A stretch of 64,000 bases of DNA. Origin: Bdellovibrionales bacterium (GTDB lineage: Bacteria > Bdellovibrionota > Bdellovibrionia > Bdellovibrionales > UBA1609). Positions 1 through 64,000 of this stretch are shown piece after piece; the first letter of the stretch is position 1; the number at the start of each line of letters is the position of its first letter. The notes below the pieces were generated by a model. It worked only from the letters and a program-made list of their open reading frames with translations, was not told the DNA's origin and did not search any database. Location: contig JAHBUX010000014.1 of assembly GCA_019637855.1 (NCBI GenBank), positions 1-64,000 of the forward strand, read 5' to 3'. The translations under genes were made by a program, and so were the position numbers.

Positions 1-60
1 AAGAGGGAAAAAGACACCTTTCTCAACTTCGATCATTGATCCCTATCCGCGATGTACCTG

Positions 61-165
61 ATCACGATCCACGACTCATGATTCACGAGTTACAAGTCAC
101 GATTCTGATCATGAGTCGTTAACTGTGGGTCATGAATTGTAAGTCGTGAATCGTGAATGTTTGAG
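61..165. repeat. Degenerate palindromic word cluster
   Basis: About 100 bp are built from variants of one word (CACGA, GATTCACGA, TCATGA, AGTCGTGAATCG) on both strands. An exact 11-bp inverted repeat, ACGACTCATGA at 71-81 and TCATGAGTCGT at 109-119, lies inside it. The remainder is imperfect. It reads as a decayed repeat cluster rather than as protein. Confidence 0.55.
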
Positions 166-308
166 GGGTCAATGCCTGGCGGGAGAATGCTTAGTGTGCG
201 AAGATCTGTGTGCGGATCAGCGTGTGCAGATCGATGGGGGCGGGCGGTACCGTGCGGGGCGGTGCGCACGGTGTAGTGTGTGGATACGAAGTGCCCCTGG
301 GCTTTTTT

Positions 309-341
309 GTCCGGAATCCGGACCTTATTTTTAATTTTTTT
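309..341 (+). terminator. Terminator-like hairpin with T-rich tail
   Basis: GTCCGG (309-314) pairs with CCGGAC (318-323) around a three-base loop, followed by a T-rich run to about 341. This is the form of a Rho-independent terminator for plus-strand transcription arriving from the left. No gene upstream of it in the window needs it, so it may end an upstream transcript or a small RNA. Confidence 0.5.
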
Positions 342-502
342 GGGTGGCGGCCAGGACGGCCGCCAGCTAGGGCCTCTCATGGACGGACGATCTTCGCGTC
401 ATCCGTTCGGCCTTCTCGAAGCTGCAAGCCGCGCTTTCCCACCAAAAACCCCGCGCCGCACTGCCCATTGGCGAAGAAACATCCCACACCTACAATTTTC
501 CA

Positions 503-1756
503 ATGCCCATCCAACACGCGTTCAAAACCACCCTCGTTCTGACCTGTCTAATTCTAGCCTCTTGCGCGCGCCCGCTGATTAAAAATCCTGATCAAGCTAT
601 GCGACCTGTAAAGCAAATGCCCGCGCTCATAGACGACATTGGCATCACCCAACTGATCCCTGCACTCGAAGCTGATATCAAAACGCTAAAAGAAAAACCC
701 GAAGGACAAATGTCCTTCGGCCCCACAAAAATCCCAACTAAGACCTACGCTGCCGCACTTGAGGCGCTCTTGGAGGCCGCCAAACAAGATCCCAGTGGCG
801 CCGCATTCACGCAAAAGCTTAGCGAAACCTTCGACGCGTATGAAGTTTACGGCGACGAAGAGTGGGGGCAGGTTTACATCACTTCATATTACGAACCGGT
901 GATCGAAGCGGCCAAGAGACCGCACGGTAAATTCACGCAACCTATCTACGGTGTACCCAAAGATTTGGTCGAGGTTGACCTGGACTCCTTCGTTGTCGCA
1001 AGACCGGGACTTTCTGTTTTGTACGATCAAAAGCTGGAGCAGAGATCCGCGCGCAATATTCTGAGGGGCCGCTTGCTCACAAATAAAGATCCAAAGCGAA
1101 TGTCTAGAGTGGTGGTCTTTCCCGCTCGCGCTGGGATCGAGGCGGAGTCACTCACGGAAGCGCCGATTCTTGCCTATGCGGACCCGATCGATAGTTTCTT
1201 CCTCGAGATTCAAGGTTCCGGTGTTTTGAAGATGGGCAAAGAGGAGATGAAGATCGGCTACGCCGCTCAGAACGGGCACCCTTATGTGCCGATCGGAAAA
1301 TTTATGCTCGACAAAATTCCGCGCGAGAAGCTCACAGCGCATGCTATTGAAACCCACTTGAGAGGTCTTACTCAACCTGAAGCGCGCGAGATGCTCAATC
1401 GCAATCCGAGCTATGTGTTCTTTAAGCCGTTGAAAGGCAGCGCCGGCATCACTTATTTTGGCACGGAGGTGGTGCCCGGGCGCACCATCGCCACGGATCA
1501 AACATATTTTCCCAAGGGCGCTCTTGCATTTTTGCAGTTCGAACGCCCACAGTTTGCAAGTGCTACGGATGTAGAGCCTACGGCTTGGGCACCGACCTCA
1601 CGTTTTGTAATCGATCAAGATACAGGTGGAGCCATTCGTGGCCCACATCGTGTGGATTTATTCTGGGGGCGAGGAGCGGAAGCGAAACAATCCTCCGGCG
1701 TAATGAAAAACAAAGGCCGGCTGATCTATTTCGTGCCGAAATTAACAGCACATTAA
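503..1756 (+). CDS. mltA: Membrane-bound lytic murein transglycosylase A
   Basis: This is a lipoprotein enzyme that cleaves the MurNAc-GlcNAc bond of peptidoglycan to leave a 1,6-anhydro end, acting at the outer membrane inner face. The N-terminus is a lipoprotein signal with lipobox LASC and Cys21. The MltA core is visible in the SYYEP segment and in IQGSG. The 3D domain near the C-terminus at residues 371-389 has DTGGAIRG followed by HRVDLFWG; this segment carries the catalytic Asp in the family. At 417 residues it is slightly longer than the E. coli enzyme. There is no strong Shine-Dalgarno before the ATG, so the start rests on the signal peptide. It stands alone, followed by the export operon after 123 bp. 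Confidence 0.93.
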   Translation: MPIQHAFKTTLVLTCLILASCARPLIKNPDQAMRPVKQMPALIDDIGITQLIPALEADIKTLKEKPEGQMSFGPTKIPTKTYAAALEALLEAAKQDPSGAAFTQKLSETFDAYEVYGDEEWGQVYITSYYEPVIEAAKRPHGKFTQPIYGVPKDLVEVDLDSFVVARPGLSVLYDQKLEQRSARNILRGRLLTNKDPKRMSRVVVFPARAGIEAESLTEAPILAYADPIDSFFLEIQGSGVLKMGKEEMKIGYAAQNGHPYVPIGKFMLDKIPREKLTAHAIETHLRGLTQPEAREMLNRNPSYVFFKPLKGSAGITYFGTEVVPGRTIATDQTYFPKGALAFLQFERPQFASATDVEPTAWAPTSRFVIDQDTGGAIRGPHRVDLFWGRGAEAKQSSGVMKNKGRLIYFVPKLTAH

Positions 1757-1781
1757 AACTTGCGCGATGTTTTCTTATACT
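1753..1781 (+). promoter_or_regulatory. Possible sigma-70-type promoter of export operon
   Basis: TTAAAA (1753-1758) and TATACT (1776-1781) are 17 bp apart and lie in the gap between mltA and the next gene. The -10 is good and the -35 is weak. The position fits a promoter for the barrel/TolC/lipoprotein/RND operon. Confidence 0.35.
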
Positions 1782-1852
1782 AAGCATTTGCGCATTTGAT
1801 TGCTATATCATCTATCACGAGCATTGCACAAAGCACTACTTTCTGATTAATT

Positions 1853-1868
1853 CTTCCCCTAGGGGAAG
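1853..1868 (+). promoter_or_regulatory. Perfect 16-bp palindrome over the ribosome-binding site
   Basis: CTTCCCCTAGGGGAAG is self-complementary along its whole length, and its right arm runs into the purine-rich Shine-Dalgarno AAGGGGAG that serves the GTG at 1880. It could be a protein operator (the MarR protein at the far end of the operon is one candidate) or an RNA fold that masks the ribosome-binding site. Confidence 0.4.
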
Positions 1869-1879
1869 GGGAGAGTCTG

Positions 1880-2731
1880 GTGAAGTTCATCCGGATTGTT
1901 CCGTGGGTATTTATTGCCTTGAGTTTGCAGGCAACAGCGCAAACAACAGAGGCACCGCTGACGAAAGAACAACGAATCAAAGCGTTACGCAAAGCTCTCG
2001 GTAGCTCGGGTGGTTCGGAAACACCTGTGTCTGAAAAGGCCAAGGTCCCGGCCGCGCCGATCGATTATCGTGATCGCGCTCTCAGTGAGTTGCGGCCGAA
2101 AGAAGACTCGTACTCACACAATCTGCAGCCCATTCTGGCCACCGTGCAAACGCAAAAGATCGAAGCCACGGACCCTGTTCTGTATCAGGGTTTGCAACTC
2201 GGATTGACCTTTCAGCGTTATCGTCCACAAGGGCGCGTGCGCTTGGTTACGCTTGGCGAGCGCAGCGTGGATCAGCAGCCGACCGTGATGACTGGTTTGG
2301 AGATGCGCTATATGCCCTTCACCACCACCCTCCTCGGTCATCACACATGGGGCTTTCGTGGTGCCGTTAACTACGCGGTACAGAATGTAAAACTCTACGG
2401 TCCTACAGGTAAGGACTTGGGTCCAACTAAACTGCACTCGATCCAAGCGGCCGGATACGTCAGCCAAGAGTGGTCGTTCGCCGACACTTCCGATTGGAGT
2501 TGGTTGGTCGATATCGGTATTGGTCATTTCGATTTGATCCAAACTGGAGAGCACAATTTCTCACAAGCCAGCGGTGGCGGATGGATCGCTCTGCTGCGTA
2601 CGGGGCCATCTTATCGCCTGGGCTCGGTATGGATGAATCTGGCCTATGAGCGCCGCACAACCCTTACGCGGGATTGGGCGAGAATCAAAGAGGATGGAGT
2701 TTTGTTAGGAGTGCAATATGGTTTCCGCTAA
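1880..2731 (+). CDS. Secreted, probably outer-membrane barrel protein
   Basis: A hypothetical 283-residue protein with a GTG start after a purine-rich Shine-Dalgarno. Residues 1-20 form a Sec signal peptide ending in ATAQ. A short basic segment and a linker follow to about residue 60. The rest has alternating hydrophobic and polar stretches with many aromatic and glycine residues, as in outer-membrane beta-barrels, ending in a strand-like GVQYGFR. I recognise no family. It is the first gene of a run with a TolC-like protein, a lipoprotein and an RND pump, and its 3' end overlaps the next gene by 14 bp, so co-translation with the pump parts is likely. A role in the export complex is inference. 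Confidence 0.75.
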   Translation: MKFIRIVPWVFIALSLQATAQTTEAPLTKEQRIKALRKALGSSGGSETPVSEKAKVPAAPIDYRDRALSELRPKEDSYSHNLQPILATVQTQKIEATDPVLYQGLQLGLTFQRYRPQGRVRLVTLGERSVDQQPTVMTGLEMRYMPFTTTLLGHHTWGFRGAVNYAVQNVKLYGPTGKDLGPTKLHSIQAAGYVSQEWSFADTSDWSWLVDIGIGHFDLIQTGEHNFSQASGGGWIALLRTGPSYRLGSVWMNLAYERRTTLTRDWARIKEDGVLLGVQYGFR

Positions 2732-4145
2732 GGCAGTTTGCATTGCACTTGTGACTTTAAGCCTGCCTCTGGCTGCTGAAGAAGTGTTGCGTCCGCAGAA
2801 CGTGGTGGATGCGGTTTTAGCCAAGAGCTATGACGCCGCAGAGATCGCTCTGCGCGCGCAAAGCGGTTACGTCTCTATGGAGAAAGCGCTGGGCAATTTC
2901 GACCTCAAAATCAGAGCCAAGGCGGGCTATGAATACGATGAGTCCGAGGCGCTCACCGGGCTCACTAATCCGATTGATAAAACTCTCACCTCGGAAATGA
3001 GTTTTGAGAAAGCCACTTCGTTTGGCTCGACTTTCGAAATCCTTTATCGACATGAAGCTCAGGCGAGCACGCTCAATCCCATTATCGCCGCGGCCAGTAC
3101 GCGCGCGCCAACGGCGGCGCTCGACACTGCCTATATACAGTGGCGGCAAAACCTATGGGGGAATTTCTTTGGTTACGCCGACCGGTTGGATCTATCTGTT
3201 GCCCGAGGAGAGTTGAAGCAGTCGGATCTTAAGAAGCAAGAGGAGACCGAAGACCTCGTGCTCAAATCGTTACGCTTCTTCTGGGATGCCTATGTGGCGC
3301 AAACTCAGCTGCAGGATGCGATCACCGCCCGCACACAGTACAAAAATCTCATCGGCGTGGTGCAGAGGCGAGGACGGTTCGGTTTAGATAAGGGCGGAGA
3401 GTACGCCCAAGTGATGGCCGACTTCACGGACGCCGACAATAAGGTGAAGACGGCTTCCTATGAGTATTTGAACAAGTTGAAAGAGCTCGAAATCCTGATG
3501 CAAACGAATTTCGCAGCCGACGTGAAGTTTGAGCCAGGCGAATTAGTGCCCCCGCTGCCGAAGCTTGGCCCGGTGGAAACAGAAAAGTTGCGTCGCTTGC
3601 AGGTCGCACAGACGGCTTTTGAAAACTCAAAGGCTCACGAGCGCAGCGTGGATTCACGCAATTCTCCCGGCCTAGATATCATCGCGCGCGCGGCCAGTAC
3701 GGGTGTCGATGAAAAGGCGGGGACGTCTTATTCCGAATTCGTATCGGGCAACAAACCGACTTATTTTGTTGGTGTTGAATTCACAACGGCCTTTGACTCG
3801 TCTGAACGTCGTGCCGCCATGGCGGAGGCGCGGGTGCGGGCGGGTACGGAAGGCACGGCACTTAATCGCGTGCGTTCCGACGTCACTAAAAATTTGGCAC
3901 TTCTCGATCAGCGTTTGGCGGAAGCTTTTGCGGTGGCCAATGGTTCGATCGAAGCTGAAAAGTATCGTTCGCGCACGGTGCGCGAGCAAGAGGTCGAGTA
4001 TCGCCAGGGACGTTTGCCTCTGCGCGATCTCTTGCAGACCTATCGTTTGTTTTTCGATTCGCAGTCCAAGAAGGTGCGCGCGATCGGCGATTATCACATC
4101 GCTCTCAACGAAATGGCGGCTGAGCGCGATGAATTGGTGAAGTGA
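2718..4145 (+). CDS. TolC-family outer-membrane efflux protein
   Basis: A 475-residue outer-membrane channel protein of the TolC/OEP type, the exit duct of tripartite export systems. A signal peptide ends near residue 20 (LPLAA). The body shows the family's long alpha-helical hairpins, rich in Ala, Leu, Glu and Arg, with two similar halves; the second half ends in the helix around YRQGRLPLRDLLQTYRLFF. The start overlaps the upstream gene by 14 bp and the stop is 9 bp from the next start, placing it inside a tight operon with the RND pump at 5633. It is a natural partner for that pump. The exported substrate cannot be read from the sequence. Confidence 0.87.
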   Translation: MVSAKAVCIALVTLSLPLAAEEVLRPQNVVDAVLAKSYDAAEIALRAQSGYVSMEKALGNFDLKIRAKAGYEYDESEALTGLTNPIDKTLTSEMSFEKATSFGSTFEILYRHEAQASTLNPIIAAASTRAPTAALDTAYIQWRQNLWGNFFGYADRLDLSVARGELKQSDLKKQEETEDLVLKSLRFFWDAYVAQTQLQDAITARTQYKNLIGVVQRRGRFGLDKGGEYAQVMADFTDADNKVKTASYEYLNKLKELEILMQTNFAADVKFEPGELVPPLPKLGPVETEKLRRLQVAQTAFENSKAHERSVDSRNSPGLDIIARAASTGVDEKAGTSYSEFVSGNKPTYFVGVEFTTAFDSSERRAAMAEARVRAGTEGTALNRVRSDVTKNLALLDQRLAEAFAVANGSIEAEKYRSRTVREQEVEYRQGRLPLRDLLQTYRLFFDSQSKKVRAIGDYHIALNEMAAERDELVK

Positions 4146-4154
4146 GGGGGAGAC

Positions 4155-5612
4155 ATGAGGAATCTAGTGAGGATTCTACTGGCAGTTCTAGTTGTCGTCG
4201 GCGGCGCTAGTTGTGGCGTGGGTCTGGAAGACACCGGGGGCGATTCGGCGCGCGATCAAAAGAATGAAAAGCTGCGCGATGAGTACGAGGCCATCAAAGG
4301 CACTTACGAAGGTATGGTTCGCATTTCCGGAACGACAGCGACCTTTCCTGTGAAGCTCTACTTGTTTTGGTCTGAGGTGCAAGAGGCCCCGCTGCCAGGC
4401 GATTTAAAACCTGGCATTCGTGTGGTCTTGCGCGGCCGTTTGATGCAATCCAACTATGTGGGCGACAGTGACAATCTGATTTTGCAGGGGCAGTACGACT
4501 CCATCACCGGTCGTTTGGTGTTGGAGGCGGACGAAGCCGCTTCGAAAACCTCCACCGGCTGTCGTTTGGGCGGACAAGACCCGATCAGTATTTCGGCCAC
4601 AATTGGCTCTGGCGTATCGGGCGTGATTTTTCGTAACGAGCAAGAGTGGGCGCGCTTTGAAAACATGAAGTTCGTCACTCGCGATGTGTCCGGTGGTTCT
4701 ATATTGAGTGAGGAGCAAGAGTATCGGCGTCTGCAAACGATCTTCGAGCCTGTGACCGGAACTTACGAGGGCGAACTCTCACGCCGGTTGTGCAGCTCGG
4801 GTCCCGCCACCAAAGAGCCCTTCCGACTGCTTCTCTATATTGAACGCCGACAAGAAGGTACGGGACTGAATGGTGCGCCCTGCTATGTGCCGCGTTTGAT
4901 GACCCGAACATTACGCAACTTCGACGGCGAGTTGGCCGACGTGAAATACAAGTCGGTGGCGCGCTTTGACCCGAGCAATTTTCTTCCCCAGTTCCAGTCG
5001 GAAACAATTGTGAACGGCGGCGGAGCCAGTGGCGGCGGCAATGCAGGAGGCGACAACGGCTCCAACAACACGGTCACTTCGGCGATTTTGGAATTAGATA
5101 CGGATCCTACCGGTACGGATCAGTTGGTCGGCTCCATTGTGACCACCGGTCAATGGGGGCAAATCAAGGTGAAGCGTATCGACAAAGCGATCATTGCGCC
5201 CAATGATGAATTGGTGGCGCGTCGTGAGCGTCGCGCTCGTACCTATGCTCCGTTTTACGCCGAGTACAAAGGGTCGGTGGCCCCTTACGATAAGACAGTT
5301 AAAGTGTGGAAAGCCAATCTCAAGCTTTACCCTGAAGAGGGGCTGGTCGGCGGCGTGCGTGTGCCGGTGATGATGGCTTATTACACGCGCGAAAACTCAA
5401 GCAATGATCCCACAATTGGTGCACGCCTAATGCAAGTGGAAGTGACTATGGACGCATGCAAGCCTCTTTTGATTATGCATAGTGAGGCTGATCCGGGGCC
5501 GATCCCTGGCAAAGGTCGTATGCACTTTTCATCGCCCTATGAAAACGGAACGTTGAAGGGTGAACTGGTCGATCATCGCGGACCGCAGGGCGTGATGACG
5601 GTCAAACGTTAA
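4155..5612 (+). CDS. Lipoprotein with three internal repeats, in RND operon
   Basis: A 485-residue lipoprotein (lipobox GASC, Cys20) of no family I recognise. Its body is threefold: similar openings GTYEG at 49-53, GTYEG at 202-206 and AEYKG at 369-373. Each leads into a strand-rich block with a KLYLFW, LLLYIE or LKLYPE segment and closes on a glycine-rich turn. A Gly/Asn linker (about 288-304) lies in the second unit. It occupies the operon slot, between TolC and RND genes, where a membrane-fusion (HlyD/AcrA) protein would be expected, yet I see neither a lipoyl-like domain nor an alpha-helical hairpin. It may be an accessory or substitute adaptor; that is inference. Confidence 0.8.
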   Translation: MRNLVRILLAVLVVVGGASCGVGLEDTGGDSARDQKNEKLRDEYEAIKGTYEGMVRISGTTATFPVKLYLFWSEVQEAPLPGDLKPGIRVVLRGRLMQSNYVGDSDNLILQGQYDSITGRLVLEADEAASKTSTGCRLGGQDPISISATIGSGVSGVIFRNEQEWARFENMKFVTRDVSGGSILSEEQEYRRLQTIFEPVTGTYEGELSRRLCSSGPATKEPFRLLLYIERRQEGTGLNGAPCYVPRLMTRTLRNFDGELADVKYKSVARFDPSNFLPQFQSETIVNGGGASGGGNAGGDNGSNNTVTSAILELDTDPTGTDQLVGSIVTTGQWGQIKVKRIDKAIIAPNDELVARRERRARTYAPFYAEYKGSVAPYDKTVKVWKANLKLYPEEGLVGGVRVPVMMAYYTRENSSNDPTIGARLMQVEVTMDACKPLLIMHSEADPGPIPGKGRMHFSSPYENGTLKGELVDHRGPQGVMTVKR

Positions 5613-5632
5613 ACGAAAGTGAAGGTTTAGAA

Positions 5633-8600
5633 GTGGATTTAGCCCAGATCTCTGTTAGGCGTCCCATCTTTATCACCTGTGTGGTCACGCTGATTCTTTT
5701 TTTGGGCTATATGGGACTCAACCGTTTGCCGGTGGATCTGTTTCCGAACATCACCAACCCGATTGTGGTCGTCACGGTTCTTTATCCTGGAGCGGGCCCG
5801 GTGGAAGTGGAGACGCTGGTCGCCAAAGTGCTTGAAGAAGAGATCTCGAGCATCTCAGGGCTTGAGCGATTGCGTTCCATCAACCAAGAAGGCGTGAGCA
5901 CCATCGTGGCTGAATTCGCGCTTAAACTCGATATCAAGTATGTGGAGCAACAGGTGCGTGACCGGGTGTCGAGCGCGCGCAATCGATTGCCCGATGATCT
6001 GGATGAGCCGATGATTCGCACTGTGGACCCGGCTGATCAGGCGGTGGCTGTGGTGTCGGTGAGTGCGCCGGATAAGTCTCCGGGTGAACTTTACGATATT
6101 GCTGAACAGACGGTGAAGGCCAAGCTTGATCAGGTGCCACAGGTCGGTCAGGTGAAGATCTACGGTGGGCGTAAGCGCGAAATTCAAGTGCAGCTCGATA
6201 TGAACAAGTTGCGCGCGTACAAAATTTCAGCGACCGAAGTCACCAATGCTTTAAAGATTTCAGGCGAAAACGTCCCCGCCGGCAAAACTACCGGTGCCAA
6301 AACAGAATCTACCTATCGCACTTTGGGCGAGTACAATCGTTTGGATCAAATTCCTCCCTCGGTGGCGCGTTTTACCGGTGATGAACATCCGCTGACTATC
6401 GCTCAAATCGGAAAGGTGGTCGACTCGCTTGAGGATGAGACCACGCGCACATTTCAAGATGGTCAGCCGGCACTGCTGCTATACGTTTATCGCCAGTCGG
6501 GCGCCAACACCATTGAGGTCGTGGATCGTGTCCGCGCCACGGCAGAAAAGCTCAATACTGACATGAAGTCGCGGGGCATGAATGTGCACACCGAACTGGT
6601 GAAAGACGGCGCTAAACGTATTCGCGACAACGTTTACGACGTCAAAGAGTCGATCATCATCGGGATTTTCCTCACGGTTATCGTGGTGTATTTCTTCTTG
6701 GGCAGTTTCCGTTCGACTTTGATTACAGGCCTAGCGCTTCCGAACTCATTGCTTGGCGCCTTTGCCTTTATGTTGTGGGCCGGCTTTTCGATTAACATCA
6801 TGTCTTTGCTAGCTCTGTCCCTGGCGGTCGGCCTTTTGATCGACGATGCGATCGTGGTGCGTGAAAACATCTTTCGCCATCTCGAGATGGGCAAGTCGCC
6901 GGAAGAGGCGGCGTTGGCAGGAACGCGCGAAGTGCGCCTGGCCGTTGTCGCGACCACGCTCGCCATTCTTGCGGTGTTTGGACCTATTGGCTTCTTAGAG
7001 GGTGTGACCGGCCAATGGTTTAAGGAGTTCGGTTTAACGATCTGCTTTGCCATGCTGGTGAGTTTGTTTGATGCGCTCACTATTGCTCCCATGCTGTCGG
7101 CTTATTTCGCCGGTAGCTTGCATGCCAAACCAAAATCAAAATTTGGTCAGTGGAATGAGCGCATTCTAAAAGGCTTCGATCGTTTCCAGACCTGGTTAGA
7201 GGATAAATACGAAATTGCCATTCACTGGACATTGCGCCGGCCGAAAACAGTGATCGTCGCTAACTTGGCGATCTTCTTGTTCAGTATCTATTGCTTGAAG
7301 TTTGTCTCGAAGACTTTTGTTCCTGCGCCCGACAATGGGGAATTCAAAGTCGCGTTGGAGCTTCCACCTGGCACCAGCATTGATGGGATGGCCGTGCTGG
7401 GACATGAGGTCGACGCTAAAATTCGCGAGTTTCCCGAAGTGAAACGCACCTTAGTGTCGATCGGTGACGAAGGTGAAAGCAACGTCGCAGAAATTTCGGT
7501 CGAATTGCACCCGCTCAAGCGCGGGCGTACCATGTCCACCTCAGATTTTAAGGCCAAGGTGCGCGATTTCTTAAAACCCTATGAGTACGCTAAGCCCGCC
7601 GTAATGGATGGTGATGCGGCCGGAGGCGGTGGCCGGCAGTTCAACATGAACTTATCAGGACCTGACCTTAAAGAGCTCGAAGCGTTTGCGGCCAAGGTGG
7701 TGGAGCGTTTGAAGCCGCACAAAGCTCTGACCGATGTGGACTCGGACTTCAAGCCGGGTAAACCTGAGTTCCAGTTCCAGATCGATCCGGAAATTGCGCG
7801 CGAGGCGGGTTTGAATCCGCGCGTGGTGGGCAATGAGTTGCGCAACTTGGTGGAAGGCGTGGTGGCGGGGCAGTTTCGCTCGAACGATCTGCAGTACGAC
7901 ATTCGCGTGCGTGCTGCTGAAGACCAGCGAGAGCTGCAATCGAATTGGAAAAATATTTTGGTGCCCAATATCAACAAGACGCTAGTCCCTCTGGGCCTCG
8001 TGGCCGAAATTTCACCGTCCAACACTCCGGCCAAGATCACGCGTGAGAATCGTGCGCGCACCATTCAAGTGTCGGCCGATATCGATCCTAAAGGCCCAGG
8101 TATGGGGGCGATCATGGCTGACATTCCGAAGATCTTAAAAGAAGAGCTTCAGATGCCGGCTGGGATTAACTACTCGTTCTACGGGCAAGCCGAGCGCATG
8201 AAAGAGCTTGGCACCAACATGGTTATGGCCATGGGTCTTGGCGTGCTGTTTATTTTCTTTGTATTGGCGAGCTTGTACGAGTCTTTTATCACGCCACTCG
8301 CCATCATGTTGGTGTTGCCGTTGGCTGCTGTAGGCGCCTTTCTTGGCCTGTTGGTCACACGCGAGTCGCTCAACCTCTTCTCGATGATCGGGTGTGTGAT
8401 GCTTTTGGGACTAGCTTCCAAAAACTCGATTTTGCTCGTCGACTATATTCAGCAGCTGACCGATGAGGGGATGGAGCGTTCGCAGGCGATAGTGAAGGCC
8501 TGTCGAACACGTCTACGCCCCATCTTGATGACCAGTTTTGCGCTGATCGCCGGGATGGTGCCCGTGGCGATCGGCCTGAACGAAGCTTCGCGCCAGCGCA

Positions 8601-8821
8601 CCTCGCTGGGTGTGGCGGTGATCGGAGGCGTGATTAGTTCGACGTTGCTAACCCTGGTGTTGGTGCCCGCCGCTTACATCTATATCGACAATCTGAAACA
8701 GTGGACAGAGCGGCTGTTCTTAAAATACGTACGTGGCGCGGAGGCTGCGCCTAAGATCGCCTGGCAAACGCCAGATGGAGCGGAGATTGCCGAGCCGCCT
8801 AAGCCTGAAGCTTCGCTTTAA
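5633..8821 (+). CDS. RND-family efflux transporter (AcrB/HAE1 type)
   Basis: A 1062-residue inner-membrane proton-driven exporter, full length for the family. The start is GTG at 5633, giving the typical opening MDLAQISVRRPIF. Proton-relay residues are present: two Asp at 404-405 in the fourth membrane helix (LLIDDAIVV) and a Lys near 930 in helix 10 (GLASKNSILLVDY). The two large periplasmic loops lie roughly between residues 30-335 and 555-865. It is the last gene of the operon with the TolC-like protein and lipoprotein. Its 3' end overlaps the convergent marR-like gene by 23 bp. No membrane-fusion protein gene is next to it, which is unusual for this family. Confidence 0.94.
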   Translation: MDLAQISVRRPIFITCVVTLILFLGYMGLNRLPVDLFPNITNPIVVVTVLYPGAGPVEVETLVAKVLEEEISSISGLERLRSINQEGVSTIVAEFALKLDIKYVEQQVRDRVSSARNRLPDDLDEPMIRTVDPADQAVAVVSVSAPDKSPGELYDIAEQTVKAKLDQVPQVGQVKIYGGRKREIQVQLDMNKLRAYKISATEVTNALKISGENVPAGKTTGAKTESTYRTLGEYNRLDQIPPSVARFTGDEHPLTIAQIGKVVDSLEDETTRTFQDGQPALLLYVYRQSGANTIEVVDRVRATAEKLNTDMKSRGMNVHTELVKDGAKRIRDNVYDVKESIIIGIFLTVIVVYFFLGSFRSTLITGLALPNSLLGAFAFMLWAGFSINIMSLLALSLAVGLLIDDAIVVRENIFRHLEMGKSPEEAALAGTREVRLAVVATTLAILAVFGPIGFLEGVTGQWFKEFGLTICFAMLVSLFDALTIAPMLSAYFAGSLHAKPKSKFGQWNERILKGFDRFQTWLEDKYEIAIHWTLRRPKTVIVANLAIFLFSIYCLKFVSKTFVPAPDNGEFKVALELPPGTSIDGMAVLGHEVDAKIREFPEVKRTLVSIGDEGESNVAEISVELHPLKRGRTMSTSDFKAKVRDFLKPYEYAKPAVMDGDAAGGGGRQFNMNLSGPDLKELEAFAAKVVERLKPHKALTDVDSDFKPGKPEFQFQIDPEIAREAGLNPRVVGNELRNLVEGVVAGQFRSNDLQYDIRVRAAEDQRELQSNWKNILVPNINKTLVPLGLVAEISPSNTPAKITRENRARTIQVSADIDPKGPGMGAIMADIPKILKEELQMPAGINYSFYGQAERMKELGTNMVMAMGLGVLFIFFVLASLYESFITPLAIMLVLPLAAVGAFLGLLVTRESLNLFSMIGCVMLLGLASKNSILLVDYIQQLTDEGMERSQAIVKACRTRLRPILMTSFALIAGMVPVAIGLNEASRQRTSLGVAVIGGVISSTLLTLVLVPAAYIYIDNLKQWTERLFLKYVRGAEAAPKIAWQTPDGAEIAEPPKPEASL

Positions 8822-9245
8822 GTCCTTGTGAAATGCCTTCTAAAACTCGCGAGAACTCCTTGATCTCGCGGCTGTCTAGAGGATCACAAAGCAAATCCGC
8901 GAGCTGCACGTAGATTTTCTCAATCGCCGGCATTTTGCGTTGAGCCTTCGGGGTCAACTGAATGATCCAGCGTCGGCTATCCTGTGGGTCGCGCATCTTT
9001 TTCAACCAGCCTTGTTTGATTAAGGGCCCGATGGCGCGCGAAGCAGCGGCCATGTCGGTGGCTGTGCCACGCGCCAATTGCGTGAGAGAGACCTCGTTGT
9101 TCTCACTCACAAAACGCAACATCACCATTTGTTTGGGGTGTAAGCCATGATCTTTCAACAGCTTTACGGCGACCAGATTCAACTGACGACGGATACTTCC
9201 AAATCGTTCCAGGGCGCGGACAGCGTCTGATGTTCCCATAGACAA
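8799..9245 (-). CDS. MarR-family transcriptional regulator
   Basis: A 148-residue winged-helix repressor of the MarR type. The helix-turn-helix is visible around residues 52-75 (VSLTQLARGTATDMAAASR) and the wing with the typical DPQDSRRWIIQLT follows. N- and C-terminal helices would form the dimer interface. It lies convergent to the RND gene and overlaps it by 23 bp. MarR proteins often control efflux operons and respond to phenolic or toxic ligands. Control of the neighbouring pump is plausible but unproven; the perfect palindrome at 1853-1868 is a candidate operator. Confidence 0.9.
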   Translation of the reverse strand: MSMGTSDAVRALERFGSIRRQLNLVAVKLLKDHGLHPKQMVMLRFVSENNEVSLTQLARGTATDMAAASRAIGPLIKQGWLKKMRDPQDSRRWIIQLTPKAQRKMPAIEKIYVQLADLLCDPLDSREIKEFSRVLEGISQGLKAKLQA

Positions 9246-9283
9246 AAGCTCTATGGTGAACGAAGGACTCCGTCAACCCAGTG

Positions 9284-9796
9284 TTAAGAACGACAGAAGT
9301 TTTTAGGCAAAATGATTTTACTCACCTCAGAGACGGTGAAAGCCACGAACTGGGGGCCGATCCGCAACGTGAGGCGTTGGCCGCGGGCCGAGCGCGGACT
9401 CATCATAGTGAACTGTCCAAAACCTTGGCTATCGGTCTGAGTGCCGCCGCTTTGATTGCCCACTTTCCACTTCACATTACCGGCAACGATAGGTTGTAGC
9501 GCTATGGGGGCTGAGCTTACCGAGCCCTCGCTGTCCCGACAGAGAAGCTGGAAATGCACGACGGAAAAGTACTGATTCTTGCATTGACCGCCGGACAGAC
9601 CGAAGCTGCACGGGTTGAAGGACTTTTCCGCAAAACCCAGATCACCGGGCGAGCGATACATCCCGAGTGCGGTCTTAAGACCCTCATGGGGATCGGCCAT
9701 TGGGGTTTGAATTTTGGGGTCGGGCACCATCTCAGGAGTTGTTCGACAACCGGTCAAGGCGCCCAACAACACAGCCAAAACGAAGAGCCTCTTCAT
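9284..9796 (-). CDS. Small hypothetical lipoprotein
   Basis: A 170-residue lipoprotein when started at the ATG at 9796, chosen because it opens MKRLFVLAVLLGALTGC with lipobox LTGC, and because AAGGACG sits just upstream. The longer frame begins 45 bases earlier and would spoil the signal. Four further Cys residues may form disulfides in the periplasm. The C-terminal part (VKWKVGNQSGGTQTDSQGFGQF, then RGQRLTLRIG) resembles a small Ig-like or transthyretin-like beta fold, but I do not recognise a named family. It is downstream of the parvulin gene on the same strand with a 54-bp gap. Confidence 0.75.
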   Translation of the reverse strand: MKRLFVLAVLLGALTGCRTTPEMVPDPKIQTPMADPHEGLKTALGMYRSPGDLGFAEKSFNPCSFGLSGGQCKNQYFSVVHFQLLCRDSEGSVSSAPIALQPIVAGNVKWKVGNQSGGTQTDSQGFGQFTMMSPRSARGQRLTLRIGPQFVAFTVSEVSKIILPKNFCRS

Positions 9797-9850
9797 GCGC
9801 CGTCCTTGCTTCGGGATGACGCAAAGCCAAAAGAGGCTCAATCAAACCGA

Positions 9851-10120
9851 CTATTCGTAGCGTTGAATTAAATGATAGCCGAACTGCGTACGAACAGGAG
9901 CAGAAACTTGGTTCACGTCCAGTCCAAAGGCAGCTTCTTCGAAGGAGGGCACCATGCGGCCTTTGCCAAACTCACCTAAGTCGCCACCGCGTTTGCCTGA
10001 CGGGCATTTGGAAAAGGATTGAGCCAAGTCTTCGAACTTAGCGCCTTCAGAGAGTTTCTTTTCCAGATCCTTCACTTCATACTCTTGCTCGACCAAAATA
10101 TGGCGGGCTTTGATTTTCAT
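9851..10120 (-). CDS. Parvulin-type peptidyl-prolyl isomerase
   Basis: A compact 89-residue single-domain rotamase, about the size of E. coli PpiC, that isomerises X-Pro bonds. Family motifs are clear: KARHILV at the start, FEDLAQSFSKCPSG, GGDLGEFGKGRMVPSFEEAAF, and the ending TQFGYHLIQ. No signal peptide is present, so it is probably cytoplasmic. The start at 10120 is supported by AAAGGAG upstream and by an ATGA overlap with the stop codon of the hydrolase gene before it, which suggests translational coupling. A longer frame exists upstream but would run into the hydrolase. Confidence 0.92.
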   Translation of the reverse strand: MKIKARHILVEQEYEVKDLEKKLSEGAKFEDLAQSFSKCPSGKRGGDLGEFGKGRMVPSFEEAAFGLDVNQVSAPVRTQFGYHLIQRYE

Positions 10121-10896
10121 GTAAACCACTCCTTTAAGCGTTTGGTGAAACCTTTTGCATCTTCGACATTCCAGCAATGCCCAGCCGAGGAGAGTTTTTC
10201 CAGAAGGGCTGCGGGCATAAGACTAGCGAGCTCTTCGGAATCGCGCATGGGAATGATTTGATCATGTTCGCCATGCAAGATCAGGGTAGGCGTGCGCACC
10301 TGCGTTGCTGCTTCACGCAGATCTACGGTTTTCAAAATTTCCAGCACCGAAGTGCCAATGCCACGCACGGCCTTAAAGGCATCCTCAGCCAACTCGTTGC
10401 TAAAAGCAGAGTCTAGAGTTTCGGCATTTTTGACCGTGCTTAAAATAACTGCCCGTGTGAGATCGCGACTGGCTGCCATCTGGCGAAAAGCTTCGTACAT
10501 CGCTTCGTCTAAAACCACACCACCCGCGCCAACGGGATCCAGCAAAACCGCTTTGGCAAAACGTTTGGGTGCCATAATCATCATTTGCAAGGCGATCAGA
10601 CCGCCAAGCGAATGGCCCACTAGATTTACGTCTTCCAGGTGCTCGCGCTCAATCAAATCCAAGTAGTCTGACGCGAGATCTTCAATTGTGAACGGGCGGT
10701 CTTGCGGCCAATCGGCGTTCTTCCCGCAGCCGCGCCAGTCAGCAAAGATCAGCTGCCTGTCGCCCATAGATCCGGTGTGGCGCCACTCTGTCAGAGTTGG
10801 TCGCCACCAGGCGGTCGAAGCTAAATTGCCATGAATAAAAAGAGTGTCCTTTTTAGCGAGGTGAGGGTGCTTTTCGCAAAAAAGTGGCGCAGTCAT
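10117..10896 (-). CDS. Alpha/beta hydrolase, cytoplasmic
   Basis: A 259-residue alpha/beta-fold hydrolase. The start at 10896 was chosen for its GGAG and because it removes an odd N-terminal extension. The oxyanion-hole segment FIHGNLAS is near residue 20, the nucleophile elbow GHSLGG is at 94-99 with Ser96, an Asp lies in HGEHDQIIP, and the His is in SAGHCWN. There is no signal peptide. Its start is inside the 3' end of the upstream secreted hydrolase gene (44-bp overlap) and its stop overlaps the parvulin start. The substrate is unknown; the neighbours suggest ester or acyl-thioester chemistry. Confidence 0.88.
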   Translation of the reverse strand: MTAPLFCEKHPHLAKKDTLFIHGNLASTAWWRPTLTEWRHTGSMGDRQLIFADWRGCGKNADWPQDRPFTIEDLASDYLDLIEREHLEDVNLVGHSLGGLIALQMMIMAPKRFAKAVLLDPVGAGGVVLDEAMYEAFRQMAASRDLTRAVILSTVKNAETLDSAFSNELAEDAFKAVRGIGTSVLEILKTVDLREAATQVRTPTLILHGEHDQIIPMRDSEELASLMPAALLEKLSSAGHCWNVEDAKGFTKRLKEWFT

Positions 10897-11911
10897 AGGA
10901 ATTCTCCAAAGGGATAACAATTGAACCGCTACGGGCCTCACCTTTGTTGGGATCGGTCAGAAAGGTCAATCCTTTTTGGAGATCGGGGTTACGTTCAAGG
11001 ACCTGCAAGACCCAGGCTGCAGCCAATTGAGGATGAAGCTCGGGAATTTTGTGAAACTTTTGCGTCGGTAAAAGGGGGCGGCGAAAGGAGTCTTCAATAA
11101 TCATCACGCTGGCTAGGGTGTTCGCGGGCACGTGTCGTAAGAAGTTCTCTAACCGGTTTAATTTCACAAACTCGTCGGCGGCGGAGCCGACAATATGGAC
11201 GCGTCCCACGGGCAGCTTGTCGGCCACGTTGGTAGCCAGCCAGTTCTTGGCGCCCTTGACCATGCGGTACACACCCTCAAGACGCCAGGGGTGTTTTAGA
11301 ATCACCGGCTCAGTGAACGGGTAGGCGGCGACCATCACACGCAAATAGTAGTCATAAAGTTCATCGTTGCTGCGTGGATCGAAGGGGGCGAAAAGGCGAT
11401 GTGAAATGACTGCGCGCTTAATCATCTCGTCTTGTTCGGGCAAGCGTTCAAGGAACGGCGCCATCGCGATCATTTGATCGAAGACACGAGGGTATCGTGA
11501 GGCAAACTTAAGGCCTACAGCTCCACCGTAGGACAATCCCAATGCCGAGATCGGCCCCTCGATGTGCAGGCGATTGACTAGCGCGCGCAGGTCCTCGACT
11601 TGATTTTCAAGCGGGATGTCCGTGAAGGGAGTTGGCCGGCTGGTTAATGTTTGACCCATGCCTTCCATATCGTAAAGCACCAGGCCTATATCGGGATCAA
11701 TTTCACTCAAGGCCCCGGCAAACGCCTTCCAATCGGAGGTGCTATAAGTCAGACCGTTGAGCAAAAACAAAGTCGGTTTGCCATTGGTCGCGGGACGATA
11801 GTTCACATAGAGCGTATGGCCCGGGCGCACTTCGAGAAGTCCGTTTTGAATAGGCGTTGGCCTTGCCTCGGCGCCGAGGCTGAGAAACAAACAAAATAGA
11901 AACGACATCAT
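10853..11911 (-). CDS. Secreted alpha/beta hydrolase (lipase-like)
   Basis: A 352-residue protein with a short signal peptide (MMSFLFCLFLSLGAEA). The alpha/beta-hydrolase core has the oxyanion segment FLLNGLTYS near residue 50, the nucleophile elbow GLSYGG at 125-130 with Ser127, and a likely acid in GSAADEF. The catalytic His is probably in the C-terminal third (HPQLAAAW) but is less clear. Its ATG follows directly on the TAG stop of the SDR gene, so the two are probably translated together. The next hydrolase overlaps its 3' end. It is probably periplasmic; the substrate is unknown. Confidence 0.85.
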   Translation of the reverse strand: MMSFLFCLFLSLGAEARPTPIQNGLLEVRPGHTLYVNYRPATNGKPTLFLLNGLTYSTSDWKAFAGALSEIDPDIGLVLYDMEGMGQTLTSRPTPFTDIPLENQVEDLRALVNRLHIEGPISALGLSYGGAVGLKFASRYPRVFDQMIAMAPFLERLPEQDEMIKRAVISHRLFAPFDPRSNDELYDYYLRVMVAAYPFTEPVILKHPWRLEGVYRMVKGAKNWLATNVADKLPVGRVHIVGSAADEFVKLNRLENFLRHVPANTLASVMIIEDSFRRPLLPTQKFHKIPELHPQLAAAWVLQVLERNPDLQKGLTFLTDPNKGEARSGSIVIPLENSYDCATFLRKAPSPR

Positions 11912-12655
11912 CTAGATCACCAGTCCGCCATCCACAGAGATGACGGTACCGTTGATGTAAGCAGCTTCATCGGAGGCGAGGAATAAACAGGTATTAGCTA
12001 TCTCGGAAGTTTCGCCCATACGGCCAACCGGCACTTTTGCGGCGATACCGTCGAGCACCTCTTTAGGCATAGCCTCAGTCATCTTGGTGCGAATAAAACC
12101 GGGAGCGATGGCATTCGAAGTGAAACCTTTACGTGCCAACTCTTTAGCCCATGTTTTAGTCATGGCCACAACACCAGCCTTGGTCGCCGCATAGTTGGTC
12201 TGACCAAAGTTTCCGTAAAGAGCCACCACGCTGGCCATATTGATGATGCGCTTTGGAGCGGCCGGGTCGAACTTACCGAGCAAAGCTTTCGTGACGTTGT
12301 AAACACCGGTGAGATTGGTTTGAATCACCTGATCGAAATCCGCATCCGTCATTTTCGCAAAGCTTTTGTCTCGGGTAATGCCCGCATTGTTCACCAAGAT
12401 ATGTAAGGGGCCGGTAAAACTCTCTGCCAGGCGGGCACAGCTGGCGCGATCGGTCACATCCAGTACCGCAGTTTTAAGCTGCGGATAGAGTTTGAGCTCT
12501 ATTTTAGCGCTTTGCAGGGCGCCTTCGGAATAGTCGGCGATAGTGACGTCCGCACCTGCCTCTAGGAAACGTTTAGCGATTTCAAGGCCGATGCCTTGGG
12601 CCCCTCCAGTAATGACAACGCCACGCTGAGCGAACGAGTATTTCACCTGAGCCAT
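11912..12655 (-). CDS. FabG-like short-chain dehydrogenase/reductase
   Basis: A classical 247-residue SDR, most like 3-oxoacyl-ACP reductase. The NAD(P) glycine motif TGGAQGIG is at residues 16-23, NNAG is present, the catalytic Ser lies in INMASV and Tyr/Lys in YAATK, and the family ending VISVDGG is present. It would reduce a 3-oxoacyl thioester or a similar ketone. It is the first gene of a minus-strand run with two alpha/beta hydrolases and a parvulin, and it is divergent from a KAS III-like gene across about 150 bp. It probably acts with that enzyme. Whether the substrate is ACP- or CoA-bound cannot be told. Confidence 0.9.
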   Translation of the reverse strand: MAQVKYSFAQRGVVITGGAQGIGLEIAKRFLEAGADVTIADYSEGALQSAKIELKLYPQLKTAVLDVTDRASCARLAESFTGPLHILVNNAGITRDKSFAKMTDADFDQVIQTNLTGVYNVTKALLGKFDPAAPKRIINMASVVALYGNFGQTNYAATKAGVVAMTKTWAKELARKGFTSNAIAPGFIRTKMTEAMPKEVLDGIAAKVPVGRMGETSEIANTCLFLASDEAAYINGTVISVDGGLVI

Positions 12656-12802
12656 GTCCCTAATCCCCTTTGAAGTTTGTGCACGCTCGTCTTAGCCAGT
12701 TTTCGCAAGGCGTACAAACAGAAAAAAATCTAAAGCCTTTCATTTCCCTAAAATACCAACTAAACCGTTGAGTGATTTTTACCTCGAGGAGATTGAGACG
12801 CA

Positions 12803-13810
12803 ATGAGTAGTCGGCGCGCTGTGATTCGTGGCACGGGGATGTATGCCCCTGAACGTGTGGTTCACAATGAAGAATTCAACCGCTTATACAATAAGGACGT
12901 GGCCAGCTTCCTCGTGGAGAAGCGTGGAATTCATGAGCGTCGCTACATGGCGCCGGAGCAAGCCACTTCCGATTTGATTCTGCCGGCTGCAGAGCAAGCG
13001 TTAGAACGCGCGGGCCTAAAAGCCGCTGATATCGATTTGATTTTAGTGGCGACTGATACTCCGGATTACCTTTCACCGGCAACCGCCGCGGTTGTGCAAT
13101 ACCGTTTGGGCGCGAAGAACGCAGGGGCGTTCGATATCAATTCCGCCTGTGCGGGTTTTGTAACCGCACTCGATATGGCATCAAAATACATCATGGCGGA
13201 TCGACAGTACCGTAACATTCTGGTGGTTGGCGCCTACGGCATGACCAAGTATTTGAACTTCGACGACTACAAAATTGCCACTCTGTTTGCGGATGGAGCG
13301 GGCGCGGTGGTGGTGCAAGCGGTGGAGGATGACGCTCGCGGCATTCAAACTGCGACTCTATTCGCCGACGGCCAATATCACGACTACATGGGTGTGTATG
13401 CCGGTGGCACGCGCACGCCGATCACCCACGAGGTGCTTGAGAGACGCGGGCAGCTTTTGGATTTTGCCAAAAAGATTCCGATCGAAACCAACGGCACACA
13501 CTGGCCGCGGCTTACGCATATTCTGCTCGATCGCATCGGCAAGGCGCCAAAAGACATTGATCATTTCTTTATGACTCAGATCAATATTCAGAGCATTCAT
13601 GAGGCGCTCGACAATCTGGGGCTGCCGCATTCCAAATCGCACAATATCATGGACCGTTATGGCTACACCGGAAGCGCTTGCTTGCCGATGGCCCTGCATG
13701 ACGCGGCTGAGCAGCACAGGCTTAAAAAAGGTGACCTGGTATTTATGCTCGGATCCGGCGGCGGATTGAGCATGGCTGCCTGTAGCCTGGTGTGGGACTA
13801 TGACACCTGA
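12803..13810 (+). CDS. KAS III-like (FabH family) condensing enzyme, altered triad
   Basis: A 335-residue thiolase-fold protein aligned end to end with 3-oxoacyl-ACP synthase III. The nucleophile is kept: Cys116 in NSACAGF. The His of the family HQAN motif is replaced by Thr258 (MTQIN), and the Asn of the GNTSAAS segment is Tyr288 (GYTGSAC). The usual decarboxylating Cys-His-Asn triad is therefore not there, which argues against normal malonyl-ACP condensation and for acyl transfer or another reaction. GAGGAG precedes the ATG. The 3' end overlaps the acyl-AMP ligase gene by 11 bp, and the SDR lies divergently. A role in a special acyl product is inference. Confidence 0.88.
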   Translation: MSSRRAVIRGTGMYAPERVVHNEEFNRLYNKDVASFLVEKRGIHERRYMAPEQATSDLILPAAEQALERAGLKAADIDLILVATDTPDYLSPATAAVVQYRLGAKNAGAFDINSACAGFVTALDMASKYIMADRQYRNILVVGAYGMTKYLNFDDYKIATLFADGAGAVVVQAVEDDARGIQTATLFADGQYHDYMGVYAGGTRTPITHEVLERRGQLLDFAKKIPIETNGTHWPRLTHILLDRIGKAPKDIDHFFMTQINIQSIHEALDNLGLPHSKSHNIMDRYGYTGSACLPMALHDAAEQHRLKKGDLVFMLGSGGGLSMAACSLVWDYDT

Positions 13811-15299
13811 GCTCGATTGGTTAAAGCAGTGGAGTGTGTACGCGCCAAAGAGCGTGGCTCTACAATCTGGCGATGATGGCCGGGCTTTGACTTATCAGCA
13901 GATGTTCTCGCAGGCCACGCGTCTGGCACATGTGTTAAAGCGACGTTTTGACATCCAAAAGGGCGATCGGGTCGCCGTGCTCTCGGGCAATGAGCTCGAG
14001 TACATCTCGCTGTTTTTTGCGCTTCAGCGCTTGGGTGCGATTCTTGTTCCGGTAAACTTTCGTTTCACGGCCCCCGAGGTGGAGCATATCTTGCGCGACA
14101 GCGGAGCCAAGCTTCTGATTGCGCAGGAAGAGTTTGCGGAGCGTGTGGCGCATCTGCAAGTCTTGACCGCAGTCTGGTCTTTTGAAGATATGCAGAATCG
14201 GGCGCTGGAAGCATCAACGCCCATCGCTTCTCGCCTTGAGCATGAGCTCGGCTTTATGGCTGAGTTCGAAGATGCCTGTATGATCCTTTACACATCCGGC
14301 ACGACCGGATTTCCAAAAGGGGCAGTGATCTCCCATCGCATGGTGTTTTGGAACTCCATCAACACGGGCCTGCGTTTGAACCTCACCCAGAATGATGTGG
14401 TGCTGACCTTCTTGCCTCTGTTTCACACTGGTGGCTGGAATGTTTTGACGACGCCGTGTTTGCATCGCGGGGCCAAGGTGGTTCTGCTTAAGAAATTCGA
14501 TCCCGAACTGGTTTTGGGCCTGTGCGGCTCGCAGAAGGTGAGTGTGCTGTTTGGCGTCCCCACCACAATGGACTTCTTGCGCCGTTCGCCGGATTTCGCC
14601 GACAGCGATTTGCGTTCCGTGCGCTACGCCATTGTTGGCGGTGAGGCTATGCCGCTCGAGCTGATCGACGCTTGGGAAAAACGCGGTATTCCCATACGCC
14701 AAGGGTATGGCCTTACCGAGTTTGGTCCCAACGTGTTCTCACTTAATGAGGAGGACAGTCGGCGAAAAATGGGATCGATCGGTTTCCCCAATTTCTATAT
14801 TGAGGCCCGCGTGGTCGATGAGGCGGGACGTACTCAGCCGGATGATGAGGTGGGAGAGCTGGTGTTACGCGGCCCTGTCGCTATGACTGGCTATTGGAAT
14901 AATTCCGAAGCGACCGAGCAGACTTTGCGCGACGGTTGGCTGCACACTGGTGATCTGGTTCGCCGGGACAGTGAAGGCTACTTCTATGTGGTCGGCCGCA
15001 AAAAAGAGATGTTTATCAGTGGCGGTGAAAACGTATATCCGGCTGAAGTTGAAAAGGTTTTGCGTCAGTTTCCGGGAGTGCGTGAGGTCGCTGTGATTGG
15101 CGTGCCTCATCCCAAGTGGGGAGAGTGCGGTCGCGCCTTTGTGACGGTGGAAGAGAGCAGCGTCAGTGAGGGGGATTTACGCTCCCATTGCCTAGGACAC
15201 TTGGCGAAATTCAAAGTGCCGTCACAATTTGTATTTTTACCTGAGCTGCCTAAAACCGAGAGCGGCAAGATCGCTAAAAAGCTCTTGCCCGCGCATTAA
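13800..15299 (+). CDS. Acyl-CoA synthetase / AMP-dependent ligase
   Basis: A 499-residue member of the ANL superfamily that activates a carboxylic acid with ATP to an acyl-adenylate and then usually to the CoA ester. The P-loop-like motif YTSGTTGFPKG is at 164-174. The A5-type segment GYGLTEFGPN, the hinge TGDLVRRDSEGYFYVVGRKKEM and the C-terminal catalytic Lys (about 490, in ESGKIAKK) are all present. The start lies 11 bp inside the KAS III-like gene, indicating coupling. The stop shares a TTAA with the convergent kinase gene. The likely substrate is a medium or long fatty acid; an OleC-like role is possible but unproved. Confidence 0.9.
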   Translation: MTPELDWLKQWSVYAPKSVALQSGDDGRALTYQQMFSQATRLAHVLKRRFDIQKGDRVAVLSGNELEYISLFFALQRLGAILVPVNFRFTAPEVEHILRDSGAKLLIAQEEFAERVAHLQVLTAVWSFEDMQNRALEASTPIASRLEHELGFMAEFEDACMILYTSGTTGFPKGAVISHRMVFWNSINTGLRLNLTQNDVVLTFLPLFHTGGWNVLTTPCLHRGAKVVLLKKFDPELVLGLCGSQKVSVLFGVPTTMDFLRRSPDFADSDLRSVRYAIVGGEAMPLELIDAWEKRGIPIRQGYGLTEFGPNVFSLNEEDSRRKMGSIGFPNFYIEARVVDEAGRTQPDDEVGELVLRGPVAMTGYWNNSEATEQTLRDGWLHTGDLVRRDSEGYFYVVGRKKEMFISGGENVYPAEVEKVLRQFPGVREVAVIGVPHPKWGECGRAFVTVEESSVSEGDLRSHCLGHLAKFKVPSQFVFLPELPKTESGKIAKKLLPAH

Positions 15300-16504
15300 C
15301 CGCTCTGTTGGTTCGGAAGGCTAAAGAAAAAACTGGCTCCTTCTGATTTCACGCCTTGCGCGCGTACGCGTCCGCCATGCAGCTCAATAATGCGCGCCAC
15401 GGAGGCTAAGCCGAGGCCAGTGCCGTTGAATTCGGAATTGGTATGCAGGCGCACCAGGGGGCGAAAAAGCAAGCGGGCCTGGTCGGGCTCGAAGCCATCG
15501 CCGTTGTCGCGCAAGAGGAAGGTCGGATCGACGCCATCATGCGGAGCCTGGCGGAACTCGATCGTGGCTTGCGCCTTCTTGCTAGTGTACTTGAAGGCGT
15601 TGGCGAAGAGGTTCTCCATGGCAATGCGGATCAAGACCGGATCGGCATAGGCAGTCAGCCCGCTTTCGCATTCAAAACTAATCTTGCGATTCGGCTCGCG
15701 CGGCAACATCTCTTTGACGATCTCATGCGCGATAAGACTTAGGTTCACATTCTGTTTCTGCAGCGTGCGCCCCGAGGTGCTGTACAAAGACAGCATGCTG
15801 TTGATTTGCTCGTTGGCACGATGCCCAGTCATTTTTATGGCATCGATCAGGCCTTGAATGCGCGGCTCGACGGGAATTTGCAAGCTGTTCTGCAGCAGCT
15901 CCGTCAACAAAAGCATGGTACTCAGAGGATTGCGCAGATCATGTGCCAGCGCATACATCGAGGCTTCCATCTCTTTGTTCTGATCGGCCATGGCGTTGTT
16001 TTCGTATCCCGCCTTGATCACATTCTGCTTGAGATCGATATTCTCCAAAGCAATGGCTGCGCTGTTGGCTAAGATTTCCAGGAGATGCACTTCTTCCGGG
16101 GCGGGAGCATACGCATCGGACCAATAAGTGCCTATCGCGCCGAGCGGCTTATGCACGCGAATAGGCACCATGCACAAGCTGCGCACGAACGTGGGGCGAT
16201 AGGCTTCATGTGGAATGCGAGCGTCTTCATAAATATCTTCAATCAAAACGGTCTCGCGATGGATCATCGACCAACCACTGATACACGCTTCCATTGGAAA
16301 GCGGCGACCCATCCATAGTGGCGAAATGGCGTTTTCGTCCATGTAGTAGCACTTGTCTCCGTCGCGCAAAATAAACGTGGCGCCATCGGCCCCGCAGATG
16401 CGACGAGCTCCTTCAGCCACGGCCCGACTGATGGCGGGCATACTGGTGGCCGTCAAAAGTTGATCCATAACTTCGGAGACAATAATGGACGGATGGCTGG
16501 ACAT
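15296..16504 (-). CDS. GAF-domain cytoplasmic sensor histidine kinase
   Basis: A 402-residue soluble kinase. Residues about 10-155 form a GAF sensory domain. The HisKA phosphoacceptor His188 is in YALAHDLRNPLS, and the HATPase domain has N (NLFANAFKYT), G1 (LRDNGDGF) and G2 (GTGLGLA) boxes. There is no membrane segment, so it reads an intracellular or diffusible signal. The gene lies 24 bp downstream of a response-regulator/cyclase gene on the same strand, which makes that protein the natural phosphorylation partner. The 3' end overlaps the convergent ligase gene by 4 bp. Confidence 0.92.
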   Translation of the reverse strand: MSSHPSIIVSEVMDQLLTATSMPAISRAVAEGARRICGADGATFILRDGDKCYYMDENAISPLWMGRRFPMEACISGWSMIHRETVLIEDIYEDARIPHEAYRPTFVRSLCMVPIRVHKPLGAIGTYWSDAYAPAPEEVHLLEILANSAAIALENIDLKQNVIKAGYENNAMADQNKEMEASMYALAHDLRNPLSTMLLLTELLQNSLQIPVEPRIQGLIDAIKMTGHRANEQINSMLSLYSTSGRTLQKQNVNLSLIAHEIVKEMLPREPNRKISFECESGLTAYADPVLIRIAMENLFANAFKYTSKKAQATIEFRQAPHDGVDPTFLLRDNGDGFEPDQARLLFRPLVRLHTNSEFNGTGLGLASVARIIELHGGRVRAQGVKSEGASFFFSLPNQQSG

Positions 16505-16528
16505 GAATTGAGTTCCTCTTATTCTTGT

Positions 16529-17584
16529 CTAGTTGAGTGCCAACACGTTGTAAACCGTGATTGGGCCATCAATACCCTTAAGCGTAAGTTCACCGATGGA
16601 CTCCGTCTTGCAAAAATCGGCCTCGAGACGGGAATGGAAACGCTGCGAAATTAGAATCTGCCCCTGTGTCGAGGCGTAGCAAAGGCGTGAAGCTAGGTTG
16701 GTAACCGGTCCAATCACGGTGTATTGCGAGAATTGTTCAAAGCCGACGCCTCCAATGGTGGCGAAGCCTTCGGCGATGCCGATACCGAAATCTAAATCGT
16801 AGTTGCGTTCGTTCCAGCGGCGGCGCTCGTTGATCAGAGCTTCGCGTGCCTCTATGGCCATGCGTAACGCCGCCTGCTTGTGATTGGGGACAGGTTCCGG
16901 GTCGTTAAAGAACACCATGATTCCGTCGCCGGCCAAAAACCCAAGCGTTCCCTGATGCTTGATGGCCGCATTGCCTACGATCGTGTAGTAACGGCCTAAA
17001 ACTTCAAGAACCTCTTCCGGTTCTACGCGGCTTGAAAACGTGGTAAAGCGGCGCAGATCCACAAACAACACAGTGACTTCGGAGCGGTGCGGAGTGAGCA
17101 GGGCCTGATTGTCCTGAGCGGAAAGCATATTGGCCACATTGGGCGATATAAAACGGCGCGCTTGCGTGAGCTCGCCCGCCTTCTTTGCGTCGTCGGTACG
17201 AATTTTCAGTAGCGAGCGCACCTTGGCCAAAAGCTGATCGGGCGGGAATGGTTTTTCGATGTACTCATCCGCTCCGGTATCAATGCCCAAGGCGCGACTG
17301 ACACCGGGGCCGCTGCCGGTGAGAAGAATGATCGGCAGGCGCGGTTCAAGCTGCATGGCGCGAATGGCTTTGCACAAATCGAGGCCGGAGATACCGGGCA
17401 TATTGATATCGGAAATCACCAGATCGCAGGCGCCCAAAGATTTGAACTGCGCTAAAAAAGCCGAGGCAGAGTCAAACGGCAAAGGCTCATAGCCATGATA
17501 GAGAAGAAACTGACAGAGCGTCGAGTTGTGCATGAAGTCGTCGTCGATGACACAGATACGTGCGGGTACAGCCTTATCCGACAT
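16529..17584 (-). CDS. Response regulator with class III nucleotide cyclase output
   Basis: A 351-residue two-domain regulator. The receiver domain (about 8-128) has the acidic pocket VIDDD, phosphoacceptor Asp59 in ISDINMPG, and the conserved Lys in EKPF. A linker leads to a class III adenylate/guanylate cyclase domain (about 165-350). Both metal Asp are kept (Asp176 in VDLRRF, Asp220 in AGDG), and NLASRL supplies transition-state residues. The base-specifying position is Thr in YTVIG, as in class IIIb bacterial adenylate cyclases, so cAMP is more likely than cGMP. It is the first gene of a pair with the GAF histidine kinase. It probably turns phosphorylation into a cyclic-nucleotide signal. 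Confidence 0.9.
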   Translation of the reverse strand: MSDKAVPARICVIDDDFMHNSTLCQFLLYHGYEPLPFDSASAFLAQFKSLGACDLVISDINMPGISGLDLCKAIRAMQLEPRLPIILLTGSGPGVSRALGIDTGADEYIEKPFPPDQLLAKVRSLLKIRTDDAKKAGELTQARRFISPNVANMLSAQDNQALLTPHRSEVTVLFVDLRRFTTFSSRVEPEEVLEVLGRYYTIVGNAAIKHQGTLGFLAGDGIMVFFNDPEPVPNHKQAALRMAIEAREALINERRRWNERNYDLDFGIGIAEGFATIGGVGFEQFSQYTVIGPVTNLASRLCYASTQGQILISQRFHSRLEADFCKTESIGELTLKGIDGPITVYNVLALN

Positions 17585-17664
17585 AATTAGTTTATCGGAT
17601 GGAGAGATGGCTCAATCAATTTAAGTTTATAATCAGACGGGAAAATATGGACTATAAGCGAGGT

Positions 17665-18822
17665 TTAGTTGACGTCCTGCGCAGGTCTACGTCCGTTGTT
17701 TGTCTCGGAAATTTCAAGTTTGGTGGGCTGCAGCGCCAGTGCTGCGTTGAGCAATTGGCCGCTTCCGATTTTGCCGCGCAGTGAGGTTAGGCTACGGCCG
17801 GAGGAAAGCAGTTGAGCTCTTAGCGTTGCGGGGTCCCTATAGCGCGCATCATGCGCCATCATCAGCGCGGCGACGCCACTGACGAAAGCCGTCGCCTGCG
17901 AAGTTCCCGTCATATATCCATAACGTCCTTGTGGCAGAGTCGAGAAGATATTCTTGCCCGGGGCGACGAGGTCCACACTGCCTAAACCATAGTTACTTAC
18001 CGCTAACAGTTCGCCGCCGCGATCGACGGCGCCGACGCTGATGATATTGGGTAGATCGTAGTCGGCCGGATAAAAGGGGAAGAAGTCGGAATTGACTCCT
18101 TCGTTGCCTGCCGCGGCCACCACCAAAACTCCGTTTTCAGCGGCGTAGCGCAAGGCTTCTTCTTCCAACCGGTTGCGCAGAATGCCGCCGCCGGAGTAGT
18201 TGATAATTTTAGCTCCGTTATCGACCGCGTAGCGGATGGCGCGCACTGTGTTGGCCAGATTGTCGAGTCCCGCCGTCTCTGTATCATAATACTTTAAGAT
18301 CATAAGACTCACACCAGGGGCGACGCCGCTCGCGCCCGGTCCGTCGAACGGAGCGGCGCCTATGATGCCCGCGATGTGAGTCCCATGCCCGTGCTCATCC
18401 ATTAGCGCGGGAGAGTTGGAAACAAAGTCCCATCCATGGGCATCGTCGACAAATCCATTGCCGTCGTCGTCAATTCCATTTGACGCTTTGTCAGAACCAT
18501 CCGGTGCAACTCCTGTCTCGCCGGGATTGGTCCAGATATTTTTAGATAAATTGGGATGATTTATGTCTGCGCCAGTGTCGATGATCGCAACGATCACGCT
18601 TTTGTCAGCCGCCCCTTCGAGCCAGGCGACCTCCGCCGATATCGCCTTCAACCCCCAGTTCATCGCGATGTGCGGATCGGCAGGGCGACCAGTGATCGTC
18701 GTTGGTTCACTGGTGGGTATGAAGCGCGGCTGGTCTTGCAGCTGTGAATTCAGACGGGCCAGTGCGAGCAGAGAGACCAAAGTGATAAGGAATGAGAATA
18801 GAATCTCCTTGAACCCTTGCAT
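17665..18822 (-). CDS. Secreted subtilisin-like serine protease (S8)
   Basis: A 385-residue subtilase. An N-terminal hydrophobic signal (about 8-24) is followed by a short pro-region and the S8 domain from about residue 60. The catalytic triad is complete: Asp82 in AIIDTGAD, His146 in HGHGTHIAG, Ser308 in GTSQATAF, with oxyanion Asn240 in AAGNEG. A calcium-loop-like segment, NGIDDDGNGFVDD, lies at 115-127 and is typical of this subgroup. AAGGAG precedes the ATG. It stands alone between signalling genes. It is likely exported to the periplasm or medium to degrade proteins; whether it is cell-anchored is unclear. Confidence 0.94.
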   Translation of the reverse strand: MQGFKEILFSFLITLVSLLALARLNSQLQDQPRFIPTSEPTTITGRPADPHIAMNWGLKAISAEVAWLEGAADKSVIVAIIDTGADINHPNLSKNIWTNPGETGVAPDGSDKASNGIDDDGNGFVDDAHGWDFVSNSPALMDEHGHGTHIAGIIGAAPFDGPGASGVAPGVSLMILKYYDTETAGLDNLANTVRAIRYAVDNGAKIINYSGGGILRNRLEEEALRYAAENGVLVVAAAGNEGVNSDFFPFYPADYDLPNIISVGAVDRGGELLAVSNYGLGSVDLVAPGKNIFSTLPQGRYGYMTGTSQATAFVSGVAALMMAHDARYRDPATLRAQLLSSGRSLTSLRGKIGSGQLLNAALALQPTKLEISETNNGRRPAQDVN

Positions 18823-18926
18823 GTCATCTCCTTGACTTGATTGGTTGGGTTACCTGGAGAACTAAGCACGGCGCGCGCCAACTCCTTTGGCCTTGGATTG
18901 AGGGGAGGTACTGCAAGTCTTAAGCA

Positions 18927-18952
18927 CACAGCTGTTAAAGCCTTCAGCTGTG
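18927..18952. promoter_or_regulatory. Inverted repeat upstream of the subtilase gene
   Basis: CACAGCTG (18927-18934) and CAGCTGTG (18945-18952) form an exact 8-bp inverted repeat with a 10-bp spacer, about 105 bp upstream of the subtilase start. It could be a regulator-binding site or a hairpin. Nothing identifies the regulator. Confidence 0.35.
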
Positions 18953-19003
18953 AACAGCGGATGGTGAAAAGGCGCCAGATATACGAGTGTGTAGCTGGCT
19001 AAC

Positions 19004-19026
19004 AGGCGTCTCAAAATGAGACGCCT
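19004..19026 (-). terminator. Hairpin after the diguanylate cyclase gene
   Basis: AGGCGTCTCA (19004-19013) pairs perfectly with TGAGACGCCT (19017-19026) around three bases. It begins 9 bp beyond the stop codon of the minus-strand GGDEF gene, where a terminator is expected, but there is no clear T-run after the stem. Confidence 0.5.
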
Positions 19027-19035
19027 AATTACAAT

Positions 19036-20181
19036 TTAAGCGACACGGGTGAGGGGAGACGGCGCCAGAGTCGATTTATTGCGCCCGGTATTCTTGGAAT
19101 TATAGAGAGCTAAGTCAGCGCGTTTGATCCAGGCCTCCGGTGCTTCGTTGCGGGCCAGTTGGGCCACGCCGATCGACACGGTAAAGCGGATCTCGCGCTC
19201 TTCGTGCACATAAGCTTCCGCGCGCACGCGCGCCAAAACCTCTTCGGCTTTCTTCATGGCTTGTGCGGCTTGATAGTCGGGCAATAGAATCGCGAACTCT
19301 TCGCCGCCGATACGGGCGACCAGATCCGCTTCGCGGTTGAACATGGACTTCAGGCTACCGACCAGTTCTTTTAAAACAAAGTCGCCGACTTGATGGCCGA
19401 ACGTGTCGTTGATCTTTTTAAAATGATCGATGTCGACCAACATCAAAGTCACCGGTGTTTCCGCGGCGTGAAAGAGCTTATGATGTTGTTGCACGTATTC
19501 GTCAAAGGTCTTGCGATTGTAGGCTTGAGTCAGATGATCCACACGCGCTGAGTTGGCGGCTTCGCCCAATTGCTTCTTCACCAGATTCAGATTTTTACGG
19601 ATTGATTTCATCGTTGAGATGCGGCGTTTGTCTTTTTTGAACTGCTTCTCAACGTAACAGTCGATGAATTTACGTGATTGGTTCTTCAGGACGTCAATCG
19701 AGTTGGATTCAACGGCCTCTTTGAGCTGCTCGAGGCTCGTGCGGATTTCGAAGTCTTCTTTTTGTTCTTGGCTTATATCTTCACTCAGCTGGTCTACGAA
19801 ATCCCAGATGATGGTGCGGAAGTCTTCGAAAGTTTTGTGGAAGTACGTGGTTTCATCCACTCGGTACGTGGAGAAGAACTGGCGAAAGCGAAAGAGCACG
19901 CGCTCCAGACCGGTGCGTTCGTTTGGATTTAAAATCTCTTTGGCGAACTCGTCCAGAGTCTCGCGCACCTTACGCACCGGATGGCCGTCAACGTCGATCA
20001 AGTGTTTGTTGTAGGTGTCTATTATATAGAGGAGAGTGGCGCGCTCTTCATTCATCTCGGCGGAGATTGCCGCTTTGGCGTCTTCAGGGCTGACGGCGCC
20101 ATCAGGTCCTGAACCCCCGCCGTTTTGCGAGTTCAAGTCGAAGTCGAATTGTTCAATGAGCTTCTCAACCCACTTTTTCAT
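19036..20181 (-). CDS. Diguanylate cyclase (GGDEF domain)
   Basis: A 381-residue c-di-GMP synthase. The C-terminal GGDEF domain (about 212-375) carries the active motif GGEEF at 292-296. The product-inhibition site RxxD (Arg283 to Asp286, READ) stands five residues ahead of it, so feedback control by c-di-GMP is likely. The N-terminal 200 residues are helical and charged, with no membrane segment and no sensor domain I recognise. The gene stands alone on its strand. An HD-GYP phosphodiesterase at 50174 is the only other obvious c-di-GMP enzyme in the window. Confidence 0.92.
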   Translation of the reverse strand: MKKWVEKLIEQFDFDLNSQNGGGSGPDGAVSPEDAKAAISAEMNEERATLLYIIDTYNKHLIDVDGHPVRKVRETLDEFAKEILNPNERTGLERVLFRFRQFFSTYRVDETTYFHKTFEDFRTIIWDFVDQLSEDISQEQKEDFEIRTSLEQLKEAVESNSIDVLKNQSRKFIDCYVEKQFKKDKRRISTMKSIRKNLNLVKKQLGEAANSARVDHLTQAYNRKTFDEYVQQHHKLFHAAETPVTLMLVDIDHFKKINDTFGHQVGDFVLKELVGSLKSMFNREADLVARIGGEEFAILLPDYQAAQAMKKAEEVLARVRAEAYVHEEREIRFTVSIGVAQLARNEAPEAWIKRADLALYNSKNTGRNKSTLAPSPLTRVA

Positions 20182-20245
20182 GCCGTTTTATTCGGAACAA
20201 AGGCTAGAAAGATGCATGGACTTTCGGCTGGAAATCCAGGTAACC

Positions 20246-20274
20246 TTGACCAAGGTCCAGGTAGGGTCTAATAC
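20246..20274 (+). promoter_or_regulatory. Near-consensus sigma-70-type promoter
   Basis: TTGACC (20246-20251) and TAATAC (20269-20274) are exactly 17 bp apart, firing to the right about 30 bp ahead of a short open frame at 20303. The inverted repeat ACCTTG-AC-CAAGGT (20243-20256) overlaps the -35 and could be an operator. Confidence 0.55.
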
Positions 20275-20302
20275 AGGACGGCTGAAAGGCCGATATAGAT
20301 AT

Positions 20303-20548
20303 ATGAATTGGAATCCGCAAGTGGCTAAGCCTTTGTTAAAACGACTGTTGGTGGCACTCATTGTGTTTCCACCGCTCGTCGCTTTGACAAATGTGAATGC
20401 TCCGGAGCAAACCAAACCGAAGGCGCAGGATCGTTTAAAGATCTATCGCAAGTCTGCGCAGCCTGTAATTAAAGCGCAAAGTCCGCGTGAGCCGTCGAGC
20501 TTACTCTTTGATAACCGTTGTACTGGGATTAAGACCCCAGCTTTTTAG
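20303..20548 (+). CDS. Small single-span membrane or exported protein
   Basis: A possible 81-residue protein. Residues 12-31 are a positively led hydrophobic stretch (LKRLLVALIVFPPLVAL), then a Lys/Pro/Gln-rich polar tail. The ATG lies about 22 bp after the expected transcription start of the TTGACC-TAATAC promoter. There is no good Shine-Dalgarno, only a distant AAAGG. The last 48 bp overlap the 3' end of the minus-strand RNase H gene. I recognise no family. The promoter and the signal-like N-terminus support it; the overlap and weak ribosome site count against it. Confidence 0.4.
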   Translation: MNWNPQVAKPLLKRLLVALIVFPPLVALTNVNAPEQTKPKAQDRLKIYRKSAQPVIKAQSPREPSSLLFDNRCTGIKTPAF

Positions 20549-21253
20549 AATCTCCGCTTCATCGCTTTGACTCTTCGCCTTTTTGAACTTAGCCGCGGAT
20601 TGCCCTTTCACGCGCCGCTCACACTCCGCCCAGGTCCGGTGTCGAACAACTGTCCCGCCATGATAACTTAGATAAGAGAACGCGGGCGTTGCCGACTTCT
20701 TATCGTACGTTTTCATTTCAGGCAGCTCTTGGTCGGGCGGCAGATCGTGAATGGCAACCGGATACTGCAGAAGCGGTCCTTCATAAAGATCCACCCAACG
20801 CCCGGTCGAAAATCCAACTGCGATCTCGTCGCAGCGCTCGTTGCCAGGAACACCGGTATGTCCGCGCACATATTTCCAGTCGATCACGACCGGTTTTAAG
20901 CGTGCCACCGCTTTGGATAACTCTTCCCACAGATCGCGGTTCATGACCTCTTTGCCTTCGGCGTTTTTCCAACCGCGCGAGCGCCAACCCCAGATCCACT
21001 GCGTGATACCGCGGATAAGATAGGTCGAGTCGGTGTAGAGCACGATCGGTGTTTCACTTTTGGGCAAGGCTTGCAGCGCGCGCAAGGCCGAGATGATCTC
21101 CATGCGGTTGTTGGTGGTGGAAGGATCTTTGCCACCGAGCTCGCGCACCTGACCTTCGGGAGTGGCGATAATCGCGCCCCAACCACCTGGGCCTGGGTTA
21201 CCGCTACACGCGCCATCGGTGAAGATTATGATCGAAGAGAAATCCACTTTCAT
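20501..21253 (-). CDS. rnhA: Ribonuclease HI with C-terminal hybrid-binding domain
   Basis: A 250-residue enzyme that cuts RNA in RNA-DNA hybrids. Numbered from the ATG at 21253, all active-site residues are present: Asp13 (FTDGACSGNPG), Glu52 (NRMEI), Asp75 (YTDSTY), His132 (RGHTG) and Asp142 (ERCDE). After the catalytic domain a linker leads to residues about 192-238, where TWAECERRVKGQSAAKFKK matches the hybrid-binding (viroplasmin-like) domain usually found at the N-terminus of RNase H1. The domain order is therefore reversed. The start was chosen for a compact catalytic domain; a longer frame reaches 21343 but would overlap the divergent MFS gene. Confidence 0.9.
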   Translation of the reverse strand: MKVDFSSIIIFTDGACSGNPGPGGWGAIIATPEGQVRELGGKDPSTTNNRMEIISALRALQALPKSETPIVLYTDSTYLIRGITQWIWGWRSRGWKNAEGKEVMNRDLWEELSKAVARLKPVVIDWKYVRGHTGVPGNERCDEIAVGFSTGRWVDLYEGPLLQYPVAIHDLPPDQELPEMKTYDKKSATPAFSYLSYHGGTVVRHRTWAECERRVKGQSAAKFKKAKSQSDEAEILKSWGLNPSTTVIKE

Positions 21254-21335
21254 CGTGGCCCAAGAATAAGAATCTTGCGGGCCTTCCGTCAATTGCCGAC
21301 TCGACAATCGCGCACCCGGGTTGCACACTGGTGTC

Positions 21336-22490
21336 ATGCGCAATCTGGCCTTTTTCGCTTTGCTGTACTTCGTTCAAGGCGCGGCCCTGGCCTATATCAT
21401 CAATTTTCAAAAGCCCTATCTGGCCGGGCAGGGCATTAGCAAAGAGACCTTGGGTCTATTCACCTCATTGCTGCTGATTCCTTTTATTCTGAAGGTGTTT
21501 TTAGGCATGCTCAGTGATCGCGTGCCATGGGGAAAGTGGGGCTCACGTAAGCCCTATATGACTTTGGGCCTCGCTCTCTTTGCTGCTTGTTATTTTACAC
21601 TCTCCACGCTGGCTCCTGGCGAAAGCTTTCTGCTCTTTGCCATTGTCACGTGGCTGGCCTCATTGGGGCTTGCACTGTTTGACACCTGTGCGGATGGCTG
21701 GGCGGTGGATGTCGCCGAGGATCACCAGCAGAGTTCGATTCAGGCCGCCATGGTCGGAGGCAAATCTTTAGGCCTGATTCTCATGTCCTATGCTTTTGGT
21801 GTGCTGGCCGAGTCCGAGGGTTTTCGCACGATCTTTTTAGTGATCGCGACACTCAGTGCCTTCGTTCTGCTTGCCGTGTGGTGCGTGCCTTATCGGCCAC
21901 GTCAACGTGCGCAAAGAGCGGAGTTGGTGGGTCATTGGCGTGATCTTATGCGCGGCTTTTATCTTTGCTTCGCGGCCTTCGGAGTTCTGTATTCGATTGC
22001 GTCCTTTGGGACCGATGGCCTGGTGACCTTGCATTTGTCGGAAGCGCTAAAAGTCGGAGTGCGCCAGATCGGTGATTTCGGAGTGGCACGAGGAATGGGC
22101 GCTTTGCTCGGCGCCGGTCTGCATGCCTATTTGGCGCATCGCTTAGGATTAAAGCGCGCGCAAGTCCTCGCGCTCTTGGCCTTAGGGGCAGGCATTTTGT
22201 TGCCGCTCTCAGGGCTTCCGATTTTAATGGCGGCCTTGTTCTGGGGTATGGCGTGGGGCTTTCAAGAGACAGCGTATGTGACGTTGGCCATGCGTTTTGC
22301 GCAAGGCGCCTGGTCGGCCACGTTCTTTGCGATCGCGATGATTTTTAGCAATTTGGGAACTTCGATAGGTGAGGGGTTGGCCGCGCCGCTGGTTCCTTTG
22401 ATCGGATACAGCGGCGTTTTTATGGCCTTTGCGGGATTGGCGTGGGCGTGCTTGCTGCTCGTGCCGTGGATGATGCGCCCGGTAGAGTGA
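21336..22490 (+). CDS. Major facilitator superfamily transporter
   Basis: A 384-residue inner-membrane transporter with about twelve hydrophobic spans. The loop between helices 2 and 3 has GMLSDRVPWGKWGSRKPY, the MFS signature of Asp, Arg and Gly residues. The overall pattern is closest to the AmpG/folate-biopterin type of MFS, but the substrate cannot be named. The ATG at 21336 is preferred over a TTG five codons earlier. It is divergent from rnhA and ends 4 bp before the convergent coiled-coil gene. Confidence 0.87.
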   Translation: MRNLAFFALLYFVQGAALAYIINFQKPYLAGQGISKETLGLFTSLLLIPFILKVFLGMLSDRVPWGKWGSRKPYMTLGLALFAACYFTLSTLAPGESFLLFAIVTWLASLGLALFDTCADGWAVDVAEDHQQSSIQAAMVGGKSLGLILMSYAFGVLAESEGFRTIFLVIATLSAFVLLAVWCVPYRPRQRAQRAELVGHWRDLMRGFYLCFAAFGVLYSIASFGTDGLVTLHLSEALKVGVRQIGDFGVARGMGALLGAGLHAYLAHRLGLKRAQVLALLALGAGILLPLSGLPILMAALFWGMAWGFQETAYVTLAMRFAQGAWSATFFAIAMIFSNLGTSIGEGLAAPLVPLIGYSGVFMAFAGLAWACLLLVPWMMRPVE

Positions 22491-22494
22491 CTAG

Positions 22495-23133
22495 CTAGAG
22501 ATCGCTTTCGAGTGAACGTTCTTCCAAGGTCTGCGCTCTGAGTTCGAGCGAGGCCACCTTCTGTTGCAAGCGGCGGTTGTCTTGGCTGATGCGCTGCTGT
22601 CTTTTGCGGGAGTTCTTGATGTCGCGCTGAGCTTTATCGATGCGGGCTTGAGCGTTCTTTTGACGGCGTTGCAGGTCTTGCTGTTCGCGTGCGCCCGAAC
22701 GGATATCGTCGTTCAAACGATTCTGCAGCTCTTTCGCCGAAGCCAAGCGATTCTCCGCTTGCTGTGTCTTCGAGCGTAAGGTCTCTAGCTGAGCCTTCAC
22801 TTTGTTGCGCTGAGATTCATATTTTTTAGCCAAAGCCTCAGTTTCACGAGCCAGTTTAGCAATACGGTCGTAACGCTGAGATTGAGTTTCGATGCGTTTA
22901 GAGATCGACTTGCTCTCGTTCTTCATCGCCGAGATCTTGCTCTCGAGCTGGCGTGATTGACGCTCAAGCTCAGCGCTCTCACGACGAGCTTCTTCTTCAT
23001 ATTTTTTTTGATCGAAGAGGTTCATTTCTTCGGCTTCGACCTCTACGCCCAGGTCTTCGACTCTGTCGGCCTTATCGGCGTGTGCGACTGGCATCATTGC
23101 GGTGATGGCAGCGGCTAAAATCCATTTATTCAT
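22495..23133 (-). CDS. Secreted coiled-coil protein
   Basis: A 212-residue protein with a signal peptide ending in AHA (residue 19). From about residue 45 to the end it is almost entirely a charged coiled coil, rich in Glu, Lys, Arg, Gln and Ser, with heptad-like Leu/Ile spacing. It is likely periplasmic; it could be a spacer or a partner of murein or outer-membrane proteins. I recognise no family. Upstream lies a sigma-54-type promoter, so it is probably switched on by an enhancer-binding activator together with the TPR gene at 31073. Confidence 0.8.
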   Translation of the reverse strand: MNKWILAAAITAMMPVAHADKADRVEDLGVEVEAEEMNLFDQKKYEEEARRESAELERQSRQLESKISAMKNESKSISKRIETQSQRYDRIAKLARETEALAKKYESQRNKVKAQLETLRSKTQQAENRLASAKELQNRLNDDIRSGAREQQDLQRRQKNAQARIDKAQRDIKNSRKRQQRISQDNRRLQQKVASLELRAQTLEERSLESDL

Positions 23134-23186
23134 CTGGTCACTCCCTGATCAGCTTTGTGTTACGCGATCCTATCCACGATCTCCTT

Positions 23187-23204
23187 GAGCAAAGTGGGTG
23201 CCAC
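23187..23204 (-). promoter_or_regulatory. Sigma-54 (RpoN) promoter
   Basis: Read on the minus strand, GTGGCACCCACTTTGCT has the -24 GG and -12 GC separated by 10 bp, as sigma-54 requires, and matches the TGGCAC-N5-TTGC consensus. The -12 lies 56 bp upstream of the coiled-coil gene start. An almost identical element stands before the gene at 31073-31810. Confidence 0.75.
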
Positions 23205-23239
23205 GGGAAGGGCACGTTCGTGGTTGAGCCCATAGTCGC

Positions 23240-23262
23240 AAAGTGACGGAAAGAGTCACTTT
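23240..23262. promoter_or_regulatory. Inverted repeat, possible upstream activator site
   Basis: AAAGTGAC (23240-23247) and GTCACTTT (23255-23262) form an exact 8-bp inverted repeat with a 7-bp spacer, about 40 bp upstream of the sigma-54 promoter and about 75 bp before plsC. It could be an enhancer-binding site, or an operator for plsC. Confidence 0.4.
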
Positions 23263-23336
23263 TCAGGGAAGAAATTGCAAGGTGGCGGGGCCTTAACAGT
23301 TGCCCTTTCGGCCGTTTGCCGCTTATCTGATGGGCC

Positions 23337-24113
23337 ATGTTGGATTTGCTATCTTATCCACGCGGCATCTTGGTCACCTTTGTGGGGGCCTTATGGACCG
23401 CAGTGATGTCATTTGTGATCGTTTTCGTGGCGGGTGTGATCCGCCATCGCCGTGTGGTTGATTTCTTTATCGACTACATTTGGTCTCATCCGCTTCTACT
23501 AATGAGCGGTGTGAAGGTTGAGCGCAGGGGCGCCGAGAATGTGGCCGGCACGCCTAAGGGGTGTCTGCTTCTTTTCAATCATAGCAGTCATTTTGATATC
23601 CCGGTTCTGTACGCCTATTTTCCCCGCAGTTTTCGCTTTGGCGCCAAGATTGAGCTGTTCAAAATTCCAGTGTTTGGTTGGGCCATGAAGCTCTGTGGGG
23701 TCTTACCCATCGACCGTCGCAATCGTAATAAGGTGATGAAGATCTATCAAGATGCCATTGCCCGTATCGATCGCGGAGAATGCTTTGCCCTGGCTCCGGA
23801 GGGCACTCGTCAGCCGGCCCCGAAGCTTGGTTCATTTAAGCGCGGGCCCTTTGAATTCGCTATCAATGCCGGTATGGATATCGTGCCGGTGGTGTTGGCG
23901 GGAACTTATGCGGTTTTGCCCCGCAGCGCTGTGTGGGTGAATCAAGGGCGTTGGACGCGCAAAGTGATTATGCAGATTCTACCGCGGGTGTCGGCGGCCG
24001 ATTATGCGCTTGAGCAAGTGGATGATCTATTGAATCGCGTGCACGAGCAAATGGCTGTCGCTCATGATCGCCTGTATGCGGAACTGGGTCAGCAGGGCGT
24101 AGCGCCACCCTGA
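23337..24113 (+). CDS. plsC: 1-acyl-sn-glycerol-3-phosphate acyltransferase
   Basis: A 258-residue inner-membrane enzyme that acylates lysophosphatidic acid at sn-2 to give phosphatidic acid. The catalytic NHSSHFD (NH-x4-D) is at 81-87 and the substrate-binding EGTR at 155-158. An N-terminal hydrophobic segment (about 10-35) anchors it. It is divergent from the coiled-coil gene. Its stop is followed, after a single base, by a 190-bp structured repeat. Confidence 0.93.
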   Translation: MLDLLSYPRGILVTFVGALWTAVMSFVIVFVAGVIRHRRVVDFFIDYIWSHPLLLMSGVKVERRGAENVAGTPKGCLLLFNHSSHFDIPVLYAYFPRSFRFGAKIELFKIPVFGWAMKLCGVLPIDRRNRNKVMKIYQDAIARIDRGECFALAPEGTRQPAPKLGSFKRGPFEFAINAGMDIVPVVLAGTYAVLPRSAVWVNQGRWTRKVIMQILPRVSAADYALEQVDDLLNRVHEQMAVAHDRLYAELGQQGVAPP

Positions 24114-24114
24114 G

Positions 24115-24304
24115 AGAGCTGGCCTACTTGCCTGTGGTTTTGTCCTCGATATATCGAGAGGGAAACTAGGCTGCCGGAGACAATATTGTCCGAGAGTTTC
24201 GGACGAAAAGGTGAAGGTCCTTACTAAGGCCCATAAAAAACTTTGGAATCGACGTCCGGTTGGCGGACATGCATCCGCCAACCACACAGTGGCCAGCCAG
24301 CTCT
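24115..24304 (+). repeat. 190-bp structured repeat, copy 1
   Basis: This element is repeated at 33348-33537 with three differences in 190 bp. The ends pair as AGAGCTGGC (24115-24123) with GCCAGCTCT (24296-24304). Next inward, CTGTG pairs with CACAG. Inner hairpins include the palindrome CTCGATATATCGAG, GTCCGA/TCGGAC, CCTT/AAGG, and a 10-bp stem GGTTGGCGGA/TCCGCCAACC with loop CATGCA. It fills the whole gap between the convergent plsC and methyltransferase genes, with 1 and 7 bp to spare. It is probably a structured RNA or a short mobile element. No coding frame in it is convincing. Confidence 0.85.
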
Positions 24305-24311
24305 AGTCAGC

Positions 24312-25331
24312 TCATGGCTTCTTTACCCAAACCACTTTGGTGAAGAAGGCATGCTCACTTAAAGCCTTCTCTCCGGTCACTCGCTCCAGCAAATCTTCCA
24401 AACGATCTCGAGAGTAGTTCTTGTAAAACGGCTCATGATAGACTTTTGGAAAACGCTCCAGTGCCCAGTTCAACTCGGGTTCATCGTCGATCTGCAAAGA
24501 GTCGGCGATCACTAGCACTCCGCCGGGCTTCAGCACGCGATAGGCTTCGCGCACCAGTTTTTCGCGTTCGGGCTTGGGCAATTCGTGTAGGACGTAGACC
24601 GAGTACACCGCGGAGAACGACTCTTCTTTGAACGTCAACTCGGTGGCATCACCCTGCACGAAGTCCACTTTGCTTTGATCGTTTAGATTTTCGCGCGCCA
24701 CTTTCAAATAAGGAGAACTTAAATCCAAAGCGGTCACGCGCACGCGCGGGAAGGTGGCTAGAACCGGTCGCGTGGCCGATCCGGTGCCGCTGCCGAGCTC
24801 GAGCCAGCGGCCATGGGCCTGAGTGGTGGACTTTAAGACAGGTAAGATCAGCCGGCGCATGGCTCCGGCGGTGCCGCTGAATAGAATTTCGACTTGATGA
24901 TCATAGCGGCGCGCCGAAGCCTCGCTGAGGTAGCCATCCGTTTGAAAATGAAAGTTGCGGGTGTAATAGTCGGGCAGGTCTTGCGTTAACTCCTGTGCCA
25001 TGTTGGATTCGAAGTGCTTAGTCTTGTTCAGCTTCATGCGCCAGGCGACTCTTACGCCGTCACTCATCACTTCCATAAATGAACGCAAATGCCGCCAGGG
25101 ACTTTCGATCTCCAGAGCCTTCCAAGTGTACGCTCCATGTTCGAGCGCCTCAGCTTCGCGCTTGTGCAGCTTGAGAATATGTTTCCATAAGCTGCGCACT
25201 TGCTCATCGCTCGGCGGCGGTAGATCAGGATGGGTTACGAAACGGCTCACTAAGGCCAACGGAAGGCTTTCTAAAAAGTAAACCCCGCTGCGGGCGATGT
25301 TCAGAGATTGAATGATTTTGCTTGGAATCAT
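24312..25331 (-). CDS. SAM-dependent methyltransferase (class I)
   Basis: A 339-residue protein from the ATG at 25331; a longer frame starts at 25382 with an unlikely Cys-rich leader. The C-terminal half is a Rossmann methyltransferase with motif I ELGSGTG at 178-184, an acidic end of strand 2 (ALDLSS), QGDATEL, and the post-motif segment RVLKPGGVLVIADS. The N-terminal 150 residues are helical and not recognised. The substrate may be a lipid, quinone or small metabolite. It is convergent to plsC across the 190-bp repeat. Confidence 0.87.
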   Translation of the reverse strand: MIPSKIIQSLNIARSGVYFLESLPLALVSRFVTHPDLPPPSDEQVRSLWKHILKLHKREAEALEHGAYTWKALEIESPWRHLRSFMEVMSDGVRVAWRMKLNKTKHFESNMAQELTQDLPDYYTRNFHFQTDGYLSEASARRYDHQVEILFSGTAGAMRRLILPVLKSTTQAHGRWLELGSGTGSATRPVLATFPRVRVTALDLSSPYLKVARENLNDQSKVDFVQGDATELTFKEESFSAVYSVYVLHELPKPEREKLVREAYRVLKPGGVLVIADSLQIDDEPELNWALERFPKVYHEPFYKNYSRDRLEDLLERVTGEKALSEHAFFTKVVWVKKP

Positions 25332-25401
25332 CTTGGAAAAGGTAGCGAAAGCGCACCTCAGACACAAGGGTTGAGGCGCCAAGAAGACGTGCGAAAAGTC
25401 C

Positions 25402-25725
25402 CTAGCGCTTGCCGCCGCAAACGATATTCGAACAGCTTAAGGTACGCAGATGGCCCGCCGGCAGTTGGCGCTCCTGGCGCAGAACTTCTTCCAAAAGTTG
25501 AAGTTCCCACAGCGCCCGAATCTGAAGCTCGGAGTCCTTGAGACTTTGTTGGCTATATCCCACTTCGATTTCGGGATAGTAGCGATTCAGATGCGCCACC
25601 CAGGACTGGATGGTTTGAAGTCCCTCCTGACGCTCTCCCCCGACAGCGGCAGCAGGTTGCAGTGTCGCATTGGATGTACTCCCCCAGACACACAATGCGA
25701 CAGTTGCGAACTTCAACCAACCCAT
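25402..25725 (-). CDS. Small secreted hypothetical protein
   Basis: A 107-residue protein. The ATG at 25725 is preferred because AGGAGA precedes it and it gives a clean signal peptide (MGWLKFATVALCVWG, cleaved near residue 20). The mature part is helical, rich in Gln, Leu and Glu, and ends with two Cys (SCSNIVCGG), perhaps a disulfide. I recognise no family. It is upstream of the methyltransferase on the same strand with a gap of about 70 bp, and divergent from an outer-membrane protein gene. Confidence 0.65.
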   Translation of the reverse strand: MGWLKFATVALCVWGSTSNATLQPAAAVGGERQEGLQTIQSWVAHLNRYYPEIEVGYSQQSLKDSELQIRALWELQLLEEVLRQERQLPAGHLRTLSCSNIVCGGKR

Positions 25726-25926
25726 GATTTGATTCTCCTGTCCTGGAAGGGCGCTTCCCCCTCCCACCGTTACGCAGGTCTGATATTTCAAATAGCGGGC
25801 CAGTGTTTGGTTAGGTTTTCGGTGTCGCTGTGGCACCGTTTGAAGGCGAAACGTTTGCAAGACAGGGTATCGGCCAGTTAGACAATGACACCAGTAAAGA
25901 CAAAATGATCCCAGGGGGAGGGTTCA

Positions 25927-26853
25927 GTGAAACGGGTATGGCTTAGCCTAGGGCTAGCGCTTTGTAGTTTCAATGTATGGGGAGAGTCTTCAAGTCACCT
26001 GAAGGTGGAAGACGCTTTAAAGAACAAAACTTTTCAAGAGGACAAGTCGGTTACAGATATCGAACTTAAGGCTTCGGCCGGGTCGTTGTCCCGTTACTCG
26101 ATGAAGTTCGATTTGTCTTTCTCGGGTCCACCGGTCAACGATCTGGCCGATTCCGAGATGCCCAATCCGGATGGACGGTCGCGCAACAACAAGACGAGCC
26201 TTTCTGGTTATGTGGGCCTGCGCTACCGTTTAAATCCCAACGAGGCGGTGAACATGTCCACTGGCGTGCGCTGGTTTGCACCCTATCAAAACGTGATCGG
26301 CGAGAAGATTGAGCTACGTCGGGGCGAACGTCGTCTCGATACGGCCAGTCCGCAGATCAGCTATGACCGTACGGCGAGCTCGGGTGCTTTGCAGTTTCGC
26401 ACCAGTGTGAAGGCCTCTCCCACCACCGACGAATTTTATAAGAGCCGAGGGCAGGTGGGATCGCTGGGTTTGGAGCAAAACCTCAAGTGGAATCTTGGTC
26501 AAAGCCGTTGGGTGGCCGGATTTCTGACTGACTTCAGCTTGTTTGTGTTTAATCGCGGCTTCGAGGAGAGTGATCAGCGGGTTTCGAACTACTTCTTGAG
26601 CCTGATTCCGGGGTTGGAGTACAAGATCACCGACCGCTTCAATCTAAAAACCTCCATGGCCCATGCCTTTGCCAATGAACGGCGTACGGGTACATGGACC
26701 ACGTGGAGCCCGCAAAAACTGACCGCGCGGGCGGGGTTTGGATGGGGTATCACGCGCGATATTTACGTGAATCCGTACGTGAATTTCTTTGTCGAAAAAC
26801 CGGCGCTTAACACCACCTCTCTAAGTATGAGCACGGTGTTTTCGATCTTCTAG
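25927..26853 (+). CDS. Outer-membrane beta-barrel protein, hypothetical
   Basis: A 308-residue protein with a GTG start after GGGGAGG. A signal peptide ends near residue 20 (NVWGES). The body has alternating strands with many aromatic and Gly residues and finishes in Phe (VFSIF), the terminal signature recognised by the barrel-assembly machinery. No family is recognised. Its stop overlaps that of the convergent MarC gene by 4 bp. Confidence 0.78.
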   Translation: MKRVWLSLGLALCSFNVWGESSSHLKVEDALKNKTFQEDKSVTDIELKASAGSLSRYSMKFDLSFSGPPVNDLADSEMPNPDGRSRNNKTSLSGYVGLRYRLNPNEAVNMSTGVRWFAPYQNVIGEKIELRRGERRLDTASPQISYDRTASSGALQFRTSVKASPTTDEFYKSRGQVGSLGLEQNLKWNLGQSRWVAGFLTDFSLFVFNRGFEESDQRVSNYFLSLIPGLEYKITDRFNLKTSMAHAFANERRTGTWTTWSPQKLTARAGFGWGITRDIYVNPYVNFFVEKPALNTTSLSMSTVFSIF

Positions 26854-27491
26854 CCGGCGTGGCCGAGTCCGGGGAGAGCCAGCAGTAGGCCGTCGAGCAT
26901 AAACTGTACGGCGATCGAAGCGAGGATCAAGCCCATCAGTCGTGACATGACATTCATTCCGGTCGCTCCCACGGCCCGCGCGATGCGCGCGCCTTGGGTT
27001 AGCACCACATAACTGATCAACATCGTAAGTACGATCGAAAGATAAATAAAAGCGTGCTCCCCATTGGTCTTTGCGCGATCACCCAAAATAAACACGGTCA
27101 CCATGGAGCCCGGGCCGCTTAACAGGGGAATGCCGAGCGGGAAGATGGCGATATCTTCTTTGAGTGCCCCTTCTTCGCGCTCCTCTTCGGTGGCTTTGCT
27201 GCGCGATTGACGGGCATTGATCATGTCGATACCGACGCCAAAGAGCAAAACACCACCGGCGATTTTCAGCGCCGGAAGCGTAAAGCCGAAGAAGTTAAAC
27301 ATAAACGTACCAACGGCCGTGCACACGAGCAGGACAGCGCAAGCCACCGCACAGGCGCGCTGAGCGGTGCTGGCACGTTTGCTCCAATCATCTCGGCCGG
27401 TCATGGCCAAGAACGGGCCCACCGCGCCGAGCGGATTCACAATGGTAAAAATGGCGGGAAAAGCGACAAGAAAAAATGAATTCGACCACAT
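26850..27491 (-). CDS. MarC-family integral membrane protein
   Basis: A 213-residue inner-membrane protein with about six spans. Family features include the N-terminal FTIVNPLGAVGPFLA, IAGGVLLFGVGIDMI, and IFPLGIPLLSGPGSM. The function of the family is unsettled; the early link to multiple antibiotic resistance has not held up. The loop after helix 3 is charged (SKATEEEREEGALKED). It is divergent from the M20 peptidase gene. Confidence 0.92.
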   Translation of the reverse strand: MWSNSFFLVAFPAIFTIVNPLGAVGPFLAMTGRDDWSKRASTAQRACAVACAVLLVCTAVGTFMFNFFGFTLPALKIAGGVLLFGVGIDMINARQSRSKATEEEREEGALKEDIAIFPLGIPLLSGPGSMVTVFILGDRAKTNGEHAFIYLSIVLTMLISYVVLTQGARIARAVGATGMNVMSRLMGLILASIAVQFMLDGLLLALPGLGHAG

Positions 27492-27551
27492 GGAGGGGAG
27501 AATAACAAAGCCTTGACAGCTTTGCTATTCGCAAACGATTAGGAAATGGTC

Positions 27552-28796
27552 ATGGTGAAAAGATTCGTACCCAGCCGTTTCGTTGCGCGCATTGAAGCTC
27601 TTATGGGCGATGCCCTTAAAGCGAGCGACATGAGCTTCGTGCATAGCGATCTACCGATCAGCGAGCTAGAGCTTTTGCGCGAGTTCTTGAGCGTCGACTC
27701 GGCCACGCTCAATCGCGGTGGCGTGAGCGCAATGCAGGATCGCGTCGCCGAAGTCTTGCAAGAGCTTGGCTTTCACTTACGCACACTGAAGGGAGAGGCG
27801 CGTTTCGCCGACCTGATTGTTGCTGAACGCCCGGGTCGGCGTGCCCGCGAGTTCATCAGTCTAATCACCCACACCGACACGGTCTTGGCTAATGAGCGGG
27901 CGTTTTCTTTAGATCTTTCAGTGGGCCGGGCTTTTGGCTCCGGTGTGATCGACAACAAAGGTGGAGTGGTCGTTGGGCTTTCGGCTTTACGCCGTTTTCT
28001 CACTCATTTCCCAGATACAGAATATTCGCTGCGTTGGATTTGTTCGCCCAATGAAGAGATGGGTTCGATAGGTTTTACGGAGATCTTTCGTGAGCTCGGC
28101 TGTGACAGCGTGATGGCCTTTGGTTTAGAGCCGGCACTCGATAACGGCGCTATCATTCATCAGCGCCGTGGCAATCGTTGGTATGACATCGAGATCATAG
28201 GGCGTGAGGCCCACGCCGGTCGCAGCTATGGCTTTCACGCCAATGCGGCACATGATCTGGCCTCCAAGGTACAAGAGCTTGCCGCTTTAACCAACTATCG
28301 CAAACACATCAGTGTCAATGTCGGTCATATCCACGCCGGCAAGGACAAGCACAATGTGATTTGCGGTTTTGCCCACGCCAAGCTGGATGTGCGTTTTCCA
28401 AATTTTGAGGCGCGCGACGGTGTGCATAGGAAGATCGAAAAGATTTTGGCGGAACCGATAGAAGTTTCGGTGTGCGGAACACACAAAACATCGACCGCCT
28501 TTAAGATCGTTGATGACTGCCCGCCCTTCGCCTTAACTTCGCGTTCAAAGAAATTGGCGCGCAGTTATGCCGCTTTAGTCAGTCAGCTGGAAGGGCGTAA
28601 AATCAAATCGCAAGCGGCGGGTGGAGCGGGCGATGTGAACTACTTGAGCACGGACACCAACTTCGTGCTCGATGGTCTGGGTCCGGTGGGCGGCGAAATG
28701 CACACGCGCCATGAGTTTGTAAACGTTGATAGCTTGAAGACTCGCGCACAAGCGCTCGCCGGATTTCTGCACCATCTTCAAACCTGGCGCTGCTAA
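27552..28796 (+). CDS. M20-family metallopeptidase
   Basis: A 414-residue zinc peptidase of the carboxypeptidase G2/ArgE/DapE family. The start at 27552 is six bases after AGGAA; an ATG two codons earlier touches that site and is less likely. Metal and catalytic residues are visible: His107 and Asp109 (THTDT), bridging Asp134 (GVIDNKGG), Glu168-Glu169 (SPNEEMG), GREAHAG in the dimer domain, and a C-terminal His (MHTRHEF). There is no signal peptide. It likely trims a peptide or N-acyl amino acid in the cytoplasm. Its stop codon sits inside the 55-bp palindrome. Confidence 0.9.
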   Translation: MVKRFVPSRFVARIEALMGDALKASDMSFVHSDLPISELELLREFLSVDSATLNRGGVSAMQDRVAEVLQELGFHLRTLKGEARFADLIVAERPGRRAREFISLITHTDTVLANERAFSLDLSVGRAFGSGVIDNKGGVVVGLSALRRFLTHFPDTEYSLRWICSPNEEMGSIGFTEIFRELGCDSVMAFGLEPALDNGAIIHQRRGNRWYDIEIIGREAHAGRSYGFHANAAHDLASKVQELAALTNYRKHISVNVGHIHAGKDKHNVICGFAHAKLDVRFPNFEARDGVHRKIEKILAEPIEVSVCGTHKTSTAFKIVDDCPPFALTSRSKKLARSYAALVSQLEGRKIKSQAAGGAGDVNYLSTDTNFVLDGLGPVGGEMHTRHEFVNVDSLKTRAQALAGFLHHLQTWRC

Positions 28797-28847
28797 AAGG
28801 TACCAGCTTCCTTTCCGATAATCGGAAAGGAAGCTGGTACCTTTTAG
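28793..28847. terminator. 55-bp perfect palindrome between convergent genes
   Basis: Arms of 27 bp, 28793-28819 and 28821-28847, are exact reverse complements around a single A. The stop codons of both flanking genes (TAA at 28794-28796 on plus; TAA read from 28846-28844 on minus) lie at mirror positions in the two arms. The transcript would fold into a very stable hairpin either way, with arms starting AAAAGG and ending CCTTTT, so it is probably a bidirectional terminator. Confidence 0.8.
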
Positions 28848-29746
28848 AGTGGGCGCACTAAGAGGATTTGGATGGTGGCTTGCTGGCGCTGCTGTTGGCG
28901 TGTTCGGCCTTTTTCGATTTCGAGCACGATGCGATTAGAGTCAGTTTGTGCGTGGACCACTCGAAAGCCATTCAGAGAATAGTTCAGTTCGTGGTCTTCA
29001 ATATCCCAGGACATCTGTTTGCCCTGCTTTGCGCTAAAAGCCAGGCGCCGGCTGTCGTGCAAGATGAGGTGAAGGGCCGCTGTCTGTGGTGGCTTAGGAT
29101 TTAATACCAGCACTGAGCGGAGAGTGGCCTGACGAACTCCCGAGAAGAACGAGGGCATGCCGTAAATGCTGGTGACGGCTTCTGTACTGCCATAAAGAAA
29201 GCTGATGGTGCGCGGCCGATGATTGGACATCGTTTGTTGGCTGAGCAGCTCGATAACGGAAGCCTCTTTCGGATCGCAACCTGTGCGGTTTTCTAAGGGC
29301 AGGCAGGTCACGACGACCTTTTGCTGGCCTTTTGTTTCCCCGATCCACATGCCGCCGTTTTTCTTCTTCAGATTCACCTGCAGAATCGTTCCATAGGTAG
29401 GCGTTTCGTTATTGTAGCGTCCCACAAGAAGCAAGTCGCCCTTGTCGTCGGTCCACAGTTCCATTGAGGAGAGATCTAGGTTGGCCAGGAGGCGGTCGAT
29501 CTCGGCCCGTTCATAGGGGCGTAGGGTCCGACTTCGTGCCCATGCCACACCCTGTTTGCGGGCCGCAAGCTTCAAAGACTCAGGTCCGAGCTGTAGATAG
29601 GGGCCTTCGGCCTTGAGCTCGCCAAAGGCGTTGCCTTGCTCCTCTTGTGCCTCGCTAGTCACGCTTTTCATGTGCGAATCGATCTTGGGCTGGCAGGCCG
29701 CAAGACAGAGCAGTGCCGTTAAGCTCACGAATAAGAATTTCACCAT
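28844..29746 (-). CDS. Hypothetical lipoprotein
   Basis: A 300-residue lipoprotein with lipobox LAAC and Cys18. The mature part starts with a Glu/Gln-rich linker. Later segments are strand-rich and basic, with two Cys (VVTCLPL and TGCDPKE) that could pair. The C-terminus is Gln/Arg rich (GRTRQQQRQQ) before a final strand. No family is recognised. It ends in the 55-bp palindrome shared with the convergent M20 gene. Confidence 0.75.
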   Translation of the reverse strand: MVKFLFVSLTALLCLAACQPKIDSHMKSVTSEAQEEQGNAFGELKAEGPYLQLGPESLKLAARKQGVAWARSRTLRPYERAEIDRLLANLDLSSMELWTDDKGDLLLVGRYNNETPTYGTILQVNLKKKNGGMWIGETKGQQKVVVTCLPLENRTGCDPKEASVIELLSQQTMSNHRPRTISFLYGSTEAVTSIYGMPSFFSGVRQATLRSVLVLNPKPPQTAALHLILHDSRRLAFSAKQGKQMSWDIEDHELNYSLNGFRVVHAQTDSNRIVLEIEKGRTRQQQRQQATIQILLVRPL

Positions 29747-29857
29747 GCCTCCGCAAAACGGCCCCTGGGCACGCTAGGGAGCATGCCTTTAAACCCTTAC
29801 CAAGGAGGGTTATACAAGGATAACGGCGGAGATTTCAAAGGCTATGCCATGATTTCG

Positions 29858-31006
29858 TTAAGCGCGTACCGGTTGCATCATCATGGTGGAGTTGAACTCA
29901 CGCCACTGTCGGAGGGCGGCTTTGAATTCACTGCGCGCCAGTCGCAGCTGCTCTTTTAGCTCATCCAGGCGGTGGCGAGCGTCTTCGGCATAATCGGCGG
30001 CGAGCTTTTTATACTCCTCACGCAGCTTCTCCCAGCGCACGTGGGCGGCTTCCACCTGAGTTTTTAGCTCTGTGATCCGAGCTTCCAGCTGATCGTGCCA
30101 GTCCGGTTGCAGGCGGGTTTTCAAACGCCGCTCATCCATCTGCAGCTGCATGCGTATAATGTCATTTTGCGGAGTGATACGCAGGTTGTAAGCGCCGCCC
30201 ATCAGGCGGAATAGCTGGATCATCCACTTTGTCGGATCCCAGTGATACCAGCGAATGCCGTTACGATAGTCGTTTGCAAAGATATGATGGAAGTTGTGAT
30301 AGCCCTCGCCAAAAGTGGCCACCGCCATCAAGAAAGAGTCTTTTGCCGTATTGGTGTCAGTGTAAGTCTGGCGGCCGAAATAGTGACACCACGAGTTCAC
30401 AAAGAACGTCATGTGATGCAAAACCACCAAGCGCAGGAAGCCGGCGATAGCTAAACCGCCCAGCCAAGAGCCCATCATCCAGCCGAGTAGGGTGGGCAGA
30501 GCAAAACACATCAAAGAGGCGATCAGCACATAGTGTTTGTGCTGAAACATCACGATCTTGTCGCGCTCAAGGTCACGACCGTAAGGGCCCATGTCCACCG
30601 TGGGCTCTTCTAGAATCAACATCCAACCGAAGTGAGCGTAGAAGAATCCCTTGTTGATCGAGTAGGGGTCTGAGTCCGTATCGACAAAGCGATGGTGTAC
30701 ACGATGATCTCGGGCCCAGATGAAAATCGAGTTCTGAAAGGCCATCGCGCCAAACAAAGACCAATACCATTTTAGCCAGGGGCGAGCTTCGTAGGTGCGA
30801 TGAGCGAAGTAGCGATGGTAACCGCCGGTGATGCTAGAGGCCGTCATGCTGTAAAATACGGCGGCCATCAGCCAGATTTGCCAAACAAATCCTTCGCGCA
30901 TCAAGTGGATGGTGGTGAGAACAATGGCGGCTGGCGGCGTGAGGGTGAGGAAAAGAGCGCCGGGCCAATTGATGCCCGTGATCTTCAAAGGCTTCTTGAA
31001 CAACAT
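29858..31006 (-). CDS. Delta-9-type acyl desaturase with coiled-coil tail
   Basis: A 382-residue integral membrane di-iron desaturase that inserts a cis double bond into acyl-CoA or acyl-lipid chains. Three histidine boxes are present: HRYFAH at 64-69, HRVHH at 101-105 and HNFHH at 237-241, with four hydrophobic spans between them. The core ends near residue 285. The last 90 or so residues form a charged coiled coil, which bacterial desaturases usually lack. It stands alone, upstream of the lipoprotein gene by about 110 bp. It probably adjusts membrane fluidity. Confidence 0.93.
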   Translation of the reverse strand: MLFKKPLKITGINWPGALFLTLTPPAAIVLTTIHLMREGFVWQIWLMAAVFYSMTASSITGGYHRYFAHRTYEARPWLKWYWSLFGAMAFQNSIFIWARDHRVHHRFVDTDSDPYSINKGFFYAHFGWMLILEEPTVDMGPYGRDLERDKIVMFQHKHYVLIASLMCFALPTLLGWMMGSWLGGLAIAGFLRLVVLHHMTFFVNSWCHYFGRQTYTDTNTAKDSFLMAVATFGEGYHNFHHIFANDYRNGIRWYHWDPTKWMIQLFRLMGGAYNLRITPQNDIIRMQLQMDERRLKTRLQPDWHDQLEARITELKTQVEAAHVRWEKLREEYKKLAADYAEDARHRLDELKEQLRLARSEFKAALRQWREFNSTMMMQPVRA

Positions 31007-31072
31007 GCTGTGCTACTCCATGGGGAATCCCCCTAAGAGTAACACAGCTTAAAATAGTTTCAAATTTAGGAT

Positions 31073-31810
31073 TTATTCACGACTGGCTGTGGTGACCTGA
31101 GTGATCTGTTTATATTCAGTCTCCATAAAGGATTCTGCTGCAGGACCGCCATCCTTACGCACCTTGCTGATCAAAAGTTTAGCTTGATCAAAGCGCTGGT
31201 GATCCATCAGGAGCTTAACGTAGTTCTGTACCACCGTGATCTGCAAAACGTCGGGTTTGGCGGCCAAAACCTGATCAAAATACTTAACCGCTTCGTCCAC
31301 TTGACCCAGTTGGGCCAGGGCTTTGGCATAATTGTATTGCGACTCTAAATTGACGCCGCCACTTTGGAAGAACTTGTAGTAGCTTTGCGCGGCCTCATTG
31401 TATTTGGCGCGTTTCATTTGGAAGCCGGCGGCGCGTTCCCACAGGGCTGGGTCGTTTTGAGCGGCTTTGCCATATTGTGCTTCCACACAATCCCATTTCA
31501 TCTGTTCAAAACAGATTCCTGCTTTTTGCTCGATATCGCTAGGGCTAGACATCCCGATCGTTTCTTTTAAGGCCAGCGGAACAATCTCCAACCAAGCTTT
31601 ATCCCAGTGCGAAATCTGAATATAGCAAGCCGAAACCACGACGCTGATTGCGACCATGATTTTGATGCTCTTCGACTCCACGTCGTTTGCTGTCTTCAGG
31701 CTGTCTTTACTGAAAGTAAATCCACAGTGATTACAAATGACCGGGCTCAGTTTCTTACGTTCCGGGGAAATATCCTGTTTGCACAATGGGCAAGCGCCAA
31801 ACTCCAACAT
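31073..31810 (-). CDS. Zinc-ribbon, single-span, TPR protein
   Basis: A 245-residue protein. The N-terminus has a zinc ribbon with Cys7, Cys10, Cys26 and Cys29. Residues about 48-64 are a membrane span, and the C-terminal 150 residues hold tetratricopeptide-like repeats (for example YNEAAQSYYKFFQSGG, and QYNYAKALAQLGQVDEAVKYF). The ribbon would face the cytoplasm and the TPR the periplasm, or the reverse. It probably serves as a scaffold; no function is known. A sigma-54-type promoter lies 47 bp upstream, nearly identical to that of the coiled-coil gene at 22495. Confidence 0.82.
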   Translation of the reverse strand: MLEFGACPLCKQDISPERKKLSPVICNHCGFTFSKDSLKTANDVESKSIKIMVAISVVVSACYIQISHWDKAWLEIVPLALKETIGMSSPSDIEQKAGICFEQMKWDCVEAQYGKAAQNDPALWERAAGFQMKRAKYNEAAQSYYKFFQSGGVNLESQYNYAKALAQLGQVDEAVKYFDQVLAAKPDVLQITVVQNYVKLLMDHQRFDQAKLLISKVRKDGGPAAESFMETEYKQITQVTTASRE

Positions 31811-31854
31811 GATTCACTCCTTCCATGAAGTCGTACGTTCTCAAGGGGATCGTT

Positions 31855-31872
31855 GAGCAAGGTGGGTGCCCG
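31855..31872 (-). promoter_or_regulatory. Sigma-54 (RpoN) promoter
   Basis: On the minus strand, GGGCACCCACCTTGCT has -24 GG and -12 GC separated by 10 bp. It shares TTGAGCAA(A/G)GTGGGTGCC (plus-strand reading) with the promoter at 23187-23204. The -12 lies 47 bp upstream of the TPR gene start. Confidence 0.75.
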
Positions 31873-32190
31873 CGTTTAGATCGTTTAGATGGGGGTTCTG
31901 GGGAAAGGGCCATGAATTTAAGATAGGGGGAGGCCGATTTACGGCAGTAGCTGGCCCCTCGCCGTGCAGATTTCGCAGCCAACAGTTTCTGCGAATGGTT
32001 GCCTTCCATGGGCGGAAGAATGCTCAAGTCTGCCTATTTTGTTCCATAGAATATTGGCCATCCGAAAATCGGTCACATATCCGGCGGGCCGTCCCCTTCT
32101 ATAGATCTATGGCCGATGGGTTTGGAAAGTTCTGGCGTAAACGTCGGCACAAAGGTGTCTGTTCGCGACTGTAGAAGGTGCTTTTTCGGC

Positions 32191-32431
32191 GCAGAATATC
32201 TGCACGGAGAGGGGCCAGCTTTAAAAGATTCTGCCACCCTCGGTTCGCTTCCAGCGAACTCCCGGCGGCAGTTGAAAGTAAGAAGTTTAAAAGAGACGCT
32301 CGCCTTCCCTTTCGAAGAAGGCGAGCGAACAGGAGAGCCGTCAGTCCATCCTGGACTGGCGGTTGTTGGGTTGGTTCATGCTGAGGCAGTCCTTGCCTCG
32401 CCTGGACACAGGAGCAAGCGATGTTCCTTGC
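32191..32431 (+). ncRNA. Candidate structured RNA, six consecutive hairpins
   Basis: Stems in order: GCAGA/TCTGC (32191-32203); TGCC/GGCA enclosing GTTCGCT/AGCGAAC (32232-32270); CGCTCGCCTT/AAGGCGAGCG (32297-32327); CCGTCAGTCCA/TGGACTGGCGG with one G-T wobble (32338-32362); GAGGCA/TGCCTC (32383-32399); GCAAG/CTTGC (32414-32431). They are joined by short A-rich linkers. This could be a small RNA or the long leader of the gene at 32571. No match to RNase P, tmRNA, 6S or SRP RNA was evident, and no terminator follows. The strand is uncertain. Confidence 0.45.
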
Positions 32432-32570
32432 ACCGATTTTCATGTGCACTTTGTCAGATTTACAAAAACTCTGCAGATGACCGGCGAGGACGAATGTGGA
32501 AACCTACGGGTCACGACGAAGTTTTGATCGATTTTGGAACTATTTTCCAAAGCCCCAGAAAGGTGCCGAA

Positions 32571-33341
32571 ATGCGAAACCTGGCGACGGCAATTGTCATT
32601 CAAGGTGTGGCTCTTCTGTTCCTTTGCGTGCCTGCGCACGCGCAGATGGATCTCAGTTTAACCGGTTTGTTTCGTCACTATCCTTTAAGTGGAATTGTGG
32701 AGGCCGATGCGGGCTATGGAATCCCCGTGTGGGGAACGCCGCGCACGCCCTTTTCTGGCTATCTGCGCCCGCGGCTGCTTGGTGGAACGGCGGCGATTTA
32801 CAACTCCGCCGATGCGGCCTTGGAGGTGTTTCCGATTGCGTTCTTCGGCGGTCGTGCGGGCGGGGAGATGATTCAAAACGACAGCGAGTACAGTGCTTAC
32901 GATTGCCAAGTGTATCGCTGTGTCGGTCGTTTTCATCGCACCTATGCGGAGGTGGAGCTGTCTTTGGGGGCCGGTCCGGTGTTTGCGCAAGCCCGCTGGC
33001 GCCGTGAGCGCTGGTCGCAACCCGATCCGTTAGCAGGCAGCTTTATCGATCCCACATCCGGGCTGGTAATGGCAGGTCGTGGAGATTGGCAAACAGTGAT
33101 TCATGGAGTGCTGGGGTATAAACTTAGCGAGCAGTGGACGGCGATGGCGATTCTTCGTTACGCCGAAAGCGGGGAGCCGCGCGAAGTGTCGCGTACTCCA
33201 GTGGCAATGTTGCGTTACACGGCGGGGCCGTTCAGCTTGGGCGTGGGAGCGGGTGTGTTTGAGTCGGCGCTGAAGAAACTGGATTTCACCACGCAGTCTT
33301 TTGTGCGCTGGGAGATCGAACCCAGTTTAGCCCTGCGTTAG
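32571..33341 (+). CDS. Outer-membrane protein, hypothetical
   Basis: A 256-residue protein. The ATG at 32571 follows AAAGGTG and gives a signal peptide ending AHAQ (about residue 24); a longer frame from 32496 lacks these. The mature protein is glycine- and aromatic-rich with repeated amphipathic strands, as in a small barrel, and has one likely disulfide (DCQVYRC). No family is recognised. It is preceded by the hairpin-rich region and followed at once by the second 190-bp repeat. Confidence 0.75.
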   Translation: MRNLATAIVIQGVALLFLCVPAHAQMDLSLTGLFRHYPLSGIVEADAGYGIPVWGTPRTPFSGYLRPRLLGGTAAIYNSADAALEVFPIAFFGGRAGGEMIQNDSEYSAYDCQVYRCVGRFHRTYAEVELSLGAGPVFAQARWRRERWSQPDPLAGSFIDPTSGLVMAGRGDWQTVIHGVLGYKLSEQWTAMAILRYAESGEPREVSRTPVAMLRYTAGPFSLGVGAGVFESALKKLDFTTQSFVRWEIEPSLALR

Positions 33342-33347
33342 CCTATC

Positions 33348-33537
33348 AGAGCTGGCTTACTTGCCTGTGGTTTTGTCCTCGATATATCGAGAGGGAAACT
33401 AGGCTGCCGGAGACAATATTGTCCGAGAGTTTCGGACGAAAAGGTGAAGGTCCTTACTAAGGCCCATAAAAAACTTTGGAATCGACGTCCGGTTGGCGGA
33501 CATGCATCCGCCAACCACACAGTGGTCAGCCAGATCT
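33348..33537 (+). repeat. 190-bp structured repeat, copy 2
   Basis: This has the same length and orientation as the copy at 24115-24304. The three differences all lie near the ends: C to T at 33357, C to T at 33526 and C to A at 33534. The last makes one mismatch in the terminal stem, while the first adds a T-A pair to it. The interior is identical. It fills the gap between convergent genes, starting 6 bp after one stop and ending 2 bp before the other. Confidence 0.85.
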
Positions 33538-33539
33538 AT

Positions 33540-34346
33540 CTATTTTAGGTGCTCTTCGGCGTTGTCGAGAAGCTTCACTTCCTTCTCGTTGAACGGGCTG
33601 GGGATTTTGCGTTGATGCACATATCCATCTAGGGCCATGCGGCAATAGCGAAACTGTGACGGTGGCGCGCCTTTTTTTACTTTTCCGGCCGAGGCCAGTT
33701 TGCGCTGGGCGGTGGTCAGCAGGCGCTGTTTCACCACTTGCAAGAGCCACTCGTTGGTTTTGGCTTGATCACCCATGGTCTTCGGTTCGATGGCGCCTTC
33801 CGCGGCGCTGCCGATAACGGCGGCATCTTTGGTCGCACCTTTCACCACATATCCGCCTTTGCCCTTGGTCAGTTCGATAGTCAGTGGCAGGTCGGTACTG
33901 CCAAATCCAAAAACGCCCTTTGAGCATTTGTCGGTCTCCGCTTTGTTGGCGTAGCATTCGGCTTTGAGGTTTTTGAAGGTCAAAACTGCGGGAGCTTTGC
34001 TGGCCGGCATGCGGCCCGCTTGAGCTTTGGCGGTGATTTGTTTTTCGGGCACAGCGTAGTTGTAGATGGCGAGTTTGCCTTTCTCATTGTCTTTCAAAAC
34101 AGAGAATTGCAGCTCGCCGCCTTTTTTCGGATGCACGATCACAAAGGCGTTGTAGCAAAAGTTCAAATCGTCTTTGGATTCTTCGGTGCCTAGAAAGGTA
34201 CCGAAGTCATCGTTAGCGCGCATGTCGCCGCTAAAGCATTCGCGCGCCAGCTTGATCTCCTGGCTTTTCAGTGGGCAGGTTTTCGGAACGCCTAGGGCGT
34301 GCACGGTCAAAGGCGAAAGCAGTAACCAAACTAAGCGGCGATGCAT
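33540..34346 (-). CDS. Secreted hypothetical protein
   Basis: A 268-residue protein with a signal peptide (MHRRLVWLLLSPLTVHA, about 17 residues). The mature part is basic and contains six Cys residues (TCPLK, ECFSG, FCYNA, ECYANKAETDKC, YCRMA), so periplasmic disulfides are likely. No family is recognised. It is convergent to the outer-membrane protein gene across the 190-bp repeat and divergent from trpS. Confidence 0.75.
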   Translation of the reverse strand: MHRRLVWLLLSPLTVHALGVPKTCPLKSQEIKLARECFSGDMRANDDFGTFLGTEESKDDLNFCYNAFVIVHPKKGGELQFSVLKDNEKGKLAIYNYAVPEKQITAKAQAGRMPASKAPAVLTFKNLKAECYANKAETDKCSKGVFGFGSTDLPLTIELTKGKGGYVVKGATKDAAVIGSAAEGAIEPKTMGDQAKTNEWLLQVVKQRLLTTAQRKLASAGKVKKGAPPSQFRYCRMALDGYVHQRKIPSPFNEKEVKLLDNAEEHLK

Positions 34347-34402
34347 GAAGGTACTCCCTAATTCCTTGTCAGATGTGCGACGCTCGACTAAGTTTTTGCG
34401 TT

Positions 34403-35407
34403 ATGGCGATCACTACAGTCTTGACCGGAGTTAAGCCCACCGGCCAGCCGCACATCGGTAACTATCTCGGCGCAATTCGTCCCGCTCTTGAGCTAAGTAG
34501 CGAACCTAACACTGAAACCTGGTTATTTATTGCGGACTATCACACCCTGACCACGACGCCGGACCCCAAGCGTCTGCGTGAGATGACGTATGAGGTGGCA
34601 GCCACCTGGTTGGCCTGTGGTTTGGATCCAAATAAGACGGTTTTTTATCGTCAGAGTGACATCCCTGAAATTCTCGAATTGAGCTGGATTTTGTCCTGCT
34701 TCACGCCCAAGGGGCTGATGAATCGCGCGCACGCCTATAAGGCCAAGGTCCAGGAGAATCAAGAGGCTGGCAAAGAGGATTTGGATTTCGGCGTCAATAT
34801 GGGGCTCTACAGTTACCCGGTGTTGATGGCAGCCGATATCCTGGTGTTCTCGGCCCACAAGGTGCCTGTCGGTGAAGATCAGGTGCAACACTTGGAGATC
34901 GCGCGCGATATCGCGCAGAAATTCAACCGACAGTACGGCGAGATTATGAAGGTGCCGCAAGCGGTAGTGCCTAAGGTGGGCAAGAACGTTCCCGGCCTGG
35001 ATGGACGCAAGATGAGCAAGTCCTATGACAACTCGATCTTAATGTTCGAAGAGCCGGCACGTTTGAAGAAGCTAGTGGGGCGAATCAAAACCGATTCGCT
35101 TCCGCCCGAAGCGCCTAAGTCCACTGATGGCAGTATTATTTTTGATATTTATCAAGCCTTCGCGATCCCCGATCAGATCGCGACCTTGAAGAGTAAATTT
35201 GAAGCTGGCATCAGTTGGGGGGCCGCCAAAGAAGAGCTGTTCCAGGTGATGGACGAAGCTCTGCGCGGCCCGCGTGAGAAGTATAAGCAGCTGATGGCTG
35301 ACAAATCCTATATCGATGGTCTTTTGAAGCAGGGTGCAGAGAGAGCGCGTGCCAACGCGGTTCCGTTTATGCACAAGGTTCGTCAAGCCATCGGCGTGGG
35401 TTCCTAG
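34403..35407 (+). CDS. trpS: Tryptophanyl-tRNA synthetase
   Basis: A 334-residue class I aminoacyl-tRNA synthetase that charges tRNA-Trp. The ATP-binding signatures are HIGN at residues 17-20 (KPTGQPHIGNY) and KMSKS (GRKMSKSYDN). The length is normal for the bacterial enzyme. The ATG at 34403 was chosen because the ten extra codons upstream are not conserved-looking and the family starts just before the TG[VI]KPTG segment. The MOSC gene follows 3 bp after its stop. Confidence 0.95.
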   Translation: MAITTVLTGVKPTGQPHIGNYLGAIRPALELSSEPNTETWLFIADYHTLTTTPDPKRLREMTYEVAATWLACGLDPNKTVFYRQSDIPEILELSWILSCFTPKGLMNRAHAYKAKVQENQEAGKEDLDFGVNMGLYSYPVLMAADILVFSAHKVPVGEDQVQHLEIARDIAQKFNRQYGEIMKVPQAVVPKVGKNVPGLDGRKMSKSYDNSILMFEEPARLKKLVGRIKTDSLPPEAPKSTDGSIIFDIYQAFAIPDQIATLKSKFEAGISWGAAKEELFQVMDEALRGPREKYKQLMADKSYIDGLLKQGAERARANAVPFMHKVRQAIGVGS

Positions 35408-35410
35408 TCT

Positions 35411-36199
35411 ATGGCGGCAGTGATCCGCGATTTGTTTTTTTATCCGATAAAAAGTTTCCGGGGCCTGCACACCTCAGAGCTGATGTTGACCAAAGCGGGT
35501 CCGCTGTGGGATCGCGAGTGGATGTTGGTGGATGACAAGGGTGTTTTTCTCACTCAGCGCCAACATCCGGAGCTTGCTAAGATCGGCGTGCGTTTTGAAG
35601 ATGATGCCGGTCTTGAACTTTCGGCCGGAGCTCAAGGCACGATGGATTTTGGTTTGGAAGAGCGCGAGGGCCCAGAGTTTCAGGTCACCGTATGGAAAAC
35701 TCAGGTGCCAGCCTTTGAGGTGAGTTCAGAAGTCTCCGAATGGCTTTCCGATCTGCTGACGAAAAAAGTGAAGCTCGTGCGCTTAAGTCCTAATGCCCAG
35801 CGCACCTTTGACGACGCTATGCCAGAGCGCACGGTGCGTTTTGTGGATGCCAAGCCGTTGCTGGTGATCTCAACCGCTTCGTTGAAGCAGTTGGAGTTGA
35901 AGGCCGGGGTGACATTGGCCATGAGTCGCTTTCGCCCGAATATCGTCATCGATGGTGTTGAGCCCCATGCCGAAGATGGGTGGCCGGCGTTTAAGGTGGG
36001 CAGCATTGAGTTTAAAACCTTGAAGCCCTGTACCCGCTGCAAGATCACGACGGTTCATCCGTTGACGGGTGCCGTGAGTGAAGAGCCATTAAAGACACTT
36101 TCGACCTATCGTCGCGGGGAGAAGGGGATTACCTTTGGGCAGTACTTTGCGCATATGCATGAAGGGCGATTGAGAGCCGGCGCGCCGGTTGGGTTTTAG
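35411..36199 (+). CDS. MOSC-domain protein (YcbX-like)
   Basis: A 262-residue protein with the N-terminal beta-barrel (about 1-110, starting VIRDLFFYPIKSFRG) and the MOSC domain (about 120-255). The likely Mo/sulfur ligand Cys is in KPCTRCKITTVHP. RFRPNIVIDG is also typical. YcbX-type proteins detoxify N-hydroxylated compounds using molybdenum cofactor. It may be co-transcribed with trpS (3-bp gap). No ferredoxin domain is present, so electrons must come from a separate partner. Confidence 0.9.
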   Translation: MAAVIRDLFFYPIKSFRGLHTSELMLTKAGPLWDREWMLVDDKGVFLTQRQHPELAKIGVRFEDDAGLELSAGAQGTMDFGLEEREGPEFQVTVWKTQVPAFEVSSEVSEWLSDLLTKKVKLVRLSPNAQRTFDDAMPERTVRFVDAKPLLVISTASLKQLELKAGVTLAMSRFRPNIVIDGVEPHAEDGWPAFKVGSIEFKTLKPCTRCKITTVHPLTGAVSEEPLKTLSTYRRGEKGITFGQYFAHMHEGRLRAGAPVGF

Positions 36200-36344
36200 C
36201 TCCGGTGTTAGTATCGGCGCGGTATTAGTGTCAGTGTCGGATCTATAGTTTTTGTTTTTAGATAGGTTGGCGGGGTGTTTTCTTTAGGCGCTGCTTTTCA
36301 AACTGGTGGGGTTTGTTTAGTCTTTTTGTGGGGTCGTGATTGTG

Positions 36345-36373
36345 TAGTGTTTAACCGCTTTGGTTAAACACTA
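36345..36373 (+). terminator. Terminator-like hairpin after the MOSC gene
   Basis: TAGTGTTTAACC (36345-36356) and GGTTAAACACTA (36362-36373) pair over 12 bp around GCTTT, followed by TGTTTGATTTTG. It lies 146 bp after the MOSC stop in a gap to the convergent lpdA gene. Confidence 0.55.
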
Positions 36374-36421
36374 TGTTTGATTTTGTGAGCGAAGCTCATT
36401 TCATCATTTTTGTTTTCGATC

Positions 36422-36447
36422 TTAGATCGGCCTTTCGGCCGATCTAA
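36422..36447 (-). terminator. Hairpin immediately after lpdA
   Basis: TTAGATCGGCC (36422-36432) pairs with GGCCGATCTAA (36437-36447). On the minus strand the loop is GAAA, a stable GNRA tetraloop. It abuts the lpdA stop codon, where a terminator or 3' stabiliser of the suc-lpd transcript is expected. There is no strong T-run. Confidence 0.55.
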
Positions 36448-37856
<1,409 letters not shown>

Positions 37857-37857
<1 letters not shown>

Positions 37858-39191
37858 TAAATCTCCAACAGTAAGCGCGAGGGATCTTCAATACACTCTT
37901 TCACACGAACTAAGAAACTGACGCTTTCGCCACCGTCGATAATGCGGTGATCATAAGACAACGCCACATACATCATCGGGCGAATAACCACTTGTCCATC
38001 CACTGCGATCGGACGTTGTTCGATCTTATGCATGCCCAAAATTCCGCTCTGCGGAGGGTTCAAGATCGGCGTCGACATCAAGGAGCCATACACACCGCCA
38101 TTGCTGATGGTGAAAGTACCTCCGCTTAAATCGTCTATGGAGATCTTGCCTTCACGCGCCTTATTGGCGAACGCTTTGATCGTCATTTCGATCTCGGCCA
38201 ACGACATATGCTCAACACCCTTTAAGACCGGAACCATCAGGCCCTTCTCGGTGCCGACGGCCACGCCGATGTTGTAGTAGTTGTGATAGACCACATCATT
38301 GCCTTCGATAAACGCGTTCACGCGCGGGAAAGCCTTCAAGGCTTCCACCACCGCCTTCACAAAAAAGCCCATAAAGCCGAGGCCAATGCCGTACTTTTTC
38401 TCGAAGCTGTCTTTGTACTTAGCTCGCAAAGCCATGCACTGACTCATGTCGATCTCGTTAAAGGTCGTCAAAATGGCGGCTGTGTGCTGAGCTTGCACCA
38501 AGCGTTCGGCAATGCGTTTGCGAATGGTAGTCATCGGCTCGCGCACGACCTCTTCACCCAGTGAACCTCGGGCGGCAGGTGTCTTGAGCAAGCTGATCGG
38601 GCTCACGCTCGCACCGGCGCTGCGGGTTGGAACAGCGCTCGCGCCGGCCGCAGGCGCCGGCGAAACACTGGCTCCACCGCCGCTGGCCACAGCGCCCAAG
38701 GCATCCGCTTTGGTCAGGCGTCCGCCTTTGCCCGTGGCTGCGATGGACTCAGGATTCAGTTTGTTTTCAGTCACAATCCGACGCACGGAGGGAGGCATCG
38801 TTTCAGTCTTTGAAACGGTCGGGTTTGTGGTCATCGCCGGATTGTTCACCGGCTGTTTGGCTGGAGCGCCGCTTGGAGGAGCGCTCGGCTTCGCCGAACC
38901 GTTGCCGTTGCTAGCTTGAGGCGCGGCTGTGGCACCGGCGCCTGCGGCGGCCTTGCCCTCAGTGTCGATCTCGCCGACGACAGCGCCGATCTTCACCACA
39001 TCACCGGGTTTAGCCGAGGTGGTCAAAACACCATCTGCTTCGGCCACCACTTCCACACTGGCTTTGTCGGTCTCTAAAACCAAAAGCACTTCATCACGTT
39101 TGACAAATTCACCGCTCTTTTTCGTCCACTGTGCGATTGTGCCCTCGCTGATGGATTCTCCGACGGCGGGAACTTTGATTTCCTTTTTCAC
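37857..39191 (-). CDS. sucB: 2-oxoglutarate dehydrogenase E2 (succinyltransferase)
   Basis: A 444-residue dihydrolipoyl succinyltransferase, the core of the 2-oxoglutarate dehydrogenase complex. The single lipoyl domain (1-75) has Lys43 in ETDKASVEV. An Ala/Pro/Gly-rich swinging linker (75-130) leads to the E1/E3-binding domain (about 132-165, [14 protein letters not shown]). A second flexible Ala/Gly/Ser linker follows, then the catalytic domain ending with [10 protein letters not shown]. It lies between sucA (10-bp gap) and lpdA (one-base overlap) in one transcription unit. Confidence 0.95.
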
Positions 39192-39201
39192 TTAAGCACT
39201 C

Positions 39202-41937
39202 CTACTTTTTAAAAACCGAATCGATGATTAACGTTTGCTCTTTCTGGTGTTGGTAGGGGGAGCCCACCGCCGGGCTCGCCCGCTCGGTGCGCCCGATGTA
39301 CTCCACCGCCAGCTTCTTCTTGCCGATCTCCTGTAGCAAATCATTGATCTTGGGTTGAATGTACAACCAAGCGCCCATGTTCTTAGGTTCTTCTTGCACC
39401 CAGATCACGCGCGAAAGTTTGTTCATGCCGCTGACAAATGAGGCCAGTTGCGTGCGCGGAAAGGGGTAGAGCTGCTCGGTTCGCAAGATGCAGGTCGAAC
39501 CCACGCTGTCTTTGTACTTCTCATCGCGGGCCGCATCCAAATCGTAATAGAGCTTGCCCGAGCACAAGACCAGAGTCTCAATGCTTTTCACATCCGGCAC
39601 TTTGGGATCGGCCATCACCTCATTGAACGTGCCCTTAGTGAACTCGTCCCACGCACTCACCACCTTCGGGTGGCGCAGCAGCGACTTGGGCGACATGATC
39701 ACTAACGGCTTACGGAAATCGCGCTTCATCTGTCGGCGCAAAACATGGAACAAATTGGCCGGAGTGGTGAGATTGCACACCTGCATATTGGCCTGAGCGC
39801 AGAGCTGCAAGAAACGCTCTAAACGGGCCGAGGAGTGCTCCGGGCCTTGGCCTTCATAGCCGTGCGGCAAAAGCAGCGTGAGGCCAGAGCCCCGTGCCCA
39901 CTTCTCTTCACCCGAGCTTAAGAACTGATCGATAATGATCTGGGCGCCGTTGGCGAAATCGCCGAACTGCGCCTCCCATACGGTCAAATATGTCGGGTCG
40001 CTGAAGGAATTGCCATATTCAAAACCCAAAACCGCGTACTCAGACAGCGGTGAGTTGTAAATGCAGAACTCGCCTTTGTCTGGATTCAAAGTTGCCAGCG
40101 GACAGAACTGCTCATCGCTCTTCACATCGTAGTACACCGCTTGGCGATGGGTGAAGGTGCCGCGTTTACAATCCTGACCGGACACACGCACTGGCGTGCC
40201 TTCTAAACACAAGCTGCCGTAGGCAAGCAGTTCGCCCATAGCCCAATCCAAGTGACCGGTCTCGGCCATCTGTTTGCGAGCGCCAATCAGTTTGGCGATC
40301 TTCGGGTTTAGGTTCACACCCTTCGGCTCTTCGGTGAGCACTTTGCTGACTTTATCCAAAACCTCGCGGGCCACGCGCGTCTCAGTCGGCTTGTCGAAGT
40401 CGGCCAAGGTGCCACGGCGTAGACCTTTCCACTGGGCGTTGAAAGCGTTGGCTTTCACCACCGGACGGTTCTTGCGGGTGTTGTCCAAAATATTTTGTAG
40501 ATTGTCGATCTTCTCTTTAAAGAAGGCTTCGCCTTGCTCTTTGGTCATTACTCCTTGAGCTTGCAACTGATCCAAATAGAGATTCATCAAAGTCGCATGC
40601 TGACGAATGGCTTCGTACATCACGGGTTGGGTGAAGGCCGGTTCATCACCCTCGTTATGACCGAAGCGGCGATAGCAGATCTGATCGATCACCACGTCTT
40701 CGCCGAACTGTTGGCGAAAACGCACGGCCATATCCATGGCGCGCACACAGGCTTCCACGTCATCGCCATTCACCAACAGAACCGGTGCTTTGATCACCTT
40801 GGCCACGTCTGAGGAATAGCGCACGCTACGAGCGTCTTCGGGGTCGGTGGTAAAGCCGACTTGGTTATTGACGATCACGTGCACGGTGCCACCCACGGTG
40901 TAGCCTTGCAGCTTCGATAGCTGCAAGGTCTCGGTCACCACACCTTGGCCAGCGAAGGCCGCATCGCCGTGAATCAGGATCGGCACCACTTTTTTGCGCT
41001 CCACCGTGTCCAAGCGGCGGCGCTGCTTAGCGCGGCTCATGCCCATGACCACCGGATCGACCGCCTCTAGGTGTGAAGGGTTAAAGGCCAAGGAGATATG
41101 GCACGGACCGTTGGCGGTCTGGCGATCGCTCGAATAACCCATGTGGTATTTTACGTCGCCGTCGTATTCATATTGTTCGAAGGCTGTGCCGTCGAATTCA
41201 GAGAAAATCACATCAATGGCTTTGTCCATGAAATTGGCTAGCACGTTCACGCGCCCACGGTGAGCCATGCCGATCACGATCTCTTCGACGCCAAGAGCGG
41301 TGCCTTTTTGCACGGAGCGCTCAAGCATCGGAATAAGGGCGTCGCCGCCTTCAATTGAAAAGCGCTTGGTGCCTACGTAGCGGGTGTGAATGAACTTTTC
41401 CAAGGATTCGGTGCGTGCCAGCTGTTTAAAAATTTCGCGCCGTTCGTCCGCCGTCAAATTCAAAGGAGTGGCATTTTGCTCGAACTCTTTGCGAAACCAC
41501 TCCCGCACCTGCGGGGGGCATTCAGCCACTTGGCAAGTCAGTGTTTGACAGTACGACTTGTCCAGATGGTCAATGATCTCGCGCAATGTGGATTTAGGCA
41601 TGCCGACAAGCGCACCGACGGCGAACTTCTGATCTAAGTCGGCGTTGGTCAGTCCGTATTGTGCCAGATCAAAAGATTCGGCTCGAGCTGGACTTAAACC
41701 CAGGGGGTCTAACTTCGCTTTCAAATGACCGTAGTCACGGTACTGCTGAATCAGGTTGTAAACGCCCAGTTCCTTTTCCGAGAAGGTGCTTTGACCCGGC
41801 AGATTCTGTGCGAACTCAACCCCCTCGAAGAACAGCCGCCACTGCGGATCCAGCGTCTCGGGGTTTTGCAAATAGCTCTGGTAAAGGTTTTCGATGTATT
41901 CCAAGTTCGAACGCGTGATTGAGGTGATCCGCTCCAA
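39202..41937 (-). CDS. sucA: 2-oxoglutarate dehydrogenase E1
   Basis: A thiamine-diphosphate enzyme of about 911 residues that decarboxylates 2-oxoglutarate and passes the succinyl group to SucB. I start it at the TTG at 41937, where GGAG stands five bases upstream and the protein opens with the conserved-looking ERITSITRSNLEYIENLYQ. An open frame goes on to a TTG at 42054 with no ribosome site. The E1 core is clear in GMAHRGRVNVL, HGDAAFAGQG and FGHNEGDEPAFTQP. An extended -10 (TTGCTATAAAT, minus strand, near 41973-41983) suits the nearer start. It heads sucA-sucB-lpdA. Confidence 0.93.
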   Translation of the reverse strand: MERITSITRSNLEYIENLYQSYLQNPETLDPQWRLFFEGVEFAQNLPGQSTFSEKELGVYNLIQQYRDYGHLKAKLDPLGLSPARAESFDLAQYGLTNADLDQKFAVGALVGMPKSTLREIIDHLDKSYCQTLTCQVAECPPQVREWFRKEFEQNATPLNLTADERREIFKQLARTESLEKFIHTRYVGTKRFSIEGGDALIPMLERSVQKGTALGVEEIVIGMAHRGRVNVLANFMDKAIDVIFSEFDGTAFEQYEYDGDVKYHMGYSSDRQTANGPCHISLAFNPSHLEAVDPVVMGMSRAKQRRRLDTVERKKVVPILIHGDAAFAGQGVVTETLQLSKLQGYTVGGTVHVIVNNQVGFTTDPEDARSVRYSSDVAKVIKAPVLLVNGDDVEACVRAMDMAVRFRQQFGEDVVIDQICYRRFGHNEGDEPAFTQPVMYEAIRQHATLMNLYLDQLQAQGVMTKEQGEAFFKEKIDNLQNILDNTRKNRPVVKANAFNAQWKGLRRGTLADFDKPTETRVAREVLDKVSKVLTEEPKGVNLNPKIAKLIGARKQMAETGHLDWAMGELLAYGSLCLEGTPVRVSGQDCKRGTFTHRQAVYYDVKSDEQFCPLATLNPDKGEFCIYNSPLSEYAVLGFEYGNSFSDPTYLTVWEAQFGDFANGAQIIIDQFLSSGEEKWARGSGLTLLLPHGYEGQGPEHSSARLERFLQLCAQANMQVCNLTTPANLFHVLRRQMKRDFRKPLVIMSPKSLLRHPKVVSAWDEFTKGTFNEVMADPKVPDVKSIETLVLCSGKLYYDLDAARDEKYKDSVGSTCILRTEQLYPFPRTQLASFVSGMNKLSRVIWVQEEPKNMGAWLYIQPKINDLLQEIGKKKLAVEYIGRTERASPAVGSPYQHQKEQTLIIDSVFKK

Positions 41938-42072
41938 AGGCTTCTCCGGATGGTTGTTTTGGTCGACAACATATTTATAGCAAGAGTTCTTCTCCGTGGG
42001 CAGTCTGACCTCTTTAAATGCATTGCACAATAGATGTGAGTTACTGACTGACAAGAGTCGGTGTCGAGCAAA

Positions 42073-42078
42073 TATACT
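42073..42078 (+). promoter_or_regulatory. Likely -10 of the AsmA-like gene
   Basis: TATACT at 42073-42078, with CTGACA at 42048-42053 as a weak -35 at 19-bp spacing. Transcription would begin near 42085, downstream of the GTG at 42061, which supports the TTG at 42097 as the true start. Confidence 0.4.
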
Positions 42079-42096
42079 AGGCCTAGTGGAGAAACC

Positions 42097-44898
42097 TTGA
42101 AGAAGCTTTTGATCTTGCCCGCCATTCTTGTGGTTGTTCTTGTAGGTGCCATTTTGGCATTCAATGCGGGTGCTTTTAACGCGACCATCGCAGAGAAGCT
42201 GAGTGCCGCAAGCGGTGCTAAAATTCAGTTCGACTCGATCGCCATTTTGACCTTTCCATTGCGTTTACAGCTTGGTCGCACAGAAATTGAGCACAACCTG
42301 GCTCAAGTCGAGTGGGAGCGTCTTGAAATCGAGGTGGCGAACCCGTTGCCGCCAATGGATTTGCGTGTGTTGTTGCGACGGCCTAAAGTCCGCATGCGCG
42401 AAACCTCAGCGCAGGCGCCTCCCAGCGCGTCGACTCCGGCTTCGCCGGCGCCCTCGTTTTCTGCGCGGGGTGTGCCGGCCGTGCGCCTGACTCTGCGGGT
42501 GGAAGGTGGTGAAATCGAAGCGCCGCAGGTGTATGTTTCCAGTTTAGACTTGAGCTTCGCGCAGCAACTGCTCATGCGCGCACCGGCTGCCCTGCAGCTG
42601 ACGGCATTTGTGAAGACGAGCATGATCCCAGCCAAGCTGCCGGTCACACTAGAGACCGATTCGTTGATCTTGAGTGAAGAGTCGTTGAAGACCGCTGGTC
42701 TTAAAGCCACAGTTGCGGGCCTGTCGGCCGATGTGCAGGGCACAAGCTTGCTCAAAGAAGGACGCCATCGTTGGTTACTTGAAGTAAAGGCGCCCGATCT
42801 GAGTGCTTTGCCGAAGCCGCCCGATGTGGTGCCGGCTAAAAACTGGAAGGGCGCCATTGAAATCGCCGCCGAACTGAACAAGCCCTCGGCCGAACAGCCT
42901 TGGCAGGCCGAGGGTAAAGTCAAAGCCACCGGGGTGACCGCAGACCTGCTTGTGCATCAAGCTGGTGCCACGGCTGAAGGGGCCTTCGCGCTCGATCTCA
43001 ATAGTAAATTTTTGTATTTGAACAACGTGCCCAGCCTTCCGGAGCTGAATGGTCAACTGGACCTGACCGGCGCGAAAGTTCTCTACGCAGATCTTTTTAG
43101 CAAAGCTCCGAATGTGCCGCTGCGGTTGAAGATCGATGCGTCTGGCGATGCCACGAAGTTAAGCATTCGCGATTTTACTCTACAGGTGGCGCAGTTGCGC
43201 GCCCGTTTGAGTGGGACGGCGTCCGCACAAAGTCCGTGGGAGTCGCAGTTAAAAATCGAAATTCCGCAGGTCGCCTTACTCGGTTTAGAAAAGCTTCTGC
43301 CGCCGTTGCGCCAAGCTCCGGTGCGCGGCGAAGCCACGCTACAAGCCTCGATTCACGGGCCATTGGCGGCTCCCATGCAGGCTTCCATTACGGTCGAGAG
43401 TTTGCGTTTGAAGGATTTTGCCGCGGAAGTCGAATACACCAAGCCCGGGTTGGTGGCGGCGCGCGGGCCGATCGTCGCCGATATACTAGGTTCGGGGCTT
43501 ATGGAGCGCGGTCAGTTGAAGTCCGCGAAAGCCCAAGGTTCGGTTAACTTGAAGAGCGCGGCCCTGGTGCTGGGGCCGTTGCGCAAAGAAGCGGGACAAG
43601 AGTTGTCCGCCGTCTTCACCCTCGGCAATAAAGGGGAAACTCTGACTATCGACAAACTCGAAATGCGCAGCTTCTTCGGCCGTTTTGCCGCCAACGGTGC
43701 CGTGGTCAACCCGCTGAAGCCTAAGCTCAATGTGAATCTGGTGATGGCGCCACTCAAGATGAGTGAGCTGCGCGTGGCCATGCCTGAATTTCGCGATAAA
43801 ATTCCAAGCGGCGAAATGCGCGCCGCCGTTCGCATGAGTGGTGAGTTGGCCAACGAAAAACCGTGGAACGAATGGCCTCTGCAAATCAGCGGCGATGTTT
43901 CGGTGAGTCTTCCGGAGTATAAAATGGTTGAGGCCAATGCCTCGAAGCCGGCTCCTCCTCAGGCGGCCGCGCCACTTCCTACGCCTTCCGCGGAACCTTT
44001 TTTACCGCCGGGCTATTTGACCAACCAACTGAATTTAAAAGTTTCAGCCGATATCGGTCAGCTGGTGAAAGACAAACTGCTGCTGCGTCAAGTGTCGGCC
44101 AAGGGCACGGTGAGTGGTGGTCGCTTTCGTGGCCAAGCGGCCGTCGGGCAGATTTTCGGTGGCAGCGTGAAGGCAACCGCTTTAGATGTGCCGCTGTTGA
44201 CCAAGAGTCCCACCCTGCAAGGTCAGGTGAACTGGGATGGGGTGATCATAGAAGAAGCACTTGGCTTTGCTAAGCCTGAATATAAGACGATGGCTTCAGG
44301 CAAAACCGCAGGTCGAGCTGATTTCTCCACACTTATGCCGGGCGAGAAAAATTTCTTCGCCGCTTTGAAAGCGCGCGGGGATTTGGGTGCGGCGCCGCTG
44401 ACGCTCAACTCGGTGAAGATCGGTGAGATGATCAACGATATGCTGAAGAAGATTCCGCTTCTGCGCATTTCGCCAGTGAAGGTCGATCCGCTTAGAGGCT
44501 CGATGAAAACGCAGTTTGATATGGCCAACGAAACCATGCAGATCGCCGCCTTTGAAGCCAAAGACCTGGACGGCAGCGAGCTGCAGATGAAGGGCAAAGT
44601 CTTGCTTTCGAGCATGCAAGTCGATCTGGCCGGCACCTTCTTTTGGGTACAGGATCAGGTGAAGGGCTGCTTGGCGGAAGGCAACTCCGATGCCAAAGGG
44701 CGCTTGGTGGTGCCACTGGCGCTGAAGGGCGACGCCATGAAACCGGGCTTCTCTATCCTCAGTGATGTGGCCGGCCGCTTGGCGGGCCGCGCTTTGGAAT
44801 GCGAGAAGAGTAAACTCGTCGACAAAGTGAAAAAGCAAGGTGGCGAGGCCGTGAAGAAAGAGTTGGGTAAAGCCCTTAAAGGGTTGTTCGGAAACTAA
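42097..44898 (+). CDS. AsmA-family membrane-anchored protein
   Basis: A protein of about 933 residues. I begin at the TTG at 42097, six bases after GGAG; the frame extends to a GTG at 42061. An N-terminal membrane anchor (LLILPAILVVVLVGAILAF) is followed by a large periplasmic strand-rich body with repeated AsmA-like units, and a C-terminal segment with the typical VDLAGTFFWVQDQ and GRLVVPLALKGDAMKP. AsmA/TamB-type proteins are linked to outer-membrane assembly and phospholipid transport. The MscS gene follows closely. It is divergent from sucA. Confidence 0.87.
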   Translation: MKKLLILPAILVVVLVGAILAFNAGAFNATIAEKLSAASGAKIQFDSIAILTFPLRLQLGRTEIEHNLAQVEWERLEIEVANPLPPMDLRVLLRRPKVRMRETSAQAPPSASTPASPAPSFSARGVPAVRLTLRVEGGEIEAPQVYVSSLDLSFAQQLLMRAPAALQLTAFVKTSMIPAKLPVTLETDSLILSEESLKTAGLKATVAGLSADVQGTSLLKEGRHRWLLEVKAPDLSALPKPPDVVPAKNWKGAIEIAAELNKPSAEQPWQAEGKVKATGVTADLLVHQAGATAEGAFALDLNSKFLYLNNVPSLPELNGQLDLTGAKVLYADLFSKAPNVPLRLKIDASGDATKLSIRDFTLQVAQLRARLSGTASAQSPWESQLKIEIPQVALLGLEKLLPPLRQAPVRGEATLQASIHGPLAAPMQASITVESLRLKDFAAEVEYTKPGLVAARGPIVADILGSGLMERGQLKSAKAQGSVNLKSAALVLGPLRKEAGQELSAVFTLGNKGETLTIDKLEMRSFFGRFAANGAVVNPLKPKLNVNLVMAPLKMSELRVAMPEFRDKIPSGEMRAAVRMSGELANEKPWNEWPLQISGDVSVSLPEYKMVEANASKPAPPQAAAPLPTPSAEPFLPPGYLTNQLNLKVSADIGQLVKDKLLLRQVSAKGTVSGGRFRGQAAVGQIFGGSVKATALDVPLLTKSPTLQGQVNWDGVIIEEALGFAKPEYKTMASGKTAGRADFSTLMPGEKNFFAALKARGDLGAAPLTLNSVKIGEMINDMLKKIPLLRISPVKVDPLRGSMKTQFDMANETMQIAAFEAKDLDGSELQMKGKVLLSSMQVDLAGTFFWVQDQVKGCLAEGNSDAKGRLVVPLALKGDAMKPGFSILSDVAGRLAGRALECEKSKLVDKVKKQGGEAVKKELGKALKGLFGN

Positions 44899-44909
44899 AA
44901 GGGGTGGCT

Positions 44910-45785
44910 GTGGAAAAAGAGTTCGGCTGGGTGCTCGACATTGTGAACTATCCGCTCTTCACTCTCGAAGGCCATCCGGTTTCGTTGAGCAATTTTCTCT
45001 TTGGCATCGCCTTGCTGATCTTGGGTTACGTTTTATCGAATCGCGGATCTAGGGCGTTTGAGCAGCGCGTGCTTTCGCACCTGAGCATGGAAGATCATCT
45101 GCGCTACACCTTGCGCCGCTTTGTCTATTATTTTCTGCTGATGTTAAGCGTGCTATTCACGCTGCGCACTCTGCACGTCCCTTTAACGGTATTCACAGTG
45201 ATCGGCGGCGCTCTTGCGGTCGGTATCGGCTTTGGCTCGCAGAACCTGGTGAACAATTTTATCAGCGGTATTCTGGTGATGGTCGAGCGTCCCATTCGCG
45301 TCGGCGATTTTATGGAGGTCGATGGCATCGCAGGTCGGGTGGTGGCCATAGGCATTCGCTCCACGCAGGTGCGCACTGGTCCAGGCGCGTTGGTAACGAT
45401 TCCGAACACCACGTTTATAGAAAAGAACCTGATCAACTGGACACTCTCGGGCACTTTGAGCTCGGCGGTTCGTTTTGGCGTGGCTTATGGCACCGACGTG
45501 CGCCGACTGCGCGAGCTCTGTTTGGCGGAGTTGTCAGAAGTCTCGCAAGTGGTCAAAATGCCGCCGCCGGATTTTTCCTTTGTGGACTTCGGTGACAATG
45601 CTCTGGTGTTCGATCTGTCTTACTCTGTGATCGCCACAGCGTTTCCCGCGCGCAAAGCGATCGAAAGCGAGATCCGCTATCGTCTCAATGATCTGTTTAC
45701 CAAACATCGGATTGCGCTGCCATTTCCGCAACGGGACATTCATTTGCGGGCGCCCGAGGCGATTGCCGTCCGAGTAGAAATCTGA
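44910..45785 (+). CDS. MscS-family mechanosensitive channel
   Basis: A protein of about 291 residues with three membrane segments and a cytoplasmic beta/alpha-beta vestibule. The pore-lining helix is GGALAVGIGFGSQNLVNNFISG, with the Gly/Ala spacing of MscS TM3. The beta domain reads RVGDFMEVDGIAGRVVAIGIRST and VTIPNTTFIEKNLINW, all family signatures. A GTG at 44910, preceded by AAAGGGG at a good distance, is the likely start; a GTG two codons upstream overlaps that site. It opens on membrane tension to release solutes. It is probably co-transcribed with the AsmA-like gene. Confidence 0.92.
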   Translation: MEKEFGWVLDIVNYPLFTLEGHPVSLSNFLFGIALLILGYVLSNRGSRAFEQRVLSHLSMEDHLRYTLRRFVYYFLLMLSVLFTLRTLHVPLTVFTVIGGALAVGIGFGSQNLVNNFISGILVMVERPIRVGDFMEVDGIAGRVVAIGIRSTQVRTGPGALVTIPNTTFIEKNLINWTLSGTLSSAVRFGVAYGTDVRRLRELCLAELSEVSQVVKMPPPDFSFVDFGDNALVFDLSYSVIATAFPARKAIESEIRYRLNDLFTKHRIALPFPQRDIHLRAPEAIAVRVEI

Positions 45786-45828
45786 TTTTGATTTGACCTG
45801 GTAGTCAACCTCCTTCAAAGTCGGGAGC

Positions 45829-46869
45829 ATGGCCAGTAAAGCCGAGTTTTATCAAACCCATCTCGACCGCGTCAGTCGCAGTTTTGCGTTCTGTATTCGC
45901 CAATTGCAGTCGCCGCTGCGTGAGTGGGTGGGATTGAGCTATTTGCTGTGTCGAGTGGTGGACACGGTCGAAGATGCGCCGTGGGCTTCGCCGCCGCCGC
46001 AATTCGAAGCCTTTCGTCGTTTCGATCAGGCGCTGCTGCATGACCCAAAGGTGCTCGAGGGTTGGGGCACGGAGTTTCCTGAACAGGTCAATGAGTCGGA
46101 AAAACTTTTGCTCGCGGATGCGGCCAGGCTTATGGCTGACTATCATCAGTTTCCGCCTCCGGTGCGCGAGGTTATGCAGGAGCTGATTCACAGCATGTCC
46201 CAGGGCATGCAGCATTTCTGTCGTGGCAAACAAAACGGCGCTCTGCACTTGCGGTCACTGACTGAGGTGAATCAGTACTGTTTTTTTGTTGCTGGGGTGG
46301 TTGGCGAGTTGTTGACCAAGTTGGTGGCGAAAGTGGAGCCGCGTTTGCAACTCACGCCGCAGCTCTTGCTCGAGGCTCATCACTTCGGTCTATTTTTGCA
46401 AAAAGTGAATCTGCTGAAGGACCAAGTGGGCGATGAAAAGGTGGGCCGTCATCTTATTCCCTCGCGCGATGAGGTGGAGCGCAGTTCGCAAGAAAACGCG
46501 GAGCATGCGCTGGAGTTTTTGCTCGCCTTACCGCTTGAGCAGTCCGAATTTCGCCGTTTTTGCGCCTGGTCCTTGTTTTTAGGTCTCGAAGCGTTAAATG
46601 TGGCCCGTCGTTCTTTGAGCGAGAACAAGGTGCTCAAGGTGGCGCGCGGTCGGATGGAAGAGATCTTAGCCAAAGTCGAAGAGTCCTTGTCGGACAGCGC
46701 CCGCTTGCGCCAGTTGTTCCAAGAACTTATCAAACCGTTGGGATGGACGACGCGGTCGCCTCGTGGTCATGTGGGAAGGCCTCACCTGATCCCGGATTGG
46801 TTTTTAAAGCTTTACCACGGACCACTCAAAGCTCCGCGCCTCAGCGAATTGGGTGTGGCCGCGCCCTGA
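45829..46869 (+). CDS. Squalene/phytoene synthase family protein
   Basis: A 346-residue head-to-head prenyl synthase. The first Asp-rich motif is VVDTVED (about residues 43-49). The second is in FLQKVNLLKDQVGDEKVGRHL, where Asp residues bind the diphosphate through Mg. The form of this second motif and of SYLLCRVVDTVED is closer to squalene synthases than to phytoene synthases. No cyclase, desaturase or prenyl-transferase gene is near, so the product (squalene, phytoene or related) cannot be fixed. Confidence 0.88.
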   Translation: MASKAEFYQTHLDRVSRSFAFCIRQLQSPLREWVGLSYLLCRVVDTVEDAPWASPPPQFEAFRRFDQALLHDPKVLEGWGTEFPEQVNESEKLLLADAARLMADYHQFPPPVREVMQELIHSMSQGMQHFCRGKQNGALHLRSLTEVNQYCFFVAGVVGELLTKLVAKVEPRLQLTPQLLLEAHHFGLFLQKVNLLKDQVGDEKVGRHLIPSRDEVERSSQENAEHALEFLLALPLEQSEFRRFCAWSLFLGLEALNVARRSLSENKVLKVARGRMEEILAKVEESLSDSARLRQLFQELIKPLGWTTRSPRGHVGRPHLIPDWFLKLYHGPLKAPRLSELGVAAP

Positions 46870-46895
46870 TCATTTAGCGAGCCGCACTGCATGCT

Positions 46896-46916
46896 AATTG
46901 ACAATCGTTCTCATCT
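46896..46916 (+). promoter_or_regulatory. Fur box overlapping the fur promoter
   Basis: TGACAAT-C-GTTCTCA (46899-46913) fits the 7-1-7 Fur consensus (TGATAAT-C-ATTATCA). It overlaps TTGACA (46898-46903), which has TAACTC 17 bp on (46921-46926) as a weak -10. Fur bound here would block its own promoter. Confidence 0.65.
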
Positions 46917-46933
46917 CAAATAACTCCTACGGC

Positions 46934-47431
46934 ATGGAAAACATCGTCCCACACCTGGCAAAAGGCCGTAAGCCCGTTGAACCTGAAAAACTTATTCGCC
47001 GCGAACCGGTCGATCCGGCCACGTTCAAGCGCATGATTCGACAGATGGGCTTAAAGGTCACTCAGCAGCGTCTAGCTATTTTAGAAACCCTAAGCGGTGG
47101 TCGTGCCCATGTGACGGCCCAAGAGGTCTTTGAAACCGTGAATGGCAAATATCCGGAGATCGGATTTGCTACGGTCTATCGCTTCCTGCGCAAAATGGCC
47201 GAGCAAAAGCTGGTCACCGAAGTGCGTATGGGCGGCTTGCCGGCACGCTACGAATTGACTCCGCGCCGACACCACGACCATTTGACCTGCACGCAGTGTG
47301 GTTTGATCGTCGAGTTCGAAAACCAGATTATTGAGAACTTGCAAGAGCAGGTGGCTCGAGCGCATAATTTCCGGCTGACCCATCACGTACTTGAACTGTA
47401 CGGTATCTGTCCTCGGTGTCAGGCGGAGTAA
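46934..47431 (+). CDS. fur: Ferric uptake regulator family protein
   Basis: A 165-residue metal-responsive repressor from the ATG at 46934; a frame from 46898 would lie inside the Fur box. The winged helix is around IRQMGLKVTQQRLAILETL and EIGFATVYRFLRKM. The metal site includes RRHHDHLTCTQC. Structural Zn Cys pairs are CTQC and CPRC at the C-terminus. It is Fur-like rather than Zur- or PerR-specific as far as residues show. There is almost no room for a leader: the predicted transcription start is near 46933. The uvrA gene begins 3 bp after its stop, so the two probably share a transcript. Confidence 0.9.
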   Translation: MENIVPHLAKGRKPVEPEKLIRREPVDPATFKRMIRQMGLKVTQQRLAILETLSGGRAHVTAQEVFETVNGKYPEIGFATVYRFLRKMAEQKLVTEVRMGGLPARYELTPRRHHDHLTCTQCGLIVEFENQIIENLQEQVARAHNFRLTHHVLELYGICPRCQAE

Positions 47432-47434
47432 TTC

Positions 47435-50071
47435 TTGGCCCAAACTAATGTGAATCGCGACGGCATCCTGGTGAAGGGTGCGCGCGAGCACAATCTGAAA
47501 AACATAGATGTCTTTATCCCCCGCGATCAGATCACGGTGATCACCGGCTTGAGTGGTAGCGGAAAGTCTTCGCTCGCCTTTGACACGATTTTCGCCGAAG
47601 GCCAACGCCGCTTTATTGAATCGCTCAGTACCTACGCCCGCCAATTTCTGGAGCAGATGAAAAAACCCGAGGTCGATGCCATCGAAGGCCTGTCGCCAGC
47701 GATCGCCATCGATCAGAAGTCGATTAGCACCAACCCACGCTCGACCGTGGGCACAGTGACCGAAGTCTACGATTACTTACGTCTGCTGTTTGCGCGGGTA
47801 GGGGCGCCTCACTGTCCCACTCACCATGTGCCGCTGGTTGGGCAGACACCGCAAGAGATTGTAGATACCGTCACTTCCATGAAGAAGGGCGCCAAGTATT
47901 TGGTGCTGGCGCCGGTCGTGCGCGGCAACAAGGGTGAGTTTTTGGCTGAGTTTCAGAAGTGGGCGAAGAAGGGCTTTGCCCGCGCCCGCGTGGACGGCGA
48001 GTGGATTGAGCTTGAAAATGCGGTGAAGCTGGCGCGCCACAAAACCCACGAGATCGATCTTCTGGTGGATCGCCTAGTGGTTGAAGCGAAGTTCCTTGCC
48101 CGCTTAAAGGAGAGCTTGAACTTGTCGCTTGGCCTGGCTGATGGCTTGGTGAAAATCGAAAACGTCGATACCGGCGAGGTCAGCACCTACTCGATTCACC
48201 GCAGCTGCCCGGTGTGTGGCCATAGCGTTCCTGATTTGGAGCCGCGCTTGTTCAGCTTCAATAATCCGCGTGGCGCCTGTTCGACCTGCAATGGATTAGG
48301 GACCCTCGACTTTCAAGAGGTCGAGCAGGAGGTGAATCAGTACGGCCCTCCCGGTGAAGGCCGGCGCCAGATGACCACCACCAAATATTACTTCAAGAAC
48401 AAAAAGCTGGATCAAGACGATGATGAGGACGATGAGGGCGGCGTCGATGAGTATGCGCTGCGGGTGTGCCCGGACTGTAAGGGCTCACGCTTGAATGAAA
48501 ACGCCCGCAATGTTTTGATCGAAGGTCGCAATATCACTGAACTCAGCGAAATGCCTTCGGCCGAGCTCAATACTTTGATGCATGCGATGAAGCTTGGCCC
48601 GCGCCAGGCTTTGATTGGCGACAAGATTTTGAAACAAATCGAAGGTCGGCTGACCTATTTGGATCGCGTCGGTGCAGGCTATTTAAGCCTCTCTCGCCCC
48701 ACTCGCACTTTGTCAGGTGGCGAGGCTCAGCGCATTCGCTTGGCCACTCAGGTCGGTTCGGGTTTGGTCGGTGTGTTGTACGTGCTTGATGAGCCGAGCA
48801 TTGGTTTACATCCGCGCGATCACCATCGCTTGCTCGAGATGATTCAAGAGATTCGCGATCGTGGCAACACGGTGCTGATGGTGGAGCATGATGAAGAGAC
48901 CATTCGCTTGGCGGATCATCTGATCGACATGGGCCCTCGCGCCGGCCGTTTGGGTGGCGAGATTCTTGCGGTCGGCCCTCCCAAAGAGCTGTTGGCCGAT
49001 AGTCAATCGGTGACCGGGCAGTACCTCTCTGGCGCCAAGCAGATCGTGGTTCCGAAAGAACGGCGCAAAGGATCCGGCGTGAAGATCCGCCTTGAAGGGG
49101 CCACCGGCAACAATTTAAAAAATGTGACGCTGGAAATCCCGCTGGGCACGTTGACGGCGATCACCGGTGTGAGCGGTTCCGGCAAATCCACGTTGATCAT
49201 CGATACGCTTTATCGAATTTTGGCTCGCGATTTCAATGGTTCTTCGTTAGAGCCTGCGCCCTATAAAAGTATTGAGGGTTTAAAAGAAATCGACAAGGTG
49301 ATCGAAATCAACCAACGCCCGATTGGTCGCACGCCGCGTTCGGTGCCGGCCACTTATGTGGGCGTTTTTCCGATGATCCGCGATCTGTACGCCAATATGC
49401 CGGAAGCCAAGATGCGTGGCTATCGCCCGGGACATTTTAGTTTCAATGTCAAAGGTGGGCGCTGCGAAGTGTGTCAGGGTGCGGGGCAAATTCGCGTCGA
49501 GATGCATTTTCTCTCCGATGTGTTTGTGAAATGCGAGACCTGTCAAGGGCGTCGCTACAATCGTGAGATCCTGAATATCAAATTCAAGGACAAATCCATC
49601 GCCGATGTGCTGGCGATGACAGTCGAGGAGGCTCTGACCTTCTTTGCCAATCATCGCCATATTCACCGCAAACTCGATACGCTTCACCGCGTGGGTCTGG
49701 ATTATATGACGCTCGGTCAGAGTTCGACCACGTTGTCTGGTGGGGAAGCCCAGCGGGTGAAGCTTTCGCGCGAGCTGTCTAAGCGCGATACCGGCAAAAC
49801 ACTCTATATTTTGGATGAACCGACCACGGGTCTGCACTTTGAAGACGTAAAAAAGCTGATCGATCTGCTGCAGGAATTGGCCGGTCACGGCAACACAGTG
49901 ATTGTGATCGAGCACCATTTGGATGTGGTGAAGTCGGCCGATCATGTGGTGGACTTGGGGCCTGAGGGCGGCTCCCAAGGCGGCAATATTGTGGCCCAAG
50001 GCACGCCGGAAAAGATCGTGCAGAATCCTAAAAGCATCACCGGCGAATTCTTAAAACCCTATCTGCGATAG
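47435..50071 (+). CDS. uvrA: Excinuclease ABC subunit A
   Basis: An 878-residue ATPase that recognises DNA damage in nucleotide excision repair with UvrB. The start is TTG at 47435. Two ABC ATPase units are present: Walker A GLSGSGKSSLAFDT and GVSGSGKSTL, signatures TLSGGEAQRIRLATQ and TLSGGEAQRVKLSRE, and Walker B LDEPSIGLHPRD and LDEPTTGLHF. Zinc modules include CPVCGHSVPDLEPRL and CEVCQGAGQIRVEM. It is about 60 residues shorter than E. coli UvrA. An acidic insert (DQDDDEDDEGG) lies before the CPDC pair. It is probably cotranscribed with fur. Confidence 0.95.
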   Translation: MAQTNVNRDGILVKGAREHNLKNIDVFIPRDQITVITGLSGSGKSSLAFDTIFAEGQRRFIESLSTYARQFLEQMKKPEVDAIEGLSPAIAIDQKSISTNPRSTVGTVTEVYDYLRLLFARVGAPHCPTHHVPLVGQTPQEIVDTVTSMKKGAKYLVLAPVVRGNKGEFLAEFQKWAKKGFARARVDGEWIELENAVKLARHKTHEIDLLVDRLVVEAKFLARLKESLNLSLGLADGLVKIENVDTGEVSTYSIHRSCPVCGHSVPDLEPRLFSFNNPRGACSTCNGLGTLDFQEVEQEVNQYGPPGEGRRQMTTTKYYFKNKKLDQDDDEDDEGGVDEYALRVCPDCKGSRLNENARNVLIEGRNITELSEMPSAELNTLMHAMKLGPRQALIGDKILKQIEGRLTYLDRVGAGYLSLSRPTRTLSGGEAQRIRLATQVGSGLVGVLYVLDEPSIGLHPRDHHRLLEMIQEIRDRGNTVLMVEHDEETIRLADHLIDMGPRAGRLGGEILAVGPPKELLADSQSVTGQYLSGAKQIVVPKERRKGSGVKIRLEGATGNNLKNVTLEIPLGTLTAITGVSGSGKSTLIIDTLYRILARDFNGSSLEPAPYKSIEGLKEIDKVIEINQRPIGRTPRSVPATYVGVFPMIRDLYANMPEAKMRGYRPGHFSFNVKGGRCEVCQGAGQIRVEMHFLSDVFVKCETCQGRRYNREILNIKFKDKSIADVLAMTVEEALTFFANHRHIHRKLDTLHRVGLDYMTLGQSSTTLSGGEAQRVKLSRELSKRDTGKTLYILDEPTTGLHFEDVKKLIDLLQELAGHGNTVIVIEHHLDVVKSADHVVDLGPEGGSQGGNIVAQGTPEKIVQNPKSITGEFLKPYLR

Positions 50072-50086
50072 GTCTTTTTCAAGACC
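50071..50086 (+). terminator. Weak hairpin after uvrA
   Basis: GGTCTT (50071-50076) pairs with AAGACC (50081-50086) around TTTC, starting at the last base of the uvrA stop codon. It is a short stem with no T-run, so it is a weak candidate terminator. Confidence 0.35.
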
Positions 50087-50173
50087 TTCGTGCCAGAATG
50101 AGACGTCTTGGTTTAAGTCCCCCGTAAACTGGACCGATACGACCATAGGTGCACATTACAGAGGGGTTCGTGT

Positions 50174-50818
50174 TTGGCGTGGGATGATATTCCCGATTGG
50201 TCGCTGGAAGTGGCTAAACAGCTTTTGGATACGGTTAAGGCCAAGGACCCGTTCACCTATCATCATTGCCTGCGTGTGGGCCGCGGTTCAAGGCGCTTAG
50301 CTAAGGCCATCGGTCTCAATGAGTTCGAGCAAGCCATTCTCGAATACTCCGGTCTGTTTCATGATATCGGCAAGGCTCAAATTCCCACGGAAATCTTAGT
50401 GAAGCCGGGTCGTTTGGATAGCAAAGAGATCGAAGTGATGAAGTCTCACCCCACTTTAAGTGCAGAGATGATTCAGCACCTGGACAACGTTCCTTTCTTT
50501 CGCTTTATGCTTCCCGGAATTAAGTATCACCACGAAAAGATCGAAGGTGGCGGCTATCCGCACTCTTTGCGTGGAGACGCGATCCCGCTGTTTGCGCGCG
50601 TGATCGCCGTTGTGGATAGCTACGATGCCATGACCAATGCCAGGCCTTATCGCAATCCTCTCGGAGAGGCGAAGGCCATTCAAGAGCTCAAAGATTTCTC
50701 CGGCCGTCAATTCGACTACCATCTGGTCAAAACCTTCTTGGATATGCTTCCGCGAATCAAAGAGGGCGAAGGCGAGAAGGAAGAAGTCGTTGTCGCCCAT
50801 CTTATCAAAGCCGCCTAA
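50174..50818 (+). CDS. HD-GYP domain phosphodiesterase
   Basis: A 214-residue protein that is little more than an HD-GYP domain, the family that hydrolyses c-di-GMP. Metal-site residues include His63-Asp64 (FHDIGK), His119-His120-Glu121 in YHHEKIEGGGYP, and GYP at 127-129. The family usually has Asp where GGGYP has its first Gly, a small variation. TTG at 50174 follows AGAGGGG at a good distance. There is no sensor or receiver domain, so regulation must be by partners. It is the only obvious degradative partner to the GGDEF enzyme at 19036. Confidence 0.9.
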   Translation: MAWDDIPDWSLEVAKQLLDTVKAKDPFTYHHCLRVGRGSRRLAKAIGLNEFEQAILEYSGLFHDIGKAQIPTEILVKPGRLDSKEIEVMKSHPTLSAEMIQHLDNVPFFRFMLPGIKYHHEKIEGGGYPHSLRGDAIPLFARVIAVVDSYDAMTNARPYRNPLGEAKAIQELKDFSGRQFDYHLVKTFLDMLPRIKEGEGEKEEVVVAHLIKAA

Positions 50819-50873
50819 ATGCGGTGGTTAAACCGCGTTTTCCGGACTTAGTAAAAGTGCTTAAAGAACGCAC

Positions 50874-51683
50874 ATGTCTCGTGCGTTTGTCTTTATTTTG
50901 TTGGTCACTTTGATGCCCACGCTGGCGCCTGCCCAAGGGCGTTTGACGTACGGCCCACCCTCCTCTTCCTGTGCTCAGTTGTTGAAGAAGCGCAAGGTGC
51001 TGGACGAGCTGCCTAAGGCGTTGCTGGCGTACTCTTCAGCTATGAGGCTGAAGCTGGATTTGGTGTGGGTCACGCGTCGCCTTTCGCTCAATGATTTTGT
51101 GGCGGTGCAGAGCATGGCGCGACTGCAGAAGCTTGTGCTCTTGCTTGGCGATATCATGGCCGTCGAAGATCTGGTTGTCGGTCGCATGCAAGTTCACGGC
51201 AGCAGTGACCAGCTTTTGCATTTCATCAGCACTTTGCCCAGAAACAAAGGGGTATGGGGTTGGACAGATCTGGTGCGCATCGATTCGGAAAAGCGCCTGT
51301 ATCTTTCCGATAGAGAGATTGAGGCGCGACTTCAAGCACTTCGTTTCGCCATTGTGACCTACACCACCAGTGGGGGTACTCAGTCTGATGGGCTGCTTAT
51401 CGTTCGCATCCGTGATGATGGTTATCTTTCGCCGCGTTTGCAATATATCTTCGAACACAAAGACCTTCCGTTGGACGATATGGGCTCCGCAAAGAGTTTT
51501 CACGAAGCGGCCAATATGTGGGCAGGTGGGTTTGCATCGCGCGTGCGAATCGGTGGTGAGGAGTATCTTTTCGCGGACCCCGAGTTGCTGGACATGGCTC
51601 GCTCGGTGCACGTCGATCAGCTCAGGCCGAAAAACAAGCGCATCCTATGGACGACTTGGTTGGCAAGAAGGCTCGGGACTTAG
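50874..51683 (+). CDS. Secreted hypothetical protein
   Basis: A 269-residue protein with a signal peptide ending in APAQ (about residue 21). The mature part is mixed helix and strand, basic, with one Cys. No family is recognised. It follows the HD-GYP gene by 55 bp on the same strand. Its TAG stop overlaps the stop of the convergent hemB gene by 4 bp. Confidence 0.72.
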   Translation: MSRAFVFILLVTLMPTLAPAQGRLTYGPPSSSCAQLLKKRKVLDELPKALLAYSSAMRLKLDLVWVTRRLSLNDFVAVQSMARLQKLVLLLGDIMAVEDLVVGRMQVHGSSDQLLHFISTLPRNKGVWGWTDLVRIDSEKRLYLSDREIEARLQALRFAIVTYTTSGGTQSDGLLIVRIRDDGYLSPRLQYIFEHKDLPLDDMGSAKSFHEAANMWAGGFASRVRIGGEEYLFADPELLDMARSVHVDQLRPKNKRILWTTWLARRLGT

Positions 51684-52654
51684 TCCAACCAATGTAGAAC
51701 ATCTGGCGTATGGTAGCTGAAAATCATATCGGCACCTGCGCGTTTGATCGAACCCAACACTTCCAGAGTGACCGTACTTTCATCTAGCCAGCCCTGTGCT
51801 CCTGCCGCTTTGATCATCGCGTACTCGCCACTCACATTGTAGGCGGCCACAGGCAGATCTGAAACGGCGCGCACTTCGCGAATCACATCCAAGTATGAGA
51901 GAGCGGGTTTTACCATCAAGATATCGGCGCCTTCGCTGCGATCCAAACGCGCCTCACGCCGGGCTTCGCGGCGATTCATCGGGTTCATTTGATAGGTTTT
52001 TTTGTCACCAAAGCGCGGCGCACTGGCCAAGGCCTCGCGAAACGGCCCATAAAAACCCGATGCATATTTGGCGCAGTAAGAAATGATTCCGGTGCGCTGA
52101 AAGCCGGCTTCATCGAGCTGTTTACGAATCCAGCCGACACGGCCATCCATCATGTCTGAGGGAGCGACAAAATCCGCGCCGGCTTCGGCATGGACCTTCG
52201 CCTGCTCGGCAAGTAGCACCAAGGTTTCATCATTCAGCACTTCGCCCTCTTTGACGATGCCGTCATGCCCATCCGATGAGTAAGGGTCCAGAGCCACATC
52301 GGTGATCACGCACAGTTCGGGGAAACGTGTTTTAAGATCGCGCACCGCTCGTGGCACTAAGCCTGAGGGGTTCAGCGCCTCTTGCGCTTTGCTATTTTTG
52401 AGTTTGTCGTCAATGGCCGGGAACAGCGCAATGGCCTTTAAGCCTAAGGGCAAAAGGCGTTCAATTTCGCTCAGCAAAACATCCACCGACATACGGTTAC
52501 AACCAGGTAGGGCCGTGATCGGCTCCTTCACGCTGCGGCCTTCTTTAATGAAGACGGGCCAAATCAAATCGCTGGCGCTAAGGCGAGTCTCCTGCACCAG
52601 ATCGCGAACGGCTTGGGAGCGGCGCAAACGACGGGGACGTTCAGTGATATTCAT
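51680..52654 (-). CDS. hemB: Delta-aminolevulinic acid dehydratase
   Basis: A 324-residue porphobilinogen synthase that joins two 5-aminolevulinate molecules in haem synthesis. The Schiff-base lysines are Lys196 (YCAKYASGF) and Lys249 (MVKPALSY). At the metal loop the sequence is TDVALDPYSSDGHDG: the three zinc Cys of the E. coli type are replaced by Ala and Asp, so this is the Mg-dependent, Zn-free type. ATG at 52654 was chosen over an upstream Met because it overlaps the maf stop as ATGA. It is coupled with maf. Confidence 0.95.
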   Translation of the reverse strand: MNITERPRRLRRSQAVRDLVQETRLSASDLIWPVFIKEGRSVKEPITALPGCNRMSVDVLLSEIERLLPLGLKAIALFPAIDDKLKNSKAQEALNPSGLVPRAVRDLKTRFPELCVITDVALDPYSSDGHDGIVKEGEVLNDETLVLLAEQAKVHAEAGADFVAPSDMMDGRVGWIRKQLDEAGFQRTGIISYCAKYASGFYGPFREALASAPRFGDKKTYQMNPMNRREARREARLDRSEGADILMVKPALSYLDVIREVRAVSDLPVAAYNVSGEYAMIKAAGAQGWLDESTVTLEVLGSIKRAGADMIFSYHTPDVLHWLD

Positions 52655-53247
52655 GCGGGTCTCCACAGAGTTTGAGGTGAAACACCAAGCTGCAAAAGGC
52701 AACGGGTCAATGCGATCAATGGCAAACCTTGAATGGCGCTGGGATCATCGCCCACCACCTTTTCAATCAAGCTTAAGCCAGCTTTTTCGATTTTGTAACT
52801 GCCGGCGCAGTCATAGGGTTCATCCGTCGCTAGGTAGGCTTTCAAATAGTCCTGATCTAGGCGGCGCATCGTCAGGTGGGTGATCTCGGTTTCAATCAAG
52901 GTACGGCCTTTGTGAATCACGGCCAAGGAGGTGATTAAACGATGGGTTTGGCCTGAGAGGCGGCGCAGTTGTTCGAGCGCTTTGGCGGCGGTCCCTGGTT
53001 TGTCCAGGCGTTCGCCATTGAGTTCGGCCAGCTGATCTGATCCAATCACAATTCCGCCGGGGTACTGCGCGGCCAAGCTCTGCGCTTTTTGCGCGGCTAA
53101 AAAACGTGTGAGTTCGACCAGATCTTTTGGTCCCTGACGTTTCAAAGCCTCTTCATCCACCTGCGGCGCTTGCGGAATATAGGGAATGCCAAAGGCACTC
53201 AATTGGGCGCGGCGGTAAGGGGAGAGGCTGGCCAAAACGACTTGCAT
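52651..53247 (-). CDS. maf: Maf-family nucleotide pyrophosphatase
   Basis: A 198-residue housecleaning NTPase. The substrate loop ASLSPYRRAQL at the start and IGSDQLAEL with its catalytic Asp, plus DKPGTAAKALEQLRRLSG, mark the Maf family. The SPYRR and GSDQ forms match the YceF-type subfamily, reported to act on 7-methyl-GTP, rather than the YhdE type. Its stop overlaps the hemB start as ATGA. It is divergent from lgt. Confidence 0.92.
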   Translation of the reverse strand: MQVVLASLSPYRRAQLSAFGIPYIPQAPQVDEEALKRQGPKDLVELTRFLAAQKAQSLAAQYPGGIVIGSDQLAELNGERLDKPGTAAKALEQLRRLSGQTHRLITSLAVIHKGRTLIETEITHLTMRRLDQDYLKAYLATDEPYDCAGSYKIEKAGLSLIEKVVGDDPSAIQGLPLIALTRCLLQLGVSPQTLWRPA

Positions 53248-53320
53248 GGCTCACGGTAAACAATTGGGCCGAGCGTGTCAAAGCTGCGTTTGCGGCAAGA
53301 ATATGAGTAACCTTATTTCC

Positions 53321-54400
53321 ATGCCGTACATCCACAACTTAGATCCGTTCGCTATTCAGTTCACCGAACATTTTGGCATTCGCTGGTATGGTCTGGCCTA
53401 CCTGGCCGGTTTCATCTGCGGCTACTACGCCATCGTGCTAATGGCTAAAAGGGGTCGTACTCAGTTCAAAGTCGATCAGGTCGCCGACTTTATCACTTAT
53501 GTGGCTATCGGCGTGTTGGTTGGTGGCCGTCTCGGTTACTGTTTGTTCTATGCACCCGAACTCTTCACCAGCTTTGACGGACACTTTCCCTATTGGGGCG
53601 TATTGAAGGTGAATGAAGGAGGCATGGCTTCCCACGGCGGCATTATGGGCGTGATGTTCGTGTGCTGGGCCTATGCGCGCTATCATAAAATCTCTTTCTT
53701 GCATTGCTTGGATCTCACCGTGTTTGGTGGGGCATTGGGCTTTTTCTTTGGTCGCATCGCCAACTTCATCAATGGCGAGCTTTACGGTCGTGAGGCTGCG
53801 GCTGGATTCGCCTGGGCCGTTAAGTTTCCCAGCGAAATGACTCTATGGGTGCAAAGGCACTTTGAACGTTTGAGCGATTTAAAACCCGCCGTGGATGCCT
53901 TGGGAGAGCTGAAGACGGGGAGTGAAACCATCCCTCTCAATTCCACCATCTGGCAAGGGTGGCTGGATGGTTTTGGTCGCGACTCGCTTATGCGCCAGCA
54001 TGTATATGAAACCATCGATGCTTTGATTTTGGCGGTGCAAAACGGCAACGCTAAAGTGACCGAAGCTCTTGGGCCTGTGTTGACGCCGCGCTATCCTTCT
54101 CAGCTCTATCAGGCTGTGCTCGAAGGCCTATTGGTGTTTTTGATTCTGTGTTGGTTGTGGCGTAAGCCACAAAAGCCGGGAGTGATCGGTGGTTGGTTTG
54201 GCGTGCTTTATTGTATCGCTCGTATTGTGGGCGAGCAGTTTCGTATGCCTGATGCGCAGATTGGTTTTCAACTGCTGGGGCTTACGCGTGGTCAGTGGCT
54301 GAGCATTGGTTTTTTGGCTTTTGCGTTGGGTTACTTGATCGTGGCCTACCGGCGCAATGTTCCCAAGATGGGTGGCTGGTTCGTTGATTCGGTTCGGTAA
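53321..54400 (+). CDS. lgt: Prolipoprotein diacylglyceryl transferase
   Basis: A 359-residue inner-membrane enzyme that attaches diacylglycerol to the lipobox Cys of prolipoproteins, consistent with the many lipoproteins here. Motifs: IRWYGLAYL at the start, HGG (His105, ASHGGIMG), GRIANFINGELYGR at 144-157 and RYPSQLYQ at 257-264. About 100 residues separate the last two motifs, some 55 more than in E. coli Lgt, so this periplasmic arm is enlarged. ATG at 53321 fits the family N-terminus; an ATG at 53303 is also possible. The 3' end overlaps the convergent gene by 55 bp. Confidence 0.93.
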   Translation: MPYIHNLDPFAIQFTEHFGIRWYGLAYLAGFICGYYAIVLMAKRGRTQFKVDQVADFITYVAIGVLVGGRLGYCLFYAPELFTSFDGHFPYWGVLKVNEGGMASHGGIMGVMFVCWAYARYHKISFLHCLDLTVFGGALGFFFGRIANFINGELYGREAAAGFAWAVKFPSEMTLWVQRHFERLSDLKPAVDALGELKTGSETIPLNSTIWQGWLDGFGRDSLMRQHVYETIDALILAVQNGNAKVTEALGPVLTPRYPSQLYQAVLEGLLVFLILCWLWRKPQKPGVIGGWFGVLYCIARIVGEQFRMPDAQIGFQLLGLTRGQWLSIGFLAFALGYLIVAYRRNVPKMGGWFVDSVR

Positions 54401-55464
54401 ATTCGGTAAACCGCACTAGCAAAGTCATCCGACACTAGGATCGAACCGTCCTTTAATTCCAGCACGTCCACGGGGCGGCCCGAGATCGTTCCGTCTTTTA
54501 AAAAGCCACTCAGAAATGGCTCTTGCCTGAGCACTTTGTCGCCGGTGGCGTTTAAAAACAGGCGCACCACTTGATAGCCGACCTTTTCTTTGCGATCCAC
54601 GGAGCCGTGTTGAGCCACTAAGATTGAATTTTTCAGCTTAGAGCTCGTGCGAATGAAACGCATGCCGAGCATCGCCGAGTGCGCTTGGAATTCATAAACC
54701 GGCGGAACAAAAGCGCAGCCCTCAGGTTTGCCGAGCTCCGGATCCTTCATGTTCTTGCCGTAGCAGTGTGGAAAGCCAAAGTCCTCGCCTTCTCGGCTCA
54801 AACGATTGAGCTCATCCGGCGGAAGGTCTTCGCCTAAACCCGAGCGTCCATTTTCCGTGAACCAAAGCTTTCCGTCGCGTGGCGACCAATCATAGCCCAC
54901 GCTGTTGCGCACTCCCCGCGCGATCACCTCGCGCCGTGTTCCATCCGGGGAGGTTTTGGTGAACAGCGCAAAGCGTTCGCGATCTACCTCGCAGGCATCA
55001 CAAGGGGCGCCGACGGGCGTGTAGAGCCAACCATCTGGTCCAAATGCAATCACTCGCCAACCATGCTTGCGCTTACGTGGAAAGAGCGGTCCGAACTTTT
55101 CGAACTTCGCCTTCTCATTCAATTGATCGAGGATTTTAGGAAAACGCCAGATCTGCGCGATTTCGGCCACGTACAAGTCGCCGTCTTTGAAAGCAACCCC
55201 ATTGGGTTCAACCAACTCACGGCCGATCTTAATCACCTCGGCACTTCTACCATTGGATTTCGGTTTTAAAGCAAAGACATGTTTGGCGACGTTGCTGCCA
55301 ACAAAGACGATGCCGTCAGGGCCAAGAGCCATCTGACGGGCGTTGGGGACGGAGGCGTACAGAGAAACTTTGAAACCGTGTGGGACTTTGAGAGTTGAAG
55401 CATCAATGTTGGCGGCAGCAGCTGGAAATACCCATAAAAGAAAGAACCAGCTGCGCCACATCAC
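54346..55464 (-). CDS. Secreted sorbosone-dehydrogenase-like beta-propeller
   Basis: A 372-residue protein with a signal peptide (MMWRSWFFLLWVFPAAAA). The body is a six-bladed propeller of the soluble glucose/sorbosone dehydrogenase (PQQ) type: RQMALGPDGIVFVGS, PNGVAFKDGDLYVAEI, RVIAFGPDGWLYTPVGAPCDAC, RNSVGYDWSPRDGKLWFTENGR. The paired Cys in PCDAC and a Cys in CYGK are typical. It may oxidise a sugar or aldehyde if PQQ is available; no PQQ synthesis genes are in the window. It is downstream of nrdB on the same strand by 10 bp. Confidence 0.87.
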   Translation of the reverse strand: MMWRSWFFLLWVFPAAAANIDASTLKVPHGFKVSLYASVPNARQMALGPDGIVFVGSNVAKHVFALKPKSNGRSAEVIKIGRELVEPNGVAFKDGDLYVAEIAQIWRFPKILDQLNEKAKFEKFGPLFPRKRKHGWRVIAFGPDGWLYTPVGAPCDACEVDRERFALFTKTSPDGTRREVIARGVRNSVGYDWSPRDGKLWFTENGRSGLGEDLPPDELNRLSREGEDFGFPHCYGKNMKDPELGKPEGCAFVPPVYEFQAHSAMLGMRFIRTSSKLKNSILVAQHGSVDRKEKVGYQVVRLFLNATGDKVLRQEPFLSGFLKDGTISGRPVDVLELKDGSILVSDDFASAVYRIYRTESTNQPPILGTLRR

Positions 55465-55474
55465 TAAAAGAAGA

Positions 55475-56473
55475 TTAGAAGCTTTCGTCGAAGCTCACAT
55501 TGCCGGTCACGCCGACTTGGTAAGCGGCCACACGACGCTCGAAGAAGTTGGTGAGCTCTTGAGTGTCTTGCAACTCCATAAAACCAAACGGATTCTTCTT
55601 GTTGAACTGGTGTGGAATGCCTAAGCGTTCTAGGCGTTGATCGGCGATAAACTCTAGATAGGTGCGCATATCGCGCCCGCTCAAGCCAGCCACTCCGTGA
55701 TCCAAAATGTCGTTGGCAAAAGCCATCTCGCAATCAATGGCTTCTTTGAACATGGCAATGACCATGTCTTTCATGCGATCGTCCATCAAAGTGGGCTCTT
55801 CTTCCAAAGCGGTGTCGATCACTTGGAAAGCGAAATCGATATGTGCGCTTTCGTCGCGGAACACCCAGTTGGTTCCGGTGGCCAGGCCATTGAGCAGGCC
55901 TTTTGAGCGCAAGAAGTAAACGTAAGCAAAGGCCGCAAAGAAGAACAGGCCTTCAATGGTGCCGGCAAAGCAAATCAAGTTCATCAGGAACTTACGGCGA
56001 TCTTCGACGGTCTCCAGGCGGTGCAGATCGTTGATCGAATCAATCCACTTAAAGCTGTATTCGCCTTTTTTCTTAATGGACGGAATATTGTGAATGGCAG
56101 AAAACGCCTTTTCACGCTCGGCCAGATCCGGAATGTAGGTGTCTAACAGAGTCAGATAGAACTGCACATGCAGCGCTTCTTCATAAAGCTGGCGTGACAG
56201 GTACAGGCGAGCTTCCGGTGAGTTGACGTGTTTATAGAGATTCAAAACCAGATTGTTGCCCACGATGCTATCGCCGGTGGCGAAGAAGGCCACCAGGCGG
56301 CTGATCAAAAAGCGCTCCGCCGGCGTCAGTTTGCGCTGCAGATCGACGATGTCGCTAGAGAAGTCGACTTCATCCACCGTCCACGTGTTCTTAATGGCGT
56401 TCTTGTACATTTCGAAGAACACAGGGTAGCGCATTGGACGCAAAGTCAGGTCAAAGCCGGGATCAAGAATCAT
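55475..56473 (-). CDS. nrdB: Ribonucleotide reductase class Ia, beta subunit
   Basis: A 332-residue di-iron radical subunit. Start 56473 follows GAGGAG; a longer frame lacks it. Iron ligands are visible: Asp68 (FATGDS), Glu99 and His102 (EEALHVQF), and a second EsaH (RDESAHIDF). The radical Tyr106 stands four residues after His102, as in E. coli, so this is a tyrosyl-radical class Ia enzyme. It is downstream of nrdA by 76 bp and upstream of the sorbosone-dehydrogenase-like gene. Confidence 0.95.
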   Translation of the reverse strand: MILDPGFDLTLRPMRYPVFFEMYKNAIKNTWTVDEVDFSSDIVDLQRKLTPAERFLISRLVAFFATGDSIVGNNLVLNLYKHVNSPEARLYLSRQLYEEALHVQFYLTLLDTYIPDLAEREKAFSAIHNIPSIKKKGEYSFKWIDSINDLHRLETVEDRRKFLMNLICFAGTIEGLFFFAAFAYVYFLRSKGLLNGLATGTNWVFRDESAHIDFAFQVIDTALEEEPTLMDDRMKDMVIAMFKEAIDCEMAFANDILDHGVAGLSGRDMRTYLEFIADQRLERLGIPHQFNKKNPFGFMELQDTQELTNFFERRVAAYQVGVTGNVSFDESF

Positions 56474-56549
56474 AAGAAAGAATCTCCTCAAAGCGTAAAT
56501 TAAGACGAACAAGGCCTGAGGCCAAAGACCTCAGAGCCTACAAACGGGA

Positions 56550-58997
56550 TTACTGACAAGCCTCGCAAACTTCCGGATTTTCCAGCGAGCAGGCCAGAGC
56601 CTCTTGATCGCTGTATTTCTTTTTCGGCTCTTCGCTGCGCGTGCTCGACGTGGTCACCTTGGCAATCTTGGTGGCGGGACGCGAGCGCATGTAATAGGTC
56701 GTCTTCACACCGGACTTCCATGCGTACATGTACATCGAAGAGAGTTTGCCGATGGTCGGGCTCTCAATGAACAGATTGAGCGATTGGCTCTGATCAATAA
56801 AGGCACCGCGACCGGCAGCCATATCGATCAAGGCCTTTTGCGGAACTTCCCACACCGTACGGAAGATCAACTTGATGTCGTCCGGGATCTCATCCAAGTG
56901 TTGGATAGAACCTTCCGCCATCTTGATCTGGTTACGGATGTCGTCATTCCACAGATTGCGCTTCTTCAAAGCCTCGACCAGATACTTGTTCACCTGAATA
57001 AACTCGCCCGAAAGGGTTTCGCGTTTAAACAGGTTGGAGATCTGCGGCTCGATGGCTTCATAGGCACCAACGATCGAAGCGATCGTGGCGGTGGGCGCAA
57101 TCGCGATCATCAATGAGTTGCGCAAACCAATGGCCTTCACCTTGCGGCGCAAGCGTTCCCAGCGCTCCATATCTTCGGGCACCACGTTCCACAGATCGAA
57201 CTGCAGAATTCCTTGCGCGGCCTTGGTCTCGCTGAAGGAGGGGTGTGGGCCCGCCTTTTCAGCCAAGGCGCACGAGGTCTTCAGGGCGTTGTAGTAAATC
57301 TCTTCTTGAATCTTATTCGAGAGCTTCAGCGCTTCCACCGAATCAAACGCCAAGTTCAGTTTGAAGAAAGCATCTTGCAAACCCATTACGCCAAGGCCCA
57401 CCGGGCGCCAGCGTTGATTGGACGAACCAGCGGTACCGATCGGATAGAAGTTGATGTCGATCACGCGATCCAAGTACTTGATCGCGGTTTCGGTCGTGTG
57501 CGCCAGCTTTTCGAAATCAAAAGCGCCATCGATCACGTGCGCGCCCAAATTGATCGAACCCAGGTTGCAAACCGCGGTCTCGCCATTGGACGTGACTTCC
57601 AAGATCTCCGTGCACAGATTCGACAAGTGGATCACGTTGTGCGGCAGGCCTGTTTGGTTGGACTTCACATTGCTGGCGTCCTTCCAGGTCATCCAGCCAT
57701 TACCGGTCTGAGCCAAAGTCTTCATCATGCGGGCATACAGATCGCGCGCTTTCACCTGGCGCACATAACGCCCGGCCGTCTCGGCGGCTTCGTAGGCTTT
57801 TTCAAACTCTTCACCGTAGATGTCGACGAACTCGGGTGTCTCTTTGGGATCGAAGAGCGACCACATCTGGTCTCCCTCCACCCGACGCATAAACAGATCC
57901 GGAACCCAGTTGGCCAAGTTCAGGTTATGCGCGCGCTGAGCTTCGTCGCCCGTGTTGTCGCGCATCTCCAGAAACTCTTCGATATCCGAGTGCCAAGTCT
58001 CAAGGTAGATGCAAGCCGCACCTTTGCGCTTACCGCCTTGGTTGACCGCGGCCACCGAGGAGTCCAGGGTCTTCAGCCACGGGATCAGGCCGTTCGAGTG
58101 ACCATTGGTGCCTTTGATCAAAGAGCCGCGCGAACGCACGCGCGAAAAGCTCACGCCAATGCCGCCGGCGAATTTCGACAGCAGAGCGATGTCTTTGTAC
58201 TTCTCATAGATCGCCGACAAGTCATCCACTGGGGAATCTAAAAGATAGCACGACGACAATTGCGGCCGCATGGTGGCTGAGTTGAAGAGTGTCGGTGAGC
58301 TCGGCATGTAGTCGAGCGACGAAATTAAATCGTAGAACTCTTTGGCCTCTTGGAACGTCTTTGCCAAGCCGCATGCCACACGCAGGAAGAAGTGCTGAGG
58401 CGTCTCAATCACTTGGCGTGTTTGCGGGTGCTTGATCAAATAACGATCGTAGATCGTGCGCAGACCGAAGTACTCAAAGCGCTGAGTGCGCGAATCATCG
58501 ATGATGATATTGAGGGCTTCTTTATGCTCTTTCACGAAGTTGTAGCGCTCTTCGTTCACCACGCCCTGTTGATAGGCGACGGTGATGGAGTCATAAAAAT
58601 TGCGGATATTCTGATTGGTCACTTCTTCGCCAATAAAGCGCGCCAGCAGACGCGAACCCAGGCGCGAGTACTGCGGCTCTTCACCGATCAGCAAAGCTGC
58701 GGTTTGGATACACAGTTGATCAAGCTCTTTCGTCGAAGCGCCATCATAAAGACCACTGATGACCTTGGCGGCAACCCGCATGGGGTCCACTTCTTTCAGA
58801 CCGGTCGAGCAGGCCAAAACCACGTTTACAATCTTGTTTACATCCACGGCGGAGAGCGAGCCGTCGCGCTTACGCACGCGCATCACGATCGGGCCTTCGC
58901 CTCCATTTTCCGTTGAGCGAGGCGGCGCTTGCGTCTCTTCTGTGTGCCCTTGGCCATTAAGTCCTGTGGCTTCGGCGGTTTCTTGCTGTACGTTCAT
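56550..58997 (-). CDS. nrdA: Ribonucleotide reductase class Ia, alpha subunit
   Basis: An 815-residue catalytic subunit that reduces NDPs to dNDPs. The N-terminal ATP-cone (about 37-130, opening VMRVRKRDGSLSAVDVNK) gives dATP/ATP control. Catalytic residues include the Cys in LSSCYLLD, Asn/Cys/Glu in NLCTEI, and the Cys in AVCNLGSINL. The redox CEAC is at the C-terminus. GGAGG precedes the ATG. A short stem AAGACA/TGTCTT (59027-59043) lies in the leader. The gene is downstream of acs on the same strand but 500 bp away, so it probably has its own promoter. Confidence 0.95.
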   Translation of the reverse strand: MNVQQETAEATGLNGQGHTEETQAPPRSTENGGEGPIVMRVRKRDGSLSAVDVNKIVNVVLACSTGLKEVDPMRVAAKVISGLYDGASTKELDQLCIQTAALLIGEEPQYSRLGSRLLARFIGEEVTNQNIRNFYDSITVAYQQGVVNEERYNFVKEHKEALNIIIDDSRTQRFEYFGLRTIYDRYLIKHPQTRQVIETPQHFFLRVACGLAKTFQEAKEFYDLISSLDYMPSSPTLFNSATMRPQLSSCYLLDSPVDDLSAIYEKYKDIALLSKFAGGIGVSFSRVRSRGSLIKGTNGHSNGLIPWLKTLDSSVAAVNQGGKRKGAACIYLETWHSDIEEFLEMRDNTGDEAQRAHNLNLANWVPDLFMRRVEGDQMWSLFDPKETPEFVDIYGEEFEKAYEAAETAGRYVRQVKARDLYARMMKTLAQTGNGWMTWKDASNVKSNQTGLPHNVIHLSNLCTEILEVTSNGETAVCNLGSINLGAHVIDGAFDFEKLAHTTETAIKYLDRVIDINFYPIGTAGSSNQRWRPVGLGVMGLQDAFFKLNLAFDSVEALKLSNKIQEEIYYNALKTSCALAEKAGPHPSFSETKAAQGILQFDLWNVVPEDMERWERLRRKVKAIGLRNSLMIAIAPTATIASIVGAYEAIEPQISNLFKRETLSGEFIQVNKYLVEALKKRNLWNDDIRNQIKMAEGSIQHLDEIPDDIKLIFRTVWEVPQKALIDMAAGRGAFIDQSQSLNLFIESPTIGKLSSMYMYAWKSGVKTTYYMRSRPATKIAKVTTSSTRSEEPKKKYSDQEALACSLENPEVCEACQ

Positions 58998-59497
58998 GCT
59001 GCCTCCGCGGTGTATGAGATACCCTTAAGACAAAAACTGTCTTTTTCATAGGTCACTGAAATCCCCCCTCTGAAACTTCTAGACCTGCCGCGCCCCTTGC
59101 AGAGCGAAGCTTTAATTTTGTAGATCAAGTGTTGAGAAGCTCTAGCAGCAAATGGAGCGTCATCCTTAAGCCCCGTGGCGGGAAAACCCTTTGATCCATC
59201 GTGGATCCATTGTTTGCGGCCAGAACAGAATCTTAACAACACAAACGCTATCGCGGGCTGAAGAAAACTGTCAACGCGGACGCGGGACAGCAGTGGAAGA
59301 AAATTTTTTTCGCGTAAAATGCGAGCATTATCAGAGGCAGAAAGAGCTTTGCGAGCCGTAGCATCCATGCTGGTCTCCCGGGATTTTCTTGACTCAAAAT
59401 CCCTGCACAAATCATAGGCAGGCTCAGCGGAAGTTCGCAACAACAAAAAGGCCCAAGTCAAAAGCTTGTCGAGCGAGAGAAGGTCAGCGACAAAAGT
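58998..59497. other. 500-bp gap between acs and nrdA
   Basis: No convincing gene. A 155-codon minus-strand frame (58994-59461) lacks a ribosome site and a recognisable protein, and ends inside nrdA. Visible structure: the AAGACA/TGTCTT stem at 59027-59043 in the nrdA leader, and a GATCCA/TGGATC hairpin at 59193-59207 that is also part of a direct repeat of ATGGATC. I see no NrdR-box pair of the standard kind. Confidence 0.55.
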
Positions 59498-61441
59498 TCA
59501 ACGTCTCATGCGTTGGGACATCAAATCTTTGACGACCGCAGGGTCCGCAAGTGTCGAAGTGTCGCCTAAGTTATCCAAATCATTGCTCGCTATCTTGCGT
59601 AAAATTCGTCGCATGATTTTGCCGCTGCGAGTTTTCGGTAACGCCGGCGCCCATTGAATAAAATCTGGTTTGGCCAAACCGCCAATTTCTTTCTTTACGA
59701 ACTCGGCCAACTCTTTACGAAGCTCTTCTGAAGGTGTAATGCCGGATTTTAGCGTCACAAACGCGTATATGCCCTGACCTTTGAGGTCGTGAGGGAAGCC
59801 CACCACCGCGGCCTCCGACACCGCTTTGTGAGCAACTAGCGCGCTTTCCACTTCGGCGGTGCCGATACGATGGCCCGAGACGTTCAGCACATCGTCAACG
59901 CGTCCAGTGATCCAGTAAAAACCGTCCGCGTCACGCTTGCAGCCATCGCCGGTAAAATAAAGCCCCGGATAGAGTGAGAAATAGGTGCTGAAAAAACGCT
60001 CTTGGTCTTTATATACACCACGCATTTGTCCGGGCCACGAGCCCTCTAAACAAAGCTGCCCTTCGCAAGCGCCTTCCAAACGCTCGCCCTTTTCGTTCAC
60101 GATCACTGGCTTAATGCCAAACAAGGGAAGAGTGGCCGAGCCGGGTTTGAGGTCGGTCGCGCCGGGCAGGGGTGAGATAAGGATGCCACCGGTCTCTGTC
60201 TGCCACCAAGTGTCCACGATCGGACAGCGCTCCTCGCCGACCACGCGATAGTACCAAAGCCACGCTTCCGGATTGATCGGTTCACCCACCGAGCCGAGTA
60301 GGCGCAAGCTTTGGCGTGAAGTTTTTTGAACCGCTTCATCACCTACAGCCATCAGCGCTCGGATCAAAGTTGGAGCGGTGTAGAGCGTGTTCACTTTGTA
60401 TTTGTCGACGATCTCCCACAGGCGCGAAGCACTGGGATAGGTGGGAAGGCCCTCGTACATCACACTGGTGGCGGCGTTGCTTAACGGGCCGTAAAGAATG
60501 TAGCTGTGGCCGGTCACCCAACCGATATCGGCCGCGCACCAATAGACATCGTCCATATGGTAATCGAACACCATCTCGTGAGTGAATGAAGCGTAAGTGA
60601 GATAGCCACCGCTCGTGTGCAAAACTCCTTTGGGCTTATTGGTCGATCCGGAAGTGTAGAGTAAAAACAGCGGATCTTCCGCGTCCATCACTTCCGGTTG
60701 GCAGCTCTTGCTCTCGCCTGAGACGAGTTCGTGATACCAGTGATCGCGTCCTGCCTTCCAGTCGACTTGGCCTCCGGTGCGCTGAACCACCACCACGGCC
60801 TTCACGCGCGTGGCTTTCTCTAAAGCCACATCGCAGTTGGCCTTCAAGGCGATGGTTTTGCCGCCACGCCAGCCCTCATCGGCGGTGATCAAAAAGTCAC
60901 TCTCACAATCATTGATACGATCGACCAAAGAGTCGGGTGAAAAACCGCCAAACACCACCGAGTGCACGGCACCGATGCGGGCGCAGGCCAGCATGGCGTA
61001 GGCAGCCTCGGGAATCATAGGCATATAAATGGTGACGCGATCGCCCTTTTTCACGCCCAGTTTTTTTAAGCCGTTGGCGAATTGGCAAACGCGATCTTTC
61101 AGCTCACCGTACGTGATGCTTAGCCCCTTTGCGTTTGGATCTTCGGGCTCCCAATAAAAAGCGATACGGTCTTTGTGCTGCGGCAAGTGGCGATCGATGC
61201 AGTTGTAAGAGACGTTGAGCTTGCCGCCGCGGAACCATTCGATGTGCACAGGTTTCTGAAAGGAGGCATCCTGGGTCTTAGTCCAGCGTTGATACCAGGT
61301 CAGACGTTCGGCGATTTGATCCCAGAACTGATCGGGGTGCGCCGTCGAGTGCTCGTACATTTCTTTATAGCGGGCACGGTTGATCCAGGCGGACTTTTCC
61401 CAACTAGGCGACACGGCAATCACAGTGTCCTGACTCATCAT
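59498..61441 (-). CDS. acs: Acetyl-CoA synthetase
   Basis: A 647-residue AMP-forming enzyme that makes acetyl-CoA from acetate, ATP and CoA. The start 61441 follows AGGGGG. Motifs: P-loop [37 protein letters not shown], and the C-terminal acetylatable Lys in [11 protein letters not shown]. The length is full. The gene is divergent from the M14 peptidase, whose -35/-10 (TTGCAC, TATAAT) lies just upstream. Confidence 0.95.
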
Positions 61442-61475
61442 TTCCCCCTCTAGTACATCGTTTGAGGTAACACGG

Positions 61476-61505
61476 TTGCACCATGCGCTCAAGGGCGTTT
61501 ATAAT
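61476..61505 (+). promoter_or_regulatory. Sigma-70-type promoter of the M14 peptidase gene
   Basis: TTGCAC (61476-61481) and a perfect TATAAT (61500-61505) with 18-bp spacing fire to the right. Transcription would begin near 61512, where a GTG stands. Confidence 0.6.
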
Positions 61506-61547
61506 CGGGGTGTGCCCGAGTTTTTAGCACGTCGCTCTTTTCCTGAA

Positions 61548-62546
61548 ATGACAGACATGGAATCTCTCATTGAGAGTTTTGGTGTCCGCGCGCGCCATCG
61601 CGTTGTGGCCGAAGTCCATCACAAAGATAAGACTTATCCATTACATTGTTTGTCGATCGGCAGCCCTGATCCGGAGGCCCCGTCGGTGGGTTTCTTCGCT
61701 GGCTGTCATGGCCTAGAGAAGATCGGCTCGGAAGTCGTGCTGGCTTACATGCACGTGCTGCTCGAAACCATGCGCTGGGATAAAAGTTTTCACGAGCGCT
61801 TGAAACGCTCGCGTCTTGTGTTTATGCCGCTAGTGAATCCCGTGGGCATCGTTCATCTCACGCGTTCGAACGGCAATGGTGTGGATCTGATTCGCAATTC
61901 CCCTCTCGACGCTGAGGAGCCGGGCGGGGCGTTCTATCGCGGCCACCGCATGACGTCTAAGCTTCCGTACTATCGTGGTCCTCTCGGTGCGGCCCAAGAG
62001 ATTGAGAGCCAAGCGTTGCATGAAGTGGTGCGCAGCGAGCTGCTGACTTCGAAGGTGAGTCTTGCGGTGGATGTGCATTCTGGTTTTGGTGCCAAGGATC
62101 GTTTCTGGTTTCCCTACGCTCACTCGCGTCGCCCGTTTCCAAATCTTCCGGAAGCCTATCGTTTAAAAGAACTCCTGGATCAAACATATCCACATCACTT
62201 TTACGCTTACGAGCCTATGTCACGCCAATACACGATCCATGGCGATCCATGGGACTATTTGTACGAAGAGAATCGCAAAGAGGTGAAGCATGGCTTCTTC
62301 CTGCCTTTCACCCTCGAAATGGGATCGTGGATGTGGCTCAAAAAAAATCCACTGCAGGTTTTCTCTAAAGGTGGCGTTTTTGATCCGGTGCTGCCGCATC
62401 GTCGCAAGCGTATTTTGCGCCGGCATTTGAGCTTGTTTGATTTTTTGCATCGGGTGATTCTGTCACCGGAGGCATGGTTGATTCAAAGCGACCAGGCACG
62501 CGCGCAAAACCTCAAGAAAGCGCTGGAGCTTTGGTATGAAAAGTAG
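61548..62546 (+). CDS. M14-family zinc carboxypeptidase
   Basis: A protein of about 332 residues with the full zinc site: His54 and Glu57 (GCHGLEK) and His177 (DVHSGFG). The substrate-binding Asp113-Arg116 is in NGVDLIRN, and the catalytic Glu257 in FTLEMGS. There is no signal peptide, so it may act on cytoplasmic peptides or murein peptides after uptake. The start is uncertain: ATG at 61548, ATG at 61557, or a leaderless GTG at 61512. It overlaps the following hydrolase by 11 bp. Confidence 0.85.
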   Translation: MTDMESLIESFGVRARHRVVAEVHHKDKTYPLHCLSIGSPDPEAPSVGFFAGCHGLEKIGSEVVLAYMHVLLETMRWDKSFHERLKRSRLVFMPLVNPVGIVHLTRSNGNGVDLIRNSPLDAEEPGGAFYRGHRMTSKLPYYRGPLGAAQEIESQALHEVVRSELLTSKVSLAVDVHSGFGAKDRFWFPYAHSRRPFPNLPEAYRLKELLDQTYPHHFYAYEPMSRQYTIHGDPWDYLYEENRKEVKHGFFLPFTLEMGSWMWLKKNPLQVFSKGGVFDPVLPHRRKRILRRHLSLFDFLHRVILSPEAWLIQSDQARAQNLKKALELWYEK

Positions 62547-63309
62547 AACTTGGATTCTGCTGCGTGGACTCGCCCGCGAAAAGGGGCACTGGGGTCCGTT
62601 CGCCGAGAGTTTTCAAAGCGCGTTTAAGAATGATGAAGTGCTGATGATCGATCTGCCCGGCACCGGAGAAAATCGTCATTTGCCTTCGCCGACAAATATC
62701 GGCGGCATCTTTGAGTTCGTGCGCGGTCAAGCGGTAGAGAGAGCACAGGCCTCATCGACATTCACGCCGGTGGCCCTTTCTCTAGGAGCCATGGTGGCGA
62801 TGGAATGGATGAAGCGTCGGCCCGCGGATTTAGCTGGCGCGGTTTTGATCAACACCAGTTCAAAGGCGCTCAGCCCGGTGTATCATCGTCTGCGTTGGCA
62901 GATGTGGTGTCAGTTTCTGAGAGTGGTGACCATGCCATCGCCACGCGATCGCGAGCGCACCATTATTGATATGATGATCAATAGCGAGGAGATGCGGGTC
63001 AAGGCTTTGCCCGTATGGGCCAAAGTGGCCACCGATCACCCTGTATCCTATCGCAATATGGCCAGTCAGTTGGCGGCGGCTGCCTTTTACGAAGGCCTTG
63101 ATCAGCCGACAAATGTACCTGTGCTTTTACTCAATAGTTTAGGGGATCGTTTTGTCGATCCGTCATGTTCAACCGCGTTGCATGAAAAATGGGGTTGGCC
63201 CATCGAGCGCCACTCCTGGGGCGGACACGATCTGCCGTGGGATGATGCGGATTGGATAATTCAAAAGATCAAAGCTTGGTGTTCGGCTAACGGCGCGGGG
63301 CGGAACTAA
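62536..63309 (+). CDS. Alpha/beta hydrolase, coupled to the M14 peptidase
   Basis: A 257-residue alpha/beta-fold protein. The nucleophile elbow is ALSLGAM with Ser82, in place of the usual GxSxG. The acid is likely in LNSLGDRFVDP and the His in GGHDLPWDD. There is no signal peptide. It starts 11 bp inside the peptidase gene, so the two are probably made together. The substrate is unknown; it may be an ester or amide linked to the peptidase substrate. Confidence 0.85.
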   Translation: MKSRTWILLRGLAREKGHWGPFAESFQSAFKNDEVLMIDLPGTGENRHLPSPTNIGGIFEFVRGQAVERAQASSTFTPVALSLGAMVAMEWMKRRPADLAGAVLINTSSKALSPVYHRLRWQMWCQFLRVVTMPSPRDRERTIIDMMINSEEMRVKALPVWAKVATDHPVSYRNMASQLAAAAFYEGLDQPTNVPVLLLNSLGDRFVDPSCSTALHEKWGWPIERHSWGGHDLPWDDADWIIQKIKAWCSANGAGRN

Positions 63310-63326
63310 AGTGCTGGACTTGCTCC

Positions 63327-63348
63327 CACCTGTTTTCTAAAACAGGTG
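63327..63348 (+). promoter_or_regulatory. Hairpin next to the ribosome-binding site of the last gene
   Basis: CACCTGTTTT (63327-63336) pairs with AAAACAGGTG (63339-63348), directly before the GAGGGGG Shine-Dalgarno. The stem can extend outward by C/T pairing with G residues of that site, so it could mask it. It may also help end the upstream transcript. Confidence 0.45.
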
Positions 63349-63362
63349 AGGGGGAAAGCACA

Positions 63363-64000
63363 GTGTCACGTTGTATACGACTTTATATTGTCGCGCTTTT
63401 GTGTGCGCCGATCGCAGCCATAGCGAACACTCTGGCGTCCTCGTTAACATGGCAAGCCACTCAGTACTTTAGTAGTCAGCAGGCCTATTTCCGTGAGGGT
63501 GCGGCCAAACAAGACCCCTCGATCTCCTTCGAGCTACAGAAGATCTCACCGCGCTACGGGGCGATTCATTTAAGAGATGAATACAGTGCTGCGGAAAACT
63601 GGAATTATCTCGATGTGTATGAGCTCTATGGCCGAGTGCGCTTATCCGAGCGTTGGACGCTGAACGTGGGGCGCAAGTTGGAAACCTGGACCGAGTGGGA
63701 GTCGGCTTGGGGCCAAGGATTGTTTCAACCCCGCTATTTAGAAAACAAACTCGATCCGCAGGCGGCCGGGTTGACCGGGTTGTTCGTGGATTGGCAAGGT
63801 GATCAAGCGCGCGCGGCGCTCGTGGCGCTGCCGTTATTTATTCCTGACTTCGGTCCTATGCACTCGGTCAGTGATGATCAGTTTGTGTCGGCTAACCCCT
63901 GGTTTCATGCGCCCGCCCCGCAGTTCGTGTTTCGCGATGTGGCCACGGATATTCGCTATTCCGTGAATAGGCCCAGCGCCGAGAGCGTAGTTTTTAATCC
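63363..64000 (+). CDS. Outer-membrane protein, truncated by the window end
   Basis: A partial frame of at least 212 codons, open to the edge. The GTG at 63363 follows GAGGGGG. Residues 1-22 are a signal peptide (IVALLCAPIAAIAN). The visible body is rich in Trp, Tyr and Phe with alternating strands (RVRLSERWTLNVGRKLETWTEWE), as in a beta-barrel. The WGQGLFQPRYLENKLDP segment suggests a porin-like or outer-membrane transport protein, but no family is certain. It follows the hydrolase by 53 bp. Confidence 0.75.
   Translation, partial: MSRCIRLYIVALLCAPIAAIANTLASSLTWQATQYFSSQQAYFREGAAKQDPSISFELQKISPRYGAIHLRDEYSAAENWNYLDVYELYGRVRLSERWTLNVGRKLETWTEWESAWGQGLFQPRYLENKLDPQAAGLTGLFVDWQGDQARAALVALPLFIPDFGPMHSVSDDQFVSANPWFHAPAPQFVFRDVATDIRYSVNRPSAESVVFN

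Follow-up and report, generated by a model that had tools for sequence, protein, structure and literature searches.

A family of probable 190-bp MITEs in a Bdellovibrionales genome, with a resident IS1-like insertion sequence as candidate helper

What is a 190-bp sequence that stands twice between convergent genes and in both places closes into the same nested set of stems? The window, which is the whole stretch of 64,000 nucleotides analyzed here, carries the two copies on the plus strand at 24115..24304 (copy 1) and 33348..33537 (copy 2). They are equal in length and 98% identical, as a sequence-only reading of this DNA had reported, with few differing positions and with unrelated flanks. 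That reading offered three explanations for the pair: a structured RNA, a small non-autonomous mobile element, or a bidirectional terminator. The analysis of the genome of origin (3.37 Mb in 26 contigs) favors the mobile element: the copies are best read as MITEs, a known kind of element to which they add a new sequence family, and a candidate helper resides elsewhere in their genome.

The stems described earlier are indeed present. The 9-bp terminal stem AGAGCTGGC/GCCAGCTCT joins 24115-24123 to 24296-24304 and has one mismatch in copy 2; the nested CTGTG/CACAG stem lies at 24132-24136/24285-24289. Together these two are the halves of an imperfect terminal inverted repeat of about 27 bp. The perfect 10-bp hairpin GGTTGGCGGA-CATGCA-TCCGCCAACC occupies 24258..24283 of the plus strand, and eight of its pairs are invariant across the 13 copies of the family. 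Another inner hairpin, TGTCCGA-GAGTT-TCGGACG (24187..24205, plus strand), is kept in every subfamily, while the palindrome ACCAC-ACA-GTGGT within the right end is broken in copy 1 by one T-to-C change, as read from the sequences. The earlier impression that the interior is unchanged and the ends vary is correct for the two window copies only. Over 13 copies it is reversed: the variable parts are in the interior, at about columns 28-72 and 93-120, and most of both ends is near-constant together with the stem of the 10-bp hairpin. At columns 97-121, an alternative hairpin can be seen by eye whose register differs between subfamilies.

The whole-genome search with the 190-bp sequence, which the sequence-only reading had recommended, returned 13 full-length copies of 190-191 bp, and its worry that the two window copies might be the only ones can be put aside. 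The copies fall into four subfamilies with 90-99% identity within and 70-81% between them: subfamily 1, which includes both window copies (24115 and 33348) along with L003, L004 and L005; a second one of L006, L008 and L011; a pair, L007 and L009; and a group of L010, L012 and L013. Two short deletion forms, L014 of 53 bp and L015 of 62 bp, retain both ends. At a further locus (L034, around base 1501; G000:C24:60839-60856), a 24-bp palindrome, AGAGCTGGCTGACTAGCCAGCTCA, consists solely of two element termini and sits beside a stop codon; it may be a further, last remnant of the element. Outside its own genome the element had no match when the DNA of 58 relatives was searched; a covariance model run on 141 genomes of the order, its own included, gave matches in its own genome only; none was found in the phage and plasmid collections; and an exact two-block pattern had no match in genome and viral contigs. 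The window also contains a T/G-rich spacer of 248 bp with several hairpins, located between convergent genes at 36200-36447. It was considered as a relative of the repeat and ruled out, being single-copy and unrelated.

The exact borders of the element come from two copies, L007 and L008, which are flanked precisely at their ends by perfect 9-bp direct duplications (TACTTTATT and ATAGAGATT). Since these repeats adjoin AGAGYTGG and CCAGCTCT, the element is defined as 190 bp, and the duplications point to a transposase with a 9-bp stagger. As a control, 156 mismatched pairings of left and right flanks were compared, and the best of them agreed at 7 of 9 positions, none higher. Perfect duplications are found in 2 of the 13 copies; the remaining 11 have one to five matches out of nine, no better than the mismatched pairings. 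Five copies at 96-99% identity, presumably young, are among those without a target duplication. An exchange of flanks between copies was examined as the cause of the missing duplications and found no support, given that no left/right pairing rose above 7/9. IS1 is known to cause adjacent deletions, and one possibility, by analogy, is that the duplications were lost through deletions of this kind. The terminal repeat itself is similar to those of relatives, for example AAACTGGCCGACTTGCCTGT versus AGAGTTGGCCGACTTGCCTGT.

The right-end pattern of the element leads to a second family in the same genome, with the ends AGAACTGGC... and ...GACCAGTTCT. The longest copies of this insertion sequence are about 1,021 bp, and two of them have an open full-length frame for a 292-aa transposase. 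At the left, bp 1-27 of the element match bp 1-27 of the insertion sequence with 81-85% identity (E 0.002 to 4e-5 by copy), in copy 1 from the exact terminus over 24115..24141; at the right, about bp 167-190 match bp 998-1021 with 83-88% identity (E 0.002 to 1.5e-4 by copy), in copy 1 over 24281..24304, both on the plus strand. The two terminal matches are collinear, with order and orientation preserved, and the ACCAC-ACA-GTGGT palindrome is common to both right ends. Between the ends, the element and the insertion sequence do not match significantly, and the comparison of the 190-bp element with the transposase gave no supported similarity (best E 0.10). A decayed transposase in the interior, to which SRTI-like codons seen by eye had pointed, was discarded because tblastn scores were only at chance. 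The earlier observation that no transposase is nearby is right locally; the check for a helper gene that accompanied it yields a candidate, this 1,021-bp insertion sequence elsewhere in the genome.

The transposase has a zinc-ribbon-like N-terminal part and an HTH, and its conserved residues D122, D201 and E234 could be the catalytic triad. The NCBIfam model of the IS1 transposase (NF033558) is matched by 15 of 16 family members at E 1e-13, the best, to 2e-10. The protein of the own genome is related to the model at E 2e-10 but scores 40.8 bits against a curated cut-off of 100, and it is therefore named IS1-like, not IS1. A further likeness to IS1 lies in the target duplications, which are 8-10 bp where seen; the candidate helper differs in its single open frame of about 292 aa and in the pattern of its terminal repeat, (A)AACTG[GC]CC. 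The genome also has shorter forms of the insertion sequence, of 772 and 225 bp, that have lost internal parts. The 225-bp form (L052), which joins bp 1-47, 647-696 and 892-1021 of the insertion sequence, represents a second miniature element that is forming independently, so miniature forms do arise in this genome. A search for an autonomous element with the exact ends or the interior of the 190-bp element found none, and the true parent may thus have disappeared or be hidden in a gap of the assembly. Three contigs of G000 (C8, C10 and C18) have starts that lie inside the transposase gene, which indicates that further copies of the insertion sequence were collapsed in the assembly.

We hold it highly probable that the 190-bp element is a non-autonomous element with imperfect repeats of about 27 bp that uses an IS1-like transposase in trans and generates 9-bp duplications. 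It has the makings of a MITE in its 13 dispersed copies with constant ends, its terminal inverted repeats, its lack of coding capacity, and the presence of a transposase-bearing element with the same ends; of the three explanations offered at the outset, the small non-autonomous mobile element is the one that agrees with these copies, with the 9-bp duplications at the exact borders of two of them, and with the ends of the resident insertion sequence. Under the proposed mechanism, the element would be moved in trans by the IS1-like transposase, and each insertion would produce a 9-bp target duplication. Of what survives, the resident 1,021-bp insertion sequence would be the likeliest helper; otherwise it would be closely related to the true one, which has possibly been lost. 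We infer that the resident transposase is the mover, and that the palindromes of the interior are there for recognition of the DNA and not for an RNA.

The family resembles other bacterial MITEs, such as MITEAba12 and the QMITEs of Coxiella, in being short, non-coding, dispersed and intergenic, with terminal inverted repeats and a resident insertion sequence with matching ends. QMITE2 of Coxiella is reported mainly from 3' untranslated regions (PMC10969869). The 190-bp element differs from these in that it is a new sequence family found in one species only, its interior does not derive from the known resident insertion sequence, and few of its copies retain a target duplication. It is palindromic, intergenic and without coding capacity, as are REP, BIME and REPIN sequences; however, it is longer than those, it has perfect direct duplications in two copies, and its terminal repeats are those of an IS1-like insertion sequence. 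What had looked like a possible new RNA is thereby replaced by a more concrete account: a MITE family seen in one species and its candidate helper in the same genome.

Could the element still be a dispersed family of structured RNA genes under selection for its fold? The folding is stronger than that of shuffled sequences (z -4.26 on the plus strand), two stems (18-22/174-178 and 146-154/165-172) pair fully in 13 of 13 copies, and the invariant blocks are clustered, with a run of 17 that was reached in 3 of 5000 permutations and a window variance that was reached in none of 5000. The clustering beyond chance means that the interior is either constrained or recently shared; our guess is that binding of the transposase or of a host factor keeps it invariant. 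The fold, however, is about equally strong on the minus strand (z -3.58), the outer stems coincide with the terminal repeats, and the exact ends of two copies are flanked by target duplications. The compensatory changes that the sequence-only reading had asked to see are scarce: over 34 consensus pairs, in which 97% of the cells pair, a double change occurs in one, the covariation score is 0.090 versus 0.081 for shuffled alignments, and no measure is decisively above the controls, among which the shuffles reach one double-change pair too. With most stem pairs invariant, this is a test of low power, and it is mute on the two stems that never vary. Rfam, searched at gathering thresholds, has no match for the element. 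Taken together, the structured RNA is a very improbable identity for this family.

A different question is whether the mobile element has been domesticated to block transcription in both directions where genes converge. The copies are frequently placed between facing stop codons, the shorter forms likewise, and both strands have stable hairpins; to this extent the bidirectional terminator proposed earlier fits the position. It does not fit the main hairpin, as the 10-bp stem is without a following U-tract on either strand, and the sole terminator-like match is weak and at chance level (one site, with 0.6 expected by chance). Moreover, six copies (L007-L010, L012 and L013) are not between convergent genes, and same-genus relatives have the equivalent gene pairs without the element. 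We regard such a function as unlikely. The probabilities given here and below concern different questions, namely identity, function and placement, and need not sum to one.

The placement of the MITE is best illustrated by the two window copies and their flanking genes, which are simple longest-ORF calls. Upstream of copy 1, an acyltransferase gene (PF01553; 23337..24113, plus strand) ends 1 bp before the element and is intact compared with one same-genus homologue; the methyltransferase gene facing it (PF08241; 24312..25382, minus strand) has its stop codon 7 bp beyond. Copy 2 follows a gene without a Pfam match (32496..33341, plus strand), whose stop is 6 bp away and whose C-terminus is intact compared with three same-genus homologues, and it is faced by another gene without a Pfam match (33540..34346, minus strand) with a stop codon 2 bp beyond. 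In same-genus genomes, the homologues of both gene pairs are tail to tail, abutting or overlapping, with no element between them; in G003, the homologous junction reads TAA-AA-CTA. In this lineage, as seen in the window and at L128-L130, convergent genes frequently share exactly 4 bp or are no more than 8 bp apart.

Across the family, 8 of 13 copies, including both window copies, have a border within 8 bp (-2 to +7) of a facing stop codon. The control, taken from the window and three relatives, has 7.7% of noncoding positions equally close to such a stop; it omits coding positions, and the comparison with 8/13 is therefore approximate. Insertion inside a gene can mimic a one-sided stop, which makes the two-sided cases the stronger evidence: facing stops on both sides, at convergent pairs, are found in 4 of 13 copies (L001, L002, L005 and L006), and also for the 62-bp form and one intact insertion sequence. 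At several junctions, the stop is completed by the first bases of the element (T|AG, TA|A). The preference of the element for facing stops is established statistically, but it is not strict: L007-L009, L012 and L013 are exceptions. The tendency recurs in related insertion sequences of other Bdellovibrionota. By manual count, restricted to copies with well-defined ends, 14 of 18 have a border that lies -5 to +8 bp from a facing stop; a script tally with a wider limit gave 18 of 26, poorly defined ends included. Several of these sequences, notably in G051 and G058, have other termini, and their ends were not located. In L159, as read from the sequence, the facing stops TAG-C-TTA lie inside the duplication ATAGCTTACA, and by this arrangement each gene retains its own stop; L174, a site that also appears as L062 and L103, resembles it.

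Two explanations of this placement deserve consideration. An insertion does the least harm when it falls between convergent genes, and the pattern may come from survival only: insertion would be random, and in a dense genome almost any other site would be harmful. We give this about an even chance. Most noncoding sequence in the control is indeed upstream of some gene (2675 divergent and 2559 tandem versus 137 convergent positions). Yet convergent spacers make up 2.6% of the noncoding positions in the relatives' loci, and convergent genes in this lineage mostly overlap or lie a few bp apart; they offer almost no neutral target, and many insertions are there nonetheless. Alternatively, the IS1-like family and its MITEs would target facing stops, and their termini, by adding A, AA or AG to a preceding T or TA, would rebuild a stop for each gene and make insertion nearly cost-free even in overlapping genes, an idea that we advance tentatively as the less probable one. 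No description of facing-stop placement was found in the literature searched. The wider pattern in Bdellovibrionota, with insertion sequences at the facing stops of convergent genes, could reveal a way for mobile DNA to spread with low harm in very compact genomes.

Two of the copies that are not between convergent genes, L009 and L013, lie directly behind T-tracts in their left flanks, 62-69 bp past a stop codon. In L009, the T-tract comes after a GC hairpin (ATCCCCGC..GCGGGGAT-TG-TTTTTT), and the arrangement resembles an intrinsic terminator.
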